Assembly: GCA_021781515.1 (NCBI GenBank) | Contig: JAJXWR010000001.1 | Coordinates: 1-64,000, forward strand | DNA length: 64,000 nucleotides | From: Pseudomonadota bacterium | Lineage (GTDB): Bacteria > Pseudomonadota > Gammaproteobacteria > Pseudomonadales > Moraxellaceae | Direction of reading: 5' to 3' | Part shown: positions 1 through 64,000 of the stretch, piece after piece | Layout of the letters: the number at the start of each line of letters is the position of its first letter | Numbering within the stretch: position 1 is the stretch's first letter | Program-made: the position numbers and the translations under genes | The notes under the pieces: generated by a model | Databases searched by the model: none | What the model was told of the DNA's origin: nothing | The model's input: the letters and a program-made list of their open reading frames with translations, nothing else

Positions 1-123
1 AAAAAGGGACACTCAATGGGTCGCCAAAGGGAGGAACGTCGAGTCCTTGGAGCAGTTTGCGTCAAAAGTTCTCTGCTTGGTCTGAGTAGGAGTAATATCC
101 TATGCCCCAAGATAAACAGAGAA

Positions 124-145
124 CCCCTTGGCTTTAGCCATGGGG
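124..145 (+). repeat. IS200/IS605-type subterminal hairpin, probably the right end of an element lying mostly left of the window
   Basis: Imperfect palindrome ccccttggctttagccatgggg followed by agtgtcag, typical of IS200/IS605 ends. 21 nt (125-145) recur exactly, inverted, at 51786-51806. Confidence 0.55.
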
Positions 146-285
146 AGTGTCAGAATATATCTGTTGCCCATGCTGATTTAATAATCTCAGGTCATGAAGT
201 TTGTCATGCTGAAAAAGAATGATATAATATATTGATTTTTAAGCAAAAAATAACAACAAAACAAATGATGTTGTTATTGTCGCAC

Positions 286-2000
286 GTAACTGCTCACCCC
301 CCCCCCCACCTATGGCTGGATATCACCTGACAGAGCCATTTGGATGGCGACGAGAGGATTGTGCCCTTTGCTCGCCATCGATTGCAGATAACTTGAGATA
401 CGACAATAAGCCTCAGCGTATTGTACGGTTCGAAAACAGCCTGAGACTTTTTGTTTGACCTTGGCCATTCTCAAGTCCCGCTCACCCCGATTATTGGTGA
501 ATGGAACCTGAGCATTCGCAGCAAACAGCAGGACGGCTTTTTCATGTTTTTTCAACCGCTCCCATAGATTGTGGGCATCAGATTTAGCGAGTTTACCTCT
601 TTGGCCTGGGGTTCGGGGTTCGATGGGCGGCATCTGCTTAGCACCTCGGGTCAGGATGTTCCGGTAGCGCTTTTGCAGGTTGGTATATTCGCGTTCGTTC
701 AGGCATTTTTCGGCACGGTCTGAGACTTTAGCACAGGTTTCCTGCAGGAGACGCTTCATGGCACGTGCCCAAGGGTAGTCATGAGCATCGATGATAAAGC
801 GTAACTCCCGCACCAAATGGGCGCCACACAACCCATGTCCGCAATACCCATAGGACAGATAGGAAGCCCAACAATCATGGATGATGGTCCCACCATAGTT
901 GGGAATAATGGCGATCTTCTCAATAGCCTCCTTGCCTCGTTTGGAATGAAGGAACTTGAGCGTTATGGGCCCCGATGAATAGACGTGAATCCAGTAATTG
1001 CGTTTATCAACCCGCAAAGATGTTTCATCTACATGAAGCACGGAACTCGCCAGCAATTGGGCCTTGGCCTGCTGCTCCCATCCTTCAAGTGCCTGATGCA
1101 GCCGCCACACGAACTTCAGTAGGGTGGCGGCGGACAGCATCTCTCCGATCATCGCATTGATCAGTTTTTGCACACGCCCAATGGCGACCATCTGGCCAAG
1201 CATCAGGTTGATCGCAAAGGCCTTGAGACCTAGACCATACTGCAATGGACTGGGCATGTTCTCTGGAAACGTACCCATGACCTGCTTATTGCAACAGGGG
1301 CACTGCTTGAGTTGCGCATCCACATGCGTCACGACTTTTTCAAACACGATGTCGATCGTTGTACGCCGTTGATGAGCCACACAGGGCTCCTGAGTCAAAT
1401 CTTCACCACAGGCATCGCAAAAGGACACATGGGAAATCTGGACCGTCTCACGGGTGCGCGTATGTGCCGGAGGTTCCTCCGGAGGACCATTACCCTGAGA
1501 GCCTTGGGAAAGGGCGCTGTTGTCCTTGTCAGATTTGGAGGGTGGAATGCTGGAATTGGCGCTTGTTTTGGACGTGAGCTTTTCCAGGAAAACAGCCAGA
1601 ATCAGATCAATAACCATGAGCATGCTGCTCATCAAGAGCTTAACTTCTGCGGACACCAAATTCCGACTGCACAGCGCCTCGAAATCAAGTTTGATTCGGG
1701 ATACTTCACTTCGGACTGATTCCTTATTAATGCTTGCCATTGATACCCAAGGCCATCGCTTTGCTTGAATAGCGCCATGATATCACGGCTTTTTTTGACC
1801 CTCTGAGCGTCCCATGGCAGGGCAAATCGGGATTTTTTGATTCTCACAGAGAATGACGTGGCGAACGTCGCAACAAAAGGCGTTAAGCGGTGTTCATGGA
1901 CGATTTTTAAGGCAATGCTGAATGTCGGGAAAAATCACCAAAAAATCATGTCAAGAAAAATTTTAAATATTTTCGCTGACTTCAGGGGGTGAGCAGTTAC
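286..2000 (-). mobile_element. Complete IS66-family insertion sequence (single-ORF, ISBst12-like organisation), 1715 bp
   Basis: 16-bp perfect terminal inverted repeats GTAACTGCTCACCCCC (286-301) and GGGGGTGAGCAGTTAC (1985-2000), flanked by the 8-bp direct repeat TGTCGCAC at 278-285 and 2001-2008. One intact transposase ORF, no tnpA/tnpB accessory ORFs. Confidence 0.95.
310..1740 (-). CDS. IS66 family transposase
   Basis: 476 aa with CxxC zinc-finger regions (CDACGEDL, CPCCNKQV), HVDETSLRV, IIHDCWASY and TNNRGERDLRMAKVKQKVSGCFRT motifs. Confidence 0.95.
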   Translation of the reverse strand: MASINKESVRSEVSRIKLDFEALCSRNLVSAEVKLLMSSMLMVIDLILAVFLEKLTSKTSANSSIPPSKSDKDNSALSQGSQGNGPPEEPPAHTRTRETVQISHVSFCDACGEDLTQEPCVAHQRRTTIDIVFEKVVTHVDAQLKQCPCCNKQVMGTFPENMPSPLQYGLGLKAFAINLMLGQMVAIGRVQKLINAMIGEMLSAATLLKFVWRLHQALEGWEQQAKAQLLASSVLHVDETSLRVDKRNYWIHVYSSGPITLKFLHSKRGKEAIEKIAIIPNYGGTIIHDCWASYLSYGYCGHGLCGAHLVRELRFIIDAHDYPWARAMKRLLQETCAKVSDRAEKCLNEREYTNLQKRYRNILTRGAKQMPPIEPRTPGQRGKLAKSDAHNLWERLKKHEKAVLLFAANAQVPFTNNRGERDLRMAKVKQKVSGCFRTVQYAEAYCRISSYLQSMASKGHNPLVAIQMALSGDIQP

Positions 2001-2435
2001 TGTCGCACCATACAAAAATCAAATCACTCATAAATCCTGATACACATTCTTTCGTATTGCCAAAATTAACCTCGGATTTTTTGAAACGCAATGATAATCA
2101 GATAGCCAATCTATTCAGTAGTGTGTCAACGGAGGGAGAAAAAGGGCAGTAATGGTTGTGGCTCAAGTCTTAATCCCTTTTAGATCAGGGCTCGATTCCG
2201 ACTTACTGGACCAGTCACATTTGCCGGCCCCGTGAAGTAACAATATTGCAATTACACATGTGATTAAAGACGATGATGCTCGGGTGTAGAGCCATCGGTC
2301 ATTGTGTGGATCGCTTCACAGTTGCGACTGATTCCGGTGGTAACATCCGATAGGCGGTGTAATCTGCCTTATGAGTAACCGCCGAAAAATAGTTGTTTTA
2401 TGGTGTGATAGGGTACTATGTATCTATAGACTTTC

Positions 2436-3041
2436 ATGGGCTGTGACCGGCGGCAGGGGCATATCGATGTGAGCAGGATACACAACAGCATTAAAGATAC
2501 AGTGTTCTTTGCACCAGGCTTTACTTTGCTGGAACTGGTCACGACAGTGGCTATTGTCGGCATTGTTTCGGCCATGGCCATCAGTTTGTACCAGACAAGT
2601 GTAGCGAAAAACCGTATTGGCACGGAGATCAATACGTTCATGACGGATCTGACGTTCGCTGCGGCTGAAGCGGTGCGTACTGGTCAGGACGTTACGTTGT
2701 GTGTGTCGGTGAATGGGACGAGTTGTAGTACCTCAACGTTGTGGAGTCAGGGCTGGATTATTTTTGATGATCCAACAGGATCGCAGCAAACGGTAACAGG
2801 GACGGTCATTCGGCGGCGGCAGCCGGCTTTTTCCGGTGGGGACAGTTTTACAGCGGATAATGCGATTGCTGCAGTGACCTGGAACCGCGGGGGCTATGTG
2901 TCCAGTATTGCGCCGACCATTGCGCAAGTGACGTTTACTGATCATGCATCGACGGTGTCGACAGCGACGACGCTTTGTGTGGCGCTTGGGTTTTTGGGGC
3001 AAGTGACTTCAGAGAATCCGGGGCAGGGGAATTGCCAATGA
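2436..3041 (+). CDS. fimT: Minor pseudopilin, FimT/GspH family (start uncertain)
   Basis: Prepilin motif G/FTLLELVTTVAIVGIVSAMAIS; first gene of a minor-pilin operon. Confidence 0.8.
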   Translation: MGCDRRQGHIDVSRIHNSIKDTVFFAPGFTLLELVTTVAIVGIVSAMAISLYQTSVAKNRIGTEINTFMTDLTFAAAEAVRTGQDVTLCVSVNGTSCSTSTLWSQGWIIFDDPTGSQQTVTGTVIRRRQPAFSGGDSFTADNAIAAVTWNRGGYVSSIAPTIAQVTFTDHASTVSTATTLCVALGFLGQVTSENPGQGNCQ

Positions 3042-3613
3042 ATGCTTCTGGTGGATTCAGCATGATTGAACTGATGGTAGCGGTATTGATCATTTCGGTG
3101 GGTCTGCTGGGAGTCGCCAAGATTGATGCGGTAACGGTCAGTGAAGGGACGGTGTCTACTGTGCGTCTGGCGATTGTGAATGATGTGGCCAGTCTGGCCG
3201 GGGCGATGCGTGCCAATGAAATGTACTGGCAGACCAGTACGGTGCCAACTTTTGTCAGTGTGTCGGCAGGAACGGCACAACAAGGAGGATCGACGTTGTC
3301 GGTGACAGCCCCGTCGGAGTTGATGTCTTCGCAGATTCCTTCGGGAAATTGTACGAATTCTTCCTTGGCCTGTACACCGGCACAAATGGCGGCACTGGAT
3401 TTACAGCAGTATGCTACGGTCCTGTCCCAGGTGATTCCTGGGGGTTTCAGCAGTATCAGTTGTACGCAGGCAGCTTCTGCGACCTCGCCGGCAATCTGCC
3501 AGGTCAGTGTTCAATGGAGCGAGAATCAGGTGGCCATTAATAATGCTGTGCATGCGGCGGCAGCCAAGCAGCCGACTCAAACGCAGATTTATACGCAGAT
3601 GGTGCAACCATGA
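3038..3613 (+). CDS. pilV: Type IV pilus modification protein PilV
   Basis: MNASGGFSMIELMVAVLIISVGLLGVAKIDAV; ATGA overlap with the upstream stop; position between fimT and pilW. Confidence 0.85.
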   Translation: MNASGGFSMIELMVAVLIISVGLLGVAKIDAVTVSEGTVSTVRLAIVNDVASLAGAMRANEMYWQTSTVPTFVSVSAGTAQQGGSTLSVTAPSELMSSQIPSGNCTNSSLACTPAQMAALDLQQYATVLSQVIPGGFSSISCTQAASATSPAICQVSVQWSENQVAINNAVHAAAAKQPTQTQIYTQMVQP

Positions 3614-4416
3614 GCTTACGCAGCGCCTTCAGAGGGCAGGCGGGTTATAGTCTGGTGGAATTGTTGGTGGCGATGACCATGGGGCTGTTTGTGATGGCCG
3701 GTATACTGTCGGTCTTGCTGACTGTGTATCGAACCAGTCAGGGACAAAACCAGACGACCCAGTTGGCCAATAATGCATATTTTGCGCTGAATCTGTTGAC
3801 GCAAACGATTCAGGCATCGGGGTATATTCCGGATCCAACCACGGAGTCAACGAGCACTGCAATGCCAGCGACGGCGTTGTATGCGCAGGCTGGGCAGTTT
3901 ATTAGCGGTACTTATGGGGGGACGACCCAAAGTGATACGTTGTCGGTACGCTACGTGTCTGGACTGATCAATGACCAGATCGGGCAGCAGGATACTCAGA
4001 TCAACTGTATTGGTCGGGGCCTGCCTACTGGGGTGGTCGCCAATAATCCTTCGACGTTCTATATTTTTGATCAGACGTTGCAGGTGGACACTAACGGTAA
4101 TCTGGTCTGTATGTACACCGGAGAGACTTTTAATCCGCAGACACAGGTAACGACCATTACGGAGCCGACGAGCACCTACACCCTGCTAGGAAGTAGTAAC
4201 AATAAAGTTTTCAATCAATTGAGCGTTCTTTATGGTGTTGATACCAATGGAGATGGTTCAGTGGATACGTACGAGAATGCCTCACAGGTGACCAATTGGT
4301 CGCAGGTGCTTTCGGTACAAATCATCCTGGTACTCAACAATCCTTTGGCAGCACAGGCGGGTCAACCGGCAACGTTGACCTACAGTAAAACCATACCATT
4401 GATGAATCACTCATGA
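3610..4416 (+). CDS. pilW: PilW family minor pilin
   Basis: GYSLVELLVAMTMGLFVMAGILSVLLTVYRTSQ and conserved operon order; overlaps pilV stop. Confidence 0.85.
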   Translation: MSLRSAFRGQAGYSLVELLVAMTMGLFVMAGILSVLLTVYRTSQGQNQTTQLANNAYFALNLLTQTIQASGYIPDPTTESTSTAMPATALYAQAGQFISGTYGGTTQSDTLSVRYVSGLINDQIGQQDTQINCIGRGLPTGVVANNPSTFYIFDQTLQVDTNGNLVCMYTGETFNPQTQVTTITEPTSTYTLLGSSNNKVFNQLSVLYGVDTNGDGSVDTYENASQVTNWSQVLSVQIILVLNNPLAAQAGQPATLTYSKTIPLMNHS

Positions 4417-4997
4417 AAATTTTTTTTAGGTGTGATGTGCAGCAGCGGCGTGGTTTTATCTTGCTCAATAGTCTGGTGCTGCTGCTGATATTGACCATTT
4501 TGGCCGTTGGATTGTTCAAAATGGTGGGTGAACAGCATCATGTGACCGCGGCGATGCGCGATAAACAACTGGCAGTTACCAATGCCCTGAGTGCGGAGCA
4601 ATATGCGGAATGGTGGGTGTTGCAGGGGAGTGGTGCTGCCAATACAGGCGTCTGTACGACAACGGCAACGACCAGTACCGCCATGGTGTGCACCAATCCA
4701 TTAGTGGCTCCGGTGACGCTGCCCTGGACGGCACTGGATTCCAGTGGTACGGCACAGAACGTTGGGGTGACGTATGTGCCGCCGGCTAATCTCCTGAACA
4801 TCAGTACGTCAGGAGGGGCGAATGTCGTGTATGCCAGCCCGGGGTTTTACGTTCAGTATGCGGGACCCAGTGCGGATGGTCAGGGGATTTTGTATCAGAT
4901 CAACGCTTATGGGTATGGGGGCGCAGCAGACTCTGTGGGTGTGGTGCAGGATACCTATGAAGTCACCAGTGGGGTAGTCAACCGGGGAGGTCTCTGA
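4413..4997 (+). CDS. pilX: PilX-like minor pilus assembly protein
   Basis: RRGFILLNSLVLLLILTILAVGLFKM (PilX-type prepilin without Glu5), position between pilW and pilY1, ATGA overlap. Confidence 0.75.
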   Translation: MKIFFRCDVQQRRGFILLNSLVLLLILTILAVGLFKMVGEQHHVTAAMRDKQLAVTNALSAEQYAEWWVLQGSGAANTGVCTTTATTSTAMVCTNPLVAPVTLPWTALDSSGTAQNVGVTYVPPANLLNISTSGGANVVYASPGFYVQYAGPSADGQGILYQINAYGYGGAADSVGVVQDTYEVTSGVVNRGGL

Positions 4998-4999
4998 AC

Positions 5000-7900
5000 A
5001 TGTTCAGTCTATTCAAGTGGAGAAGGGCGAGGCCAATCCAGGGAAGCACATGGTTGCTGGCCGTAGTGAGCGGGATGCTTATGCTTAGTCCGGTGGCCCA
5101 GGCGGACGGGACGACGCAAAATATTTCGGAAAATTTCACCGGTACGACCACGGTCAATTCCTGGGAATCCATCAATGCCTGCCTGACAGCGGGGGCCTCG
5201 GCGGAACATCATGCTCCTGTGTTAAGAAGTGGTCAAGTGCCAGGGTGTGCCACCACGGATTTTTTTGGTAATGCGCAAAAAGGCGGCTACAGCAGTGACT
5301 CCCTGGGGAGTGCACCGGACCCGGTGGGCTATGGGGCACTGCGTTTAACCAATGATGGCAATAGTGAATCGGGGGGGATATTCTCAACCACGCCCTTTGA
5401 TGCCAGCAGTGGGGTGAGTATTACCTACATTACCACCAGTTATGAAGGCGATTCAGGGGGCGCTGGTGCCGATGGTGCAGACGGTATTGGTTTTTATTTA
5501 CTGGATGGTTCGCAGTTTAATTTTACCAGTAATAATACCTCAGGAACTGGCTTACCATTGCTGTCTTATAATGCCGACGCCACCAATATTACGCCCGTGG
5601 GTGGCCAGGACGTAGTGGCGCACCTGGGTGCCTGGGGAGGAAGTCTGGGATACAGTTGCAGTAATGTGAATAACCCGTTTAACGGGATGGTGGGGGGGTA
5701 TTTGGGACTGGGTATGGACGAATACGGCAATTTCATGAATTACGGTGACAATACCGCCACCGGTACTGGTTATCATCCCAGTGAAATCGGGATGCGTGGT
5801 CACGGCAATGTGTCGTGGGACTGGCTCAATGCAAACTATAACAGCTACTTGAGTCCAGTGCCGTCCTCCATGATCAACCAAGTGGTAAAAAACACCTGTA
5901 AAACCGGGCTGTTGTATACCACGGATGATAGTGGGAATCTGCAGTTGGCTAAAAATGCCAATGGGAATAACATTCCTGTTGCTGATTTTGCGTACTTGCC
6001 CAACAGTTATGTCTCGTTGCCGGTAAAAATTGCCAATGAGTCAGCCACCCGTCGTGGCCAGGCGACGCCGATCTATTACAAGTTATTGATTTCAGCGCAG
6101 GGAAAAATGACGTTTTCCTATGCTATCAATGGAGGTGCGTTTACGACGCTGATTAACAATAAGGATATTACGGCCAGTAACGGGCCCTTGCCACAAAAAC
6201 TCTATTTCGGTTTTGGGGGTTCAACGGGGGGCAGTCGCAATGTCCATGAGATTACCTGTTTTCAGGCGCAACCTTCGGATATAGCATCCAGCTCAGCGAC
6301 AGCCAATACACAGCAGACGGGAGCCGTACAGACCAGTACCCAAGTGTATTTGGCTTATTATCATCCGAGTGGGTGGTGGGGTAGTCTGCAGTCGTATTAT
6401 TTGACGACGAAAATTAATGGCGGCATTACGACGGTGTCCTTAAATTCTACACCCAATTGGGACAGCACCTGTACCTTGACCGGGGCATCGTTGTTGCCAA
6501 CGGGGGTGTGTCCAGGGGGCTCGGCGTCTATAGGGCAAAGCCCCAGTAACCGGGTCATTCTTACCTGGAATCCATCGACAGGAGCGACCAACGGGTTTAG
6601 CGGTCAAGGGGTTCCGTTCGAGTGGTCGAATACGGACCTGAGCTCGACGCAGCAAACGGCGCTGAGTTCACAGAATCGGCTGAATTTTTTGCGCGGTGAC
6701 CGGAGTAATGAATTGGCCAGTGGTGGTACTTATCGCGATCGGGTAAGCGTACTGGGTGATATTCAGGATTCCAGTCCACAGTGGGTGGGTGCCCCCAGCA
6801 GTCCTTATACCGTTACCTGGAAGGATCAGCTCTACCCCACGGCCACAATGCAGGAAAATTCTCCCACCTATGCCAGTTTTAAATCGGGCAAGGCGCAACG
6901 GGAAGATGTTATTTATGTAGGAGCCAATGACGGATTGTTGCATGGTTTTCGCAGTGGCTATTACACGAATTCAGGCAGTTATGTGGCAACCACGAATGAC
7001 GGGGCCGAAGTACTGGCGTATATGCCACAGGTCGTACTGAACAACATTCATACGACCAGTAATAATTCGTTGGACGTCTCAAATGCCGCTTATGCGCACC
7101 AGTGGTATGTCGATGCGACGCCGGGTGTGGGGGATCTCTATTATTCGGGGGCTTGGCATACCTGGCTAGTGGGGGGCTTGGGAACGGGGCCGGTGCTGGG
7201 TGCGGCGACTTCGGCTCCGGATGTGTATGCCCTGGGTATTACGAATCCGACGCTGTTTGCTGAAACCGGGGCTGCCAGTATTGTCAAGGGCGACTGGACG
7301 CCAGCAACGATCAGTTGCGTTAATGTCAGTTCCTGCGGCAACAATCTGGGGGGGATCTATGGTGATCCGCAGATTCGTCGGCTGCATAACGGAGACTGGG
7401 GCGTTATTTTTGGTAATGGTCTGAACAGTGCCAATGGGACCGCTGGCCTGTTTATCATGGAAATCGTAGCCGCTACCGGCAATATTGAGTTTCGTTATCT
7501 GGACACCGGAGTCGCTGTAGGCAGTAAGGATGGAATTGCTACGGTAGCAGCGGCAGATATGGATGGGGATCATATTACCGATTATGTCTATGCCGGTGAT
7601 TTATTGGGCAATGTCTGGCGTTTCGATCTGACCAGTAATAATCCGGCCAACTGGAAAGTCTCGTCATTTAATGGCAGTTCGTCGGGATCGCCATTATTTA
7701 CCACCGCAATGGGACAGCCCATTACCACTCGGTTGGTGTTGGTCTCGGTGCCTTCGCAACAATCAGCTCAACCCCGATTCATGGTGGAGTTTGGTACGGG
7801 GCAGATTATTGGACAGTCCTGGAATACGGCTGCTGCCTACGCTACTGCGCAGCAGGCCATGTATGGAATATGGGACTGGAATATGAATGCCTGGAATACA

Positions 7901-8497
7901 CTGAACCCCGCTGTCACGTATGCGACGCTCACCGCACCGCAACGCATTGCGCAAAGCAATCTGCAAAAGCAGACAGTGACCAACACCACGACGGGAAGTG
8001 GCGCAGTCGTCGCCTTTCGGCAACTGAGCAGCAATGTCGTGTGCTGGGACAATACCAGTACCTGTAGTTCAGGCAATAATCAGTATGGGTGGGTATTGAA
8101 TTTTCCTGCGACAGGAACATCGGGGGTTTTTGAGCAAGTGATTTATAATCCGATCCTGACCTATGGTCAACTGGTATTCAATACCACGATTCCGCCGACC
8201 TATTCCATTTATAACTGCAATTCCTCGCAACCGAGTGGTTACACGATGTCGCTGAATCCCAATGATGGGGGGGCGACGTTGCATTCTGCCTTCAGTGCAA
8301 CGGTCAATGGCGTGTTTGCGACACCTATACTCAATGGCGCTGAACTGAATGCTACCGGTACACCCTTTGTGCTGTCCATGAATGGCGGTGCCTATCTGGT
8401 GAATCAGACTGTATCGGGACAGGGAGTGGTGCTGCCCTTGAATCCTGCAGGGAATGCAGGAATTGGCAAGCGGTTGAACTGGATGCAACTGCGTTAA
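5000..8497 (+). CDS. pilY1: PilY1/PilC-type pilus tip protein with L-type lectin-like N-terminal domain
   Basis: C-terminal PilY1 signatures YRDRVSVLGDIQDSSPQWVG, DVIYVGANDGLLHGF and the calcium-loop-like DMDGDHITDYVYAGDLLGNVWRFDL; N-terminal GADGIGFYLLDGS, GGYLGLGMDEYGNF and LYFGFGGSTGGSRNVHEI. Confidence 0.88.
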   Translation: MFSLFKWRRARPIQGSTWLLAVVSGMLMLSPVAQADGTTQNISENFTGTTTVNSWESINACLTAGASAEHHAPVLRSGQVPGCATTDFFGNAQKGGYSSDSLGSAPDPVGYGALRLTNDGNSESGGIFSTTPFDASSGVSITYITTSYEGDSGGAGADGADGIGFYLLDGSQFNFTSNNTSGTGLPLLSYNADATNITPVGGQDVVAHLGAWGGSLGYSCSNVNNPFNGMVGGYLGLGMDEYGNFMNYGDNTATGTGYHPSEIGMRGHGNVSWDWLNANYNSYLSPVPSSMINQVVKNTCKTGLLYTTDDSGNLQLAKNANGNNIPVADFAYLPNSYVSLPVKIANESATRRGQATPIYYKLLISAQGKMTFSYAINGGAFTTLINNKDITASNGPLPQKLYFGFGGSTGGSRNVHEITCFQAQPSDIASSSATANTQQTGAVQTSTQVYLAYYHPSGWWGSLQSYYLTTKINGGITTVSLNSTPNWDSTCTLTGASLLPTGVCPGGSASIGQSPSNRVILTWNPSTGATNGFSGQGVPFEWSNTDLSSTQQTALSSQNRLNFLRGDRSNELASGGTYRDRVSVLGDIQDSSPQWVGAPSSPYTVTWKDQLYPTATMQENSPTYASFKSGKAQREDVIYVGANDGLLHGFRSGYYTNSGSYVATTNDGAEVLAYMPQVVLNNIHTTSNNSLDVSNAAYAHQWYVDATPGVGDLYYSGAWHTWLVGGLGTGPVLGAATSAPDVYALGITNPTLFAETGAASIVKGDWTPATISCVNVSSCGNNLGGIYGDPQIRRLHNGDWGVIFGNGLNSANGTAGLFIMEIVAATGNIEFRYLDTGVAVGSKDGIATVAAADMDGDHITDYVYAGDLLGNVWRFDLTSNNPANWKVSSFNGSSSGSPLFTTAMGQPITTRLVLVSVPSQQSAQPRFMVEFGTGQIIGQSWNTAAAYATAQQAMYGIWDWNMNAWNTLNPAVTYATLTAPQRIAQSNLQKQTVTNTTTGSGAVVAFRQLSSNVVCWDNTSTCSSGNNQYGWVLNFPATGTSGVFEQVIYNPILTYGQLVFNTTIPPTYSIYNCNSSQPSGYTMSLNPNDGGATLHSAFSATVNGVFATPILNGAELNATGTPFVLSMNGGAYLVNQTVSGQGVVLPLNPAGNAGIGKRLNWMQLR

Positions 8498-8554
8498 GTT
8501 TCTGCATCTGGAGAGGTTAGTAGATGGAAATTAACAGTTTTTTAGGAGGATATC

Positions 8555-8989
8555 GTGGATTTCGCACAAAGAGGAATGACGTTGATAGAACTGATGGTAG
8601 TGGTGGCGATTGTGGCCATCCTGTTGGCGGTGGCTATTCCCATGTATATGAATCAAGGTATGGAATCCCATCGGACCGATGCCAAAACCGCATTACTGGA
8701 TCTGGCAACGCGGGAAGAACGTTATTATTCAGTGAACAGCGTCTATACCAACGATCCGACGCAGTTGTATGGAGCGGGATCTGCTTTTCCGCTGCAGGTG
8801 GGTTCAGGAACGCCGGATTATCAGATTTCAGTCGTGACCCCGGCAGGAACGGTACCGGCGACCGGGAGTACGTTTAGTTTGTCAGCGGTACCGATCAATA
8901 ATCAGATTTCGGATACGTGCGGGACTTATTTGCTGGATAATACCGGCAACCAGAGCAATTCGGGCAATTCCACGACAAACTGCTGGTAA
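8555..8989 (+). CDS. pilE: Type IV pilin-like protein, PilE family
   Basis: RGMTLIELMVVVAIVAILLAVAIPMYMNQ prepilin motif and paired C-terminal cysteines; last gene of the pilus operon. Confidence 0.85.
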   Translation: MDFAQRGMTLIELMVVVAIVAILLAVAIPMYMNQGMESHRTDAKTALLDLATREERYYSVNSVYTNDPTQLYGAGSAFPLQVGSGTPDYQISVVTPAGTVPATGSTFSLSAVPINNQISDTCGTYLLDNTGNQSNSGNSTTNCW

Positions 8990-9099
8990 TGTTACGTTAA
9001 AGTGTTTAAACGGTATTTTATCTGAAAAGCCGGATATAATATATTCGCTGCTCTGGTTTCCTGGTTCAAAATGAATGTGGTGCAGATTGCCCGAGTCGA

Positions 9100-11172
9100 G
9101 TGTGCATGTCGGTATTTGCAGAATCTGAAATTAACAACAATAAATACCGTCCTGATATCGAAGGGCTAAGGGCAATTGCGGTATGCAGTGTAGTGGCCTT
9201 CCATATCGGGATTTCTGGCTTTTCTGGTGGATTTATCGGCGTCGATATTTTTTTTGTTATCTCTGGGTATCTTATAAGCAGGATAATTTTTGATGAGGTG
9301 GCGACAAAAAATTCTTTCGATTTTAAAAAATTCTATTCACGGCGCATCAGGCGTATTCTTCCTTCGCTGGCAATAGTAATTATTGTAACCGGCATTGTTT
9401 CTTATTTTGTCATGCTTCCGCCGGATCAGAATCAATTTGGCAGGGAAGTCAGGAGTGTGGCAACAATTAATTCAAATCTTTATTTTATGGAGCGTTCTTT
9501 TGATTATTTCGATTCTGACCTCAGGCTCATGTTGCATACGTGGTCATTATCTGTCGAAGAACAGTTTTATCTGGTATGGCCGTTGACAGTTTTAGGTATA
9601 TTTAGATTTAACAAATTAACAAACTGTCATTTGATCGTTTATTCTGTAATCAGCCTTATATTTCTGTCATTTTCGTACTGTTTGTGGAATTCATTCCATG
9701 ATGAACAAAGGGCATTTTATTTAACTCAGTCAAGAGCCTGGGAATTTGCAGTAGGAGCGTTTGTTGCTGTTTTGAATGTTCGGAAAATACAGAATAGTCT
9801 GGTGGCTGTTATTTTTTCTGGCTCAGGGATAGGTCTGTTGTTTTTTTCAATTGCTTTTCTTAATGAAAACATGGTGTTCCCGGGTTATATTGCATTGTTG
9901 CCGGTGGTGGGGACTGCCCTCTGTCTGCTGGGTGGAAGCCTGAATGATAATAATTTTTTCAGCCGGAAAATACTCGCAGTCCCGATCGTGGTGTTTATTG
10001 GAAAGTTATCCTATGGATTTTATTTATGGCACTGGCCGATCCTGGCATTAGGACGTTATTACGGTGGTAATCGTTCTGTGGTGCGGGATTTTTTGCTGGG
10101 AGGCATTGTTTCTTTTATTCTTGCATTCATCTCATTTAAATATCTGGAGAACCCCGTAAGGCTCAGAAAGTATTCGTATTTTGCAAATGACAGAATAACG
10201 CTTCGCTCTGGAGGTTATCTGCTGCTGATTCTTTGGATCACAGGGAATATATCCATGTTTTTACCAGAGCACATCCCATGGATTGGTCAAAAAAGTATAC
10301 TGAAAATCAAATCTGATGTGATGCCACATTTAGCGGATTGCGATGTTCCGCAGGAAGGTATTCCCTTACCTTCCTGGAAACGTTGTCTTATTGGTCAGAC
10401 AACAGGTCCTGTAAAAATAATGGCATTAGGTGATTCTCATACCGGGCATATTGCACCATTGTACGATAAATTGGCTAAAATGTATCATGTGGCTGTACTG
10501 ATGCGTGAATTCGATGGATGTCCTCCCTTCGCTGATGTTGTGCCTGTGGGCACGAATCAGGTGCGTTTTTGGTGCACCAATTCGGCAAACGCCGTGCAGC
10601 AGGAATTGCCAATGTTGGCCAAGTCCGGTCTTTCTGCTGTTTTCATGGACATAAAATGGAATTTATATGCCAAAGGTATTCCAAAATCTGTTGGATTAAT
10701 CGCTGCGGGCAATCATGATACACCCTATGCAGAAAATAATTTTTCAGATTTTGGTTTAATGAAGGATGTTAACCAGCAAAGCTCATTGCAATTAATGGCG
10801 AAATCACTGGATAGACTATCTGAATTTTTGCAGCAACATGATTTGAAGTTGATTTTTGTACTGCCTGAACCGGAAATGCCAAAGAGTGTTCCTGAATGTA
10901 TTGCCAGTTACGGCCTTGATAAATGCAATATCAGTCGGCAATCGGTTATGGAACAGGGGAGGGTCTATCGGGATATTTTACAAAAAACGGCGCATTCGCA
11001 TAGTAATGTCAGGATTTGGGATCCATTAAATGAATTTTGTAATAATGTGACATGTTTTGCTACCGATCGTAATGGATTTCCTCGTTTTGCAGATAATAAT
11101 CATATTACGGCGACGATGGCTCGTTCTATGAGCGCTGATTTCAATGACATATTCTTATGGTCTATAAAATAG
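9100..11172 (+). CDS. Acyltransferase family 3 (OafA/YrhL-like) with C-terminal SGNH-type domain
   Basis: YRPDIEGLRAIAVCSVVAFHIG, GGFIGVDIFFVISGYLIS, multiple TM segments, MALGDSHTGHI and DNNHITATMARSM. Confidence 0.9.
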   Translation: MCMSVFAESEINNNKYRPDIEGLRAIAVCSVVAFHIGISGFSGGFIGVDIFFVISGYLISRIIFDEVATKNSFDFKKFYSRRIRRILPSLAIVIIVTGIVSYFVMLPPDQNQFGREVRSVATINSNLYFMERSFDYFDSDLRLMLHTWSLSVEEQFYLVWPLTVLGIFRFNKLTNCHLIVYSVISLIFLSFSYCLWNSFHDEQRAFYLTQSRAWEFAVGAFVAVLNVRKIQNSLVAVIFSGSGIGLLFFSIAFLNENMVFPGYIALLPVVGTALCLLGGSLNDNNFFSRKILAVPIVVFIGKLSYGFYLWHWPILALGRYYGGNRSVVRDFLLGGIVSFILAFISFKYLENPVRLRKYSYFANDRITLRSGGYLLLILWITGNISMFLPEHIPWIGQKSILKIKSDVMPHLADCDVPQEGIPLPSWKRCLIGQTTGPVKIMALGDSHTGHIAPLYDKLAKMYHVAVLMREFDGCPPFADVVPVGTNQVRFWCTNSANAVQQELPMLAKSGLSAVFMDIKWNLYAKGIPKSVGLIAAGNHDTPYAENNFSDFGLMKDVNQQSSLQLMAKSLDRLSEFLQQHDLKLIFVLPEPEMPKSVPECIASYGLDKCNISRQSVMEQGRVYRDILQKTAHSHSNVRIWDPLNEFCNNVTCFATDRNGFPRFADNNHITATMARSMSADFNDIFLWSIK

Positions 11173-11325
11173 ACAGACGGGTTTTCATCGGATGGGATTT
11201 TGTGAAAAGCTCGAATACGGAAATTTTCGTGTTGATTTTTGGTAACAGTAGGTCGGATTGCCGTCCACTGTCCTTACACACAAAGCAATTGTTCTGAGCA
11301 TCCATGACCATTGATATCAGCCGGC

Positions 11326-11568
11326 TCATTCAGTGACAACATCATATTTTCGCAATATTTCAATACCTTTAACATAGGAACTGAAATCGACGATGTCATC
11401 CGTATCCAGTGTGATTGAAAAAGCATCTTCAATGGCTGTGATCATGCCCATGTGGCCAACCGAATCCCACTGGGGCACACATTGGTACACAAATTTTTCA
11501 TCCAGTTGTTCTGATGATACAGCAAAACAGTCCATAAAAATCTGATTATATCGATCACGCCAGTTCAT
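11326..11568 (-). CDS. Acyl carrier protein-like protein
   Basis: VPQWDSVGHMGMITAIEDAFSITLDTDDIVDF, with DSVGHM matching the ACP DSL-type phosphopantetheine site; RBS-like ggag upstream of the internal ATG. Confidence 0.8.
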   Translation of the reverse strand: MNWRDRYNQIFMDCFAVSSEQLDEKFVYQCVPQWDSVGHMGMITAIEDAFSITLDTDDIVDFSSYVKGIEILRKYDVVTE

Positions 11569-11638
11569 TGTTAATCTCCATTGATTCAAAAAAACAACAC
11601 TAAAAAAATATTCTCATAAAATAAACTATACGAAATAA

Positions 11639-12295
11639 TTAGTTGAATATAGCTTTTCCATCATTTTTACGAATAACCCGTGCCGGATTTCCCACTGCAA
11701 TCATTTGATGTCCAATATCCTGAAACACCGATGACCCCATGGAAAGAATACAAGAATCACCAATCGCAACACGATCTTTGACCGTTGCATTCAAACCAAT
11801 AAAGGTTGACTTTCCAATTGAACATTTACCACCCACAACAGTTGAACTTGATATCACCGAATGGGCTCCAACAGTAATGTCATGACCAATAATAACATTA
11901 ATTTCAATCATGACATTACAACTGATTCGTGTATGACTGGAAATGAACGAAAATGGGAAGACAATCACGCCATCCGCCAACTCGGCTGTAGGTGAAATGA
12001 TCGCAGTTGGATCGATGACTTTTGTACAGGAAAACCCCATTTCTGTGACTTTAGTATAAAGGTTCTGGCGGTTTTTGGGTTCGCCCTGGGCGATCACAAA
12101 TTCGTAATTCCCCCGCTCACTGCTCAAGGATTCAAAATTCAGAACCGGGGTTTCGTACCACACCGACTCGGTTTTAAAGTCATCAACAAATACAATACGT
12201 TCCCATGTTTGATGTCGAGTTTGAATACGGCGTGCCATATCAACAATTTCGCAACCCGTACCCCCGGAACCATAAATACACAGCGTATTCAGCAT
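11639..12295 (-). CDS. NeuD/PglD-like sugar O-acyltransferase (left-handed beta-helix)
   Basis: LCIYGSGGTGCEIVDMARR N-terminus and hexapeptide-repeat C-terminus ending QDIGHQMIAVGNPARVIRKND. Confidence 0.85.
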   Translation of the reverse strand: MLNTLCIYGSGGTGCEIVDMARRIQTRHQTWERIVFVDDFKTESVWYETPVLNFESLSSERGNYEFVIAQGEPKNRQNLYTKVTEMGFSCTKVIDPTAIISPTAELADGVIVFPFSFISSHTRISCNVMIEINVIIGHDITVGAHSVISSSTVVGGKCSIGKSTFIGLNATVKDRVAIGDSCILSMGSSVFQDIGHQMIAVGNPARVIRKNDGKAIFN

Positions 12296-12303
12296 AAAGC
12301 AAC

Positions 12304-13974
12304 CTATGAACAGTGTTGAAACAATCTACGGGACAAGTATGCCAATCCTTTGATTTTGGAGAGCGCATCTTCGTCAGGGAATTTCATGTCATGTTGCAGC
12401 ATCCAGTCGACAATTTCAGACAGAGTCACCTCTCCTTCCCCAAGAACAACGGCATGGATATCATGTTCTGAAAGAACTTCCTCACTGGCAATTGTAGGAT
12501 GCGGGCCACCACAAAGAATGGGTACGTCACTATTCTGTTTACGAATGGCGGCAATCACTTCACGAAAAAAATGCTTGTAATATGACATGGTTCGCACACC
12601 AATCAGGTCGGGTTTGAATTCTGCAACAAGCATCTTGAGTTCGTCATGACTATCAAAATCTACAAAGGATTTTGCGATTCGTCCTTCAACTCTATCCTGG
12701 AACATATGGTTCAAGTACGTCACAAGCGCCAATCCGCCCAGCGGAGCTTCAACAATACGAAGTTCTGCCCGCTCATCTGTTGAATAAAACTGGGTTGCAT
12801 CAATAAAGAGAAATCTTAAAGGCCTTTGAGTACCGACACAAAATTTTGGTTTTTTTAATTCAGGATAATGAATAGGGGTTTTTGATTCTTGTGGCTGTTT
12901 GCTGAAATCGATTTCGGAACGATCAACGCGAGCCAATTTAAAAATATCATCAAAGGAGTTAATCTGACTCGGAAAATACGATTGATATTTAAAAATCAAT
13001 TCATTCTCTGTACATACCTCAAGCTGTTTTTGTAAAACATAACGCAGTCGGTCTCTATTCAGGACATAATTCTTGACAAAATCCAATCTGAGTTTTCTGG
13101 AAAATTCAGGATCAATCGTGAAGGTTGTTGGAATTGAATTATAAGGCATCGTCAAAGATTCATCAATCTGTGCTTTCGTAATTCCGTTCTCAAGAGCAAT
13201 CGTCTCAAGAACCGAACCAGGGAAAATACGAACATTATGCAAAGCGGCGAAATGTACCCATTTAATTGTTTTAATAAAATTAACTGTTGAGATAGCTTCA
13301 TCTTCAGTTTCTGTTGGAAACCCGTGCATTGCATTGACGCCAAGAATGGCATTTGGGTATTGCTCAACCATATAAGTCAGGTTTTTATGAAACTTTTCAA
13401 TATTCAGGTTTTTCTTAATCAGTTTTTGCAGTCTTGGTGAGGCTGTTTCAAGTGAAATATTCACACTTTTCACACCTCCTTCCATCATGACATCAATGGC
13501 ATCAGAATCCAGAATATCCCCACGAAGTCCACTTTGAAAATATACATTTAACTTGATTTTGTTTTTTATTAACAAGCCAAAAAATGCCATGAAGTCTTTT
13601 TTATGGACATTAAAGATGTCATCGATAAATTCAATATCACGAAAACCCATATCATACAGGTATTTAACTTCCTCATAAACATGCTCAGGCGAGCGACGGT
13701 ACAAGCGAGGAGATAACTTAATGACGTCACAGTAAATACAACGCCACGGGCACCCCCGACTCCCTTGGACTGTCATACAGTTTCGAATACCGCTCTGACC
13801 GATGTATTGATGATATTTTCGGTAATCAATCAAGCTTCGATCCAAACGCGGCAATGTATCCAGGTCCTCAATCTGCATTCGTTTTCCTGTACGCATAACC
13901 CGTAAAGACGTCATTGAATTAAAATCTTGAATCGAATTGATAATCATTTTCCTTTCGACGGTTGACGCACTCAT
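12304..13974 (-). CDS. Radical SAM protein with C-terminal B12-binding-like domain (permuted domain order)
   Basis: CPWRCIYC (CxxxCxxC) cluster motif in the N-terminal half; DLIGVRTMSYYKHFF, PILCGGPHPTIASEEVL and VVLGEGEVTLSEIVDWM B12-binding-type motifs at the C-terminus. Confidence 0.85.
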   Translation of the reverse strand: MSASTVERKMIINSIQDFNSMTSLRVMRTGKRMQIEDLDTLPRLDRSLIDYRKYHQYIGQSGIRNCMTVQGSRGCPWRCIYCDVIKLSPRLYRRSPEHVYEEVKYLYDMGFRDIEFIDDIFNVHKKDFMAFFGLLIKNKIKLNVYFQSGLRGDILDSDAIDVMMEGGVKSVNISLETASPRLQKLIKKNLNIEKFHKNLTYMVEQYPNAILGVNAMHGFPTETEDEAISTVNFIKTIKWVHFAALHNVRIFPGSVLETIALENGITKAQIDESLTMPYNSIPTTFTIDPEFSRKLRLDFVKNYVLNRDRLRYVLQKQLEVCTENELIFKYQSYFPSQINSFDDIFKLARVDRSEIDFSKQPQESKTPIHYPELKKPKFCVGTQRPLRFLFIDATQFYSTDERAELRIVEAPLGGLALVTYLNHMFQDRVEGRIAKSFVDFDSHDELKMLVAEFKPDLIGVRTMSYYKHFFREVIAAIRKQNSDVPILCGGPHPTIASEEVLSEHDIHAVVLGEGEVTLSEIVDWMLQHDMKFPDEDALSKIKGLAYLSRRLFQHCS

Positions 13975-14085
13975 GTCTTTACCTCATCTGTCCAGTATAA
14001 AGATTTCAGACAATAACTTCGATTAATATTCACCAAAATTCAGATTACGCAAGAACTCAAATTTACAAAACCAGTCTCTACAAAA

Positions 14086-14955
14086 TCAGTTTCTAGAGAA
14101 AACAAAATTTTCCTCACCAAAATAGTTCTGGACTCGTTTATGTGACTCAATTCTGAAATCATAGTATTCAAGAACAGATTTGCAGTACTCAAATTGTTCT
14201 CCTGATTCATCCAGTTCGATAAAAATTTTTTTTAATCCATCATACCCAAGAGTGTTTTGCATTCCAGAGAGAATCTTTTTTTCAGAACCATCAACATCGA
14301 TTTTGATATATTCCGGTTTTTCCAAACCTGTAAAATCAATAAAATCATCCATGCGGTACTTGAGAGTAGGCTGAACAAAGTCGGGAGTGAATTTTCGATC
14401 GCAACGTTTTATGGGCTGATCCAGAATTTTTAAATGCCCACCTACTTCAAATTTTTCAATGTAGATGGAACCAATCCCGCCTTCATCAGTCAACGCTACG
14501 TTGAAAAATTTCAGAGGATGTCTAAAACATTGATGATTAAGAAAACTATTGTATGAAAGCAGGAAATAATTGCTCGCATCGGGTTCAAAACAATAGACTT
14601 TTTTTCGTGTCGCTGCTGCATACACAGCAAAAAGTCCATTACTCGCTCCAACATCGTAATAAATAGCATCATCCGGAATATGATCAATGAAGTCCAACTG
14701 GTCCGGCTCAATATATTCCTGGCCAAGCGCTTGCCACAGTAACCTTCTCGAAGGAACATAAAATTGCAGATTAATATCCCTTATTAGACTGTAAGTCGTA
14801 TCCTTTATCTCCTCACATAAAACGGCATTACGATAGCGTTCTTCTCCGGCCAAAGATATCAGATCTACTCGTTCGATTAAGGGATCCGGATTTAGCCCTA
14901 AGGCACACCTGCGATGGTACTCACTGATCTGATTTTTCTGCTCTATGTCCGTCAT
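14086..14955 (-). CDS. FkbM family methyltransferase
   Basis: YDVGASNGLFAVYAA, CFEPDASNYFLL and KPEYIKIDVDGSEKKILSGM motifs. Confidence 0.88.
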   Translation of the reverse strand: MTDIEQKNQISEYHRRCALGLNPDPLIERVDLISLAGEERYRNAVLCEEIKDTTYSLIRDINLQFYVPSRRLLWQALGQEYIEPDQLDFIDHIPDDAIYYDVGASNGLFAVYAAATRKKVYCFEPDASNYFLLSYNSFLNHQCFRHPLKFFNVALTDEGGIGSIYIEKFEVGGHLKILDQPIKRCDRKFTPDFVQPTLKYRMDDFIDFTGLEKPEYIKIDVDGSEKKILSGMQNTLGYDGLKKIFIELDESGEQFEYCKSVLEYYDFRIESHKRVQNYFGEENFVFSRN

Positions 14956-15589
14956 CTGATTTTATCCTTCGTTCAAGGTGATTCATGACTGTTTCACCTG
15001 TGTTTTAAAAGTATCGGAAACGTGCGCCACCACCTGAATTCTCGTAAGGCTTTAGTGCTCAAGCAAAAAACGAAAATTCGCAGTCAGGTCATATGTATCA
15101 GCTAAGGCAAGTCTCAACAAGGGCACTGTCTGAACCTATAAAGCAGGATGATCAGCCACAGCGCATCTCAATCCATCCGGCACACGTTTTTTCAACGGTG
15201 ACTACCAGTCAGGAATGATGATAAATCGTCTTAAGCGCATTCTGACACAGTGGTATAATTGTATGCATATTTTGTGCCCAAGCTAAAATTTCTTGTTTGT
15301 CAAGAAGCATTGCTGCTGACAGCGAATCTTAACAAATTGATTTTGTTTGTATAAAAGCAATCTCGTTGCTTTTTTTCAAATAAAGTGCACTAGATAATTC
15401 AAATTTGTATTTTTCTTGGTACACCTCCGGATTATTGACGTTTCCGATCGAGTGAATATAAATTAAACTGTCGTACTAACTGAGCGGTCGCATAATCGAT
15501 TTTGATAATTTCGGAACAATATGCATGTGAAACTACAGTAAGTTTACGTCAAGATTTTCCGTTCTGTAAGACGTATCGTCGAAAAACCC

Positions 15590-15885
15590 ATGGCCATCTG
15601 TCGCCGCCATCATGAGCTAATGGCAACTGCTCAGCATGCCAGATACCTGCTGATCGGTGAGCATTTGTATGCGGATACAAACCGGGCGTCGTAACGGAAT
15701 CTGGTGGCAGCAATATTCCGTCTGGAACAAAAAACCGGCCGGCACTGAGGCGTATGGTGGTGATGTGGGTTCGTGTGATATTGATTCAACGTCCCGGGCT
15801 GGAGGTGCATTTACCGGAAGTAGATAATCTGTGCGAGTTAAAAATCATGTTGGCTGATTATTGTGTGGAATGGGGCAGGGAATGA
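15590..15885 (+). pseudogene. Decayed Rpn/PD-(D/E)XK transposase-like fragments
   Basis: Fragments RYLLIGEHLYADTNRAS*RNLVAAIFRLEQ and, in another frame, RVILIQRPGLEVHLPEVDNLCELKIMLADYCVEW resemble Rpn-family segments; stops and frameshifts between them. Confidence 0.5.
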
Positions 15886-15917
15886 AAAGCGGAGGGGATG
15901 GGAGGCAAGAGGGAGTG

Positions 15918-16190
15918 TAACAAAGGGATGCACTGGCCTTGCAAAACTTATTGGCAATGAGCTTGAGGCGGCCATACTGAGCGGTGAAATCCCAGCCAAT
16001 CCAGCGATCACGTACGCCACACTTGAGTGCTGCAGCCGACAGGTTCAATTGGGCGACCCACTGATCCTGCCAAGTGGCAATGTACCCAATGGTTTCACCA
16101 ATTTTGGTCAGATCGCCCAGATAATGGTGCTGTGCGCTTTGTGCGGTATGGGTTGCATGGGTGAATCTTACTCGTGCTGGTCGAATGAAC
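15918..16190 (-). pseudogene. Truncated DUF4338/DruA-like protein fragment
   Basis: Minus-strand translation FIRPARVRFTHATHTAQSAQHHYLGDLTKIGETIGYIATWQDQWVAQLNLSAAALKCGVRDRWIGWDFTAQYGRLKLIANKF matches the HHYLG...SAAALKC..RD.WIGW......RL.LIAN pattern of DUF4338; no intact ORF. Confidence 0.6.
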
Positions 16191-16755
16191 GGCTATTACC
16201 GGGAAGAATGAAAAAATACCGCAATTATGATTTTTCAGGAATTATAATGGGAACAAATTTACGTTGCACGCATCGCCTGAGCAGATTGACATTTGGCTGC
16301 TGGATGCTGAGAACATGGAAGCTGTGTTCGCTACTTAGGGATTGTATGGATGGCTGTGTGAGCGACATCCTTTGCCTGGATGATGCGGTGCATGGGTGAG
16401 ATGCAGCCTGCGAGAAATGCTGCCGATGGTTCGTTGAGGATTTCCACACCAGATCGTCAAATCATGTGATCTGGTCGTGCCCAAGGATCAATATGATGAA
16501 CAGGAAGTACCTCCTGCATCAGAAACGGGAGTGGTTGTTTTATGGGTAAATGGCAGGCCTAGTCAGACGCATGTATTACCTAATCCAGCTTAGGCTTTAT
16601 TTTATGCCCATGCATCCAAGTATCCAGAAGCCTCAATAGATCACTCTACTACCGAGTATGGTGAACCCGAAAAGAAAGTATAATTTAAGGCATCGATTTA
16701 AGCGGTTCATAACGATTATTCCGTTTGTAGTAGTATAAGATCAGGAGAAAACAAC

Positions 16756-17550
16756 CTACAGATTCAGCATTTGTAATAAGGCTAAACGCATCGCCGTTGG
16801 CTCGAAAGGTTTGTCACAGATGGCGGATACCCCAGCTTGTTGAATGGCGGCCAGTTTCGACTGGTTCTGTTCGCTGGTGACCATGAGAATCGGCACAAAA
16901 CTGCGAGGGCTATGGCGAATATGCCGGACCAGTTCGTCGCCATCCATGGCAGGCATGTTCAGATCGGTGACCACCAGATCAAAGTCAAGTACCGAGAACA
17001 GTTCGGCGGCCTGTACGCCGTTTTCGGCTTCCTGGAAATGGCACATGCCCATTTCACTGAGCATATGGCGAATATGTTTACGTGCCAGCGGGCTGTCATC
17101 AACAATCAGCACGCGCAAGTGGGCGACGTCAAAATGATCCAGTACTAGTTCGTCCTGTTGCAGATGCAATAAGGCATGTTCAAGCACCCGACGCAGATCG
17201 GAGGCAGTGAAAGGTTTTTTTAAAATGGCGGCGACACCGGCCTGGCGTAAGGGGTCGAGGCGGTCGAAGCGGGTTTCAGAAGAAACCAGAATAAATGGGA
17301 TATGCTCGCGTCCTTCATGCGATCGCAATTGCTGTAACAGAACATCTGAACTCATATCTTCCAGATAAAGTGCGCTGACAATGACGTCTGGTTTAAGGCG
17401 GATAATGGCATCCAACGCTTCCTGGCCGAGACTGGCCAAGTCCACTTTGCTTACGCCTATCTCCTGACACAGCTTGAGCATGAGGTGTTGCTGTGTCGAT
17501 GAAGGTTCGACGATTAACAGGGCTAAGTCCTGTAAGGTTAAGCGTGCCAA
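16756..17550 (-). CDS. Tandem two-receiver response regulator
   Basis: Second domain canonical (VLIVDDSPLARKHI, LVVTDLNMPAMDGDEL, CDKPF). First domain receiver-like, but the phosphoacceptor position reads VIVSALYLEDMSS. Confidence 0.85.
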   Translation of the reverse strand: MARLTLQDLALLIVEPSSTQQHLMLKLCQEIGVSKVDLASLGQEALDAIIRLKPDVIVSALYLEDMSSDVLLQQLRSHEGREHIPFILVSSETRFDRLDPLRQAGVAAILKKPFTASDLRRVLEHALLHLQQDELVLDHFDVAHLRVLIVDDSPLARKHIRHMLSEMGMCHFQEAENGVQAAELFSVLDFDLVVTDLNMPAMDGDELVRHIRHSPRSFVPILMVTSEQNQSKLAAIQQAGVSAICDKPFEPTAMRLALLQMLNL

Positions 17551-17561
17551 GGCGAATCTCC

Positions 17562-18476
17562 TTAAAATGCACTAGGGAGGTGGGGGGCTGCATGGGGGTG
17601 GAGCGCCGTTTTTCCGGCAAAGTCCTGCGCAAAGTGCCAAGCGCTGCGACCGGAACGGTGGGAGCGCTGTGCAGCGAAGCGTAAGGCTTCCTGGCGGGTG
17701 TGCGTATCCCAGTGACCGCCGTAACGCTTTAGCCAATGCGCAGCGCAATCAAGATATTCATCCTGGTTTTGTGCATGGAAACTCAACCATAAGCCAAAGC
17801 GGTCAGAAAGTGAAATCTTTTCATCAATGGATTCCCCGGGGTGAATTTCGTCCCCCTCATAGTGAGTTTCCAGATTGTCCTGCATTTTTTTGGGGAGCAG
17901 GTGTCTGCGGTTGCTGGTGGCATAGATAAGCGTATTACGTGCAGTGGCGTGCAAGGTGCCATCCAGGACGACTTTCAGTGCCCGGTACTGGTTTTCGGCT
18001 TCGCTAAAACTCAGATCGTCACAAAAGATGATAAAATATTCAGGACGGCTGGCTAACTGTTCCATGATCTGTGGCAGATTGATCAGTTGTTCCCTCCCGA
18101 CTTCCAGCATACGGAGTCCTTGAGTGGCATAATTCGCCAAAAGTGAGCGTACCAGAGAGGATTTGCCAGTGCCTCGGGCACCGGTCAGCAAGGCGTGATT
18201 GGCGGGTAGTCGGTTAATAAACTGTTCGGTGTTGGTAAACAGGCGTTTTTTCTGGGTTTCAATATGGAGCAGATCCTCTGGCTGAATCGAGGCATACTGC
18301 GGTAAACCAACAATGTTCCCTTGACCGTTGCTATGCACAGAGGGCTTCCAGAGATAGGCATGGCAGTTCCAGTCCACAGGAGCCGGCAGTGGCCCCCAGT
18401 GATGAAGCAGCAGGTCATGCACCGAGGCGATGTAGTGCATCAGTGTGGGATCCGTAGAAAACGGGCGGTCGGTCAT
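17562..18476 (-). CDS. DUF815 family ATP-binding protein
   Basis: LLTGARGTGKSSLVRSLL Walker A, YFIIFCDDLSF, IYATSNRRHLLP and ISLSDRFGLWLSF. Confidence 0.88.
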   Translation of the reverse strand: MTDRPFSTDPTLMHYIASVHDLLLHHWGPLPAPVDWNCHAYLWKPSVHSNGQGNIVGLPQYASIQPEDLLHIETQKKRLFTNTEQFINRLPANHALLTGARGTGKSSLVRSLLANYATQGLRMLEVGREQLINLPQIMEQLASRPEYFIIFCDDLSFSEAENQYRALKVVLDGTLHATARNTLIYATSNRRHLLPKKMQDNLETHYEGDEIHPGESIDEKISLSDRFGLWLSFHAQNQDEYLDCAAHWLKRYGGHWDTHTRQEALRFAAQRSHRSGRSAWHFAQDFAGKTALHPHAAPHLPSAF

Positions 18477-20128
18477 GGGGCAGCCCCTGTATCCGGTGAT
18501 TGACTGTAAAACTGACGGTATTGGTTGCGTAACGTTACCTTGGACAGTTTGCCGGTCGCAGAATGTGGCAATTCAGGGACAGTAACAATCGAATCCGGTA
18601 GCCACCACCGAGCCACCCGTTCTGCAAGATGGTCGCGCAAAGCCGACAAGTCGGTGTTGCCGGTTGGACTGACGATCAGCATCAGTGGTCGCTCGGCCCA
18701 GCGAGGATGGGGAATGCCTACCACACAGGCCTCAAGAATGCCCGGAAATGACATGGCTGCATTTTCCAGTTCAATGGAACTGATCCATTCACCGCCGGAT
18801 TTGATGACATCTTTATCCCGATCAACGATTTGCATGGTCTCATCAGCGTCAATGGTGGCGATATCACCGGTATTAAACCAGCCGTTGGCAAAGGCCGACA
18901 AATCCTCGTGGCGGAAATAACGTTGCGCTACCCAGGGACCGCGCACATGTAATACTCCAAACGTCTTGCCATCATGGGGTAAAGGGCGGAGATGTTCGTC
19001 AAAAATTTGCAGTTCAATTCCGAAAACCGGACGACCCTGCTTGAGTTGGTGCTGGTAGCGCAGCGCCGGTGCCATGGATTGTAGTGCCGGGGTAGGCAGA
19101 TTGATCGTGCCAAGGGGGGATAATTCGGTCATGCCCCATGCATGAATGACATAACTTTGATGGACTTCTGCAAATTCGCGAATCATGCTGAGCGGTGCGG
19201 CAGAGCCACCCACAACAACACGGGACACATTTTTGAGCTGCAACTGGTGCTCGCGCAGGTAATTTAGCAAGGTGAGCCAGATCGTTGGGACTCCCAACAG
19301 CAGATCCACCTGTTCAGCAACAATCAGTTCATACAGCGATGCTCCATCCAGCGCAGCACCGGGTAAAACCAGTCGGGCACCCATCATGGCGGCTGCATAC
19401 GGGGTGCCCCAGGCGCAGACGTGAAACATGGGAACCACAGGCAACAGGCAGGTGTGCGGCGTAATCCCCAGCGCATCGGTGCGACAGGCGGCCATGGCGT
19501 GCAGTAAAACAGAATAATGCGAATACAGCACACCTTTGGGATTGCCGGTGGTGCCGGAGGTGTAACACAAGGCACTGGCCTCCGCATCACTAAAACGTGG
19601 CCAGTGAAACTGGTGATGAAAAGCAGCAATCCAGGTTTCATAACAGAGAAAGTTGCTATCCGGGGGCATGTGGGCCGCATCAGTCAGTACGATAATCTGC
19701 TCAACAGAAGGCAGTTCCGGGAGCAAAGAGAGGACCAAGGGAAGAAAACTGCAATCAACCAAGAGTAGTCGATCGGTTGCATGATTGATCATGTAACGGA
19801 TCTGTTCAGGAAAAAGCCGCGGATTAATGGTATGGATGATGGCTCCAACGCCGGAAATGGCATAATAAGCTTCCATGTGGCGGTGGGTATTCCATGCCAG
19901 TGTAGCAATGCGATCACCGGCGATCACTCCATAGTCTGTCAGTGCTTGTGCCAGTTGCCGGGAACGTCGGGCGAGTTGCAGATAGCTGTGGCGCACGATG
20001 CCGCTTTCAATATGCCGACTGACCACTTCGTTCTCAGGGTACAGGCGAGCTGCATGTTCAATCAGGTCGCTGATAAGTAATGGGCGATTCATCATCAAGC
20101 CGTGCATGGTGTTTACCCAAGTAAGCAA
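18473..20128 (-). CDS. Acyl-CoA synthetase (AMP-dependent ligase)
   Basis: [31 protein letters not shown] and [17 protein letters not shown] motifs. Confidence 0.9.
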
Positions 20129-20376
20129 TAGATTGCATTAGCATAGAATAGGCTTAAAAGGTCTGCCTGTGGATCTGTTGAGTTATTTGTGCAATCGAAC
20201 GACGCAGCCTCTTGCAATTGCAGGAGAAGAACGATATATTTACCGCCCCTGATGAAAGCACTCAGGCGTTTACATTCGGAGCATCGTTTCCGAAACAGGA
20301 TTATTACAGGCACAAGGCGAAATAAGTCGCCGAGTGTCTTTGTTGTATTTTTGCGAACAAGTATGGAGTCCGGTGC

Positions 20377-20688
20377 ATGGCAAACCAGAGAATACGTATT
20401 CGCCTCAAGGCGTTCGATCATCGACTGATTGATCAGTCGGCGGTAGAAATAGTTGATACGGCCAAGCGGACGGGGGCGCAGGTGTGTGGTCCAATACCCA
20501 TGCCTACCCGTATTGAGCGGTTTAACGTGCTGACGTCGCCGCATGTCAATAAAGATGCGCGGGATCAGTACGAAATAAGGACACATAGTCGGCTGGTGGA
20601 TATTGTGCAGCCGACAGACAAGACCGTTGATGCCCTGATGAAGCTGGAACTGGCGGCCGGGGTAGATGTGCAGATCAGTTTGGGCTGA
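20377..20688 (+). CDS. rpsJ: 30S ribosomal protein S10
   Basis: [22 protein letters not shown]...[32 protein letters not shown]. Confidence 0.98.
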
Positions 20689-20727
20689 GAAGCGTTAGCG
20701 ATTACGCTTGAGAGCGGGGTTAATGGT

Positions 20728-21366
20728 ATGACAATAGGTTTGGTCGGTCGAAAAATAGGCATGACACGGGTCTTTACTGAAGCAGGTGTCTCAGTGCCTG
20801 TAACAGTTATTGAGGTGGAAGCGAACCGTGTCACCCAGATTCGTACTAAAGAATCAGAAGGCTATGAAGCGGTGCAGATCACTACAGGGGAACGTCGTGC
20901 TTCTCGGGTGAGCAAAGCGATGGCCGGGCACTTTGCCAAAGCCGGTGTATTGGCTGGACGTGGTGTCTGGGAATTTCGTGCAACTGCAGATGAGTTGCAG
21001 GCGTTACAGCCCGGTAGTGAATTAACCGTTGAACAGTTCAGCGTAGGGCAGATTGTTGATGTGACTGGAGTCAGCAAGGGGAAAGGGTTTCAGGGCGGTG
21101 TAAAACGCTGGAATTTCCGCACCCAAGATGCAACGCATGGCAACTCGGTCTCGCATCGTGTGCATGGTTCTACAGGACAAAATCAAAGTCCGGGCAAGGT
21201 TTTCAAAGGCAAGAAAATGGCCGGGCACATGGGCAGTGAAAGAGTTACTGTACAGGGACTGGAAGTGATTGCCATTGATGTGGTTCAGAATGTGCTGCTG
21301 GTTAAAGGAGCAGTACCTGGCTCGGCAGGTCGAGATGTTATCATCCGGCCAACGGCCAAGGCATAA
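20728..21366 (+). CDS. rplC: 50S ribosomal protein L3
   Basis: [31 protein letters not shown]; operon order. Confidence 0.98.
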
Positions 21367-21379
21367 GGGGGATTAGCGC

Positions 21380-21982
21380 GTGAATCTTACAACAGTCTCC
21401 GGCGCTCCTGTCGAATTGTCAGAAGTCGCTTTTGGGCGTGAATTTAATGAAGCCTTGGTGCATCAGGTTGTCACCGCCTATCTGGCGGCTGGTCGGCAAG
21501 GCAGCGTCAAACAAAAAACCCGTGCGGAAGTTAGCGGTGGCGGCAAAAAACCCTTTCGTCAAAAGGGTACGGGACGTGCTCGTGCGGGTTCAATCCGTAG
21601 TCCACTGTGGCGTGGGGGGGGCAAAATATTTGCCGCTACTCCGCAAAGTTATGAACAGAAAGTGAACCGGAAAATGTACCGGGGTGCGATGCAGTGTATT
21701 CTCGCCGAACTGGTACGGCAAAATCGGCTGGTGCTGGTGGAAGACTTCTCTGTGACTGCGCCAAAAACAAAGGAGCTAATTGCCAAACTGCAGGGCTTAG
21801 GGGTAGAAAATGCGTTGATAGTGACCGATGCGGTTGATGAAAACCTGTATCTGGCAGCACGCAATATACCGCATATTGAAGTCGTCGATACCCGCGGCGT
21901 CAATCCGGTGAGTCTGATCGGCTATGAAAAGGTATTGATGTCGGTACCAGCGGCCAAAAAACTTGAGGTGGAATTAGGATGA
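21380..21982 (+). CDS. rplD: 50S ribosomal protein L4 (GTG start)
   Basis: [43 protein letters not shown]; operon order. Confidence 0.97.
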
Positions 21983-22278
21983 ATACGGAAAAAATTTTTC
22001 ATGTCCTGATTGCTCCGGTTGCTTCTGAAAAAGCGGTTCGGATCGGAGATGCCCATAATCAGTACGTGTTCAAGGTGCGGACAGACTCGACAAAAACAGA
22101 CATCGCCAAGGCCGTTGAACAGTTGTTCAAGGTCGAGGTCAATAGTGTCAATACCTTGAATGTGGCGGGAAAAAGTCGTCGCACCGGTAAAAGTATGGGC
22201 GTACGTTCCGACTGGAAAAAGGCCTATGTTTCGTTAAAACAGGGATTTGAAATCAATTTTACCGGTGCTGGCAAGTAG
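21979..22278 (+). CDS. rplW: 50S ribosomal protein L23
   Basis: L23 translation; overlaps rplD stop. Confidence 0.97.
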
Positions 22279-22290
22279 GGGGAAGCAATC

Positions 22291-23115
22291 ATGCCCATTA
22301 TCAAATGTAAACCAACGTCGCCCGGACGCCGCTTTGTTGAAAAAGTGGTGCATGAGCACCTGCATAAAGGTCGTCCGCATTCGCCACTGGTAGAAAGTCA
22401 AAACAAGTCCGGTGGACGGAATAATAATGGCCACATTACTACCCGACATATCGGTGGTGGTCATAAGCAACTTTATCGGCTGATTGATTTTCGTCGCGAC
22501 AAAGACGGAATTCCTGCAAAAGTTGAACGTATCGAATATGATCCTAATCGTACAGCGCATATTGCGTTGGTGTTATTTGCTGATGGTGAACGTCGCTATA
22601 TCCTGGCACCAAAAGGCTTGAATGCCGGAGATACAGTACAGTCTGGATCAGATGCGCCGATCAAGGTCGGTAATGCACTGCCGCTGCGTAATATGCCAGT
22701 GGGTGTTACCTTGCATAATCTTGAACTGAAACCGGGTCGCGGCGGACAATTGGCACGTTCGGCGGGAGCCAGTGTGCAACTGTTGGGCCGGGATGGTGCC
22801 TATGTGATTGTGCGTCTACGTTCCGGTGAAATGCGGCGTATTCATGCCGACTGCCGTGCCACACTGGGAGAAGTGTCTAACAGTGATCATAGCCTGCGGT
22901 CTTATGGCAAGGCAGGTGCAAAACGCTGGCTGGGCATACGTCCAACCGTGCGCGGCATGGCGATGAATCCGGTAGATCACCCGCATGGGGGCGGTGAAGG
23001 CCGCAACAAAGGTTGTCACCCAGTGACACCGTGGGGTCAGCCGACCAAGGGATACAAAACCCGTAACAATAAGCGTACCGACCGGATGATCGTGCGCGAT
23101 CGTCGTGTCAAGTAA
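22291..23115 (+). CDS. rplB: 50S ribosomal protein L2
   Basis: [39 protein letters not shown]. Confidence 0.98.
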
Positions 23116-23131
23116 GGCTGGGGGATAAAAA

Positions 23132-23407
23132 GTGCCACGTTCTCTTAAAAAAGGTCCATTTGTTGATGGCCACCTCTGGGCCAAGGTGGAAGCTGCTGCG
23201 GCGAGTAATTCCAGGAAACCGATTAAAACCTGGTCGCGTCGTTCGATGATTTTGCCGGAAATGGTCGGATTGACCATGGCGATACACAATGGCAAACAGC
23301 ACGTGCCTATTCTGATCTCGGAACACATGGTAGGTCATAAGCTGGGTGAATTTGCTCCAACCCGAACCTATCGGGGTCATGGTATTGATAAAAAGGCCAA
23401 GAGGTAG
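23132..23407 (+). CDS. rpsS: 30S ribosomal protein S19
   Basis: [15 protein letters not shown]; operon order. Confidence 0.98.
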
Positions 23408-23412
23408 GAAAT

Positions 23413-23751
23413 ATGGACAATAGCCAGCAAGGTGTAGCTGTATTGCGCGGTGCTCCTCTATCGGCACAGAAAACCCGTCTGGTGGCGGATCTGGTGCGGG
23501 GCAAAAATGTGGTCAAAGCGATGGAACTGCTGAAATTTACTGATAAAAAAGCTGCGCATTTTGTGGCTAAGGTGTTGCATTCGGCGATATCCAATGCAGA
23601 AAACAATCTGGGAATGGATGTTGATGGGTTGAAAGTGACGACCATATATGTTGATGAGGGCATCACTCTCAAACGTATTCGTCCCCGGGCTAAAGGCCGG
23701 GCTGACCGCATCAGTAAACGTACCTGCCACATCACTGTAGCTGTTTCGTAG
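23413..23751 (+). CDS. rplV: 50S ribosomal protein L22
   Basis: [33 protein letters not shown]. Confidence 0.97.
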
Positions 23752-23768
23752 AAACGGGAGCAACAAAT

Positions 23769-24503
23769 ATGGGTCAAAAAGTCAATCCCGTTGGAATACG
23801 TCTTGGTATTGTACGGGCACACAATTCAACATGGTATGCGAAGCCAAAAGACTATCCGCGTTTTCTGCTGGCCGATCTTAAGGCGCGCACTTTTCTATAC
23901 GCCCGGCTGAAGCAGGCATCGTTAGGTAAAATTACCATATTGCGACCTTCGGATCGCGCAGATGTATGGATTTCTACCGCGCGCCCCGGTGTCGTCATTG
24001 GCAAGAAAGGCGAGGATGTTGGAAAACTCCAGGCAGCGCTGACGAAAATCATGGGTTGTGCAGTGGCTGTGCATATTGATGAAATCAAAAAACCGGATCT
24101 TGATGCGCGATTGGTCGCCGAAGGGATTGCCTCGCAACTGGAACGTCGGGTCATGTTTCGCCGGGCAATGAAGCGAGCCGTGCAGAATACGCTGAGATCG
24201 GGTGCCAAAGGGGTGAAGATTGAGGTGTCCGGACGCTTGGGTGGCGCCGAAATCGCACGTACCGAATGGTATCGTGAAGGGCGGGTACCGCTGCATACCT
24301 TGCGTGCAGACATTGATTATTGCACGGCGCGTGCAGAGACTACTTACGGCACTATTGGCGTCAAAGTGTGGATTTTTAAAGGTGAAATTCTGGGGGGGAT
24401 GGAGCAGGTAGCGGCCCAGGCCCAGGCAGCGACTCAGCAGCCAGCTGCAGAAGAAACGGTGCGTCCGAACAAAAAACGTTCGGGCAGACATGACAGGGGT
24501 TGA
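23769..24503 (+). CDS. rpsC: 30S ribosomal protein S3
   Basis: [27 protein letters not shown]. Confidence 0.98.
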
Positions 24504-24509
24504 TGAAAA

Positions 24510-24923
24510 ATGTTACAGCCTAAACGTACCAAATTTCGCAAAATGCATAAAGGGCGTAACCGGGGATTAGCACACCGTGGCAGTGATGTTGATTTTGGCT
24601 CAATCGGGCTGAAATCTATAGAACGTGGCCGGATTACCTCGCGGCAGATTGAATCTGCCCGGCGTGCGATTGTTCGGCGCATTAAACGTGGTGGTAAAAT
24701 TTTTATCCGGGTATTTCCAGATAAACCAATCACTGCCAAACCACTGGAAGTGCGTATGGGTAATGGCAAAGGCAATGTCGAGTATTGGGTGGCTGAAGTG
24801 CAACCTGGAAAAATGCTCTATGAGATCGAAGGGGTTCCTGAAGATCTGGCGCGGGAAGCGTTTACTCTCGCCGCTGCCAAGTTACCTTTGAAAACGACCA
24901 TCGTAACTCGCACGGTGATGTAA
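24510..24923 (+). CDS. rplP: 50S ribosomal protein L16
   Basis: [19 protein letters not shown]. Confidence 0.98.
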
Positions 24924-25112
24924 ATGGATACTAAAGCTTTAAGAGAAAAAAACTCGGAAGAACTGAATACCGCATTATTTAATCTGTTGCGTGAGCAGTT
25001 TGAATTGCGGATGGCCAAGTCCCAGGATGCGCTGAAGAAAAATCATCGGGTGCGGGAAGTTCGTCGTTCGATTGCACGCATCAAGACGATTATGGCAGAA
25101 AAGCAGGGTTAA
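24924..25112 (+). CDS. rpmC: 50S ribosomal protein L29
   Basis: L29 translation and operon order. Confidence 0.95.
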   Translation: MDTKALREKNSEELNTALFNLLREQFELRMAKSQDALKKNHRVREVRRSIARIKTIMAEKQG

Positions 25113-25118
25113 CTTAAG

Positions 25119-25397
25119 ATGACTGATCAGACAAATGTCGACAAGAAAATTCAACGCCAGCTCACTGGAAAAGTAGTGAGTGACAAAATGGAAAAATCCA
25201 TTGTGGTGTTGATTGAACGGAAAGTAAAACATCCAAAATACGGCAAATATGTGACACGCAGTACGCGTATTCATGCGCATGATGCCGAAAACAGTTGTCG
25301 TGAGGGAGATACTGTGACGATTCAGGAATGTCGTCCTTTATCCAAAACCAAGGCCTGGAAGCTGGTGCAGATTATTGAAAAGGCAGCCTCAGCATAA
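25119..25397 (+). CDS. rpsQ: 30S ribosomal protein S17
   Basis: [31 protein letters not shown]. Confidence 0.97.
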
Positions 25398-25534
25398 ATT
25401 CTGGTGCTTGCAACTGAGCAAGGCTTAAGGTAGCATGTGCGCCTTTTATGTGGTATCGGGTCCGGTATCCAGGTTGGAATTAACCAGAAAAATTCTGGTC
25501 GTGGGCCGTGATCGGCAGGCAGGAGAGAGTAATT

Positions 25535-25903
25535 ATGATACAAACCGAAACAATGCTTGATGTGGCAGACAACAGTGGGGCACGCCGGGTGTTGTGCATC
25601 AAGGTGTTGGGCGGTTCCCACCGCCGCTATGCCACTGTAGGGGATGTCATCAAGGTGACGGTCAAGGAAGCAATTCCGCGTGGCAAGGTCAAAAAAGGCG
25701 ATGTCATGAATGCAGTGGTTGTGCGTACACGGCACGGAGTGCGACGTCCGGATGGATCGATTATCCGTTTTGATGATAATGCGGCCGTGCTGCTAAACAA
25801 TCAGAAAGCACCGGTAGGGACTCGTATATTTGGCCCCGTGACCCGTGAACTGCGTTCAGAGCAGTTTATGAAAATTATTTCCCTGGCTCCTGAAGTCCTG
25901 TGA
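25535..25903 (+). CDS. rplN: 50S ribosomal protein L14
   Basis: [27 protein letters not shown]; start corrected downstream of the ORF-track start. Confidence 0.98.
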
Positions 25904-25912
25904 GGTAGAGCG

Positions 25913-26233
25913 ATGGCTGCAAAAATCAAGATAAACGATGAAGTTATCGTTTTAAAAGGCAAAGATCGTGGGCGACACGGCAAAGTGCTTCGGGTGGAAG
26001 GGGAACGCTTTGTGGTGCAGGGTGTTAACCAGGTTTATAAAAATGTTCGTGCGAACCCGGATCGCGGTGTAGAAGGCGGAATCATCCAACGTGAAGCGCC
26101 TATTCACCGTTCCAATGTGGCACTGCTGAATCCAGCGACGCAAAAAGGCGAGCGCGTGGGATTTAAAGTGCTGGAAGACGGGCGTAAAGTGCGAATTTTC
26201 CGGTCATCCGGAGAAGTCGTCGATATTAAATAA
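25913..26233 (+). CDS. rplX: 50S ribosomal protein L24
   Basis: [23 protein letters not shown]. Confidence 0.97.
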
Positions 26234-26362
26234 TATCATCAGACGGCGATGTGATGGGATCAAACCCCTGATACGGTGCAACCGGCTGGTATTGGGTGTT
26301 TCCTCTGTAAAAAGAGATGTTCGTAAATAATGTTGAATAATGTTGAATAGGGTTTATGAATA

Positions 26363-26899
26363 ATGGCCAGACTGAGAGAAGTCTATAAAAATGAGATTGC
26401 AGCCCGCTTAAAGCAGGAGCTGAATCTTGAAAATGTGATGGAAGTACCGCGTATTACTAAAATCACACTGAATATGGGAGTGGGCAGTGCCGCCCAGGAT
26501 CGTAAAATGATCGATGGCGCTGTGGCCGATATGCAGCTTATTTCTGGCCAGAAACCCGTGGTGACGCTGGCGCGTAAATCAATCGCCGGATTTAAGATTC
26601 GCGAAGGCTGGCCGATTGGCTGCAAAGTGACCATGCGCGGCGACCGCATGTATGAATTTCTTGACCGTTTGATCAATATGGCAATTCCGCGAATTCGCGA
26701 TTTTCGTGGTTTCAGCGCAAAAGCCTTTGACGGACGAGGTAATTACAGTCTAGGTTTGAAAGAACAGATTGTATTTCCTGAAATTGATTATGACAAAATT
26801 GATCGTGAGCGTGGGATGGACGTGACCATTACTACGACCGCTCGTACTGATGAAGAAGGTCGTGCTTTGCTGCGTGCCTTTAATTTCCCTTTTAAGTGA
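26363..26899 (+). CDS. rplE: 50S ribosomal protein L5
   Basis: [50 protein letters not shown]. Confidence 0.98.
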
Positions 26900-26908
26900 G
26901 AATTTGTC

Positions 26909-27214
26909 ATGGCTAAACTGAGCATGAAAAACCGTGAACTGAAGCGGCAGAAAACCGTGGCAAAATTCGCCGACAAACGGGAAGCGCTAAAGAAAGTAAT
27001 TAGCAGTTCTAAATCCACAGATGAAGAGAAGTGGGCAGCGATGTTGAAATTGCAGTCTTTGCCACGCAATGCCAATCCGGTGCGTTTACGCAATCGTTGT
27101 GGAATTACCGGCAGACCGCATGGGTATTTCCGTAAATTTGGTCTGGGTCGTAACAAATTACGTGAGGCCGTCATGAATGGTGATGTGCCTGGCGTCGTTA
27201 AGGCCAGTTGGTGA
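26909..27214 (+). CDS. rpsN: 30S ribosomal protein S14 (zinc-independent form)
   Basis: [36 protein letters not shown]. Confidence 0.97.
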
Positions 27215-27224
27215 GGTAAGAAAA

Positions 27225-27620
27225 ATGAGCATGCAAGATACAGTAGCGGATATGCTGACCCGCATCAGAAATGCCCAGCAGACAAGAAAAGAACAGGTTT
27301 CCATGCCTTCTTCCAAGTTGAAGAAGTCCATCGCCGAATTATTGAAGACAGAAGGCTACATTGCCGGCTATGCGGTAGATGGCGAAGAAAACAAGCCGCA
27401 ATTGACACTGGATCTCAAGTATTTTGAGGGTAAACCTGTCATTGAGGAAATTCATCGCATCAGTCGTCCGGGACTTCGGGTTTATCGCAGCAAAGATAAA
27501 CTGCCGCGGATGAAACAAGGGCTGGGGATTGCCGTCGTTTCTACCAGTAAGGGGATTATGACAGATCGTGCAGCTCGAAAAGCCAACATGGGTGGTGAAG
27601 TGATCTGTGTGGTTGCCTAA
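27225..27620 (+). CDS. rpsH: 30S ribosomal protein S8
   Basis: [19 protein letters not shown]; start set by homology and the upstream rpsN stop. Confidence 0.97.
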
Positions 27621-27635
27621 GGGAAGGAGTAGGTC

Positions 27636-28169
27636 ATGTCGCGAGTAGCAAAAAATCCGATCACCTTGCCCAAGGGTGTAGAATTTCAAAGAGATGGTTC
27701 CGTAGTTCAGATTAAAGGAACCAAGGGCACGCTGAGTCAGGTGATTAATCCCCTCGTTCAGGTATCGCTGGAAGATGGAACTGTGGTTGTAAAACCAATA
27801 ATGGAATCGGTTGAATCCTGGATGCACGCCGGCACGGTGCGCGCCAATATCAATAACATGATTGTTGGGGTGACCCAGGGTTTTGAAAAGCGTTTGCAAC
27901 TGGTAGGCGTGGGTTATAAAGCGCAGGCCAAGGGCAAAGTGTTGAACCTTGCCTTAGGTTATTCACACCCGGTGGATCATGAATTGCCTGAAGGTGTGAC
28001 TGCAGAGACACCTACGCCGACAGAGATTATTCTCAAGTCCGCCAATAAGCAGTTGTTGGGTCAGGTAGCGGCGAATGTGCGCGGTTATCGTCCGCCGGAA
28101 CCTTATAAAGGCAAAGGTGTTAAATATTCCACTGAAACCGTGTTGCGCAAAGAAGCTAAAAAGAAATAA
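27636..28169 (+). CDS. rplF: 50S ribosomal protein L6
   Basis: MSRVAKNPITLPKGV; GYRPPEPYKGKGVKY. Confidence 0.98.
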   Translation: MSRVAKNPITLPKGVEFQRDGSVVQIKGTKGTLSQVINPLVQVSLEDGTVVVKPIMESVESWMHAGTVRANINNMIVGVTQGFEKRLQLVGVGYKAQAKGKVLNLALGYSHPVDHELPEGVTAETPTPTEIILKSANKQLLGQVAANVRGYRPPEPYKGKGVKYSTETVLRKEAKKK

Positions 28170-28338
28170 AAGTTAGAAAGAAATAAACGAACGATACAGC
28201 AATCTGCGATCTGACGAGCGACTGCGCTGCAGTAGGCAGAGCAACGAACTAGTCAAAAGAGTGTCAGATTGCAGAAACTGAAATTGCAATAAGTTGCAGT
28301 GTACAGATTTAAAATGATTCACACAGGAGACTGGAGTC

Positions 28339-28689
28339 ATGCACGTTAAAAAAGAAGCACGTTTACGTCGTGCACGGTCGGGGCGTTTACGCATTCGTCA
28401 GTTGGGTGCGGTTCGCTTATGTATTCATCGGACTCCGCAGCATATTTACGCACAGATCATTGCCGGTGACGGGGATGCAGTCATTGCGGCCGCATCAACG
28501 GTAGAAAAGGTACTGCGTCAAGGGGGCACAGGCAATAAAGAAGCTGCAGCCAAAGTGGGATCGCTGATTGCTGAGCGGGCGCTCGCAGCGGGTGTGACGG
28601 CAGTGGCTTTTGATCGTTCTGGTTTTAAGTATCATGGTCGTGTCAAAGCATTGGCAGATGCAGCACGCGAAGCAGGTCTGGAATTTTAA
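28339..28689 (+). CDS. rplR: 50S ribosomal protein L18
   Basis: L18 pattern; [27 protein letters not shown]. Confidence 0.97.
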
Positions 28690-28698
28690 GAGGGCGTC

Positions 28699-29202
28699 AT
28701 GGCAAAGGCAGAACAGCAGCAGGCTGAAGGGTATATTGAAAAGCTGGTAGAAGTGAACCGGGTCGCCAAGGTAGTGAAAGGTGGTCGTATATTCTCGTTT
28801 ACGGCACTGACCGTGGTTGGTGATGGCAATGGCAAGGTTGGTTTTGGACGGGGTAAGGCGCGAGAAGTGCCGGCTGCCATTCAAAAAGCGCTGGAATCAG
28901 CACGCAGAAACATGATTGCCGTTGATCTTAAGGGCACGACGTTGCAGCATCCAGTGACGGGAAGGCATGGAGCATCGCATGTGTATATGCAACCGGCTTC
29001 AGAAGGAACTGGGGTTATTGCTGGTGGGGCGATGCGTGCTGTTCTCGAAGTGGCAGGGATCAAGAACGTGCTGGCGAAATGTTATGGCTCGACTAATGCC
29101 TGTAACGTGGTACATGCCACTTTCAATGGCTTGAAGACCATGACCTCTATTGAAAAAATTGCAGAAAAACGCGGCTTGAGCGTTGCTGAAATTCTGGGGT
29201 AA
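28699..29202 (+). CDS. rpsE: 30S ribosomal protein S5
   Basis: [46 protein letters not shown]. Confidence 0.98.
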
Positions 29203-29205
29203 ATC

Positions 29206-29391
29206 ATGACTGAACAAAAAAAAGTACGTCTGACTCAAATCAAGAGCCGGGCGCACCGCTTGCAAAAACACAAGGCAACGCTGGATGGATTGGGATTAAG
29301 GCGTATTGGTCACACTGTAGAATTGCTTGATACCCCAGAGGTTCGCGGCATGATCAACAGTGTGCATTTCCTCATCCGTGTGGAGAATTAA
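29206..29391 (+). CDS. rpmD: 50S ribosomal protein L30
   Basis: [32 protein letters not shown]. Confidence 0.96.
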
Positions 29392-29392
29392 C

Positions 29393-29830
29393 ATGCGTCT
29401 TAATGAGTTGAGTCCTGCTGAAGGCTCGAAGAAAGCTGCACGTCGTGTAGGGCGTGGTATTGGTTCAGGCTTGGGGAAAACCGGGGGTAAAGGCGTCAAG
29501 GGCCAAACCTCGCGTGGCAAAGGGAAAGTCAGAGCTGGCTTTGAAGGCGGTCAGATGCCCATTTACCGGCGTTTGCCAAAATTTGGTTTCACCTCCCTGC
29601 TGTCGCAGCAAACAGCTGAAGTGCGCTTGAGCGAACTGGCAAAAGTTGAAGGTGAAGCGGTAACGCTGGACACCTTGAAAGCGGCAGGTGTGGTTGTTAA
29701 AAGCATGAGAAGAGCCAAAATTGTGCTTTCAGGAAAAATTGACCGGGTCTATAAAATTTCAGGGGTAATGATCAGCGCTGGAGCACGGACGGCGGTTGAG
29801 GCTGCAGGTGGGCAGGTGGTTGAGGGGTAA
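29393..29830 (+). CDS. rplO: 50S ribosomal protein L15
   Basis: [38 protein letters not shown]. Confidence 0.97.
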
Positions 29831-29833
29831 GCG

Positions 29834-31177
29834 ATGAGTCGTTTAGAGACAGCGACCAAAAGGATTCAAAGTCCGAGCATGAAGGCCGGTTTGTCTGAAC
29901 TGACAAGCCGGATCACCTTTTTGCTGATTGCTTTGCTGGTTTTTCGCTTGGGAACCCATATTCCGGTTCCGGGCATAAATCCGGAACGTCTGGCGCACAT
30001 GTTTGAACAAAACAAAGATACGATTTTGTCGATGTTCAATATGTTCTCAGGCGGGGCGCTGCAACGAATGAGTATTCTGGCTTTAGGGATCATGCCTTAT
30101 ATCTCTGCGTCGATTATTGTGCAGTTAATGACCACGATCGTTCCGGAACTGGAAGCGATCAAAAAAGAAGGTGAGGCTGGTCGAAGGAAGATTAATCAGT
30201 ACACTCGGCTTGGTACCGTAGGTCTGGCTTTGGTGCAGGCAGTAGGCATGTGTGCGGGTTTAGTAAGTCAGGGGATCACCATGACCAGTGGTGCTACATT
30301 TTTCCTGCCGGCTGTAGTCAGTCTGGTTGCAGGTACGATGTTTCTCATGTGGTTAGGGGAACAGATTACAGAACGTGGCGTGGGTAACGGGATTTCCATG
30401 TTGATTTTTGCCGGTATCGTGGCAGGTCTTCCTGCGGCAATTGGACGTTCCCTAGAATCCGCTCGCCAAGGAGACATGAGTCCGCTGGTGTTGATTTTGC
30501 TGACCTTGCTGGCGGGTGGAGTGATCTTTGCAGTGGTCTTCATGGAGAGGGCTCAGCGTAAAATCACAGTAAATCATGCTAAACGGCAGACCGGCAGAAA
30601 AGTTTATGCGGCACAACAGAGTCATTTGCCGCTGAAGATCAATATGTCTGGTGTGATACCCGCCATATTTGCCAGTTCGCTGTTATTGTTCCCGGCCAGT
30701 CTGGCGACGTGGTTTGCTCATTCAACACATCCGAATGCGATTCAACGGGTGTTGACTGACGTGTCGCTGGCGTTGTCACCTGGTCAACCGCTGTATCTGA
30801 TTCTCTTTGCAATTTTGATTATGTTTTTCTGCTTCTTTTATACGGCATTAATGTTTAACCCTAAAGAAGTGGCTGATAACCTGAAAAAAAGTGGAGCGAT
30901 TATTCCAGGCTTTCGCCCAGGTGAACAGACAACCCGTTACATTGATACAGTCATTGGCCGACTGACGTTGATTGGTGCATTATATATGATCGCCGTCTGT
31001 CTGTTACCGATGATTCTGCAAATCAGCTTTCATGCGCCCTTCAGTTTTGGAGGCACATCATTGTTGATTGTGGTCGTGGTGGTGATGGATTTTATGGCAC
31101 AGGTTCAGTCGCATTTGATGTCGCATCAATACGACACCTTGCTTAAAAAAGCCAATTTGAAAAATTATGGCAATTAA
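29834..31177 (+). CDS. secY: Protein translocase subunit SecY
   Basis: [23 protein letters not shown]; multiple TMs; spc operon position. Confidence 0.98.
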
Positions 31178-31207
31178 CTGGTTTTGTGTTTGTCAGGAGT
31201 TGACGAA

Positions 31208-31324
31208 GTGAAAGTACAGGCATCGGTAAAAAAAATCTGTGCATCGTGCAAAATTGTGCGACGTAATGGAGTAGTGCGGGTAATTTGTAGTTCGGAGCCG
31301 CGCCATAAACAACGGCAAGGTTGA
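31208..31324 (+). CDS. rpmJ: 50S ribosomal protein L36 (38 aa, GTG start; absent from ORF track)
   Basis: [38 protein letters not shown] read directly, with CxxC...C...H zinc ligands; between secY and rpsM. Confidence 0.95.
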
Positions 31325-31409
31325 TTGGGCTTGATTTTTTTATGATCTAACGCTAGAATCCAGCGCTTTTCGCACTTGGCGTTATTCGAATGAAGTGGAG
31401 AGTAGGTGA

Positions 31410-31766
31410 ATGGCTCGTATAGCCGGTGTAAATATTCCTGATAACAAACATGTGGTCATTTCCCTGACCTATATTTTTGGTATTGGCCGTCCGACATCAT
31501 ATGAAATTTTAGCCAAGGTAGGGGTTGTTCCCTCGACACGGGTTAAAGATTTGAATGATGTGCAATTAGATGCGATTCGTGCGGAAGTGGCAAAGATTTC
31601 TACGGAAGGTGATTTGCGGCGCGAAGTGATGATGAACATCAAACGTTTGATGGATCTGGGTTGCTATCGTGGCCTGAGACATCGGCGTGGGCTGCCGGTA
31701 CGCGGACAACGTACCAAGACAAATGCGCGTACTCGTAAAGGTCCGCGTAAAGCGATCAAAAAATAA
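31410..31766 (+). CDS. rpsM: 30S ribosomal protein S13
   Basis: [49 protein letters not shown]. Confidence 0.98.
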
Positions 31767-31785
31767 TTGAACTGAGATAGATGTT

Positions 31786-32172
31786 ATGGCAAAAGATACC
31801 CGAGTTCGTAAGAAAATCACCCGGACAGTTTCGGATGGTATTGCGCATATTCATGCATCCTTTAACAACACCATTGTGACGATTACTGATCGTCAGGGGA
31901 ATGCTCTGAGCTGGGCAACTTCCGGTGGTTCGGGCTTTCGCGGCTCGCGCAAATCTACGCCATTCGCAGCGCAGGTAGCGGCGGAAACTGCAGGTAAAGC
32001 AGCACAAGAATATGGTCTGAAAAATCTTGACGTGATGGTGAAAGGTCCAGGCCCTGGTCGTGAATCTGCTGTACGTGCCTTGAATTCCGTAGGGTACAAA
32101 ATCAGCAGCATAACCGATGTGACGCCAATTCCGCATAACGGTTGCCGTCCCCCCAAAAAACGTCGTGTGTAA
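31786..32172 (+). CDS. rpsK: 30S ribosomal protein S11
   Basis: [43 protein letters not shown]. Confidence 0.98.
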
Positions 32173-32190
32173 ATTGAGGTTTGACAGATT

Positions 32191-32820
32191 ATGGCTCGTT
32201 ATTTAGGACCCAAGTGTAAACTGGCGCGGCGTGAAGGAACAGATCTGTTTCTTAAAAGTGGCGTCAAGTCTTTTGAACAAAAATGCCGAAACCGTGCGGA
32301 TGTACCGCCGGGTCAGCATGGCCCCACCAAAAAAGGCCGTGCTTCGGATTATGCCCAACAGTTAAGAGAAAAACAGAAAGTTCGGCGTATATACGGAGTG
32401 CTCGAACGTCAGTTTGTAAATTATTACAAAGAAGCTGCACGTCAGCAGGGAGCGACTGGAGAGTGTCTGTTACAGTTACTCGAAGGACGTCTCGATAATG
32501 TTGTCTACCGTATGGGCTTTGGGGCAACGCGGGCAGAGGCGAGGCAACTGGTATCGCACCGGAGTGTGATGCTGAATGGCAGACGCGTAAGTATTCCTAG
32601 TCATCAGGTTCGGCCTAATGATGTGATTAGCATCCATGAAAGTGCTAAAAGCCAAGCGCGGGTTAAGAGTGCCATTGAACTGGCGGCTCAAAAAGGAATG
32701 CCAGGCTGGGTGCAGGTCGATACGGCCAAAATGGAGGGAGTACTTAAATCATTGCCTGAACGTAGCGATCTGTATCAGGAAATCAATGAAAATCTGATTG
32801 TCGAACTCTACTCTAAGTAA
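32191..32820 (+). CDS. rpsD: 30S ribosomal protein S4
   Basis: [25 protein letters not shown]4 domain. Confidence 0.98.
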
Positions 32821-32839
32821 TTCTGATGTTGAGGTGGTT

Positions 32840-33847
32840 ATGTCGAGTGTTGCTGAGTTTTTGACTCCCCGATCGATACAGGTGCAAGCCGTGTCGTCGA
32901 GTCATGCAAAAGTGGTACTGGAACCGCTAGAGCGTGGATTTGGTCACACCTTGGGAAATGCCTTGCGGCGTATCCTATTATCCAGTATGCCCGGGGCTGC
33001 CGTCATTGAAGTTGAAATTCAAGGGGTAGATCACGAATATGGTGCCATTGAAGGTGTTCAGGAAGATGTTATTGATATTCTCCTGAATCTTAAAGGCTTG
33101 GCGCTGGTGATGCATGATCATTCTGAAGGCTATATTGAAATTCACAAGAAGGGCGCTGGCGTGGTGACTGCCGCAGATATCCAATGCCCGCACTTTGTTG
33201 AAGTCATTAACCCGGCGCATGAAATTGCTCACCTGGGGCAGCAGGGTGAATTAAACATGCGCATGAAGGTCAGTCGCGGTCGCGGTTTTGAGCCGGCTGA
33301 TTTGCGCTTTGCAGAATCGGAAACCCGTCCCATTGGTCGCTTGCAACTGGATGCTTCTTATAGTCCGGTAAAGCGTGTGGCTTATGTGGTAGAAAGTGCA
33401 CGTGTAGAGCAGCGTACAGATCTGGACAAGCTGGTGATTGATCTGGAAACCAATGGAACTATTGAGCCCGAAGAAGCAATTCGCCGGGCTGCAACGATCC
33501 TGCAGCAACAGATTGCGGTTTTTGTAGATTTGCAACGGGATAAGATGCCGGAGCCGATATCGGAACGTGAAGAAGTAGCGCCAATTTTATTACGCCCTGT
33601 CGATGATCTGGAGTTGACGGTACGTTCAGCCAATTGTTTGAAAGCTGAAAATATTTACTATATTGGTGATCTTGTACAACGTACTGAAGTTGAATTGCTG
33701 AAAACTCCGAATCTGGGTAAAAAATCCCTTACTGAAATTAAAGATGTGCTAGCTTCAAAAGGATTGTCGCTGGGCATGAGACTGGAAAACTGGCCTCCAG
33801 CCAGCTTGCGCACGGATGATCGCCTCAGTAGTTTTCGTAATCGTTAG
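32840..33847 (+). CDS. rpoA: RNA polymerase alpha subunit
   Basis: [25 protein letters not shown]-terminal [58 protein letters not shown]. Confidence 0.98.
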
Positions 33848-34024
33848 GGAAAACATAGGCTTGACGATTAGCTGGCGTGGTTAATCAGGCTTAGTTGGCA
33901 AGAGAATAAATTAGTGTGGAATGTTGTTGGGGGAATGTCGTCGGGTGATGGTCATCGGGTGATGGTCATCTGAACCCGATATTAAGTTAATAATTGTTGA
34001 TTGGTTTTTAAAGGCAGGCGGATC

Positions 34025-34387
34025 ATGCGTCATCGTAATAGTGGTGTGAAATTAGGGCGGAACAGTAGCCATCGGCATGCGATGTTTCGTAATATGGCAG
34101 TGAGTTTATTTGAGCATGAGATCATCTGGACTACGTTGCCAAAAGCGAGGGAACTTCGTCGGGTGGCAGAGCCGTTGATTACGTTGGCGAAGACAGATTC
34201 AGTGGCCAATCGTCGCTTGGCATTCTCGCGTACCCGCAGCGATGCTGCCGTTGGTAAGTTGTTTAAAGTGTTGGGGCCGCGTTATGTGCAGCGCCCTGGG
34301 GGATACCTGCGCATCATTAAAACGGAGCCTAGGAGTGGAGATAATGCGCCCATGGCCTATGTGGAACTGGTTGATCGTACTGTTTGA
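34025..34387 (+). CDS. rplQ: 50S ribosomal protein L17
   Basis: [34 protein letters not shown]. Confidence 0.98.
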
Positions 34388-34435
34388 AAGCGTCTCGATG
34401 TTTTAGTTTTAATTTTAGTTTTTTTATTTTTTATA

Positions 34436-34460
34436 GGGATCCAGAACGGATCCCTTTTTT
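34436..34460 (+). terminator. Rho-independent terminator after rplQ
   Basis: gggatcc-agaac-ggatccc stem-loop followed by six T. Confidence 0.85.
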
Positions 34461-34635
34461 ACTTAAAAATTATTTGCCTCTAAAAAACATAATACTTAAA
34501 AACAAGGCGCTGAGCGAGCGTAAACCTGAATTTTGGCCTAGCATGTATAGGTGAATAAGGCGTAGAAGTGGATTTGTTGCCAAGTTTTATTGGTACGCTG
34601 CCTGGGTACACTTGAATGAGTGATTAGGGGGAGTT

Positions 34636-35577
34636 ATGAGCGGTTTATTGGAGACCGTGGATAAACGAACCCAGATGGTCGGTCAAAATCGTCTGGAGTT
34701 GCTGCTTTTTCGTTTAAATGGTGACCAGCAGTACGGCATCAACGTATTTAAGGTGCGTGAAGTTTTGCGTTGTCCAAAACTGACTTCGCTACCCAAACGA
34801 CATTCGGTGGTACGCGGAGTGGCGCATATTCGTGGCGGAACTATTCCGGTAATGGATATGTCGCTGGCGGTGGGTGGTCCCCCGATAGAAAATATAGATG
34901 ACTGTTTTGTCATCATCACTGAATACAACATGAATATACAGGGGTTCATGGTACGTTCGGTGGAAAATATCATTAATACCAATTGGGAAGATATACATCC
35001 ACCACCCAAGGGGACTGGCAAGCAGAGCTATTTGACGGCGGTTACTCAGGTGGGTGACCGGTTGGTTGAGATTATTGATGTTGAAAAGATTCTCGCTGAA
35101 GTGTCTCCGATGCGGCATGAGGTGTCTGAAGGTATTGTTACTCAGGAAGTGATTAATGTCACCCAACAGCAGCAGTTGAATGTGCTGGTGGTGGATGATT
35201 CATCGGTGGCGCGCAAACAGGTCATTCGATGTCTCACTACAGTGGGTGTGCAGATTCATGAACTGAGTGATGGCATGCAGGCTATTCAGCATTTGCGTAA
35301 AATTGCGGATGAGGGTAAAGATGTTACCAAGGAATATATTCTGATTATTTCTGATATTGAGATGCCGGAAATGGATGGGTATACCCTGACCTCGGAAATT
35401 CGCAAGGATGAGCGGTTAAAAGGATTGTATGTGCTGTTGCATACCTCGCTCTCTGGTGTGTTTAATGAGGCACTGGTCAAGAAAGTAGGCGCTAATGACT
35501 TTCTTGCTAAATTCCGTCCGGATGATCTGGCGGCGAAGGTCTCTGAGCGGGTTCGAGTGTCTGTGCTGCCTAGATGA
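34636..35577 (+). CDS. cheV: Chemotaxis protein CheV (CheW-receiver fusion)
   Basis: CheW-like N-terminus (GINVFKVREVLRCPKLTSLP) plus receiver domain VLVVDDSSVARKQ, IISDIEMPEMDGYTL. Confidence 0.93.
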   Translation: MSGLLETVDKRTQMVGQNRLELLLFRLNGDQQYGINVFKVREVLRCPKLTSLPKRHSVVRGVAHIRGGTIPVMDMSLAVGGPPIENIDDCFVIITEYNMNIQGFMVRSVENIINTNWEDIHPPPKGTGKQSYLTAVTQVGDRLVEIIDVEKILAEVSPMRHEVSEGIVTQEVINVTQQQQLNVLVVDDSSVARKQVIRCLTTVGVQIHELSDGMQAIQHLRKIADEGKDVTKEYILIISDIEMPEMDGYTLTSEIRKDERLKGLYVLLHTSLSGVFNEALVKKVGANDFLAKFRPDDLAAKVSERVRVSVLPR

Positions 35578-35643
35578 GTATAGGGCATGGTATTAGTGTG
35601 TTGGCATGCATCAGTTGCATACAAATCTTTGATGGTCGCCTTT

Positions 35644-35669
35644 AAAAAGGAAGTATTTACTTCCTTTTT
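35644..35669. terminator. Hairpin terminator after cheV, possibly bidirectional
   Basis: aaaaaggaagta-tt-tacttccttttt perfect 12-bp stem with A/T-rich ends. Confidence 0.75.
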
Positions 35670-35822
35670 AATTTCCCTTTTGACGGTACAATTGCGGCAA
35701 GGATCTTCCAATTTACTGCCTGCTGCTGTAGAATGCGTGGCTTTCTGAAAGCCAAACTCGGGGTATTCCGGTTTTTTGCTTTTTTGTGATCGATAATTTA
35801 CTTTAATTGAGGTACTAGGTTC

Positions 35823-36062
35823 ATGGTAACCATTCGTCTGGCTCGTGGCGGCGCCAAAAAAAGACCTTTTTATCATTTGGTGGTCACCGATAGTCGTAAC
35901 GCTCGTGATGGACGTTTTATTGAACGGCTCGGCTTCTTCAATCCCATTGCAGCAGGTGCTGAAGAGCGTTTGCGTATCAATCAGGAACGCCTGAAATACT
36001 GGGTGAGTCATGGGGCTCAGCCTTCAGAACGGGTAGCGCACCTGATACTTGAAGCTCAATGA
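35823..36062 (+). CDS. rpsP: 30S ribosomal protein S16
   Basis: [41 protein letters not shown]. Confidence 0.98.
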
Positions 36063-36169
36063 GCGGATCATGGTTATTTGCTTTTTGGCAACCACAGGGT
36101 GTTAATACCAGGGTGGAAGGCGATAAAAAGTAAATTGAAGGTTTTGTTGGTTGTCTATAGAGAGTTGTT

Positions 36170-36709
36170 GTGGATAAAATTCTTGAACCGTCTGTTGACT
36201 GGTTGTGTGCAGGTCGTGTGGGTGCGGCACATGGCATCAAGGGTATGTTCTGGATACATTCACTGACCGATCCTTATGATAATATTTTCAACTATGAGCC
36301 TTGGCAGTTGTGTCTGGGGTCTGAACAACTGCCAGTAAAAGTTGAAACATGGCGGCAACAATCTAAAGGATGGGTCGTTAAACTGCTGGGTTTTGATGAT
36401 CGTAATGCCATAGAGGCCTGGGTCGGTGCGGACATTCTTATCCGGCGCGAGGTGATGCGTCAGGCACTGCAGGGTGAATCTTTATGGTCTGATCTTAAAG
36501 GAATGCGGGTGTGTACGTTGCAGGGTCAGGATTATGGTGTGGTTTCGGCGTTGATGGAAACCGGTGCTAACGATGTGCTGATCGTACAAGGAGACGCCCG
36601 TAGTGTTGATCAAAGAGAACATCTGGTGCCGTGGATAGTTCCTCAGGTCATCTGCAATGTTGACTCGGTGACTGGTAAAATTGTAGTGGATTGGGATTTT
36701 GATTTTTAA
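36170..36709 (+). CDS. rimM: Ribosome maturation factor RimM
   Basis: AGRVGAAHGIKGMFWIHSLTD; position between rpsP and trmD. Confidence 0.95.
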   Translation: MDKILEPSVDWLCAGRVGAAHGIKGMFWIHSLTDPYDNIFNYEPWQLCLGSEQLPVKVETWRQQSKGWVVKLLGFDDRNAIEAWVGADILIRREVMRQALQGESLWSDLKGMRVCTLQGQDYGVVSALMETGANDVLIVQGDARSVDQREHLVPWIVPQVICNVDSVTGKIVVDWDFDF

Positions 36710-36741
36710 ATCTGATTCATGAATGGTTGAAAGGCAAAATC

Positions 36742-37503
36742 ATGTGGTTGGGCGTTGTCTCTGTATTCCCGGAAATGTTCAGTGCATTGACCGGGTTTGG
36801 GGTAACCGGGCGAGCGTTCAGGCAACAGCAGCTATCCCTGCACTGTTTTAATCCTCGGGATTATGGGGAGTCTGTCTCTCGACGGGTTGATGACCGTCCC
36901 TATGGCGGGGGGCCTGGAATGGTTATGCAGATTGACCCCTTAAGAAAATGTATTCAGGCGGCTCGGCAGCAGGCGGTTGATGCGGGTTTTATTGATGTAC
37001 CGGTGCATGGTTTGAGTCCGCAGGGGCAACCGGTAAAACAGGCGGCCATTCAGGAATTGGCTACATTGCCCGCTATTATTTTTTTGTGCGGACGTTACGA
37101 AGGTATTGATGAACGTTTGCTGCAATTGGAAGTGGATCAGGAATGGTCGGTGGGCGATTTTGTAGTTTCAGGTGGTGAATTGCCGGCCATGATGTTGATG
37201 GATGCCTTGATACGCTTGCAACCTGGGGTCTTGGGTTGTGGGCTCTCGGCAGCGCAGGACTCGTTTGCTGGTGAAGGCTTGCTGGATTGCCCGCATTATA
37301 CGCGGCCCCCGGTGTATGCGGGACAGTCGGTTCCTGAGGTGTTGCTGTCGGGCGACCATCAGGCGATTGCTGACTGGCGTTATCAGCAGCAATTGCAAAG
37401 AACGGCTGAGCGGCGACCTGATTTATGGCAGCAATGGTTGCTACGTGCATCAGACAAGGTCAGAATAAAATATTCTGGAGAGAATATTGCTGGGAACGAA
37501 TAG
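36742..37503 (+). CDS. trmD: tRNA (guanine-N1)-methyltransferase TrmD
   Basis: VVSVFPEMFSALTGFGVTGRAF; RVDDRPYGGGPGMVMQ; WSVGDFVVSGGELPAMMLMDA. Confidence 0.97.
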   Translation: MWLGVVSVFPEMFSALTGFGVTGRAFRQQQLSLHCFNPRDYGESVSRRVDDRPYGGGPGMVMQIDPLRKCIQAARQQAVDAGFIDVPVHGLSPQGQPVKQAAIQELATLPAIIFLCGRYEGIDERLLQLEVDQEWSVGDFVVSGGELPAMMLMDALIRLQPGVLGCGLSAAQDSFAGEGLLDCPHYTRPPVYAGQSVPEVLLSGDHQAIADWRYQQQLQRTAERRPDLWQQWLLRASDKVRIKYSGENIAGNE

Positions 37504-37530
37504 TGTGATTTAGCCGTTTGTGCGTTGTAC

Positions 37531-37566
37531 CTTGTAATTGCTCTTGTAATTGCTCTTGTAATTGCT
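37531..37566. repeat. Three perfect tandem copies of CTTGTAATTGCT
   Basis: Read directly between trmD and rplS. Confidence 0.95.
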
Positions 37567-37735
37567 AAGGATACTAGGCGCAAACTGCCGGGTTTCAGTA
37601 TCGTGCTGAAGTGCTGCACAGGACGTGCGATGAGTAGGCAACACTATGTTATCACCGCTACTTTGGTGGATGACGATATGAGACATGGCATTTAAAAAGT
37701 ACAGACAGTAACTGTCTGTCAACAACCAGTGCTGT

Positions 37736-38146
37736 ATGCGACTATTAGCCTCTGCAGCCGATTTGAGGAGTGTGATTGTGAGTGGTAAACATCCCCTGAT
37801 TCAGGCGATTGAAGCGCGTCAGATGAAACAGAACCTGCCCGCCATGGCACCAGGTGACACGGTCGTGGTGCAGGTTAAAGTGAAAGAAGGTGACCGGGAA
37901 CGGTTGCAGGCCTATGAAGGCATTGTTATTGCGATCAAGAATCGAGGCTTGAATTCGGCATTTACGGTTCGCAAGATGTCCAATGGTGTTGGTGTTGAGC
38001 GGTGTTTTCAAACCCATTCACCATTGGTAGAGTCTGTGACAGTGAAGCGCCGCGGTGCGGTGCGACGGGCAAAGTTGTATTATCTGCGTGATCGTACTGG
38101 AAAAGCGGCACGTATTCGCGAAAAACTTACCCCCCGTCAAGGTTGA
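37736..38146 (+). CDS. rplS: 50S ribosomal protein L19 (true start possibly the GTG at about 37778)
   Basis: [47 protein letters not shown]. Confidence 0.96.
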
Positions 38147-38161
38147 TTTTCCTTTTTTCTG

Positions 38162-39034
38162 ATGGCGTTGGATCTCAGTCTGTTCATGAATTATTTAGCC
38201 ATGCAAGGCATGGCTAAATTAACGCAGCAAGCTTATCAAAGTGATTTATTGATTTTTAGCACCCTGTTACCTGAGGTGGTGTTGCACAATGCTTCGACAG
38301 ATCAATTACAGGATCTGTTGCAGCGCTATTGTGCAAGTGGCCACTCGGCACGTAGTCAGGCCCGGTTGTTGTCGGCAGTGCGTCGTTATTTCTCTTTTTT
38401 GGTGATTAGTGGGCAGCGCCTGGATAACCCGGCAAAATTGCTGGTATCTCCGCATGTTGGTCGTTCGTTGCCTACGGTGTTGTCGGAGTTGCACGTCGAA
38501 ACATTGCTGGATGCGCCGGATGACAGTCTTTTGGGTCGTCGCGACCGGGTAATGCTGGAGTTGCTTTATGCCTGTGGCTTACGGGTGTCAGAGGTAGTGG
38601 CGTTGCGGTTGAGCCGGGTGAGTATGCGTCAGGGAGTGCTGCGGGTACATGGCAAAGGCGACAAGACGCGTCTGGTGCCGTTGGGGCAGGTGGCTTTGGA
38701 ATTACTCCCTGCGTATCTGCAGGAAGTACGCCCACAATTAATGGGTCAGCAGCTGAGTGATGTTTTGTTTCCTGGCAGGAATGGCGACACGCTGAGTCGG
38801 CAGGCATTCTGGTACCGGGTTAAACATTGGGCGTTGGTTGCCGGTATTGACCGGGCGATCTCCCCACATACCCTGCGCCATGCGTTTGCAACCCATCTGC
38901 TTAATCATGGGGCTGACTTACGTTCGGTACAATTACTGCTCGGGCATGCCGACCTTTCGACGACGCAGATTTATACCCATGTAGCACGGGCACGTCTTCA
39001 GGCTTTGCATGCGGCACATCATCCTCGGGCCTGA
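38162..39034 (+). CDS. xerD: Site-specific tyrosine recombinase XerD-like
   Basis: ACGLRVSEVVALRLSRVSM; GKGDKTRLVPLG; HTLRHAFATHLLNHGADLRSVQLLLGHADLSTTQIYTHVARARL. Confidence 0.93.
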   Translation: MALDLSLFMNYLAMQGMAKLTQQAYQSDLLIFSTLLPEVVLHNASTDQLQDLLQRYCASGHSARSQARLLSAVRRYFSFLVISGQRLDNPAKLLVSPHVGRSLPTVLSELHVETLLDAPDDSLLGRRDRVMLELLYACGLRVSEVVALRLSRVSMRQGVLRVHGKGDKTRLVPLGQVALELLPAYLQEVRPQLMGQQLSDVLFPGRNGDTLSRQAFWYRVKHWALVAGIDRAISPHTLRHAFATHLLNHGADLRSVQLLLGHADLSTTQIYTHVARARLQALHAAHHPRA

Positions 39035-40508
39035 TGCTGATGTCGGTACCTGCCTGAATATTCTCGAAGGCCACGGTTCGGTTGCGTCCTTGGTGTTTGG
39101 CGACGTACAGGGCATTGTCGGCGCGTTTATAACAGACGTCGATGGATGAATCGTGGGGAGATAACAGCGTGGTGCCGGCACTAAAGGTGAATTTTGGCAT
39201 TCGTGCCTGACGGGTTAATTCACGTTGCAGATAAACGCTGATTCGCTGTGTCACTAGTCCGGGATGATCGCCATCTTCGATCAGAATCGCAAATTCCTCA
39301 CCGCCTAGCCGTGCCACAATGTCCGTTTCACGTAGACTGGCTCGCATGGTATCGGCGAAAAGGCTGAGCACCCGATCGCCGGAGTCGTGGCCAAAGCGGT
39401 CATTGATGGCCTTGAAATGATCCAGATCAATGGCAATTAAGGCCCCCCGTTGGCTGCTATGTCGGCGTAAACGGGCAAGAATGCGCTCGGACGCATCATA
39501 AAAATGCCGACGGTTATACAGGCCCGTCAGCGGATCCTGTAGCGCCAGTACCCGTAGTTTTTGTGCCTGGTCTTCGCGTTCGCGTAACAGGGAGGCCAGT
39601 ACCCCTGAGCTCAGCATGACGCCCAGTACCAGTATATTGATAAATTCCAGCTGCGCTTCTGCATCACCTAGCTGTACTAGTGGAGAATGCCCATGGTGCA
39701 TGGCATATTGCGTAAAAGACAGCAAAATGATATTGCCACACATGGCACCGAGCATCCCCATTCGACTGGCCATCAACAAAGTGCCCAAATAGGCGGCTGA
39801 AATGATATGCAACAGATTGAGCCAGCCCGCATCGGCACGAAACAGGAGCAAACAGCTCCAAGTCGCAATAGTCAGCAGTATTACTAATTCTGCAATGTAG
39901 CGAATTTTCAGGAAATGCCGATAAAAATCGTAGAGTGAGAGGACAAAGGCGGTTACCGCAATATCACAGGTCGCTTCTTCCAGTAGCCAGAAACTTCTGA
40001 AGTCAAGCACATCGGTCCAGGATAGCTGATTATCCGGATCAATCAGCCAGAGGATAAGACGTCCAAAAATACGCACCACCGGTTGCAGGACCACGGCCTC
40101 CACCATGATCATTAACAGGTAATCCCGACTGCGTGCCAGGGAGGGGTTGAATTCCAGTAAACGTAAGCACAAGGTGCCAAGCAGCATGACCAGACCGTTG
40201 GCCAGCGTTGTCAATCCATTGAGAAACAGGGGGAGGTGTTGAATGAATCCCAGTGTGCACTGACCACAACAGATGATTAGCCAGGTGGGGAGTATCCCCA
40301 GCATTAAACCACAGGCAAGAGCAAATCCTTCGGGTAAAAACAGGTTTTCAGACAGTGCATCATTGATTTGCGACAGATCATAGGAGGCTTTGCCGAGCAG
40401 TATATAAATGAGCACTGCTACACCCAGAACTACCGACTTGATGCGTAGATCGGTAATTCCCAGAAAGGCTCGCTCCATCAAAACGACTCCAGAGAGGTGA
40501 AGATCCAA
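38901..40508 (-). CDS. Membrane-anchored GGDEF diguanylate cyclase
   Basis: Polytopic N-terminus; DPLTGLYNRRHFY, GHDSGDRVLSLFA, RETD I-site and GGEEF active site. Confidence 0.92.
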   Translation of the reverse strand: MDLHLSGVVLMERAFLGITDLRIKSVVLGVAVLIYILLGKASYDLSQINDALSENLFLPEGFALACGLMLGILPTWLIICCGQCTLGFIQHLPLFLNGLTTLANGLVMLLGTLCLRLLEFNPSLARSRDYLLMIMVEAVVLQPVVRIFGRLILWLIDPDNQLSWTDVLDFRSFWLLEEATCDIAVTAFVLSLYDFYRHFLKIRYIAELVILLTIATWSCLLLFRADAGWLNLLHIISAAYLGTLLMASRMGMLGAMCGNIILLSFTQYAMHHGHSPLVQLGDAEAQLEFINILVLGVMLSSGVLASLLREREDQAQKLRVLALQDPLTGLYNRRHFYDASERILARLRRHSSQRGALIAIDLDHFKAINDRFGHDSGDRVLSLFADTMRASLRETDIVARLGGEEFAILIEDGDHPGLVTQRISVYLQRELTRQARMPKFTFSAGTTLLSPHDSSIDVCYKRADNALYVAKHQGRNRTVAFENIQAGTDISIRPEDDVPHAKPEDVPVLHGYKSASSKGRHARAVIVPNVSQPHD

Positions 40509-40735
40509 CTACAACACAGGCGCACATCCATTGTTAAAACGGTATGCGGCCAGTTAATAGACCAACATCAAGAAATCGGGCGAATTACAGGTCGCTGTCA
40601 CAGCATTTTAACTATTATTTAATCATAACGCTATTGTTAGGTGTTATCTTTATTTTCTTGAGAAGGTAGTCCATATTTCACCACTAATTCTAGTGTAGCC
40701 CAGCCGCAGTATCCGGTAGAATATTTTCGCACCTT

Positions 40736-40777
40736 GGTTCTTGAAATAACAGGTTCTTGAAATAACAGGTTCTTGAA
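40736..40777. repeat. 16-bp tandem repeat GGTTCTTGAAATAACA, 2.6 copies
   Basis: Read directly in the intergenic spacer. Confidence 0.95.
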
Positions 40778-40808
40778 CAGGCATCGTGCTATCCACGCTG
40801 CGTGCGTG

Positions 40809-41171
40809 TCAGAAGCTTCTCGATGTTCTGGAGGCCGCAGCAGTTGCTTTAGCCAGTTTATCTTCGACCAACTGCAACTGCTTTTGCGTCAGTCGCAGTT
40901 GCAGTTGTCCGATGATGTGTAGATAACGTTGTTCACGCCAAAAAAACAGGCTTAGCAGTACTATGTTACCAAGGAGCAGCCCGGATTGCATCAGCCATTG
41001 TGGGGTAATGGTGAGTGGATGACGATCAAGGGCATAGATGAACAGCAGCACAGGAATGCTGGTGAACAACAGTAGGGTTGGGTAGATGTAGTGCTGGATT
41101 ATACTGGCCTGTGCCAGGAATCGACGATCAGCTGCTTGCAGTGAGGGGGTTGGCAGTTGGGGAATGTTCAT
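40809..41171 (-). CDS. Small two-TM protein of unknown function
   Basis: Two hydrophobic segments and a charged C-terminal helix; start overlaps the upstream stop (ATGA). Confidence 0.6.
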   Translation of the reverse strand: MNIPQLPTPSLQAADRRFLAQASIIQHYIYPTLLLFTSIPVLLFIYALDRHPLTITPQWLMQSGLLLGNIVLLSLFFWREQRYLHIIGQLQLRLTQKQLQLVEDKLAKATAAASRTSRSF

Positions 41172-42703
41172 TGGTTTTTAAGATCCTGGTGTCCTTGAAT
41201 CATCGCATTGAGGCGGTTTTCAAAACGAGCCCGTTCGGGATAGTTATTGCCGGCTGCCTGTAGGCCAAAGTGCATCTGTTGCAGTGCGTGGGTATCATCG
41301 CCTTGCAGGTAGTATAGTTCTGCTTTGGCCCGGAACAGATCCACCGCATCTCCAGAACCTGACCACGCATCGGCCAGTCTATTCCAGACATCCGGGTCAT
41401 CAGGGCGGTGTTCTTGCAAGAACTGTAACTGGGTAATGGCTTTCTGGTACTGGTGATCAGCTATCAGTGCGTCTGCATCGAGAAGTTCCAGGGCGAGATT
41501 GTCGGTACTCAATGCCAGTTCATGATCCAGCAATTGTACGGCTTCTTTGTTTTTCTTTTCCTGGAGCAGGGTTTCTCCCAGCAAATACACCCAGGCGATG
41601 CGATGTGGATCCTGTTGCAGTAACTGCCTTGCCAGTGGTTCCGCTGAGGCGGGCTGATCAAGTTTTTGATACAGGCAGATGGCGTATACCCGGGTCAGTG
41701 TCAATGGATTGGTGGCATTAAGTTCCTGCTCCGGATGTGCCGTAGGGCCCAAAGGGTTGGCCGATGCGGGATTGCATTCGCTACAGGCGATATGCGTGGG
41801 TAATTGCCCCAGTGCCGGAAGAATTTTTTTTAAGGTGGCCTTTGGATCACGATTATAAAAGGCCTGTGTGCGCAGACGCATGACCTGGAATTCTGTACTG
41901 TCATCGGGAAAGTGCACCGGGTATTGTGCCGCCCGTGAGGCGGTGTCGGCAATTCGCGATGCGGTGAGCGGGTGGTCCTGTAAATACGCCGGAATATTGA
42001 TGCCTCCGGCGGTGGCTTCCAGCAGACGCTGGAAAAACCGCGGCATGGCATTAGGATCAATATGGGCATTGACCAGGGTCTGCAGACCAATCCGATCCGC
42101 TTCCTGCTCATACTGGCGGCTGTAATGCAACTGATTTTGTGCCATTGCTGCCTGAGTCGTGGCAATGGCTCCCATGCCCGCATCACCGTTGCCCCGGGCC
42201 GACAGTGCGATGGCTGCGGCCATGGCGGCCAGATACCACCACATGTCGTGCTTACTGGCGGCCATCATGCGCGCATAATGCCGTTGTTTAAGGTGGCCCA
42301 GTTCGTGAGCCAGTACGGAGGCCAGTTCGCCTTCAGTCTCGGCATACAGAAAGACGCCGGCATTGAGGCCGACAAAGCCACCGGGAACCGCAAAGGCATT
42401 GATGTCCGTGCTGTCGATCAGCAAAATACTCAGATCCAGATCAGTGATGGGGGTATTAAACGCCAGACGATAGATCAAGTGTTCAATATAATCTTGTACC
42501 AGTGGATCACTTAATGTGGGGACGGAACCGCGGAATGAACGTTCATACGCCCGCCCCATTCTAAACTCACTTTGGGGGCTGAGTGCCGCCGTTTGATCGC
42601 CAAGTTCAGGCAAAGCATTCTCATTATCGGCCTTTGCGAGCGTAAAACCTAAAATAAGACAGGCAGTTAACAGCCAGAGGTGTGACGAGCGGGCTAAACG
42701 CAT
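41168..42703 (-). CDS. M48-family metalloprotease with TPR-like C-terminus, BepA-like
   Basis: SVLAHELGHLKQRH zinc motif, QYEQEADRIGLQTL, signal peptide, TPR-like repeats. Confidence 0.9.
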   Translation of the reverse strand: MRLARSSHLWLLTACLILGFTLAKADNENALPELGDQTAALSPQSEFRMGRAYERSFRGSVPTLSDPLVQDYIEHLIYRLAFNTPITDLDLSILLIDSTDINAFAVPGGFVGLNAGVFLYAETEGELASVLAHELGHLKQRHYARMMAASKHDMWWYLAAMAAAIALSARGNGDAGMGAIATTQAAMAQNQLHYSRQYEQEADRIGLQTLVNAHIDPNAMPRFFQRLLEATAGGINIPAYLQDHPLTASRIADTASRAAQYPVHFPDDSTEFQVMRLRTQAFYNRDPKATLKKILPALGQLPTHIACSECNPASANPLGPTAHPEQELNATNPLTLTRVYAICLYQKLDQPASAEPLARQLLQQDPHRIAWVYLLGETLLQEKKNKEAVQLLDHELALSTDNLALELLDADALIADHQYQKAITQLQFLQEHRPDDPDVWNRLADAWSGSGDAVDLFRAKAELYYLQGDDTHALQQMHFGLQAAGNNYPERARFENRLNAMIQGHQDLKNQ

Positions 42704-43112
42704 AAAAATATCACGTCAATTCAGTCGAAGGAAGGTAGGCTATCATATCATGAACCGCTAAGTGTTGAGTTGAGCGAACGGTGAACGTAACTACCTGGAT
42801 TCACCCATAGGGTTCCGCCTGCTGTGATTTCTGCAACGTGTTATGGACAGGTCGGAATAGGTGAACATTGCACACTATTAAGCGATGACCGTATTACCAC
42901 AGCGGATAGCCGTGGTTGATTTGGTGCATTGCAGGCAGATGTGCCTTGGAATGTTAGCTGATTTTGTAAAATTATCAGGGAATTTACGCTGGAAACCGGA
43001 AGGGTTCTTGACCTGAAGCGCATAAGGTAGCAAGATACGCCCTTTTAGGTTTAAGTCGGGGGAGGTAATCCCCCGGGTGTTGCGATTTAACGTGAACTGA
43101 GGTTGAGATTCC

Positions 43113-43862
43113 ATGAAGGCATTGGTGGCGGTGAAGCGTGTTGTCGATTATAACGTCAAGGTTCGGGTCAAGCCGGACCATAGCGGTATCGAACTGGCCA
43201 ACGTTAAAATGGCGATGAACCCCTTTTGTGAGATTGCCGTAGAAGAAGCGGTGCGTCTGAAAGAAAAAGGGGTAGTCACTGAAATTGTGGTGGTTACTGT
43301 CGGTCCGCAGGCGGCGCAGGAGCAGTTGAGAACGGCACTGGCACTGGGTGCCGACCGTGCCATTCTGGTGCAAACAGATGAGGAAATGCAACCCTTGGCG
43401 GTCGCCAGGATTCTCAAAGCCATTGCTGAAATCGAGCAGGCGCAGATTATGCTGCTGGGAAAACAGGCCATTGATGGAGATAACAACCAGACCGGCCAGA
43501 TGTTAGCGGCATTAGGGGGGTGGAGTCAGGGGACTTTTGCCTCGGTACTGAAGCTGGAAGATGGCAAGGCACTGGTGACCCGGGAAATTGACGGCGGTTT
43601 GCAGACCCTGGAACTAAGCTTGCCGGTGGTTGTTACGACGGATTTACGACTGAATGAACCGCGTTTTGCGTCGTTGCCGAACATTATGAAGGCCAAGAAA
43701 AAGCCGCTGGATATCAAGACACCGGTTGATCTGGGTGTAGTGGTAACGCCAACGATCAAAACCCTGAAAGTGGAGCCACCGAAAGAACGTCAGGCGGGTA
43801 TCGTGGTCAAGTCGGTAGAAGAACTGTTACAGCGTCTGAAACAGGAAGCCAAGGTTATTTGA
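43113..43862 (+). CDS. etfB: Electron transfer flavoprotein beta subunit
   Basis: [50 protein letters not shown]. Confidence 0.96.
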
Positions 43863-43872
43863 GCGGGAGTGG

Positions 43873-44808
43873 GTGTCTATGAGTATTCTTGTTATTGCAG
43901 AACACGATAATCAGGTGTTGCGTCCAGCAACGTTGAACACTGTAACTGCCGCTTTGGCCATCGGTTCGCCGGTGCATGTACTGGTTGCCGGTGCTGGATG
44001 TGCGGGGGTTGCCGAGGCGGCGGCGCAGATTTCCGGGGTTAGCAAGGTGGTGTTGGCCAATGCGGAATCCTATGCCCATCAGCTGGCAGAAAATCTGGCC
44101 GGGCTGGTCGTTGAACTGGGTCAGTCGTATAGCCATATTCTGGCAGCGGCAACGACCACGGGCAAGAATTTTATGCCACGAGTCGCTGCGTTGCTGGGCG
44201 TCAACCAGATTTCTGAAATCTCCCGGGTGGTGGATGCGCATACATTTGAACGACCGGTTTATGCAGGCAATGCCATTGCCACCGTTCAGTCGGCCGATCC
44301 CATTAAAGTGATCACTGTGCGCACTACTGCCTTTGATGCAGCCATTGCCCAAGGTGGAGCGGCGGCTGTGGAAGCTACGGGCATTGTGGTTGATTTGCCG
44401 GTGGCCCGTTTTGTCAGTGAAGAAGTGGCAAAATCAGAACGTCCGGAACTGACTGCAGCTAAAATTGTGATTTCCGGTGGGCGCGGGATGGGGAATGGTG
44501 AGAACTTCAAAATTCTCTATTCGCTGGCCGACAAACTCGGTGCAGCGGTGGGGGCTTCCCGTGCGGCGGTTGACGCAGGTTTTGTACCAAACGATATGCA
44601 GGTGGGTCAGACCGGTAAGGTAGTAGCTCCGCAGTTATACGTGGCTGTGGGTATTTCCGGTGCTATTCAGCATTTGGCAGGAATGAAAGATTCCAAAGTG
44701 ATTGTGGCGATTAATAAAGACCAGGAAGCCCCGATTTTTCAGGTGGCCGATTATGGTCTGGTCGCTGATCTGTTTGAGGCAGTTCCTCAACTGGAGGGGT
44801 TGCTCTGA
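43873..44808 (+). CDS. etfA: Electron transfer flavoprotein alpha subunit
   Basis: VISGGRGMGNGENF; VGQTGKVVAPQLYVAVGISGAIQHLAGMKDSKVIVAINKDQEAPIFQVADYGLVADLF. Confidence 0.97.
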   Translation: MSMSILVIAEHDNQVLRPATLNTVTAALAIGSPVHVLVAGAGCAGVAEAAAQISGVSKVVLANAESYAHQLAENLAGLVVELGQSYSHILAAATTTGKNFMPRVAALLGVNQISEISRVVDAHTFERPVYAGNAIATVQSADPIKVITVRTTAFDAAIAQGGAAAVEATGIVVDLPVARFVSEEVAKSERPELTAAKIVISGGRGMGNGENFKILYSLADKLGAAVGASRAAVDAGFVPNDMQVGQTGKVVAPQLYVAVGISGAIQHLAGMKDSKVIVAINKDQEAPIFQVADYGLVADLFEAVPQLEGLL

Positions 44809-44979
44809 GTAAATTTTCGGCGGCGTCAGGCTAAGGGGCCGGCTTTTAAGGGAAAGGGTACTGTCGGATTGCACCGCTGCTGACGGCAGTGTCGTCGACA
44901 GCGGTGATAGTATTGGACGTTGCCATTACGGTAAAATTATACCCAATAATTCATTGGGTTTTTGTTTTGTGAGGAAGTT

Positions 44980-46347
44980 ATGCAGGAATTACAGGAATCG
45001 TTGTCTTCAGGCCAGGTACGCATTTCGCTGAAAGTTACTCCCGAGGTGATCAATGCTGCAATGTTAAAGAAATTGATGCAGCAGCAGCATTCGGTTCGGC
45101 TGAATGGTTTTCGTCCGGGTAAGGTTCCCCTTTCGTTGATCGTCAAACGCTTTGGCGCAGCGGTCCGTCAAGAAGAGGCGCAACGGTTGGTTTATGAAGC
45201 GTTGACTGTGGAAATCAGCAATAAGCAGATGGATTTGTTGTATATGCCGCAGGTCGAGTCGCTGACGGATACACTGGAAGATGGTGTGACAGCGGTGTTC
45301 TTGTGTGAGGTCTTTCCGGAAATTGATTTAGGGTCGGTCTCTTCGTTGCAGCTAAAACACCCAAAAGTTGAAATAGATGACGCCGCTCTCGACGAAATGA
45401 TTTTAACCTTAAGGCGTCAGAGTGCTACGTGGTCCGAAGTCGCACGCCCTGCGGTTCAGGGAGACAGAATCTCTATTCGTTATCTGAACCAGACGAAAGC
45501 AGATAATGGAGACGGCAAGGAAATTGACTGGTCCAAAGCGGTAGCTGATCAATGGATACTGACAGACTCCCTTCCGGCCATGCAAGGCATGGAGCAGTTG
45601 ATCGGTATGACGACAGGTGAACACAGGACGGTGCGGTTCCTGTTCAGTGAATACGTCTTTGAAACAGAATCTGTGCAAAGCGTAGAGCAAATGTTTACAC
45701 TACGCATTGAAAAAATCGAGGAAGCCTCTTTGCCGGAGGTGGATCAGAAATTTATTGCCCAGTTCATGGATGCTGAAGAAAATGAGGATCAGGATGCAGA
45801 GCGTAGTATGGAAAGTTTTCGCTCGACGCTGATCAATGTCATGCGTATGGAGTGCGATAAAGCAATCTCTCGCTTGACGCAACGGAGCGCACCATTGAAA
45901 GTAGCTGCATCGATTGCCGATATCAATATTCCTGAAACGCTGTTTAATTATAAACTGGAGCAGGTACGTGCGGCATTGGGAAAATTACGCGGGATGGAAG
46001 CCTTGCGCTGGAGCGGCTTGTCTGAGGAGCAAAAGACGCAGCGGCAAACCAAAGAGGCGCAACAGTTGTCCCTGATGGCGGTGGTTCTGCGTGCCACAGT
46101 GCGTAAATACGCATTGGCGGTGACGCCGGAAATGGTACAGGCGGAGGCTTCATCCTTGGCCATGATGTATGAGAATCCGATGGAAGCCTATAATTCGTTG
46201 ATCAATAACAATGAAGTCAAAGCAAAACTGGAAACGGGGATCGCTGATCGCCTGGCGCAGTTGAAATTGCTTGAATTAATGCAAACAGAGGATGAACCAC
46301 TTAGTTATCGAGAACTTTTTGCCCGTGTCGGTAGCCTGATTGGCTGA
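44980..46347 (+). CDS. tig: Trigger factor, divergent PPIase domain
   Basis: VRLNGFRPGKVPLSLIVKRFG ribosome-binding signature; immediately upstream of clpP-clpX-lon. Confidence 0.88.
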   Translation: MQELQESLSSGQVRISLKVTPEVINAAMLKKLMQQQHSVRLNGFRPGKVPLSLIVKRFGAAVRQEEAQRLVYEALTVEISNKQMDLLYMPQVESLTDTLEDGVTAVFLCEVFPEIDLGSVSSLQLKHPKVEIDDAALDEMILTLRRQSATWSEVARPAVQGDRISIRYLNQTKADNGDGKEIDWSKAVADQWILTDSLPAMQGMEQLIGMTTGEHRTVRFLFSEYVFETESVQSVEQMFTLRIEKIEEASLPEVDQKFIAQFMDAEENEDQDAERSMESFRSTLINVMRMECDKAISRLTQRSAPLKVAASIADINIPETLFNYKLEQVRAALGKLRGMEALRWSGLSEEQKTQRQTKEAQQLSLMAVVLRATVRKYALAVTPEMVQAEASSLAMMYENPMEAYNSLINNNEVKAKLETGIADRLAQLKLLELMQTEDEPLSYRELFARVGSLIG

Positions 46348-46446
46348 ATGGAGCCTTGACAGCCGGTTTTTAGATGCGCATCATGTTTAATCTAGGCCTT
46401 CTTTGAGGAAGGCTTCCTGTTGTTTTATCGGAATGGAGTTTGAGCC

Positions 46447-47094
46447 ATGTTTATACCTCCCCAATTTAACCCTGTGGGTAGTTTTGCATCAGTGCCAGTG
46501 ACTGGTGTCGGCGGACTGGTTCCCATGGTGGTAGAACAATCGTCGCGGGGAGAACGCGCTTTTGATATTTACTCGCGCCTGTTGCGTGAGCGTGTGGTCT
46601 TTATAGTCGGGCCGATTGAAGATCATATGGCTAATCTGGTGGTGGCACAACTTTTGTATCTGGAATCTGAAAACCCCGACAAGGATATCCACCTGTATAT
46701 CAATTCTCCAGGGGGGTCTGTGACTTCTGGCATGGCGATATTTGATACGATGCGTTTTATCAGGCCGGATGTGTCGACCATGTGTATCGGTATGGCGGCT
46801 AGTATGGGGGCTTTTCTTCTGTGTTCGGGTGCGCAGGGTAAACGTTATTGTTTGCCAAACTCAAGGGTAATGATTCATCAACCCTTGGGCGGTTTTCAGG
46901 GGCAAGCGGCGGATATAGCAATTCATGCACAGGAAATTCTGAAAATCCGTGATACCTTAAATGCAATTATGGCGGAAAATTGTCATCAGCCGATTGAAAG
47001 GATGGAAAAAGACACGGATCGTGACAATTTTATGAATGCTGAGGAAGCCAAGGCGTATGGTCTGGTGGATCACGTACTGGAAAGACGACAATAA
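46447..47094 (+). CDS. clpP: ATP-dependent Clp protease proteolytic subunit
   Basis: [48 protein letters not shown]. Confidence 0.98.
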
Positions 47095-47121
47095 ACCTGA
47101 ATAAAGGGTGAGGTTAAACGA

Positions 47122-48417
<1,296 letters not shown>

Positions 48418-48463
48418 GCCAAGTGTTTTTCAGGTAAATGCTGTGCATTAGGTGGTGGCACAT

Positions 48464-48493
48464 CTTGAACAGGGACTGTGCTGCCTCCATATA
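48464..48493 (+). promoter_or_regulatory. Candidate sigma-32 heat-shock promoter upstream of lon
   Basis: CTTGAA, 15-nt spacer, CTCCATATA (consensus CTTGAA ... CCCCATNTA), about 90 nt upstream of the lon start. Confidence 0.6.
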
Positions 48494-48579
48494 GCTGAAA
48501 CTGGCTAATGAATCCTGCGATTGCCCGCATGCAGTATATAATGAAGGCATAGTGGGGTTTTCCTGAAACCTGACCGGAA

Positions 48580-51015
48580 ATGCACATGACCAATCCCTTA
48601 TTGAATATGCCGCTGCTGCCGCTGCGTGATGTTGTCATTTATCCTCATATGGTCATCCCGCTTTTTGTAGGCCGGGACAAATCTATCATGGCGCTGGAAT
48701 CAGCCATGGAGCAGGACCGAAAGATTTTTCTGGTTGCACAAAAAGATGCCACGATTGATGATCCGGATGTGGCGGAATTATACCATGTGGGCACCATTGC
48801 TAAAATCTTGCAACTGCTAAAGCTTCCGGATGGGACGGTCAAGGTACTAGTGGAAGGTGAGGTGCGGGCACATCTGGTGTCTGTAACCGTTACTGCGGCT
48901 TATTCACTGGCAGCGGTTCAGGTGGTTCCTGATACCAATGAAGATCCGGAAACCAGGGAAAGCATAGTGCTCAAACGCACCTTGCTGAACCAGTTTGAAA
49001 ATTACGTTAAATTTTCTAGAAAAGTGGCTCCGGAAGTATTGACTTCGGTGTCGGCGATTTCTCAAGTGCAGCGGTTGGCTGATACCATTGCGGCGCATTT
49101 ACCGTTGAAGATCAGTGATCGTCAGGTGATATTGGAGTTGACGAATCTTAATGAACAGGTGGAGTTTCTCATTGGGTTAATGGAAGGAGAAATGGATATC
49201 CTGCGTGTTGAGAAACGGATTCGTGGCCGGGTTAAAAAACAGATGGAGAAGACCCAGCGCGAGTATTACCTGAACGAGCAGATGAAAGCCATCCAGAAAG
49301 AGTTGGGTGAACTGGATGAGGTGCATAATGAAGCCGTAGAACTGCAAAAACGGGTTGAAGACAGTGGCATGCCACCGGAGGCCCGGCGTAAAGTGGATGC
49401 AGAACTACGCAAACTGCGGATGATGTCGCCGATGTCGGCAGAGGCTACCGTGGTTCGTGGTTACATTGACTGGATGTTGCAGGTTCCATGGAAAAAACGC
49501 AGCAAAGTGCGTATTGATCTGCAAAAAGCCAGAGAGTTGCTGGATCGGGATCATTTTGGTCTGGAAGAGGTGAAAGAAAGAATCCTCGAATATCTGGCGG
49601 TACAAAGCCGGGTAAAACGCTTACAGGGCCCGATACTCTGTCTGGTGGGGCCGCCGGGTGTAGGTAAGACTTCCTTAGGGCAATCGATTGCACAGGCGAC
49701 TGGTCGGCAGTTTGTGCGGATGTCTTTGGGCGGCGTGCGTGATGAAGCGGAAATCCGTGGGCATCGGCGTACTTACATTGGCTCAATGCCGGGTAAACTG
49801 ATTCAGCGCCTCAGCAAGGTGGGGGTAAAAAATCCGCTGTTGTTGCTGGATGAAGTCGACAAGATGGGCGTGGATATGCGGGGTGATCCGGCCTCTGCAT
49901 TGCTGGAAGTTCTTGATCCAGAACAGAACAAAACTTTTAATGACCATTATCTGGAAGTGGATTACGATTTATCTGAAGTGATGTTTATCTGTACCTCCAA
50001 CTCTATGAATATTCCGGGTCCTTTATTGGATCGTATGGAGATTATCCGGATACCAGGTTACACCGAAGATGAAAAAATCAACATTGGCAGACAATACTTG
50101 TTGCCCAAACAGATGGAACGGCATGGCTTGCGCTCAGATGAACTGGAACTGGCCGATGACGTGCTTCGGGATATTATCCGTTATTACACGCGAGAGGCGG
50201 GTGTTCGTAGCCTTGAGAGGGAAATTTCCAGAATTTGTCGTAAAGTGGTGAAACAGGCGGTAATGAGTGGATCAGCCGTTCCTGTGGTTATCACAGCCAG
50301 TGCCCTTGAAGATTATGCCGGAGTCCGTAAATTCAGCTTTGGCAAGGCGGAGGCGAAAGATCAGATTGGTCTGGTCACCGGATTGGCATGGACATCGGTG
50401 GGTGGTGATATTCTGACCATTGAAGCGGTGGCTGTCCCCGGCAAGGGGCGTGTGAGCAAGACCGGCTCATTGGGTGGGGTGATGCAGGAATCTATTGCGG
50501 CGGCAATGACCGTTGTACGTGCGCGATCCCAGTCTTTGGGAATCCAGAACTCAATATTTGAACAAAAAGATGTGCATGTGCATATACCCGAAGGAGCCAC
50601 TCCCAAAGACGGTCCCAGTGCGGGCATCGGGATTTGTACGGCGATCATTTCGGTATTGACTGGTATAGCTGTGCATGCTGATCTAGCGATGACGGGCGAG
50701 ATTACCTTGCGCGGACAGATATTACCTATCGGTGGATTAAAAGAGAAGTTGTTGGCGGCACACCGGGGAGGTATCCGGACGGTACTGATTCCTGAGGAAA
50801 ATTTACGTGATCTCAAGGAAGTTCCTGACAATATCAAAGGCGCTTTACAGATTATTCCCGTGCAGTGGATTGATCAGGTGCTGGAATATGCTCTGGTACG
50901 GCCTTTATCTCCGTTGGCTGTAGAACTGCAGGGTGTTGGTGGTACGGTGGAGGAAGATCCGCTGATTACGGTACCGGTCGATCCGGATGATGATGACCGA
51001 GTGAACACCCATTGA
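48580..51015 (+). CDS. lon: ATP-dependent endopeptidase Lon
   Basis: LPLLPLRDVVIYPHMVIPLFVGRDKSI; GPPGVGKTSLGQSIA; EGATPKDGPSAGIGICTAIIS catalytic Ser motif. Confidence 0.98.
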   Translation: MHMTNPLLNMPLLPLRDVVIYPHMVIPLFVGRDKSIMALESAMEQDRKIFLVAQKDATIDDPDVAELYHVGTIAKILQLLKLPDGTVKVLVEGEVRAHLVSVTVTAAYSLAAVQVVPDTNEDPETRESIVLKRTLLNQFENYVKFSRKVAPEVLTSVSAISQVQRLADTIAAHLPLKISDRQVILELTNLNEQVEFLIGLMEGEMDILRVEKRIRGRVKKQMEKTQREYYLNEQMKAIQKELGELDEVHNEAVELQKRVEDSGMPPEARRKVDAELRKLRMMSPMSAEATVVRGYIDWMLQVPWKKRSKVRIDLQKARELLDRDHFGLEEVKERILEYLAVQSRVKRLQGPILCLVGPPGVGKTSLGQSIAQATGRQFVRMSLGGVRDEAEIRGHRRTYIGSMPGKLIQRLSKVGVKNPLLLLDEVDKMGVDMRGDPASALLEVLDPEQNKTFNDHYLEVDYDLSEVMFICTSNSMNIPGPLLDRMEIIRIPGYTEDEKINIGRQYLLPKQMERHGLRSDELELADDVLRDIIRYYTREAGVRSLEREISRICRKVVKQAVMSGSAVPVVITASALEDYAGVRKFSFGKAEAKDQIGLVTGLAWTSVGGDILTIEAVAVPGKGRVSKTGSLGGVMQESIAAAMTVVRARSQSLGIQNSIFEQKDVHVHIPEGATPKDGPSAGIGICTAIISVLTGIAVHADLAMTGEITLRGQILPIGGLKEKLLAAHRGGIRTVLIPEENLRDLKEVPDNIKGALQIIPVQWIDQVLEYALVRPLSPLAVELQGVGGTVEEDPLITVPVDPDDDDRVNTH

Positions 51016-51023
51016 GCGGTTCG

Positions 51024-51313
51024 TACTGCCTCTCGGGGTATGATCCTGGGGCAGGTGGGGATGTGGGGAGCAGCATGCGAACCAGGTCTTCTGCCAGATC
51101 ATAGACCAAGATGTAATTCCGATGCGCCACCAACTTGCGGGTGCCGACAACGCACCCAGGCCGGCCTTGGCCTGGGTGATCTACCAAGCGAGCCTCCTTC
51201 TCTGAAAACATCTCATCGAGGGCCATCGCAGCAGCCGGATTGTCGGCCTCGATATGGTCATAGATGTCGTTGCGGTCTTGTATCGCCTCTGGTGTTCAGA
51301 ACAGTTTCATCAT
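51024..51313 (-). pseudogene. Decayed RelE/ParE-type toxin, with the tail of a possible antitoxin ORF overlapping its start
   Basis: MMKLF*TPEAIQDRNDIYDHIEADNPAAAMALDEMFSEKEARLVDHPGQGRPGCVVGTRKLVAHRNYILVYDLAEDLVRML, with an in-frame TGA at 51296-51298 and an altered C-terminus. Upstream ORF ends RRLEDSE* and overlaps the toxin ATG. Confidence 0.75.
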
Positions 51314-51614
51314 TCGGAGTCTTCAAGTCGGCGCTGCGTGGCCGCTCGCTTGGCCGCAAACCTGGCCCCCACCTCGGCTGCTGGAATCAGGTTGCCGGCA
51401 TTGGCCGAATCCATACCTGCACCTGGCGATAAAACACTCATATTATCGTGCCGCCATGTGAACTGGCCCGGCACTTCGTTGCCTGTGCATGCAAGGTAGC
51501 AATCATGTGCTGAAATACTATAAACCAGACGCTCGCCGCAAAATCAGCAGCGAGTGTTTTGCTTGTCCTTCCCTATACGCCAGCAAACCATCCTTAACCG
51601 TGAAAATAGAACCA

Positions 51615-51719
51615 TCAACTTAGCTGTTCCTGCCTACCAATGGGGCACCAAACCAGAGGGTATTTGCAGGAACAGGTGACATTACAGTTCGATTGGTAAG
51701 GAACGGCATTCTTGTACAT
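51615..51719 (-). pseudogene. N-terminal remnant of an IS200/IS605 Y1 transposase (TnpA)
   Basis: MYKNAVPYQSNCNVTCSCKYPLVWCPIGRQEQLS* resembles the TnpA N-terminus (SNNVTYSCKYHLVWCPKYRR type), then stops. Confidence 0.6.
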
Positions 51720-51785
51720 AGTACAATTATGTTTGAAATGCACTTGATTGTTATTACGAATTAAATACGTAAATGCATTCGCTCA

Positions 51786-51806
51786 CCCCATGGCTAAAGC
51801 CAAGGG
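51786..51806 (-). repeat. IS200/IS605-type end hairpin, identical (inverted) to 125-145
   Basis: ccccatggctaaagccaaggg; reverse complement is exactly 125-145. Confidence 0.65.
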
Positions 51807-52019
51807 CTTACGCTCACACTTTGGTCAAAATTATGCGGATGATTGGCTGTCAGGGTAGTCGTTGAGCGTGTATAATGACTTCCTTTAAAATAAGGCAGTA
51901 GGGTGCAGTGTGTCTTCTGTTGGAGTGAGGTGTTCGAGCGATAGCCGTCGAATCCTGGGTGAACAGATGACAATGGCATTTTGGAGAGTATAACGGCAAG
52001 CGTATACAAGGGGTGGAAG

Positions 52020-52340
52020 GTGAATAAATCAGAGTTGATTGACAGCATCGCGAATGGAACAGGGTTGAGTAAAAATAAAGCCGGACAAGCGTTGGATTCG
52101 GTATTATCTGCGATAACGGAAGCACTTAAGTCTGGAGATACAGTGACTCTGGTGGGATTTGGTGCTTTTTCCGTAAAAGAAAGAACGGGTCGCCTGGGGC
52201 GCAATCCATCGTCTGGAGAAGAAATTCAGATTCCAGCCAGAAAAGTTCCTGGATTCAAGCCCGGAAAGCTCCTGAAAATTGCAGTAAATGGTTCGGATGA
52301 GATGGATTCTGACGCTGAGTCGGATAATGACGCCGAATAG
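52020..52340 (+). CDS. hupB: HU-family DNA-binding protein with acidic C-terminal tail (GTG start)
   Basis: [29 protein letters not shown]...[31 protein letters not shown] followed by [16 protein letters not shown]. Confidence 0.93.
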
Positions 52341-52625
52341 AACAAAACAGGGAAAATGAATAGGAAAAGGTGCATAAGTATCTGCATAGATAGAAAGTTG
52401 ATGCCTGTCCAGTAAATCTGTTCGGCAGTTGGTGTTGATTTTTTACAGTGGGTTACGGCGCTTGACAGCTACTTACTGATGCGATAGCAAAAAACATTAA
52501 TAGATCAGATAAAGGAGACTGACGAGGTCTTGTCCCGTTTTTTCTCTGGATAGCATCTGGTCGTGGTCCTTAAAAATGGTAGTGGTGTGATCTGGATGCG
52601 TCTGGAAACACAGGAGATGAGGTTG

Positions 52626-54554
52626 ATGGAAAAATTTCGGGACATGGTGCATGGCTGGCTGGGAACGGTGTTGCTGGTGCTGTTGCTGGTTCCTTTTGTT
52701 TTTTTTGGCATTGAAAGTTATTTTAGTGGGGGCGGTCATTCGCTGGCGCTGGCGACAGTCAATGGCCAGGAAATCACTCAGCCTGAATTTGAACGTACAT
52801 TTACGGCAGAGCGTCAGCAGGCGCTGAGTCAGGCCGGAGCGGATGCGGATCCGTCGCAAATTGATTTGCAGCAATTGCGGCATAAGGTCATGGACAGTCT
52901 GATAAACCGGGAAATTGAACGGCAGGCGGCAGAGCAGATGGGGCTGGTGTTCCCCGAGGCACAAATCTGGCCGTTGATTGCTCAGGTGCCCGCTTTTCAG
53001 GGAGAAGATGGCAAGTTTGATCCCAGTCGGTTTCAGAATTTTTTACGGCAAAGGAATTTGACGGAAGCCTCTCTGGTTCGGGATCTCAAGGTGGGCGGTC
53101 AGTTGCAGCAAGTGGAATTCGCCATGAGTACGGCTTTTGATACGTCTGATCAGGTGCAACGTCTGCTGAAACTGGACGGGCAAGTGCGTGATGTGGGTTA
53201 CACGGTGGTGCCGGCTACGGCGCTGGCCAGCAAGATTACGATTGGTGATGCGGATGTCGCTGCCTGGTACAAGGCGCATGCGGCGCAATTGATGGTACCG
53301 GAACAGGTCGCTGTCGATTATCTGGAATTTAAACAAGATGATTTGTTGCCACAGGTGACGGTCAGTGATGAAGACATTGACAAGGCGTATCAGGAGGCAG
53401 TGAAAGCGATCAGTGCCCAGGAGCAGCGGCATGCCGAACATATCCTGATCAAAGTTGGTGCAGGCGTCACTGCAGCGGCAGCGCAGGCAAAAATTGTGGA
53501 GATTTCCCGGCAGATCAAGCCGGATGGCAGTAATTTTGCCGATCTGGCTAAAAAATACTCCCAGGATGAAGGTTCGGCCGCTGCGGGTGGTGATTTGGGC
53601 TTTGCTGCCAGAGGACAGTTTGTTCCGGCGTTTGAACAGGTACTGTTTGCTTTGAAACCTGGAGAAATTTCGGCACCGGTACAGACTAATTTTGGATTTC
53701 ACCTTATCCGGCTGTTGGAAATCAGGCAACCACAAATTCCAGACCGGGCCAGTCTGCATGATCAACTGGTGCAAAGTGTCAAGCAGCAAAAAGTGCAGCA
53801 GTTGTTTGCGGATCGGGTGAATGGTGTCAATGATGCCATGTATGAGGCTACTGATCTGAAAGAGCAGGCGGCCAAACTGCATGAACCCGTTCAGACATCG
53901 GCGCTGTTCTCTGCGGCAACGGGGACGGGTCTGGCGGCTCAGGCAAAGTTCCGGGCGATGGCATTTAGTGATGATGTGCTGCGCGATGGAAAAAATTCGG
54001 CAGTGGTTGAACTGGCTAAAGGCGATGTGGTATGGATGCATCTGCACAGTCATAATCCGTCCCGTGCGGAATCCCTGGCAGAGGCACGGCCCGCTATCGT
54101 GTCGGTGTTATTACACGAACGGGAAATGGCGCTGGCCAAAAACCAGTTGCAGCAGGCGCAACAGTCGATTGCTGCTGGGCAAGATCCTCAGGCGGTGTTG
54201 CATGCACTGGGGCTGCAATGGACGGTCGCCAGAGTGAGTCGGTCGACAACGACGTTTCCGGATCCGCAGTTACTGAAAACCGTGTTCTGGATGCCTAGAC
54301 CCACTGCTACAACCAGAAGTTTGCAGGTACTGGATCTGCCGCAAGGCGTGGCACTGCTGGAATTGACGTCGGTTCATGAGGGGGCGGCAGATGCCTCGCG
54401 AATTCCGCCGGCACAGGCGGCGACCATGCTCAATCAGGTGCGGGCTGGTCAATACGAAGCGGATTATGTACAGGCGATTAAGTCCCATGCAAAGGTAAAA
54501 ATGACACCTTTGGGTACGGAAACGCTTCAGGGCAAGACAGTGGAAGGTTCTTGA
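52626..54554 (+). CDS. ppiD: Peptidylprolyl isomerase PpiD/SurA_N-type periplasmic folding protein
   Basis: MEKFRDMVHGWLGTVLLVLLLVPFVFFGIESYF anchor; QRHAEHILIKVG...GSAAAGGDLGFAARGQFVPAFEQ PpiC domain. Confidence 0.93.
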   Translation: MEKFRDMVHGWLGTVLLVLLLVPFVFFGIESYFSGGGHSLALATVNGQEITQPEFERTFTAERQQALSQAGADADPSQIDLQQLRHKVMDSLINREIERQAAEQMGLVFPEAQIWPLIAQVPAFQGEDGKFDPSRFQNFLRQRNLTEASLVRDLKVGGQLQQVEFAMSTAFDTSDQVQRLLKLDGQVRDVGYTVVPATALASKITIGDADVAAWYKAHAAQLMVPEQVAVDYLEFKQDDLLPQVTVSDEDIDKAYQEAVKAISAQEQRHAEHILIKVGAGVTAAAAQAKIVEISRQIKPDGSNFADLAKKYSQDEGSAAAGGDLGFAARGQFVPAFEQVLFALKPGEISAPVQTNFGFHLIRLLEIRQPQIPDRASLHDQLVQSVKQQKVQQLFADRVNGVNDAMYEATDLKEQAAKLHEPVQTSALFSAATGTGLAAQAKFRAMAFSDDVLRDGKNSAVVELAKGDVVWMHLHSHNPSRAESLAEARPAIVSVLLHEREMALAKNQLQQAQQSIAAGQDPQAVLHALGLQWTVARVSRSTTTFPDPQLLKTVFWMPRPTATTRSLQVLDLPQGVALLELTSVHEGAADASRIPPAQAATMLNQVRAGQYEADYVQAIKSHAKVKMTPLGTETLQGKTVEGS

Positions 54555-54576
54555 AGTGGCTTGAGTCTTCTATAGT

Positions 54577-55260
54577 ATGGGTGCTCGCCGGGTTTATTTT
54601 GTGTGCGGTACTGACACTGGCGTGGGAAAAACCTGTGTGTCGGTGGCACTGTTGTGTGCCGCCGCCGCATGCGGCAAGCAAACACTCGGACTGAAACCGC
54701 TAGCCAGTGGAGGTCTATGGCAAGATGGAGTGTTGGTCAATGAAGATGCCTTGCAACTCATGCAGGCCAGTACGGTCAAATTGCCCTATGCCCAGGTGAA
54801 TCCGTTATGCCTGCCCTTGGCGGTGGCTCCGCATATTGCTGCTGCACATGCCGGGCGAACTTTGTCGTTACCGCCGCTGCTGGGTCGAGTGCGAGGAGCC
54901 TTGGCAACACCTGCGGATTTGGTATTGATTGAAGGGGCAGGAGGCTGGCGGGTTCCCTTAAATGAACAATCGGGTTTGTGCCTGAGTGCGTTGCCCCAGG
55001 CGCTGGCCTGTCCGGTGATTATGGTCGTAGGGTTGCGACTGGGTTGCCTCAATCATGCGTTATTGACGGCCAGTGCCATTGCGGCTGACGGGTTGTCGCT
55101 GGTCGGGTGGATTGGTTCGACGCTGGATCCGGCGATGCAGGCTCTGGAAGAAAATATAGCGGCGTTACACCGTTTATTGTCAGCTCCCTGTATGGGTATT
55201 TTGCCATGGGCGTTGCCGCCACACGCGGGTGCACTGGCAATTGAACGTCTGCTTGGGTGA
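54577..55260 (+). CDS. bioD: Dethiobiotin synthase
   Basis: YFVCGTDTGVGKTCVSVALL; GLKPLASGG; EGAGGWRVPLNE. Confidence 0.92.
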   Translation: MGARRVYFVCGTDTGVGKTCVSVALLCAAAACGKQTLGLKPLASGGLWQDGVLVNEDALQLMQASTVKLPYAQVNPLCLPLAVAPHIAAAHAGRTLSLPPLLGRVRGALATPADLVLIEGAGGWRVPLNEQSGLCLSALPQALACPVIMVVGLRLGCLNHALLTASAIAADGLSLVGWIGSTLDPAMQALEENIAALHRLLSAPCMGILPWALPPHAGALAIERLLG

Positions 55261-55362
55261 CGGACTGGCAAAATAATGCCGGTGGTCGGAAAAAACTTTC
55301 CTGATACGGTTAAAGCATGGTAGGGTAATTCTAAATCCGTCTTAATGTTATGGAGGTGCATC

Positions 55363-55590
55363 GTGGTCTCTTCTCTGGCTTCGGTGGGCAGTACGGCGCT
55401 GATGCGGTCTTATTCATCGCTGCAGAAAAATGCTCAGCAAATAGCATCATCTACAACGAATCAAAGTTCCTCTACTCTCAGTTCTGGCATCACGGCACAG
55501 CAGGCTGTTTTTAATCAGGCGATGGCGGATGTGCAACTGGTAACTACTGCTGAAAAAATGCTGGGTACAGTGATTGATACGCGTGCCTGA
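55363..55590 (+). CDS. Small protein of unknown function resembling flagellar rod/hook termini (GTG start)
   Basis: VVSSLASVGSTALMRSYSSLQKNAQQIASSTTNQ...QAMADVQLVTTAEKMLGTVIDTRA. Confidence 0.55.
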   Translation: MVSSLASVGSTALMRSYSSLQKNAQQIASSTTNQSSSTLSSGITAQQAVFNQAMADVQLVTTAEKMLGTVIDTRA

Positions 55591-55637
55591 AATACCTCTG
55601 CGTTGGCTGTTGCAGTGAGTGTTCTGTTCGGGTACGT

Positions 55638-56711
55638 ATGGGTCGATTAATCAATCAGATAGAACCGGATGCGTTGGTGTCGGCTTTTGCTCGGTGGTTG
55701 CCTGTGGGGTTTCATGGGATAGATGATCCCTTGGGTATTCCGATGTTTGTGGCAGATTTTGATCTCCTGACGACAGTGGATTCGGCGCTGCAGAATAAAC
55801 TGCGTCGTTGGGCGCAGCGTTTGGGTGTGGAACGGTTTTTAACAGTGCGTACTTTGTTTGTAGGGACCACGGTCACGGAATATGCGTTGCTGAATACGGA
55901 TGAGCCGGTATCTGCATTACAGCGCATTGTTGAGCGTTATGCCCGCCAATATCTGTTCATTATCATCAAGGATTTACCGGTGGTTTCTCCACTGTTAGCC
56001 GATTCGGAAAATGCGTTGACAAGCGCTTGGTTGCAGGCGGGCAAGTCATTGGGTTGGGTGGAACTGGACGGTCAGGCCTTAGCGTGGGTGCCGGTGGCTC
56101 CGGGTAATGATGAGGCGTACTGGATGCAGCAATTTTCCAGATCCCGGCGTAAGGATTTCCGGCGAAAATTGCGCAGTCGTGAACAGTTGCTTATCCGGGA
56201 AGTGCGCTCAGGTGATGCGTGTTTCCAGTCAGAGGTCTTGCTGAGGGAATGGTATACGCTTTATCAGGCGGTCTATGCGCAAAGCGAGATGCATTTCGAT
56301 CTGTTGACTCCGGAATTTTTTAAACAAATCCTGCAACAGGACAGCGGTGCGGTGATATTTGTTTATGAACAGGCGGATCAATTAATCGGTTATAACCTGT
56401 GTTTTGAGCAGGACGGGCTGCTGATCGATAAATATATCGGTCTGCGTTATCCACAGGCGCAGCAACTTAATTTGTATTTTGTCAGTTGGTTTCATAATCT
56501 TGCTTATGCCGAGAAAAAAGGGTTACGGGCTTATGTGGCTGGCTGGACTGATCCTGATGTCAAACTTTCGCTCGGCGCTTCGTTCAGCCTGACACGCCAT
56601 CTGGTGTATATTCGACCTTTCTGGTTGCGATGGATACTTAAACCGTTGCGGGTACTCTTTGAGTCGGATGCGCAGGTAATGGCGGTGCAGGAGAGACCGG
56701 GTGCCGTTTAG
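55638..56711 (+). CDS. GNAT-like acyltransferase (BioF2/CelD-like)
   Basis: FSRSRRKDFRRKLRS, AVIFVYEQADQLIGYNLCF, DKYIGLRYPQAQQLNLYFVSWFHNLAYAEKKGLRAYVAGWTDPDVKLSLGA. Confidence 0.7.
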   Translation: MGRLINQIEPDALVSAFARWLPVGFHGIDDPLGIPMFVADFDLLTTVDSALQNKLRRWAQRLGVERFLTVRTLFVGTTVTEYALLNTDEPVSALQRIVERYARQYLFIIIKDLPVVSPLLADSENALTSAWLQAGKSLGWVELDGQALAWVPVAPGNDEAYWMQQFSRSRRKDFRRKLRSREQLLIREVRSGDACFQSEVLLREWYTLYQAVYAQSEMHFDLLTPEFFKQILQQDSGAVIFVYEQADQLIGYNLCFEQDGLLIDKYIGLRYPQAQQLNLYFVSWFHNLAYAEKKGLRAYVAGWTDPDVKLSLGASFSLTRHLVYIRPFWLRWILKPLRVLFESDAQVMAVQERPGAV

Positions 56712-57591
56712 TAGCCCTGTTGTCCTGGATATTGATGGTTCATGTGGCTATTTACCTGGAGAGCAGCGCCTGCAATTACGTAACTGGCAGGAGCGTTTGC
56801 GTTATTCTTGCCGCAAAAGCGATCTGGATGCGTTGCAGGCGCAGGTGGGTGAGGGGCTGCTGAGGCAATCCGGGCCATTCTTTTTGGGTAGCGGCGATTT
56901 TCATCACCTTAGTTTGCCGATAATTGCGGCGCATGCCCGTACCCGCTTGCTGGATGTGGTGGTTTTGGATAATCATCCGGACAATATGCGCTTTCCTTTT
57001 GCCATTCATTGCGGCTCCTGGGTTCGGCAGGTGGCGGCACTGCCGGGTGTGCGCCGGGTCCATGTGGTGGGTATTCATTCGCAGGATATTGCATGGCCGC
57101 ACTTCTGGGAAAATAACTGGTGGCCATTGTATAGTGGGCGCGTGCATTATTGGTCCGTTCAGGTGGATGTGCGTTATGTCCGATGTTTAGGGCTATCCCA
57201 GATGTTTCATGGATTTAACGAGATTGATGCGTTACTTGATGCATTGAAGGCGCAGCTGGAGCCGGATTTTCCGCTTTATCTGAGTATAGACAAAGATGTA
57301 TTGGCCGCTGAGGCAGTACGGACCAACTGGGATCAAGGAATGATGCAGTTGCCACAGATGTATGCTTTTGTCGCCGCTTGCCGCACACGGTTGACAGGGT
57401 GTGATGTGACTGGGGATATTTCTTTTTACCAGTATCAACAGTTGTTAAAACGCCTGTTAAGCCGGCTTGACGGGCAGGAGACGCAGGAGGTTCCTCCTGC
57501 GCTAAAAGACTGGCAGTTGCAACAACATCAGGTTAATTTGCAACTGTGCCGGTTACTTGCTAGCACCGTGCCTGAAGCTCGTTTGGACTGA
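56701..57591 (+). CDS. Arginase/ureohydrolase-superfamily protein of unknown specificity
   Basis: FLGSGDFHHLSL, VVLDNHPDNMRF, YLSIDKDVLAAE match the metal-ligand motifs of the ureohydrolase fold; overlaps the upstream gene by 11 nt. Confidence 0.75.
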   Translation: MPFSSPVVLDIDGSCGYLPGEQRLQLRNWQERLRYSCRKSDLDALQAQVGEGLLRQSGPFFLGSGDFHHLSLPIIAAHARTRLLDVVVLDNHPDNMRFPFAIHCGSWVRQVAALPGVRRVHVVGIHSQDIAWPHFWENNWWPLYSGRVHYWSVQVDVRYVRCLGLSQMFHGFNEIDALLDALKAQLEPDFPLYLSIDKDVLAAEAVRTNWDQGMMQLPQMYAFVAACRTRLTGCDVTGDISFYQYQQLLKRLLSRLDGQETQEVPPALKDWQLQQHQVNLQLCRLLASTVPEARLD

Positions 57592-57611
57592 TGGGGGGGA
57601 GTGTTGGGCTA

Positions 57612-57989
57612 TCAGGGAATGGCTTCTGTTTCACCTTTGGCCAGGCAGAGAATGCCGCCGATGATCAGGGCCACGCCGAGCAACTGCGTTCGGGTGATAT
57701 GTTCATGGAACAACCAGACGGAGCAGAACAGTACACTAATGACTTCCAGGTAGGAAGCGGCGAACGCCGGCCCGATGGGCGCTCGTCGCAGCAGCGTGAC
57801 CCAGGTAAAAAAGGAGCCGATATAACCAAGAATAGCCACATATACCCAGGGTTGACTGAGTATGCGCTGCACCCAGGCCAGATTGGCGGCCAGTGGCAGG
57901 GAGTGCATTGCCGTCATTTTAAAGCTCACCTGTGCCAAGGTGTCAAATACCATCAGAACGAAAAAACCAGTCAGATAAAACAGGCGCAT
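57612..57989 (-). CDS. SMR/EamA-like four-TM transporter subunit
   Basis: 125 aa, four hydrophobic segments; SYLEVISVLFCSVWLFHEHITRTQLLGVALIIGGILCL. Confidence 0.8.
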   Translation of the reverse strand: MRLFYLTGFFVLMVFDTLAQVSFKMTAMHSLPLAANLAWVQRILSQPWVYVAILGYIGSFFTWVTLLRRAPIGPAFAASYLEVISVLFCSVWLFHEHITRTQLLGVALIIGGILCLAKGETEAIP

Positions 57990-58345
57990 TAAATGATCCC
58001 CACCAGTGCCACCCCCAGTGCCACTAGACTCATGCCGGTCAACCGCCAGGCTGTCAATCGTTCCTGAAACAAAAAGTGGCCGCCCAGCATTAATGTCACA
58101 ATATTGATGGATCCAAGGATGACCCCTTGCGATAGGGGGACGATCGAAAGGAAAGCCAGCCAGAGCAAAAATTCTGCGATGTAGCAGAGAATACCGGTTT
58201 GAATGAACGGATGTTTCAGGATAAACAGCCAGTAGGATAGCCCGGAATCAGGATGTTCCTGGCGTGCCGCTGCCTTGAAGGCCAACTGCCCCCCACTGTC
58301 CAGAGCGATATTAGCCAACCACAGGAGAAAAATGTTCAGAGACAT
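57989..58345 (-). CDS. SMR/EamA-like four-TM transporter subunit
   Basis: 118 aa, four hydrophobic segments; LGGHFLFQERLTAWRLTGMSLVALGVALVGII; adjacent to a paralogous-looking partner. Confidence 0.8.
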   Translation of the reverse strand: MSLNIFLLWLANIALDSGGQLAFKAAARQEHPDSGLSYWLFILKHPFIQTGILCYIAEFLLWLAFLSIVPLSQGVILGSINIVTLMLGGHFLFQERLTAWRLTGMSLVALGVALVGII

Positions 58346-58505
58346 TAAGTATTGCCTTCAGGAAAAACCGGAGGAAGTACTGATTGGCCCTATTCTACCT
58401 TGAGCGTTGTTGAAAACAAATTAAACTCGAAGATTGTGCCAGATGCAAAGCGAAGCGTGTTTAGTTGGTGATATAATCGCTACGCATAAATTTGAGGAAA
58501 TAACC

Positions 58506-59456
58506 ATGTCTCAAGAGACCAGTGAACTGTTAAATCATTTTGATGAGGCAGGTTGGGAACTCCACACCATCCGGGATTTTATTCGTTTTAGCGTCAGTGT
58601 GATGAATTCCAGTGATATCTTTCTTGGGCATGGTACCGATGATGTGTTTGCGGAAGCCACTGCACTGGTGATGCATAATCTGAATCTGGTCTGGGATGCA
58701 GATGAAGAAATCATGGATGCCCGTTTGCTGAGCATTGAGAAAAAAGCGGTGTTGGCCATGCTCAAACGCCGTGTTGTAGAACGTATTCCTGTGGCGTACC
58801 TCACTAATGTGGTGTATTTCTGTGAGATGCCGTTTTATGTGGATGCCCGGGTGCTCATCCCTCGCTCACCGATTGCGGAACTGATTCGCGATCAGTTTGA
58901 GCCATGGATTGAAGAAGCGCCTGAAACGATTCTGGATTTGTGTACGGGCAGTGGTTGTATTGCCATTGCGTTGGCGGAAACCTTTGATGATGCCATGGTC
59001 GATGCGGTGGATATCTCCGGTGAGGCACTGGAGGTTGCACAACTGAATGTTGAAACTCATGAAGTCGACGATCGGGTGATGTTGATTCAATCGGATCTGT
59101 TCGCTCAGATCGGGGATCAGTCCTATGATCTGATTGTCTGTAATCCTCCTTATGTTAGTTCAGGCTCTATGGCGGAATTGCCGCAGGAATATTCCTACGA
59201 ACCTGATCTGGCGCTGGAAGGTGGGCGGGACGGTCTGGATCTGATCCGGCGTATTCTGGCAGAGGCGGCTGATCACTTGAATGAAGGGGGATCACTGGTG
59301 CTGGAAGTGGGGGAGTCGCGCTGGAGCCTGGAGCAGGAGTTTCCGGATTTTGAATTTAACTGGCTTCTACTCGAAAGTGATGCGGAAGGGGTGGTTATTC
59401 TCTCGGTCGAGGACTTGCTTCTCCTGCGTACACAACTGTCGAGAAAGCGACGCTGA
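58506..59456 (+). CDS. prmB: Ribosomal protein L3 N5-glutamine methyltransferase PrmB
   Basis: ILDLCTGSGCIAIALAETF; LIVCNPPYVSSGSMAELPQEYSYEPDLALEGGRDGLD; RBS gaggaa upstream. Confidence 0.95.
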   Translation: MSQETSELLNHFDEAGWELHTIRDFIRFSVSVMNSSDIFLGHGTDDVFAEATALVMHNLNLVWDADEEIMDARLLSIEKKAVLAMLKRRVVERIPVAYLTNVVYFCEMPFYVDARVLIPRSPIAELIRDQFEPWIEEAPETILDLCTGSGCIAIALAETFDDAMVDAVDISGEALEVAQLNVETHEVDDRVMLIQSDLFAQIGDQSYDLIVCNPPYVSSGSMAELPQEYSYEPDLALEGGRDGLDLIRRILAEAADHLNEGGSLVLEVGESRWSLEQEFPDFEFNWLLLESDAEGVVILSVEDLLLLRTQLSRKRR

Positions 59457-59503
59457 TCTCCAGGTAACTGAGGGCTTAAGCAACAGGGGAGGGGGGGGAC
59501 GAC

Positions 59504-60637
59504 ATGGCAGGAAATTCAATCGGTGAACTGTTTCGGGTCACCACCTTTGGTGAATCGCATGGGCCGGCACTGGGGGCTATCGTTGATGGTTGTCCCCCTG
59601 GCCTGGAACTGAGTGTTGACGATTTGCAGCCGGATCTGGATCGACGTAAACCCGGCACTTCGCCATATACCACACAGCGGCGTGAAGCAGATCGGGTCGA
59701 GATTCTTTCAGGGGTGTTTGAAGGAAAGACAACGGGCACACCAATCGGACTACTGATTCCGAATATTGACCAGAAATCCCGTGATTATCAGGCGATTGCT
59801 CAAGTGTTTCGTCCGGGCCATGCCGACTACACCTACCTCTGCAAGTACGGACGGCGGGACTATCGGGGAGGTGGCCGGTCATCCGCCCGGGAAACGGCCA
59901 TGCGTGTAGCGGCGGGTGCCATTGCCAAAAAATACCTGCGCTCCCGGTTAGGGATTCAGATCCGTGGGCATTTGCAGCAGATGGGGCCAATTGTTGCAGA
60001 AACGCTGGATTGGGAGGCGGTATCGCAGAATCCTTTTTTTTGTGGTGATGTGGCGGTGTTGCCGGCCATGCAGCAGTTGATTGAGCAGTTGCGGCGTGAA
60101 GGCAGCAGTTGTGGCGCTAAATTGCGAATTGTTGCCGAGCGGGTTCCGGTTGGTTTTGGGGAACCGGTTTTTGACCGGCTGGATGCGGATATTGCCCATG
60201 CCATGATGAGCATCAATGCGGTAAAAGCGGTCGCCATCGGGGATGGATTTGCAGTGGTTAACCAACGTGGACATATTCATCGGGACGAGATGACGCATCA
60301 GGGATTTACCGCCAATCATGCTGGTGGGGTGCTGGGAGGCATCAGTTCGGGTCAGGATCTGGTGGTAACCATCGCATTGAAGCCAACCTCAAGTATCATG
60401 AGTCCCGGACGTAGCCTGAATGAACAAGGCGAGGTGGTGGATGTGGTGACTCGGGGTCGCCACGATCCCTGTGTCGGTGTGCGGGCGACGCCGATCGCTG
60501 AGGCGATGCTGGCTATAGTATTAATGGATCATTTTCTCAGGAATAGAGCACAGAATGCCGATGTTCAGCCGCCGTTGGCAGGTGTGTTCCCTGGGGGGGG
60601 CGGCACCGGAACAACCACTTTTGCGGGGGAAGACTGA
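59504..60637 (+). CDS. aroC: Chorismate synthase
   Basis: [53 protein letters not shown]. Confidence 0.98.
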
Positions 60638-61761
60638 AGTATCTCGATACAGTGGTGAATTAGTTGGGGAGTCAACGAACCGACGGTGGTATTGGTATTC
60701 AGGGGTTGCAGGATATCATCGGCAGAATGCCGATGTTGTAGCACCTGTCGGAGTAAATCAGGATGGCATAACTGCGGCTGCTCATTGAGCAAGGTATCGA
60801 GCCATTGCTGTTGTTTGTTCGTGTTTTGCTGCTCGGCGCTGGCTTGTTCATCCTGCAAGTGCTGTAGCAAGCGTTGACGTTCACTGGTATACTGGGCGTC
60901 AATCTGCTGACGCTCTTGTTCAAGAGACTGTAGTTCTGGAGAAGACAGTATATTTTGCGTTTCCTGAGCCAGAACGGCTTGCAGTTCCGTTAGTTGTTTA
61001 TCGGTGGCCTGCGTCGGCAGCGCCTGAATCCAGAAGCCGTCAGCGCGGGTGGCGGAGGGCTGTTCGCCCAATAAGGCCAGCGGCGGTGCGACCAGGGTGT
61101 TCCAACTGAGTTGCAGCAGAGGGATGATGCTTCCCGGCAGGAGTACATTATAGCCGGCTTCAACAGAAGGCAACAGCCATTCAGTAACGGGCCATAGCGT
61201 CGGGCCTAGCACCCCAATGACGATCCCGGCGGAGGTGCCTGCCACACTGCGCAGGGCGGTTTCAGTGCTTAGTTCAACGAATGCCCAAGGGTAGGCCAGC
61301 CACCAGCCAAATACTCGGCGTTGGGTGCGTTCCTGCGCTGTTTTCAGGGCATCAACCCAGTCGTTGCGAATGCCATGCACTAAAAATTCGCCAAAGACCT
61401 GATGTTGGTCAAACTCCAGGATGTGGTGCGTATGCTGAGCAATCGATCGGTAAAATTGAGGATCGCCATAATCACGCATCCGGTTACCAGCGTTACCCCA
61501 GTGAAGCGTGGCATCGTGCAGCGGTGGCAGGTAACCCGGCACAATCCATACTTGGTAAAGCACCTGATCTTCGCCGGTAATCTGACCTGTGAGAATCAGT
61601 TCGCTACGCTGACTGGCGTGCAGAAAATAGTCGGCACGCACCGTCAGTGTTGTGCTGAATCCGAGTAATGCGGTGACGATCAATACGGTCTGACTGAGGC
61701 GTTTTGCAGGGAATTCCAGGGGTGACAGTGCTGAAATTTTTTGGTAAATCCGCTTGTGCAT
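60565..61761 (-). CDS. Exported protein of unknown function
   Basis: N-terminal hydrophobic segment, [13 protein letters not shown], helical/coiled C-terminal half; convergent with and overlapping aroC. Confidence 0.6.
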
Positions 61762-62016
61762 GAGTATCAATCTTTCTTTATGGGAAATGAGGGCGGATCT
61801 GCGGGCCGTGTTACGGGAACCCATCGTGGTGTAACTATTCGTGTAACTATAGCATTCAGGTGGCGATCTGTGACCGCTATTGATTAACGCATTTGATCAA
61901 ATGCGGGTCGAAAATACTTGATTTTTTTGAGAGGCCGTTAGAAAAAATCAATCTGTTTCGCTTGTTGTGCCTCATTCGGTTTAATACCTGAGCGAAATTT
62001 CTTTGCTCCTCCTTCC

Positions 62017-63714
62017 ATGTTAATATGCCGCATTGTTAACTATCGAATCAGGATTTTTTCAGAGATGCTCAGAGTGTCTGCGACAACCATCAGCCGTCAG
62101 GTGATGGTCATGTTCTTTTCGGTGTTTTTGTTGTTGGCTTGCACGGTGACAGGTCTGTTTTTCTGGATGGACAGAGGGTATCTGGGGGATCTGCAGCAGG
62201 TGTTGCAGACGGAAGCCTTAGAAAAAAATACGCTGGCGATGCAAGTACGCTTCAAAATGCAGGTGCAGGAATGGAAAGATGTGCTGTTGTGCGGCAAGGA
62301 TCCGCTGGAAATGCAGCGATACTGGCGGAATTTTACGACGGATGAGGCGCAGGTGCAGCAGCAGGCGGGGTGGTTGCGGTCGCAGTTGGCGGCAGGGACG
62401 GCGCTTGAATTGCTGGATCAGTTTGTGGCGGCACAACAGGAGATGGGACAACATTACCGGGAAGGACTGGCGGCGTTTCAGCACAGTGGTGGAGACAGCC
62501 ATGTTGCTGATGTACTGGTGGCGGGACAGGACCGTCCGCCGACGGCACTGTTGACCCGTCTGATGGCACAAATCGGCCAAGAGGCAGCTGGGCAACGTTC
62601 GCAGGTGGAAAGTCAGCGGCAGCGGGTCGAATGGGTGCTGCTGTTGCTGCTGTTGCTGTTATTTTCCGGGTGTGCCGGTTTTTACTACCGTTTTGTGCGG
62701 GTAAAAGTGGCTACACCGCTGGAATCCATGGCGAATATTATCAATGCCATGACTCGGGAGAAAAATCTGGCACGGCATTTCGAGTTTGCTGAAAGTAGTG
62801 AACTGATGCAGGTGGCGAACAGTCTGAATGAATTGCTGATCAGCCTGTCACAGGCTTTTTCCCGGGTGGGTCAGCAGGTGAGTCAGATGGAAAACAAGGC
62901 ACGTGCCATGAGTTCAGGGGAAAGTGCCCTGGCTCGCAGTAGTGCGGTGCAGGGAGAGGCGTTGACGCAGACGGTGGCGGCGATGGAAGAATTAACGACA
63001 AGCCTGCATTCGACGACCCAGTCGGCAGAGACCACCCAGAGTATTGCCCATCGGTCGGAGGAAGCCTCGCGTCAGGGGGCTCAGCGACTGCAGGCGATGG
63101 TTCAGGGAATTACCGCAGTGGCAGAGGCACTGGGTTCCATGTCCGATGATGTGCAGGCCTTGGGTGCGGTTTCATCGCAGATCGAATCGATGGTGTCGGT
63201 GATCAAATCAGTGGCAGATCAAACGAATCTGTTGGCTCTTAATGCGGCGATAGAAGCGGCCCGGGCCGGTGCACACGGACGGGGGTTTGCAGTGGTGGCG
63301 GATGAAGTGCGTAATCTGGCAGGGCGAACCGCACAATCGACCACAGAAATTCAGCGGATGACCGATGGTATTTCTTCGAGTGTTAAAAATGTGCTGAGCC
63401 GTACGGAACAGCTGTCGCAGCGTCTGGCGGACAGTCAAACACATGCTCGGGCGGCGCAGGAGGTCATGCAGTTGATTTCGTTGGTGAATACACAGACGTT
63501 GACGGAGGTCAGTCAACTGGCACTCGCAGTTCGTGAGCAAAGTCAGGCCTGTCAGCTGGTCAGCAGAGAAGTCGAGGTGTTGGCTGAATCCAATGAGCAA
63601 CAGGAAGAAGTGTTAAAGGAAGCTGAATTTCTGCTGACACTGGCGGGAAATACCCGGCAGGCCTTGCAGGAGTTTACCGTGGGAGCAGGAGTGGGTGAGG
63701 TCGACCTGTTTTAA
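62017..63714 (+). CDS. Methyl-accepting chemotaxis protein
   Basis: Two TM segments; conserved signalling hairpin [52 protein letters not shown]. Confidence 0.95.
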
Positions 63715-63780
63715 CTGCTGACGAATTTTTCAGGGCAGGGTACACTGTGTATTCTCTATCAGGCCAAGGACTGTGCTTAA

Positions 63781-64000
63781 TGACCGATAATACCGTGTCT
63801 CAGGAAAACGTGTTTAAAGGAAAGATTTCTCCTGGATTTTACCGGTTCTTTCTGTTTTTTCTGGTATTTTCTCTCACTTTGGGGTTGATTGCTGCTGGTT
63901 TTACGGTGTTGATTCTTGCAGGAATGTTGTCTTTTACTGTCATGGATGCTTTGCAACGCAGCCGTTTTGGTCAGTCGCATGGTCGTAGTGCCCTGGGTGT
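63781..64000 (+). CDS. Partial ORF, membrane protein of unknown function, truncated by window end
   Basis: MTDNTVSQENVFKGKISPGFYRFFLFFLVFSLTLGLIAAGFTVLILAGMLSFTVMDALQRS..., open to the window edge. Confidence 0.5.

What the first reader, a model, noticed from the sequence alone, without database searches (positions are those of the whole stretch)
12304..13974. B12-binding radical SAM protein with apparently permuted domain order
Seen: the CPWRCIYC cluster and radical SAM barrel come first, preceded by MQIEDLDTLPRLDRSLIDY, which normally links a B12-binding domain to a following radical SAM barrel. The B12-binding-like domain (EAPLGGLALVTYL...DLIGVRTMSYY...PILCGGPHPTIASEEVL...VVLGEGEVTLSEIV) is at the C-terminus and ends KIKGLAYLSR*, where that linker would normally begin. 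So the termini fall inside the usual inter-domain linker. Known: class B (cobalamin-dependent) radical SAM enzymes normally run B12-binding then radical SAM. Inference: circular permutation, or the middle of an ancestral tandem (B12-rSAM)2 protein.
Basis: partly seen in the sequence, partly recalled or inferred. Interest (0 to 1): 0.72.

Follow-up and report, generated by a model that had tools for sequence, protein, structure and literature searches.

The report
Circularly permuted B12-radical-SAM enzyme, also NRPS-embedded
The window encodes a vitamin-B12-dependent radical enzyme whose two halves are in swapped order, and the same swapped enzyme turns up dozens of times inserted into the amino-acid-loading domains of giant peptide-making enzymes of a distant bacterial group, an arrangement I could not find described.

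Summary
In detail: the 556-aa minus-strand ORF has a radical SAM domain (PF04055) followed by a B12-binding domain (PF02310), with its termini inside the usual B12-rSAM linker. It is a true circular permutation. A normal-order relative matches a profile of permuted proteins as two swapped stretches, but as one continuous alignment (358 bits) once rotated. It is not an artefact: I found two more stand-alone members (63% and 48% identity, the window's order) and 44 distinct copies in seven Aminicenantia genomes (about 33 in one 10.4-Mb MAG). In nearly all Aminicenantia copies the module lies in an NRPS adenylation domain, between motifs a2 and a3. Stand-alone members are linked to a PglD-type acyltransferase, FkbM methyltransferase, a small ACP, and an AMP-ligase/LuxE/LuxC/transketolase/FabA-like cassette, which sits beside flagellar genes in two genomes. 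In the window the gene lies near a type IV pilin. Best explanation: a cobalamin-dependent radical SAM enzyme (probably a C-methyltransferase) acting on carrier-protein-bound substrates, in surface-glycan acyl synthesis (stand-alone) or NRPS modules (embedded). The permutation and insertion site are shown by sequence; substrate and reaction are inferred. No report was found in the open-access papers searched, but key reviews were not held.

The parts
12304..13974 (-). Circularly permuted cobalamin-dependent radical SAM protein (P0001, 556 aa)
13822..13890 (-). N-terminal half of the B12-rSAM linker (residues 29-51, TGKRMQIEDLDTLPRLDRSLIDY)
   Evidence: aligned with the linker upstream of the rSAM barrel in normal-order L022/L023/L144
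13273..13761 (-). Radical SAM core (PF04055, residues 72-234)
   Evidence: AF2 pLDDT about 80-98 over much of residues 90-220
13729..13752 (-). CxxxCxxC [4Fe-4S]-AdoMet motif (residues 75-82)
   Evidence: kept in 46 of 47 permuted proteins
12910..13122 (-). C-terminal helical domain of the rSAM unit (about residues 285-355)
   Evidence: conserved in permuted proteins and aligned to the natural C-terminus of normal-order L144 (HMM match to position 330)
12334..12822 (-). C-terminal B12-binding domain (about residues 385-547; PF02310 match 439-521)
   Evidence: five strand-helix repeats in a low-confidence AF2 model
12331..12357 (-). C-terminal half of the linker (KIKGLAYLS, residues 540-548), where the protein ends
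   Evidence: sequence; corresponds to the B12-to-rSAM linker of normal-order proteins
11639..12295 (-). NeuD/PglD-type hexapeptide sugar acyltransferase, 8 bp downstream
   Evidence: TIGR03570 above cut-off; 49% identical to the equivalent gene next to the G1071 permuted enzyme
11326..11568 (-). Small acyl-carrier-like protein (PQWDSVGHM motif)
   Evidence: weak NCBIfam ACP hit E 0.0085, no Pfam hit; 74% identical to the ACP-like protein of the partner cluster on G000:C88, 48% to that of G1071
14086..14955 (-). FkbM-family methyltransferase, upstream gene
   Evidence: PF05050, TIGR01444; 44% identical to the G1071 neighbour

Best explanation
P0001 is a circularly permuted member of the class-1 (PF02310-type) cobalamin-dependent radical SAM enzymes: the order is linker-half, radical SAM barrel, C-terminal helical domain, short new linker, B12-binding domain, linker-half. 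SHOWN by sequence: the permutation, its conservation as one clade, the cluster cysteines, the insertion of homologues between motifs a2 and a3 of NRPS adenylation domains in Aminicenantia, and the linkage of the stand-alone form with PglD/FkbM/ACP-like genes. INFERRED: the B12 domain still sits over the barrel, because the cut is in the inter-domain linker; so both new termini lie close together, which is what allows the unit to be inserted into a surface loop of another domain. INFERRED: the enzyme uses AdoMet and cobalamin to modify, most probably C-methylate, a substrate held on a phosphopantetheine arm. In the window this would be an acyl group built on the small ACP by the AMP-ligase/LuxE/LuxC/FabA-like/transketolase cassette and handed by the PglD-type transferase to an amino sugar of a surface glycan (pilin-linked here, flagellar in relatives). 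In Aminicenantia it would be the aminoacyl group just loaded on the neighbouring T domain.
For: Domains and order. Rotation tests: (also 70, which gives the swapped order but no fusion across the C-terminal domain). Single clade against 14 normal-order relatives, 100/99. Two more stand-alone members with the same neighbours: G1071 has FkbM, PglD, permuted rSAM, ACP, AMP-ligase, LuxE, LuxC, FabA-like, GMC oxidoreductase, transketolase halves, next to a FlrA/FleQ-type regulator; G908 has permuted rSAM, PglD, LuxC, LuxE, AMP-ligase, transketolase halves, next to flagellar genes. The window genome carries the rest of the cassette on contig C88 with a twin ACP. This ACP/AMP-synthetase/LuxE/LuxC cassette is known in flagellar glycosylation islands (PMC7874193, PMC4875605). 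Embedded form: a2-a3 gap 619-634 aa against 59-82 aa in uninterrupted A domains of the same genomes; domain strings C-A(N)-INS-A(C)-T. In one clade (99) an intact A domain is followed by a vestigial A fragment, or none, then the rSAM-B12 unit, then T, so the unit can serve a T domain without itself sitting in a working A domain. Precedent: TokK and CysS, class-1 relatives solved with pantetheinylated substrates (PDB titles).
Against: Cobalamin binding, AdoMet cleavage and methyl transfer were not tested. No sequence marker that proves methyl transfer is known to me. The ACP call rests on weak profile hits plus conservation. The two AF2 models of P0001 are low confidence (pLDDT 44.5 and 62.5), so docking of the B12 domain on the barrel is not shown. 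PglD and FkbM also act on sugars, so the substrate could be a sugar. Inserted modules sit in A domains with diverse specificity-type residues (Ile-, Thr-, Pro-, Glu-, Leu-, Val-like), which does not point to one substrate position.
Confidence: 0.6

Rival explanations
1. Same permuted Cbl-rSAM enzyme, but the chemistry is not methyl transfer (for example C-alpha epimerisation, dehydration or oxidative rearrangement of the carrier-bound group), with cobalamin in another role.
For: The family contains non-methylating members (OxsB ring contraction, PMC13331322; BchE is a cyclase by its NCBIfam name); AprD4, a radical SAM dehydratase, is the best fold match for the barrel. A-domain specificity residues are very diverse, which fits a backbone-level reaction.
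Against: Best NCBIfam profile over the barrel is the PhpK P-methyltransferase family (far below its cut-off), and the pantetheine-dependent class-1 enzymes TokK and CysS are methylases.
Confidence: 0.25
2. The stand-alone enzyme acts on the nucleotide- or lipid-linked amino sugar, not on the ACP-bound acyl chain.
For: Its nearest conserved neighbours, PglD acyltransferase and FkbM methyltransferase, are typical glycan-tailoring enzymes; a normal-order relative (L144) also lies next to a frame that looks like an FkbM protein.
Against: Does not account for the ACP duplicate in the window operon or for the T-domain context of the embedded homologues.
Confidence: 0.2
3. The stand-alone proteins were released from an NRPS A domain, rather than the NRPS inserts deriving from a stand-alone permuted ancestor.
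For: 44 embedded copies against 3 stand-alone ones found; the N-terminus of P0001 (SMTSLRVM) resembles the conserved entry motif of inserts (SITSLKNM, SFTSLQGL).
Against: Stand-alone proteins form their own clade (SH-aLRT 97) and inserts another (74), with the root unresolved; the stand-alone L135 starts directly in the linker with no such extension.
Confidence: 0.3
4. Assembly error, pseudogene or chance domain adjacency.
For: The genome is a 142-contig assembly and the region is a low-GC island.
Against: Open 559-codon frame without stops; 63% identity end to end with an independent genome and the same order in 10 genomes of two phyla.
Confidence: 0.01
5. It is a member of the Mmp10/DUF512 (class 2) Cbl-rSAM group, which naturally has a C-terminal cobalamin domain.
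For: Same gross order, rSAM then Cbl domain; Mmp10 appears in the fold search (E 3e-4).
Against: The B12 domain is a PF02310 match homologous to that of N-terminal-type relatives, with five predicted strands rather than Mmp10's four (weak; PMC13331322).
Confidence: 0.03

Closest known systems
Class-1 cobalamin-dependent radical SAM enzymes (OxsB, TsrM, TokK in PMC13331322; CysS)
   Same: PF02310-type B12 domain, PF04055 barrel with CxxxCxxC, and a C-terminal helical domain; TokK and CysS use pantetheinylated substrates (PDB titles)
   Different: Domain order is circularly permuted: the B12 domain follows the barrel and the helical domain, and the protein begins and ends in the B12-rSAM linker
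Mmp10 and DUF512 class-2 Cbl-rSAM enzymes (PMC13331322)
   Same: Cobalamin domain C-terminal to the rSAM barrel
   Different: Mmp10's cobalamin domain is a distinct four-stranded fold; here it is the ordinary class-1 domain moved by permutation
Interrupted NRPS adenylation domains (TioN, MarQ: methyltransferase inserted between a2 and a3; PMC11355689)
   Same: A tailoring catalytic domain inserted between A-domain motifs a2 and a3; adenylation and modification in one module
   Different: The insert is a two-cofactor B12/radical SAM enzyme of about 550 aa, not a classical SAM methyltransferase; the reviews read list methyltransferase, oxidase, monooxygenase and reductase inserts, not this one
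PhpK family radical SAM P-methyltransferases (TIGR04479)
   Same: Best NCBIfam profile match over barrel and B12 domain
   Different: 110 bits against a cut-off of 600; permuted order; no phosphinate pathway seen
Flagellar glycosylation island ACP/AMP-synthetase/LuxE/LuxC cassette (Aeromonas FGI group II, PMC7874193; Enterobacteriaceae, PMC4875605)
   Same: The window genome and the two relatives have the same kind of ACP, AMP-ligase, LuxE and LuxC set, beside flagellar genes in the relatives
   Different: The passages read of those papers mention no radical SAM enzyme or transketolase halves; in the window genome the cassette is on another contig and the rSAM operon is near a type IV pilin

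Membership tests
Cobalamin-dependent (class B) radical SAM enzymes | Radical SAM barrel with CxxxCxxC | tested here: met
   PF04055 E 9e-21; motif in 46 of 47 permuted proteins
Cobalamin-dependent (class B) radical SAM enzymes | B12-binding (PF02310) domain in the same chain | tested here: met
   PF02310 E 4.7e-15, above cut-off
Cobalamin-dependent (class B) radical SAM enzymes | B12 domain N-terminal to the barrel (class-1 order) | tested here: not met
   B12 domain at residues 439-521, barrel at 72-234; circular permutation by rotation tests
Cobalamin-dependent (class B) radical SAM enzymes | Binds cobalamin and [4Fe-4S]; AdoMet-dependent radical reaction | not testable with these tools
   needs purified protein
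Class-2 Cbl-rSAM (Mmp10/DUF512) | C-terminal cobalamin domain | tested here: met
Class-2 Cbl-rSAM (Mmp10/DUF512) | Distinct four-stranded cobalamin domain / DUF512 homology | tested here: not met
   C-terminal domain is PF02310 and homologous to class-1 B12 domains; no DUF512 hit; strand count from a low-confidence model only
PhpK P-methyltransferase (TIGR04479) | Score above curated cut-off of 600 bits | tested here: not met
   110.5 bits native, 113.9 rotated
Interrupted A domains (a2-a3 type) | Catalytic domain inserted between A-domain motifs a2 and a3 (window protein) | tested here: not met
   P0001 is a free-standing ORF with no A-domain match
Interrupted A domains (a2-a3 type) | Catalytic domain inserted between A-domain motifs a2 and a3 (Aminicenantia homologues) | tested here: met
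   a2-a3 gap 619-634 aa versus 59-82 aa; AN-INS-AC strings
Interrupted A domains (a2-a3 type) | Both adenylation and modification activities present | not testable with these tools
   sequence only; A3 and A4/A5 motifs retained in most embedded modules
Flagellar glycosylation island ACP/LuxE/LuxC cassette | ACP, AMP-ligase, LuxE, LuxC in one cluster | tested here: met
   G000:C88, G1071; for G908 LuxC, LuxE and AMP-ligase seen, ACP not covered by the stretch read
Flagellar glycosylation island ACP/LuxE/LuxC cassette | Located by flagellar genes | tested here: inconclusive
   Yes in G908, and beside a FlrA-type regulator in G1071; in the window the rSAM operon is near type IV pilin genes and C88 shows no flagellar gene in the 20 kb read

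The most novel reading that the evidence does not exclude
A new class of NRPS interrupted adenylation domain: a circularly permuted B12-radical-SAM enzyme, whose permutation brings its termini together, is inserted between a2 and a3 and performs radical C-methylation (or another radical C-H modification) on the carrier-bound amino acid, dozens of times over in a single Aminicenantia genome; stand-alone cousins do the same on acyl-ACPs for surface glycans in the window's order.
Probability: 0.5. Interest if true: 0.92.

Novelty: new variant of a known kind. Interest (0 to 1): 0.8.

Why it matters
Of the characterised Cbl-rSAM enzymes, only Mmp10 has its cobalamin domain after the barrel, and with a different domain fold (PMC13331322). 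A class-1 enzyme permuted at the linker gives a direct test of whether covalent order matters, and supplies a compact unit that evolution has placed inside another enzyme. If the NRPS-embedded copies are active, unactivated C-H bonds could be functionalised inside an assembly-line module, which would interest NRPS engineers, and Aminicenantia would become a rich source of unusual peptides.

Tried and rejected
Artefact or misassembly: rejected by conservation in ten genomes. Chance adjacency: rejected by profile scores and rotation. Tandem (B12-rSAM)2 ancestor: no such protein seen, left open. Mmp10/DUF512 membership: rejected on domain homology. Viral or plasmid spread: viral scans with P0001 and A1 found no permuted relative, and plasmid tblastn gave only partial rSAM matches, none covering 80%. 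Remnant of an A domain at the N-terminus of P0001: uninterrupted A domains of the same genomes do not show the SFTSLQ-type motif, so not supported. Rotating L022/L023 did not join the two stretches into one, because their C-terminal domain aligned too weakly; L144 gave the clean result. AF2 on P0001 with 2 and 23 sequences gave low confidence; B12 fragments of viral normal-order proteins were misplaced by the aligner and left out, save one partly misplaced row, L097. Genomes reached only through the genome search were not sent to AF2, because its stated rule does not list them. The key survey of interrupted A domains (Lundy 2020, PMC8341866) is not held; from memory it lists only classical methyltransferase inserts.

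Full report
THE OBSERVATION. The ORF is real, on the minus strand at 12304-13974, 556 aa. Pfam finds the radical SAM domain first (residues 72-234, E 9e-21) and the B12-binding domain second (439-521, E 4.7e-15). The chain begins shortly before TGKRMQIEDLDTLPRLDRSLIDY and ends just after KIKGLAYLS, i.e. inside the linker that normally joins B12 domain to barrel. The own genome has one copy.

IT IS A CIRCULAR PERMUTATION. In native order P0001 hits normal-order families such as PhpK-type TIGR04479, BchE and TIGR04385, with two separate stretches in many of them. With the B12 part moved to the front, the matches become single and cross the junction (TIGR04385 50-449 -> 20-413 of 438; PhpK family 66-413 -> 85-415). 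In the other direction, a profile built from 45 permuted proteins matches the normal-order protein L144 (531 aa; B12, rSAM, helical C-terminal domain) as two stretches in swapped order (profile 378-521, then 21-330; 85.9 and 267.9 bits). When L144 is rotated at its linker the match is one continuous alignment (profile 23-520, 358.1 bits), about 31-34% identical over some 505-545 residues to many permuted proteins. Two other normal-order relatives, L022 and L023, show the same swap, though rotation did not fuse their two stretches. A tree of the barrel puts all permuted proteins in one clade against 14 normal-order relatives (100/99), consistent with one origin of the permutation.

IT IS CONSERVED, IN TWO FORMS. 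Stand-alone: besides the window there are two more in its order, in one genus of another family, 63% and 48% identical to P0001 end to end and with the same Pfam order. Samples of 299 and 349 genomes of the phylum, 321 of the class and 392 of the order gave no other permuted protein. Embedded: the one genome-contig hit, 41% identical over residues 20-550, lies in a Candidatus Aminicenantes MAG, inside a 4063-aa NRPS. That 10.4-Mb MAG holds about 33 copies, and six other genomes of 142 examined in its class hold more. In a sample of 247 genomes of its phylum only this MAG had them. I collected 44 distinct embedded modules.

WHERE THE EMBEDDED COPIES SIT. In nearly all, the unit follows A-domain motif a2 (LKAGGAYLPIDP..., then ...LLLT) and precedes ...ILLLDE....NPEPVNQP.DLAYVIYTSGSTGKPKG (a3). 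The a2-a3 distance is 619-634 aa in interrupted domains against 59-82 aa in uninterrupted domains of the same genomes (some of the 38 interrupted frames are overlapping fetches of one gene). Domain strings read C-A(N)-INS-A(C)-T. Residues at specificity-pocket positions differ widely between modules and, by comparison with codes I know from memory, look Ile-like (most common), Thr-like, Glu-like, Pro-like, Leu-like and Val-like. In one clade (99; L030, L042, L061, L065 and the second unit of L027) an intact A domain, or its C-terminal part where the stretch is cut, is followed by a vestigial A fragment or none, then the rSAM-B12 unit, then T. So the unit is kept even where its host A domain has decayed. 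46 of 47 permuted proteins keep CxxxCxxC; L040 does not.

THE WINDOW NEIGHBOURHOOD. The gene lies in a low-GC stretch (about 38-44% against about 50%, roughly 9.0-16 kb) following minor pilins, PilY1 and a ComP-type pilin. The operon reads FkbM methyltransferase, permuted rSAM, NeuD/PglD-type acyltransferase, small ACP-like protein. G1071 has the equivalents of all of these (44-63% identity), and there the ACP is followed by AMP-ligase, LuxE, LuxC, FabA-like and GMC oxidoreductase genes, with transketolase halves nearby and a FlrA-type regulator at the edge. G908 has permuted rSAM, PglD, PhyH, transketolase halves, SDR, FabA-like, LuxC, LuxE and AMP-ligase next to fliE/fliF/fliG-like genes. 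The window genome has the missing genes on contig C88, with an ACP-like protein 74% identical to the window's. An ACP/AMP-synthetase/LuxE/LuxC set is known from flagellar glycosylation islands (PMC7874193, PMC4875605).

MECHANISM. Shown: sequence architecture, conservation, insertion site and linkage. Inferred: (i) the B12 domain still caps the barrel, since the cut lies in the linker and the two new termini are then neighbours, which suits insertion into a loop; (ii) the common element of both contexts is a phosphopantetheine carrier (ACP or T domain), so the substrate is carrier-bound; (iii) the reaction is most likely C-methylation. For (ii) and (iii) the precedents are TokK and CysS, class-1 enzymes solved with pantetheinylated substrates (PDB titles). 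The fold search itself recovers mainly the barrel; the models are low confidence (pLDDT 44.5 and 62.5), and five strand-helix units in the B12 region are only a hint. My weights: permutation about 0.97; carrier-bound substrate about 0.65; methyl transfer about 0.5.

COMPARISON. By homology it belongs with class-1 Cbl-rSAM enzymes, but fails their defining order. It shares order with Mmp10, the only characterised enzyme with a C-terminal cobalamin domain according to a 2025 review (PMC13331322), but not Mmp10's domain type. The embedded form works like the a2-a3 interrupted A domains TioN and MarQ, which carry classical methyltransferases (PMC11355689). Open-access searches combining interrupted adenylation domains, radical SAM, cobalamin, Aminicenantes or circular permutation found no description. 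This is a limited search: preprints and most subscription papers are not held, and the main survey of interrupted A domains could not be read.

ORIGIN. The stand-alone proteins form one clade (97) and the embedded ones another (74), with the root between them unresolved, so whether the permuted enzyme entered NRPSs or left them is open.

Noticed in passing
L027, L030, L042, L061, L065 (Aminicenantia genomes G195, G815, G817): A clade of modules in which an intact A domain (or its visible C-terminal part) is followed by a vestigial A-domain fragment or none, then the rSAM-B12 unit, then T: the host A domain has decayed but its insert is kept.
   Followed up: partly
window 11326-11568 and L140 (G000:C88) 12181-12426: Twin ACP-like genes, 74% identical, on two contigs of the window genome; the second sits in an AMP-ligase/LuxE/LuxC/FabA-like/transketolase/GMC/DegT cluster.
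   Followed up: partly
window about 9000-16000: Low-GC stretch (about 38-44% against about 50%) directly after a ComP-type pilin and minor pilin/PilY1 genes, holding an OafA-type acyltransferase/SGNH gene and the rSAM operon; an IS66-type transposase lies at 310-1740. Looks like a horizontally acquired pilin-glycan cassette.
   Followed up: partly
L074 9755-11302 and 11361-13223: A normal-order relative (as L022) also lies next to an acyltransferase with an AT3/SGNH-like sequence, as in the window.
   Followed up: no
L144/L145 (G241): The closest normal-order relative is followed by a frame that reads like an FkbM methyltransferase, again as in the window.
   Followed up: no
L040 (G195:C47) embedded module: The only one of 47 permuted proteins without the CxxxCxxC motif; possibly inactive.
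   Followed up: no
G195: A 10.4-Mb Aminicenantes MAG with about 33 rSAM-B12-interrupted NRPS modules: a very large, apparently unstudied peptide-making capacity.
   Followed up: partly
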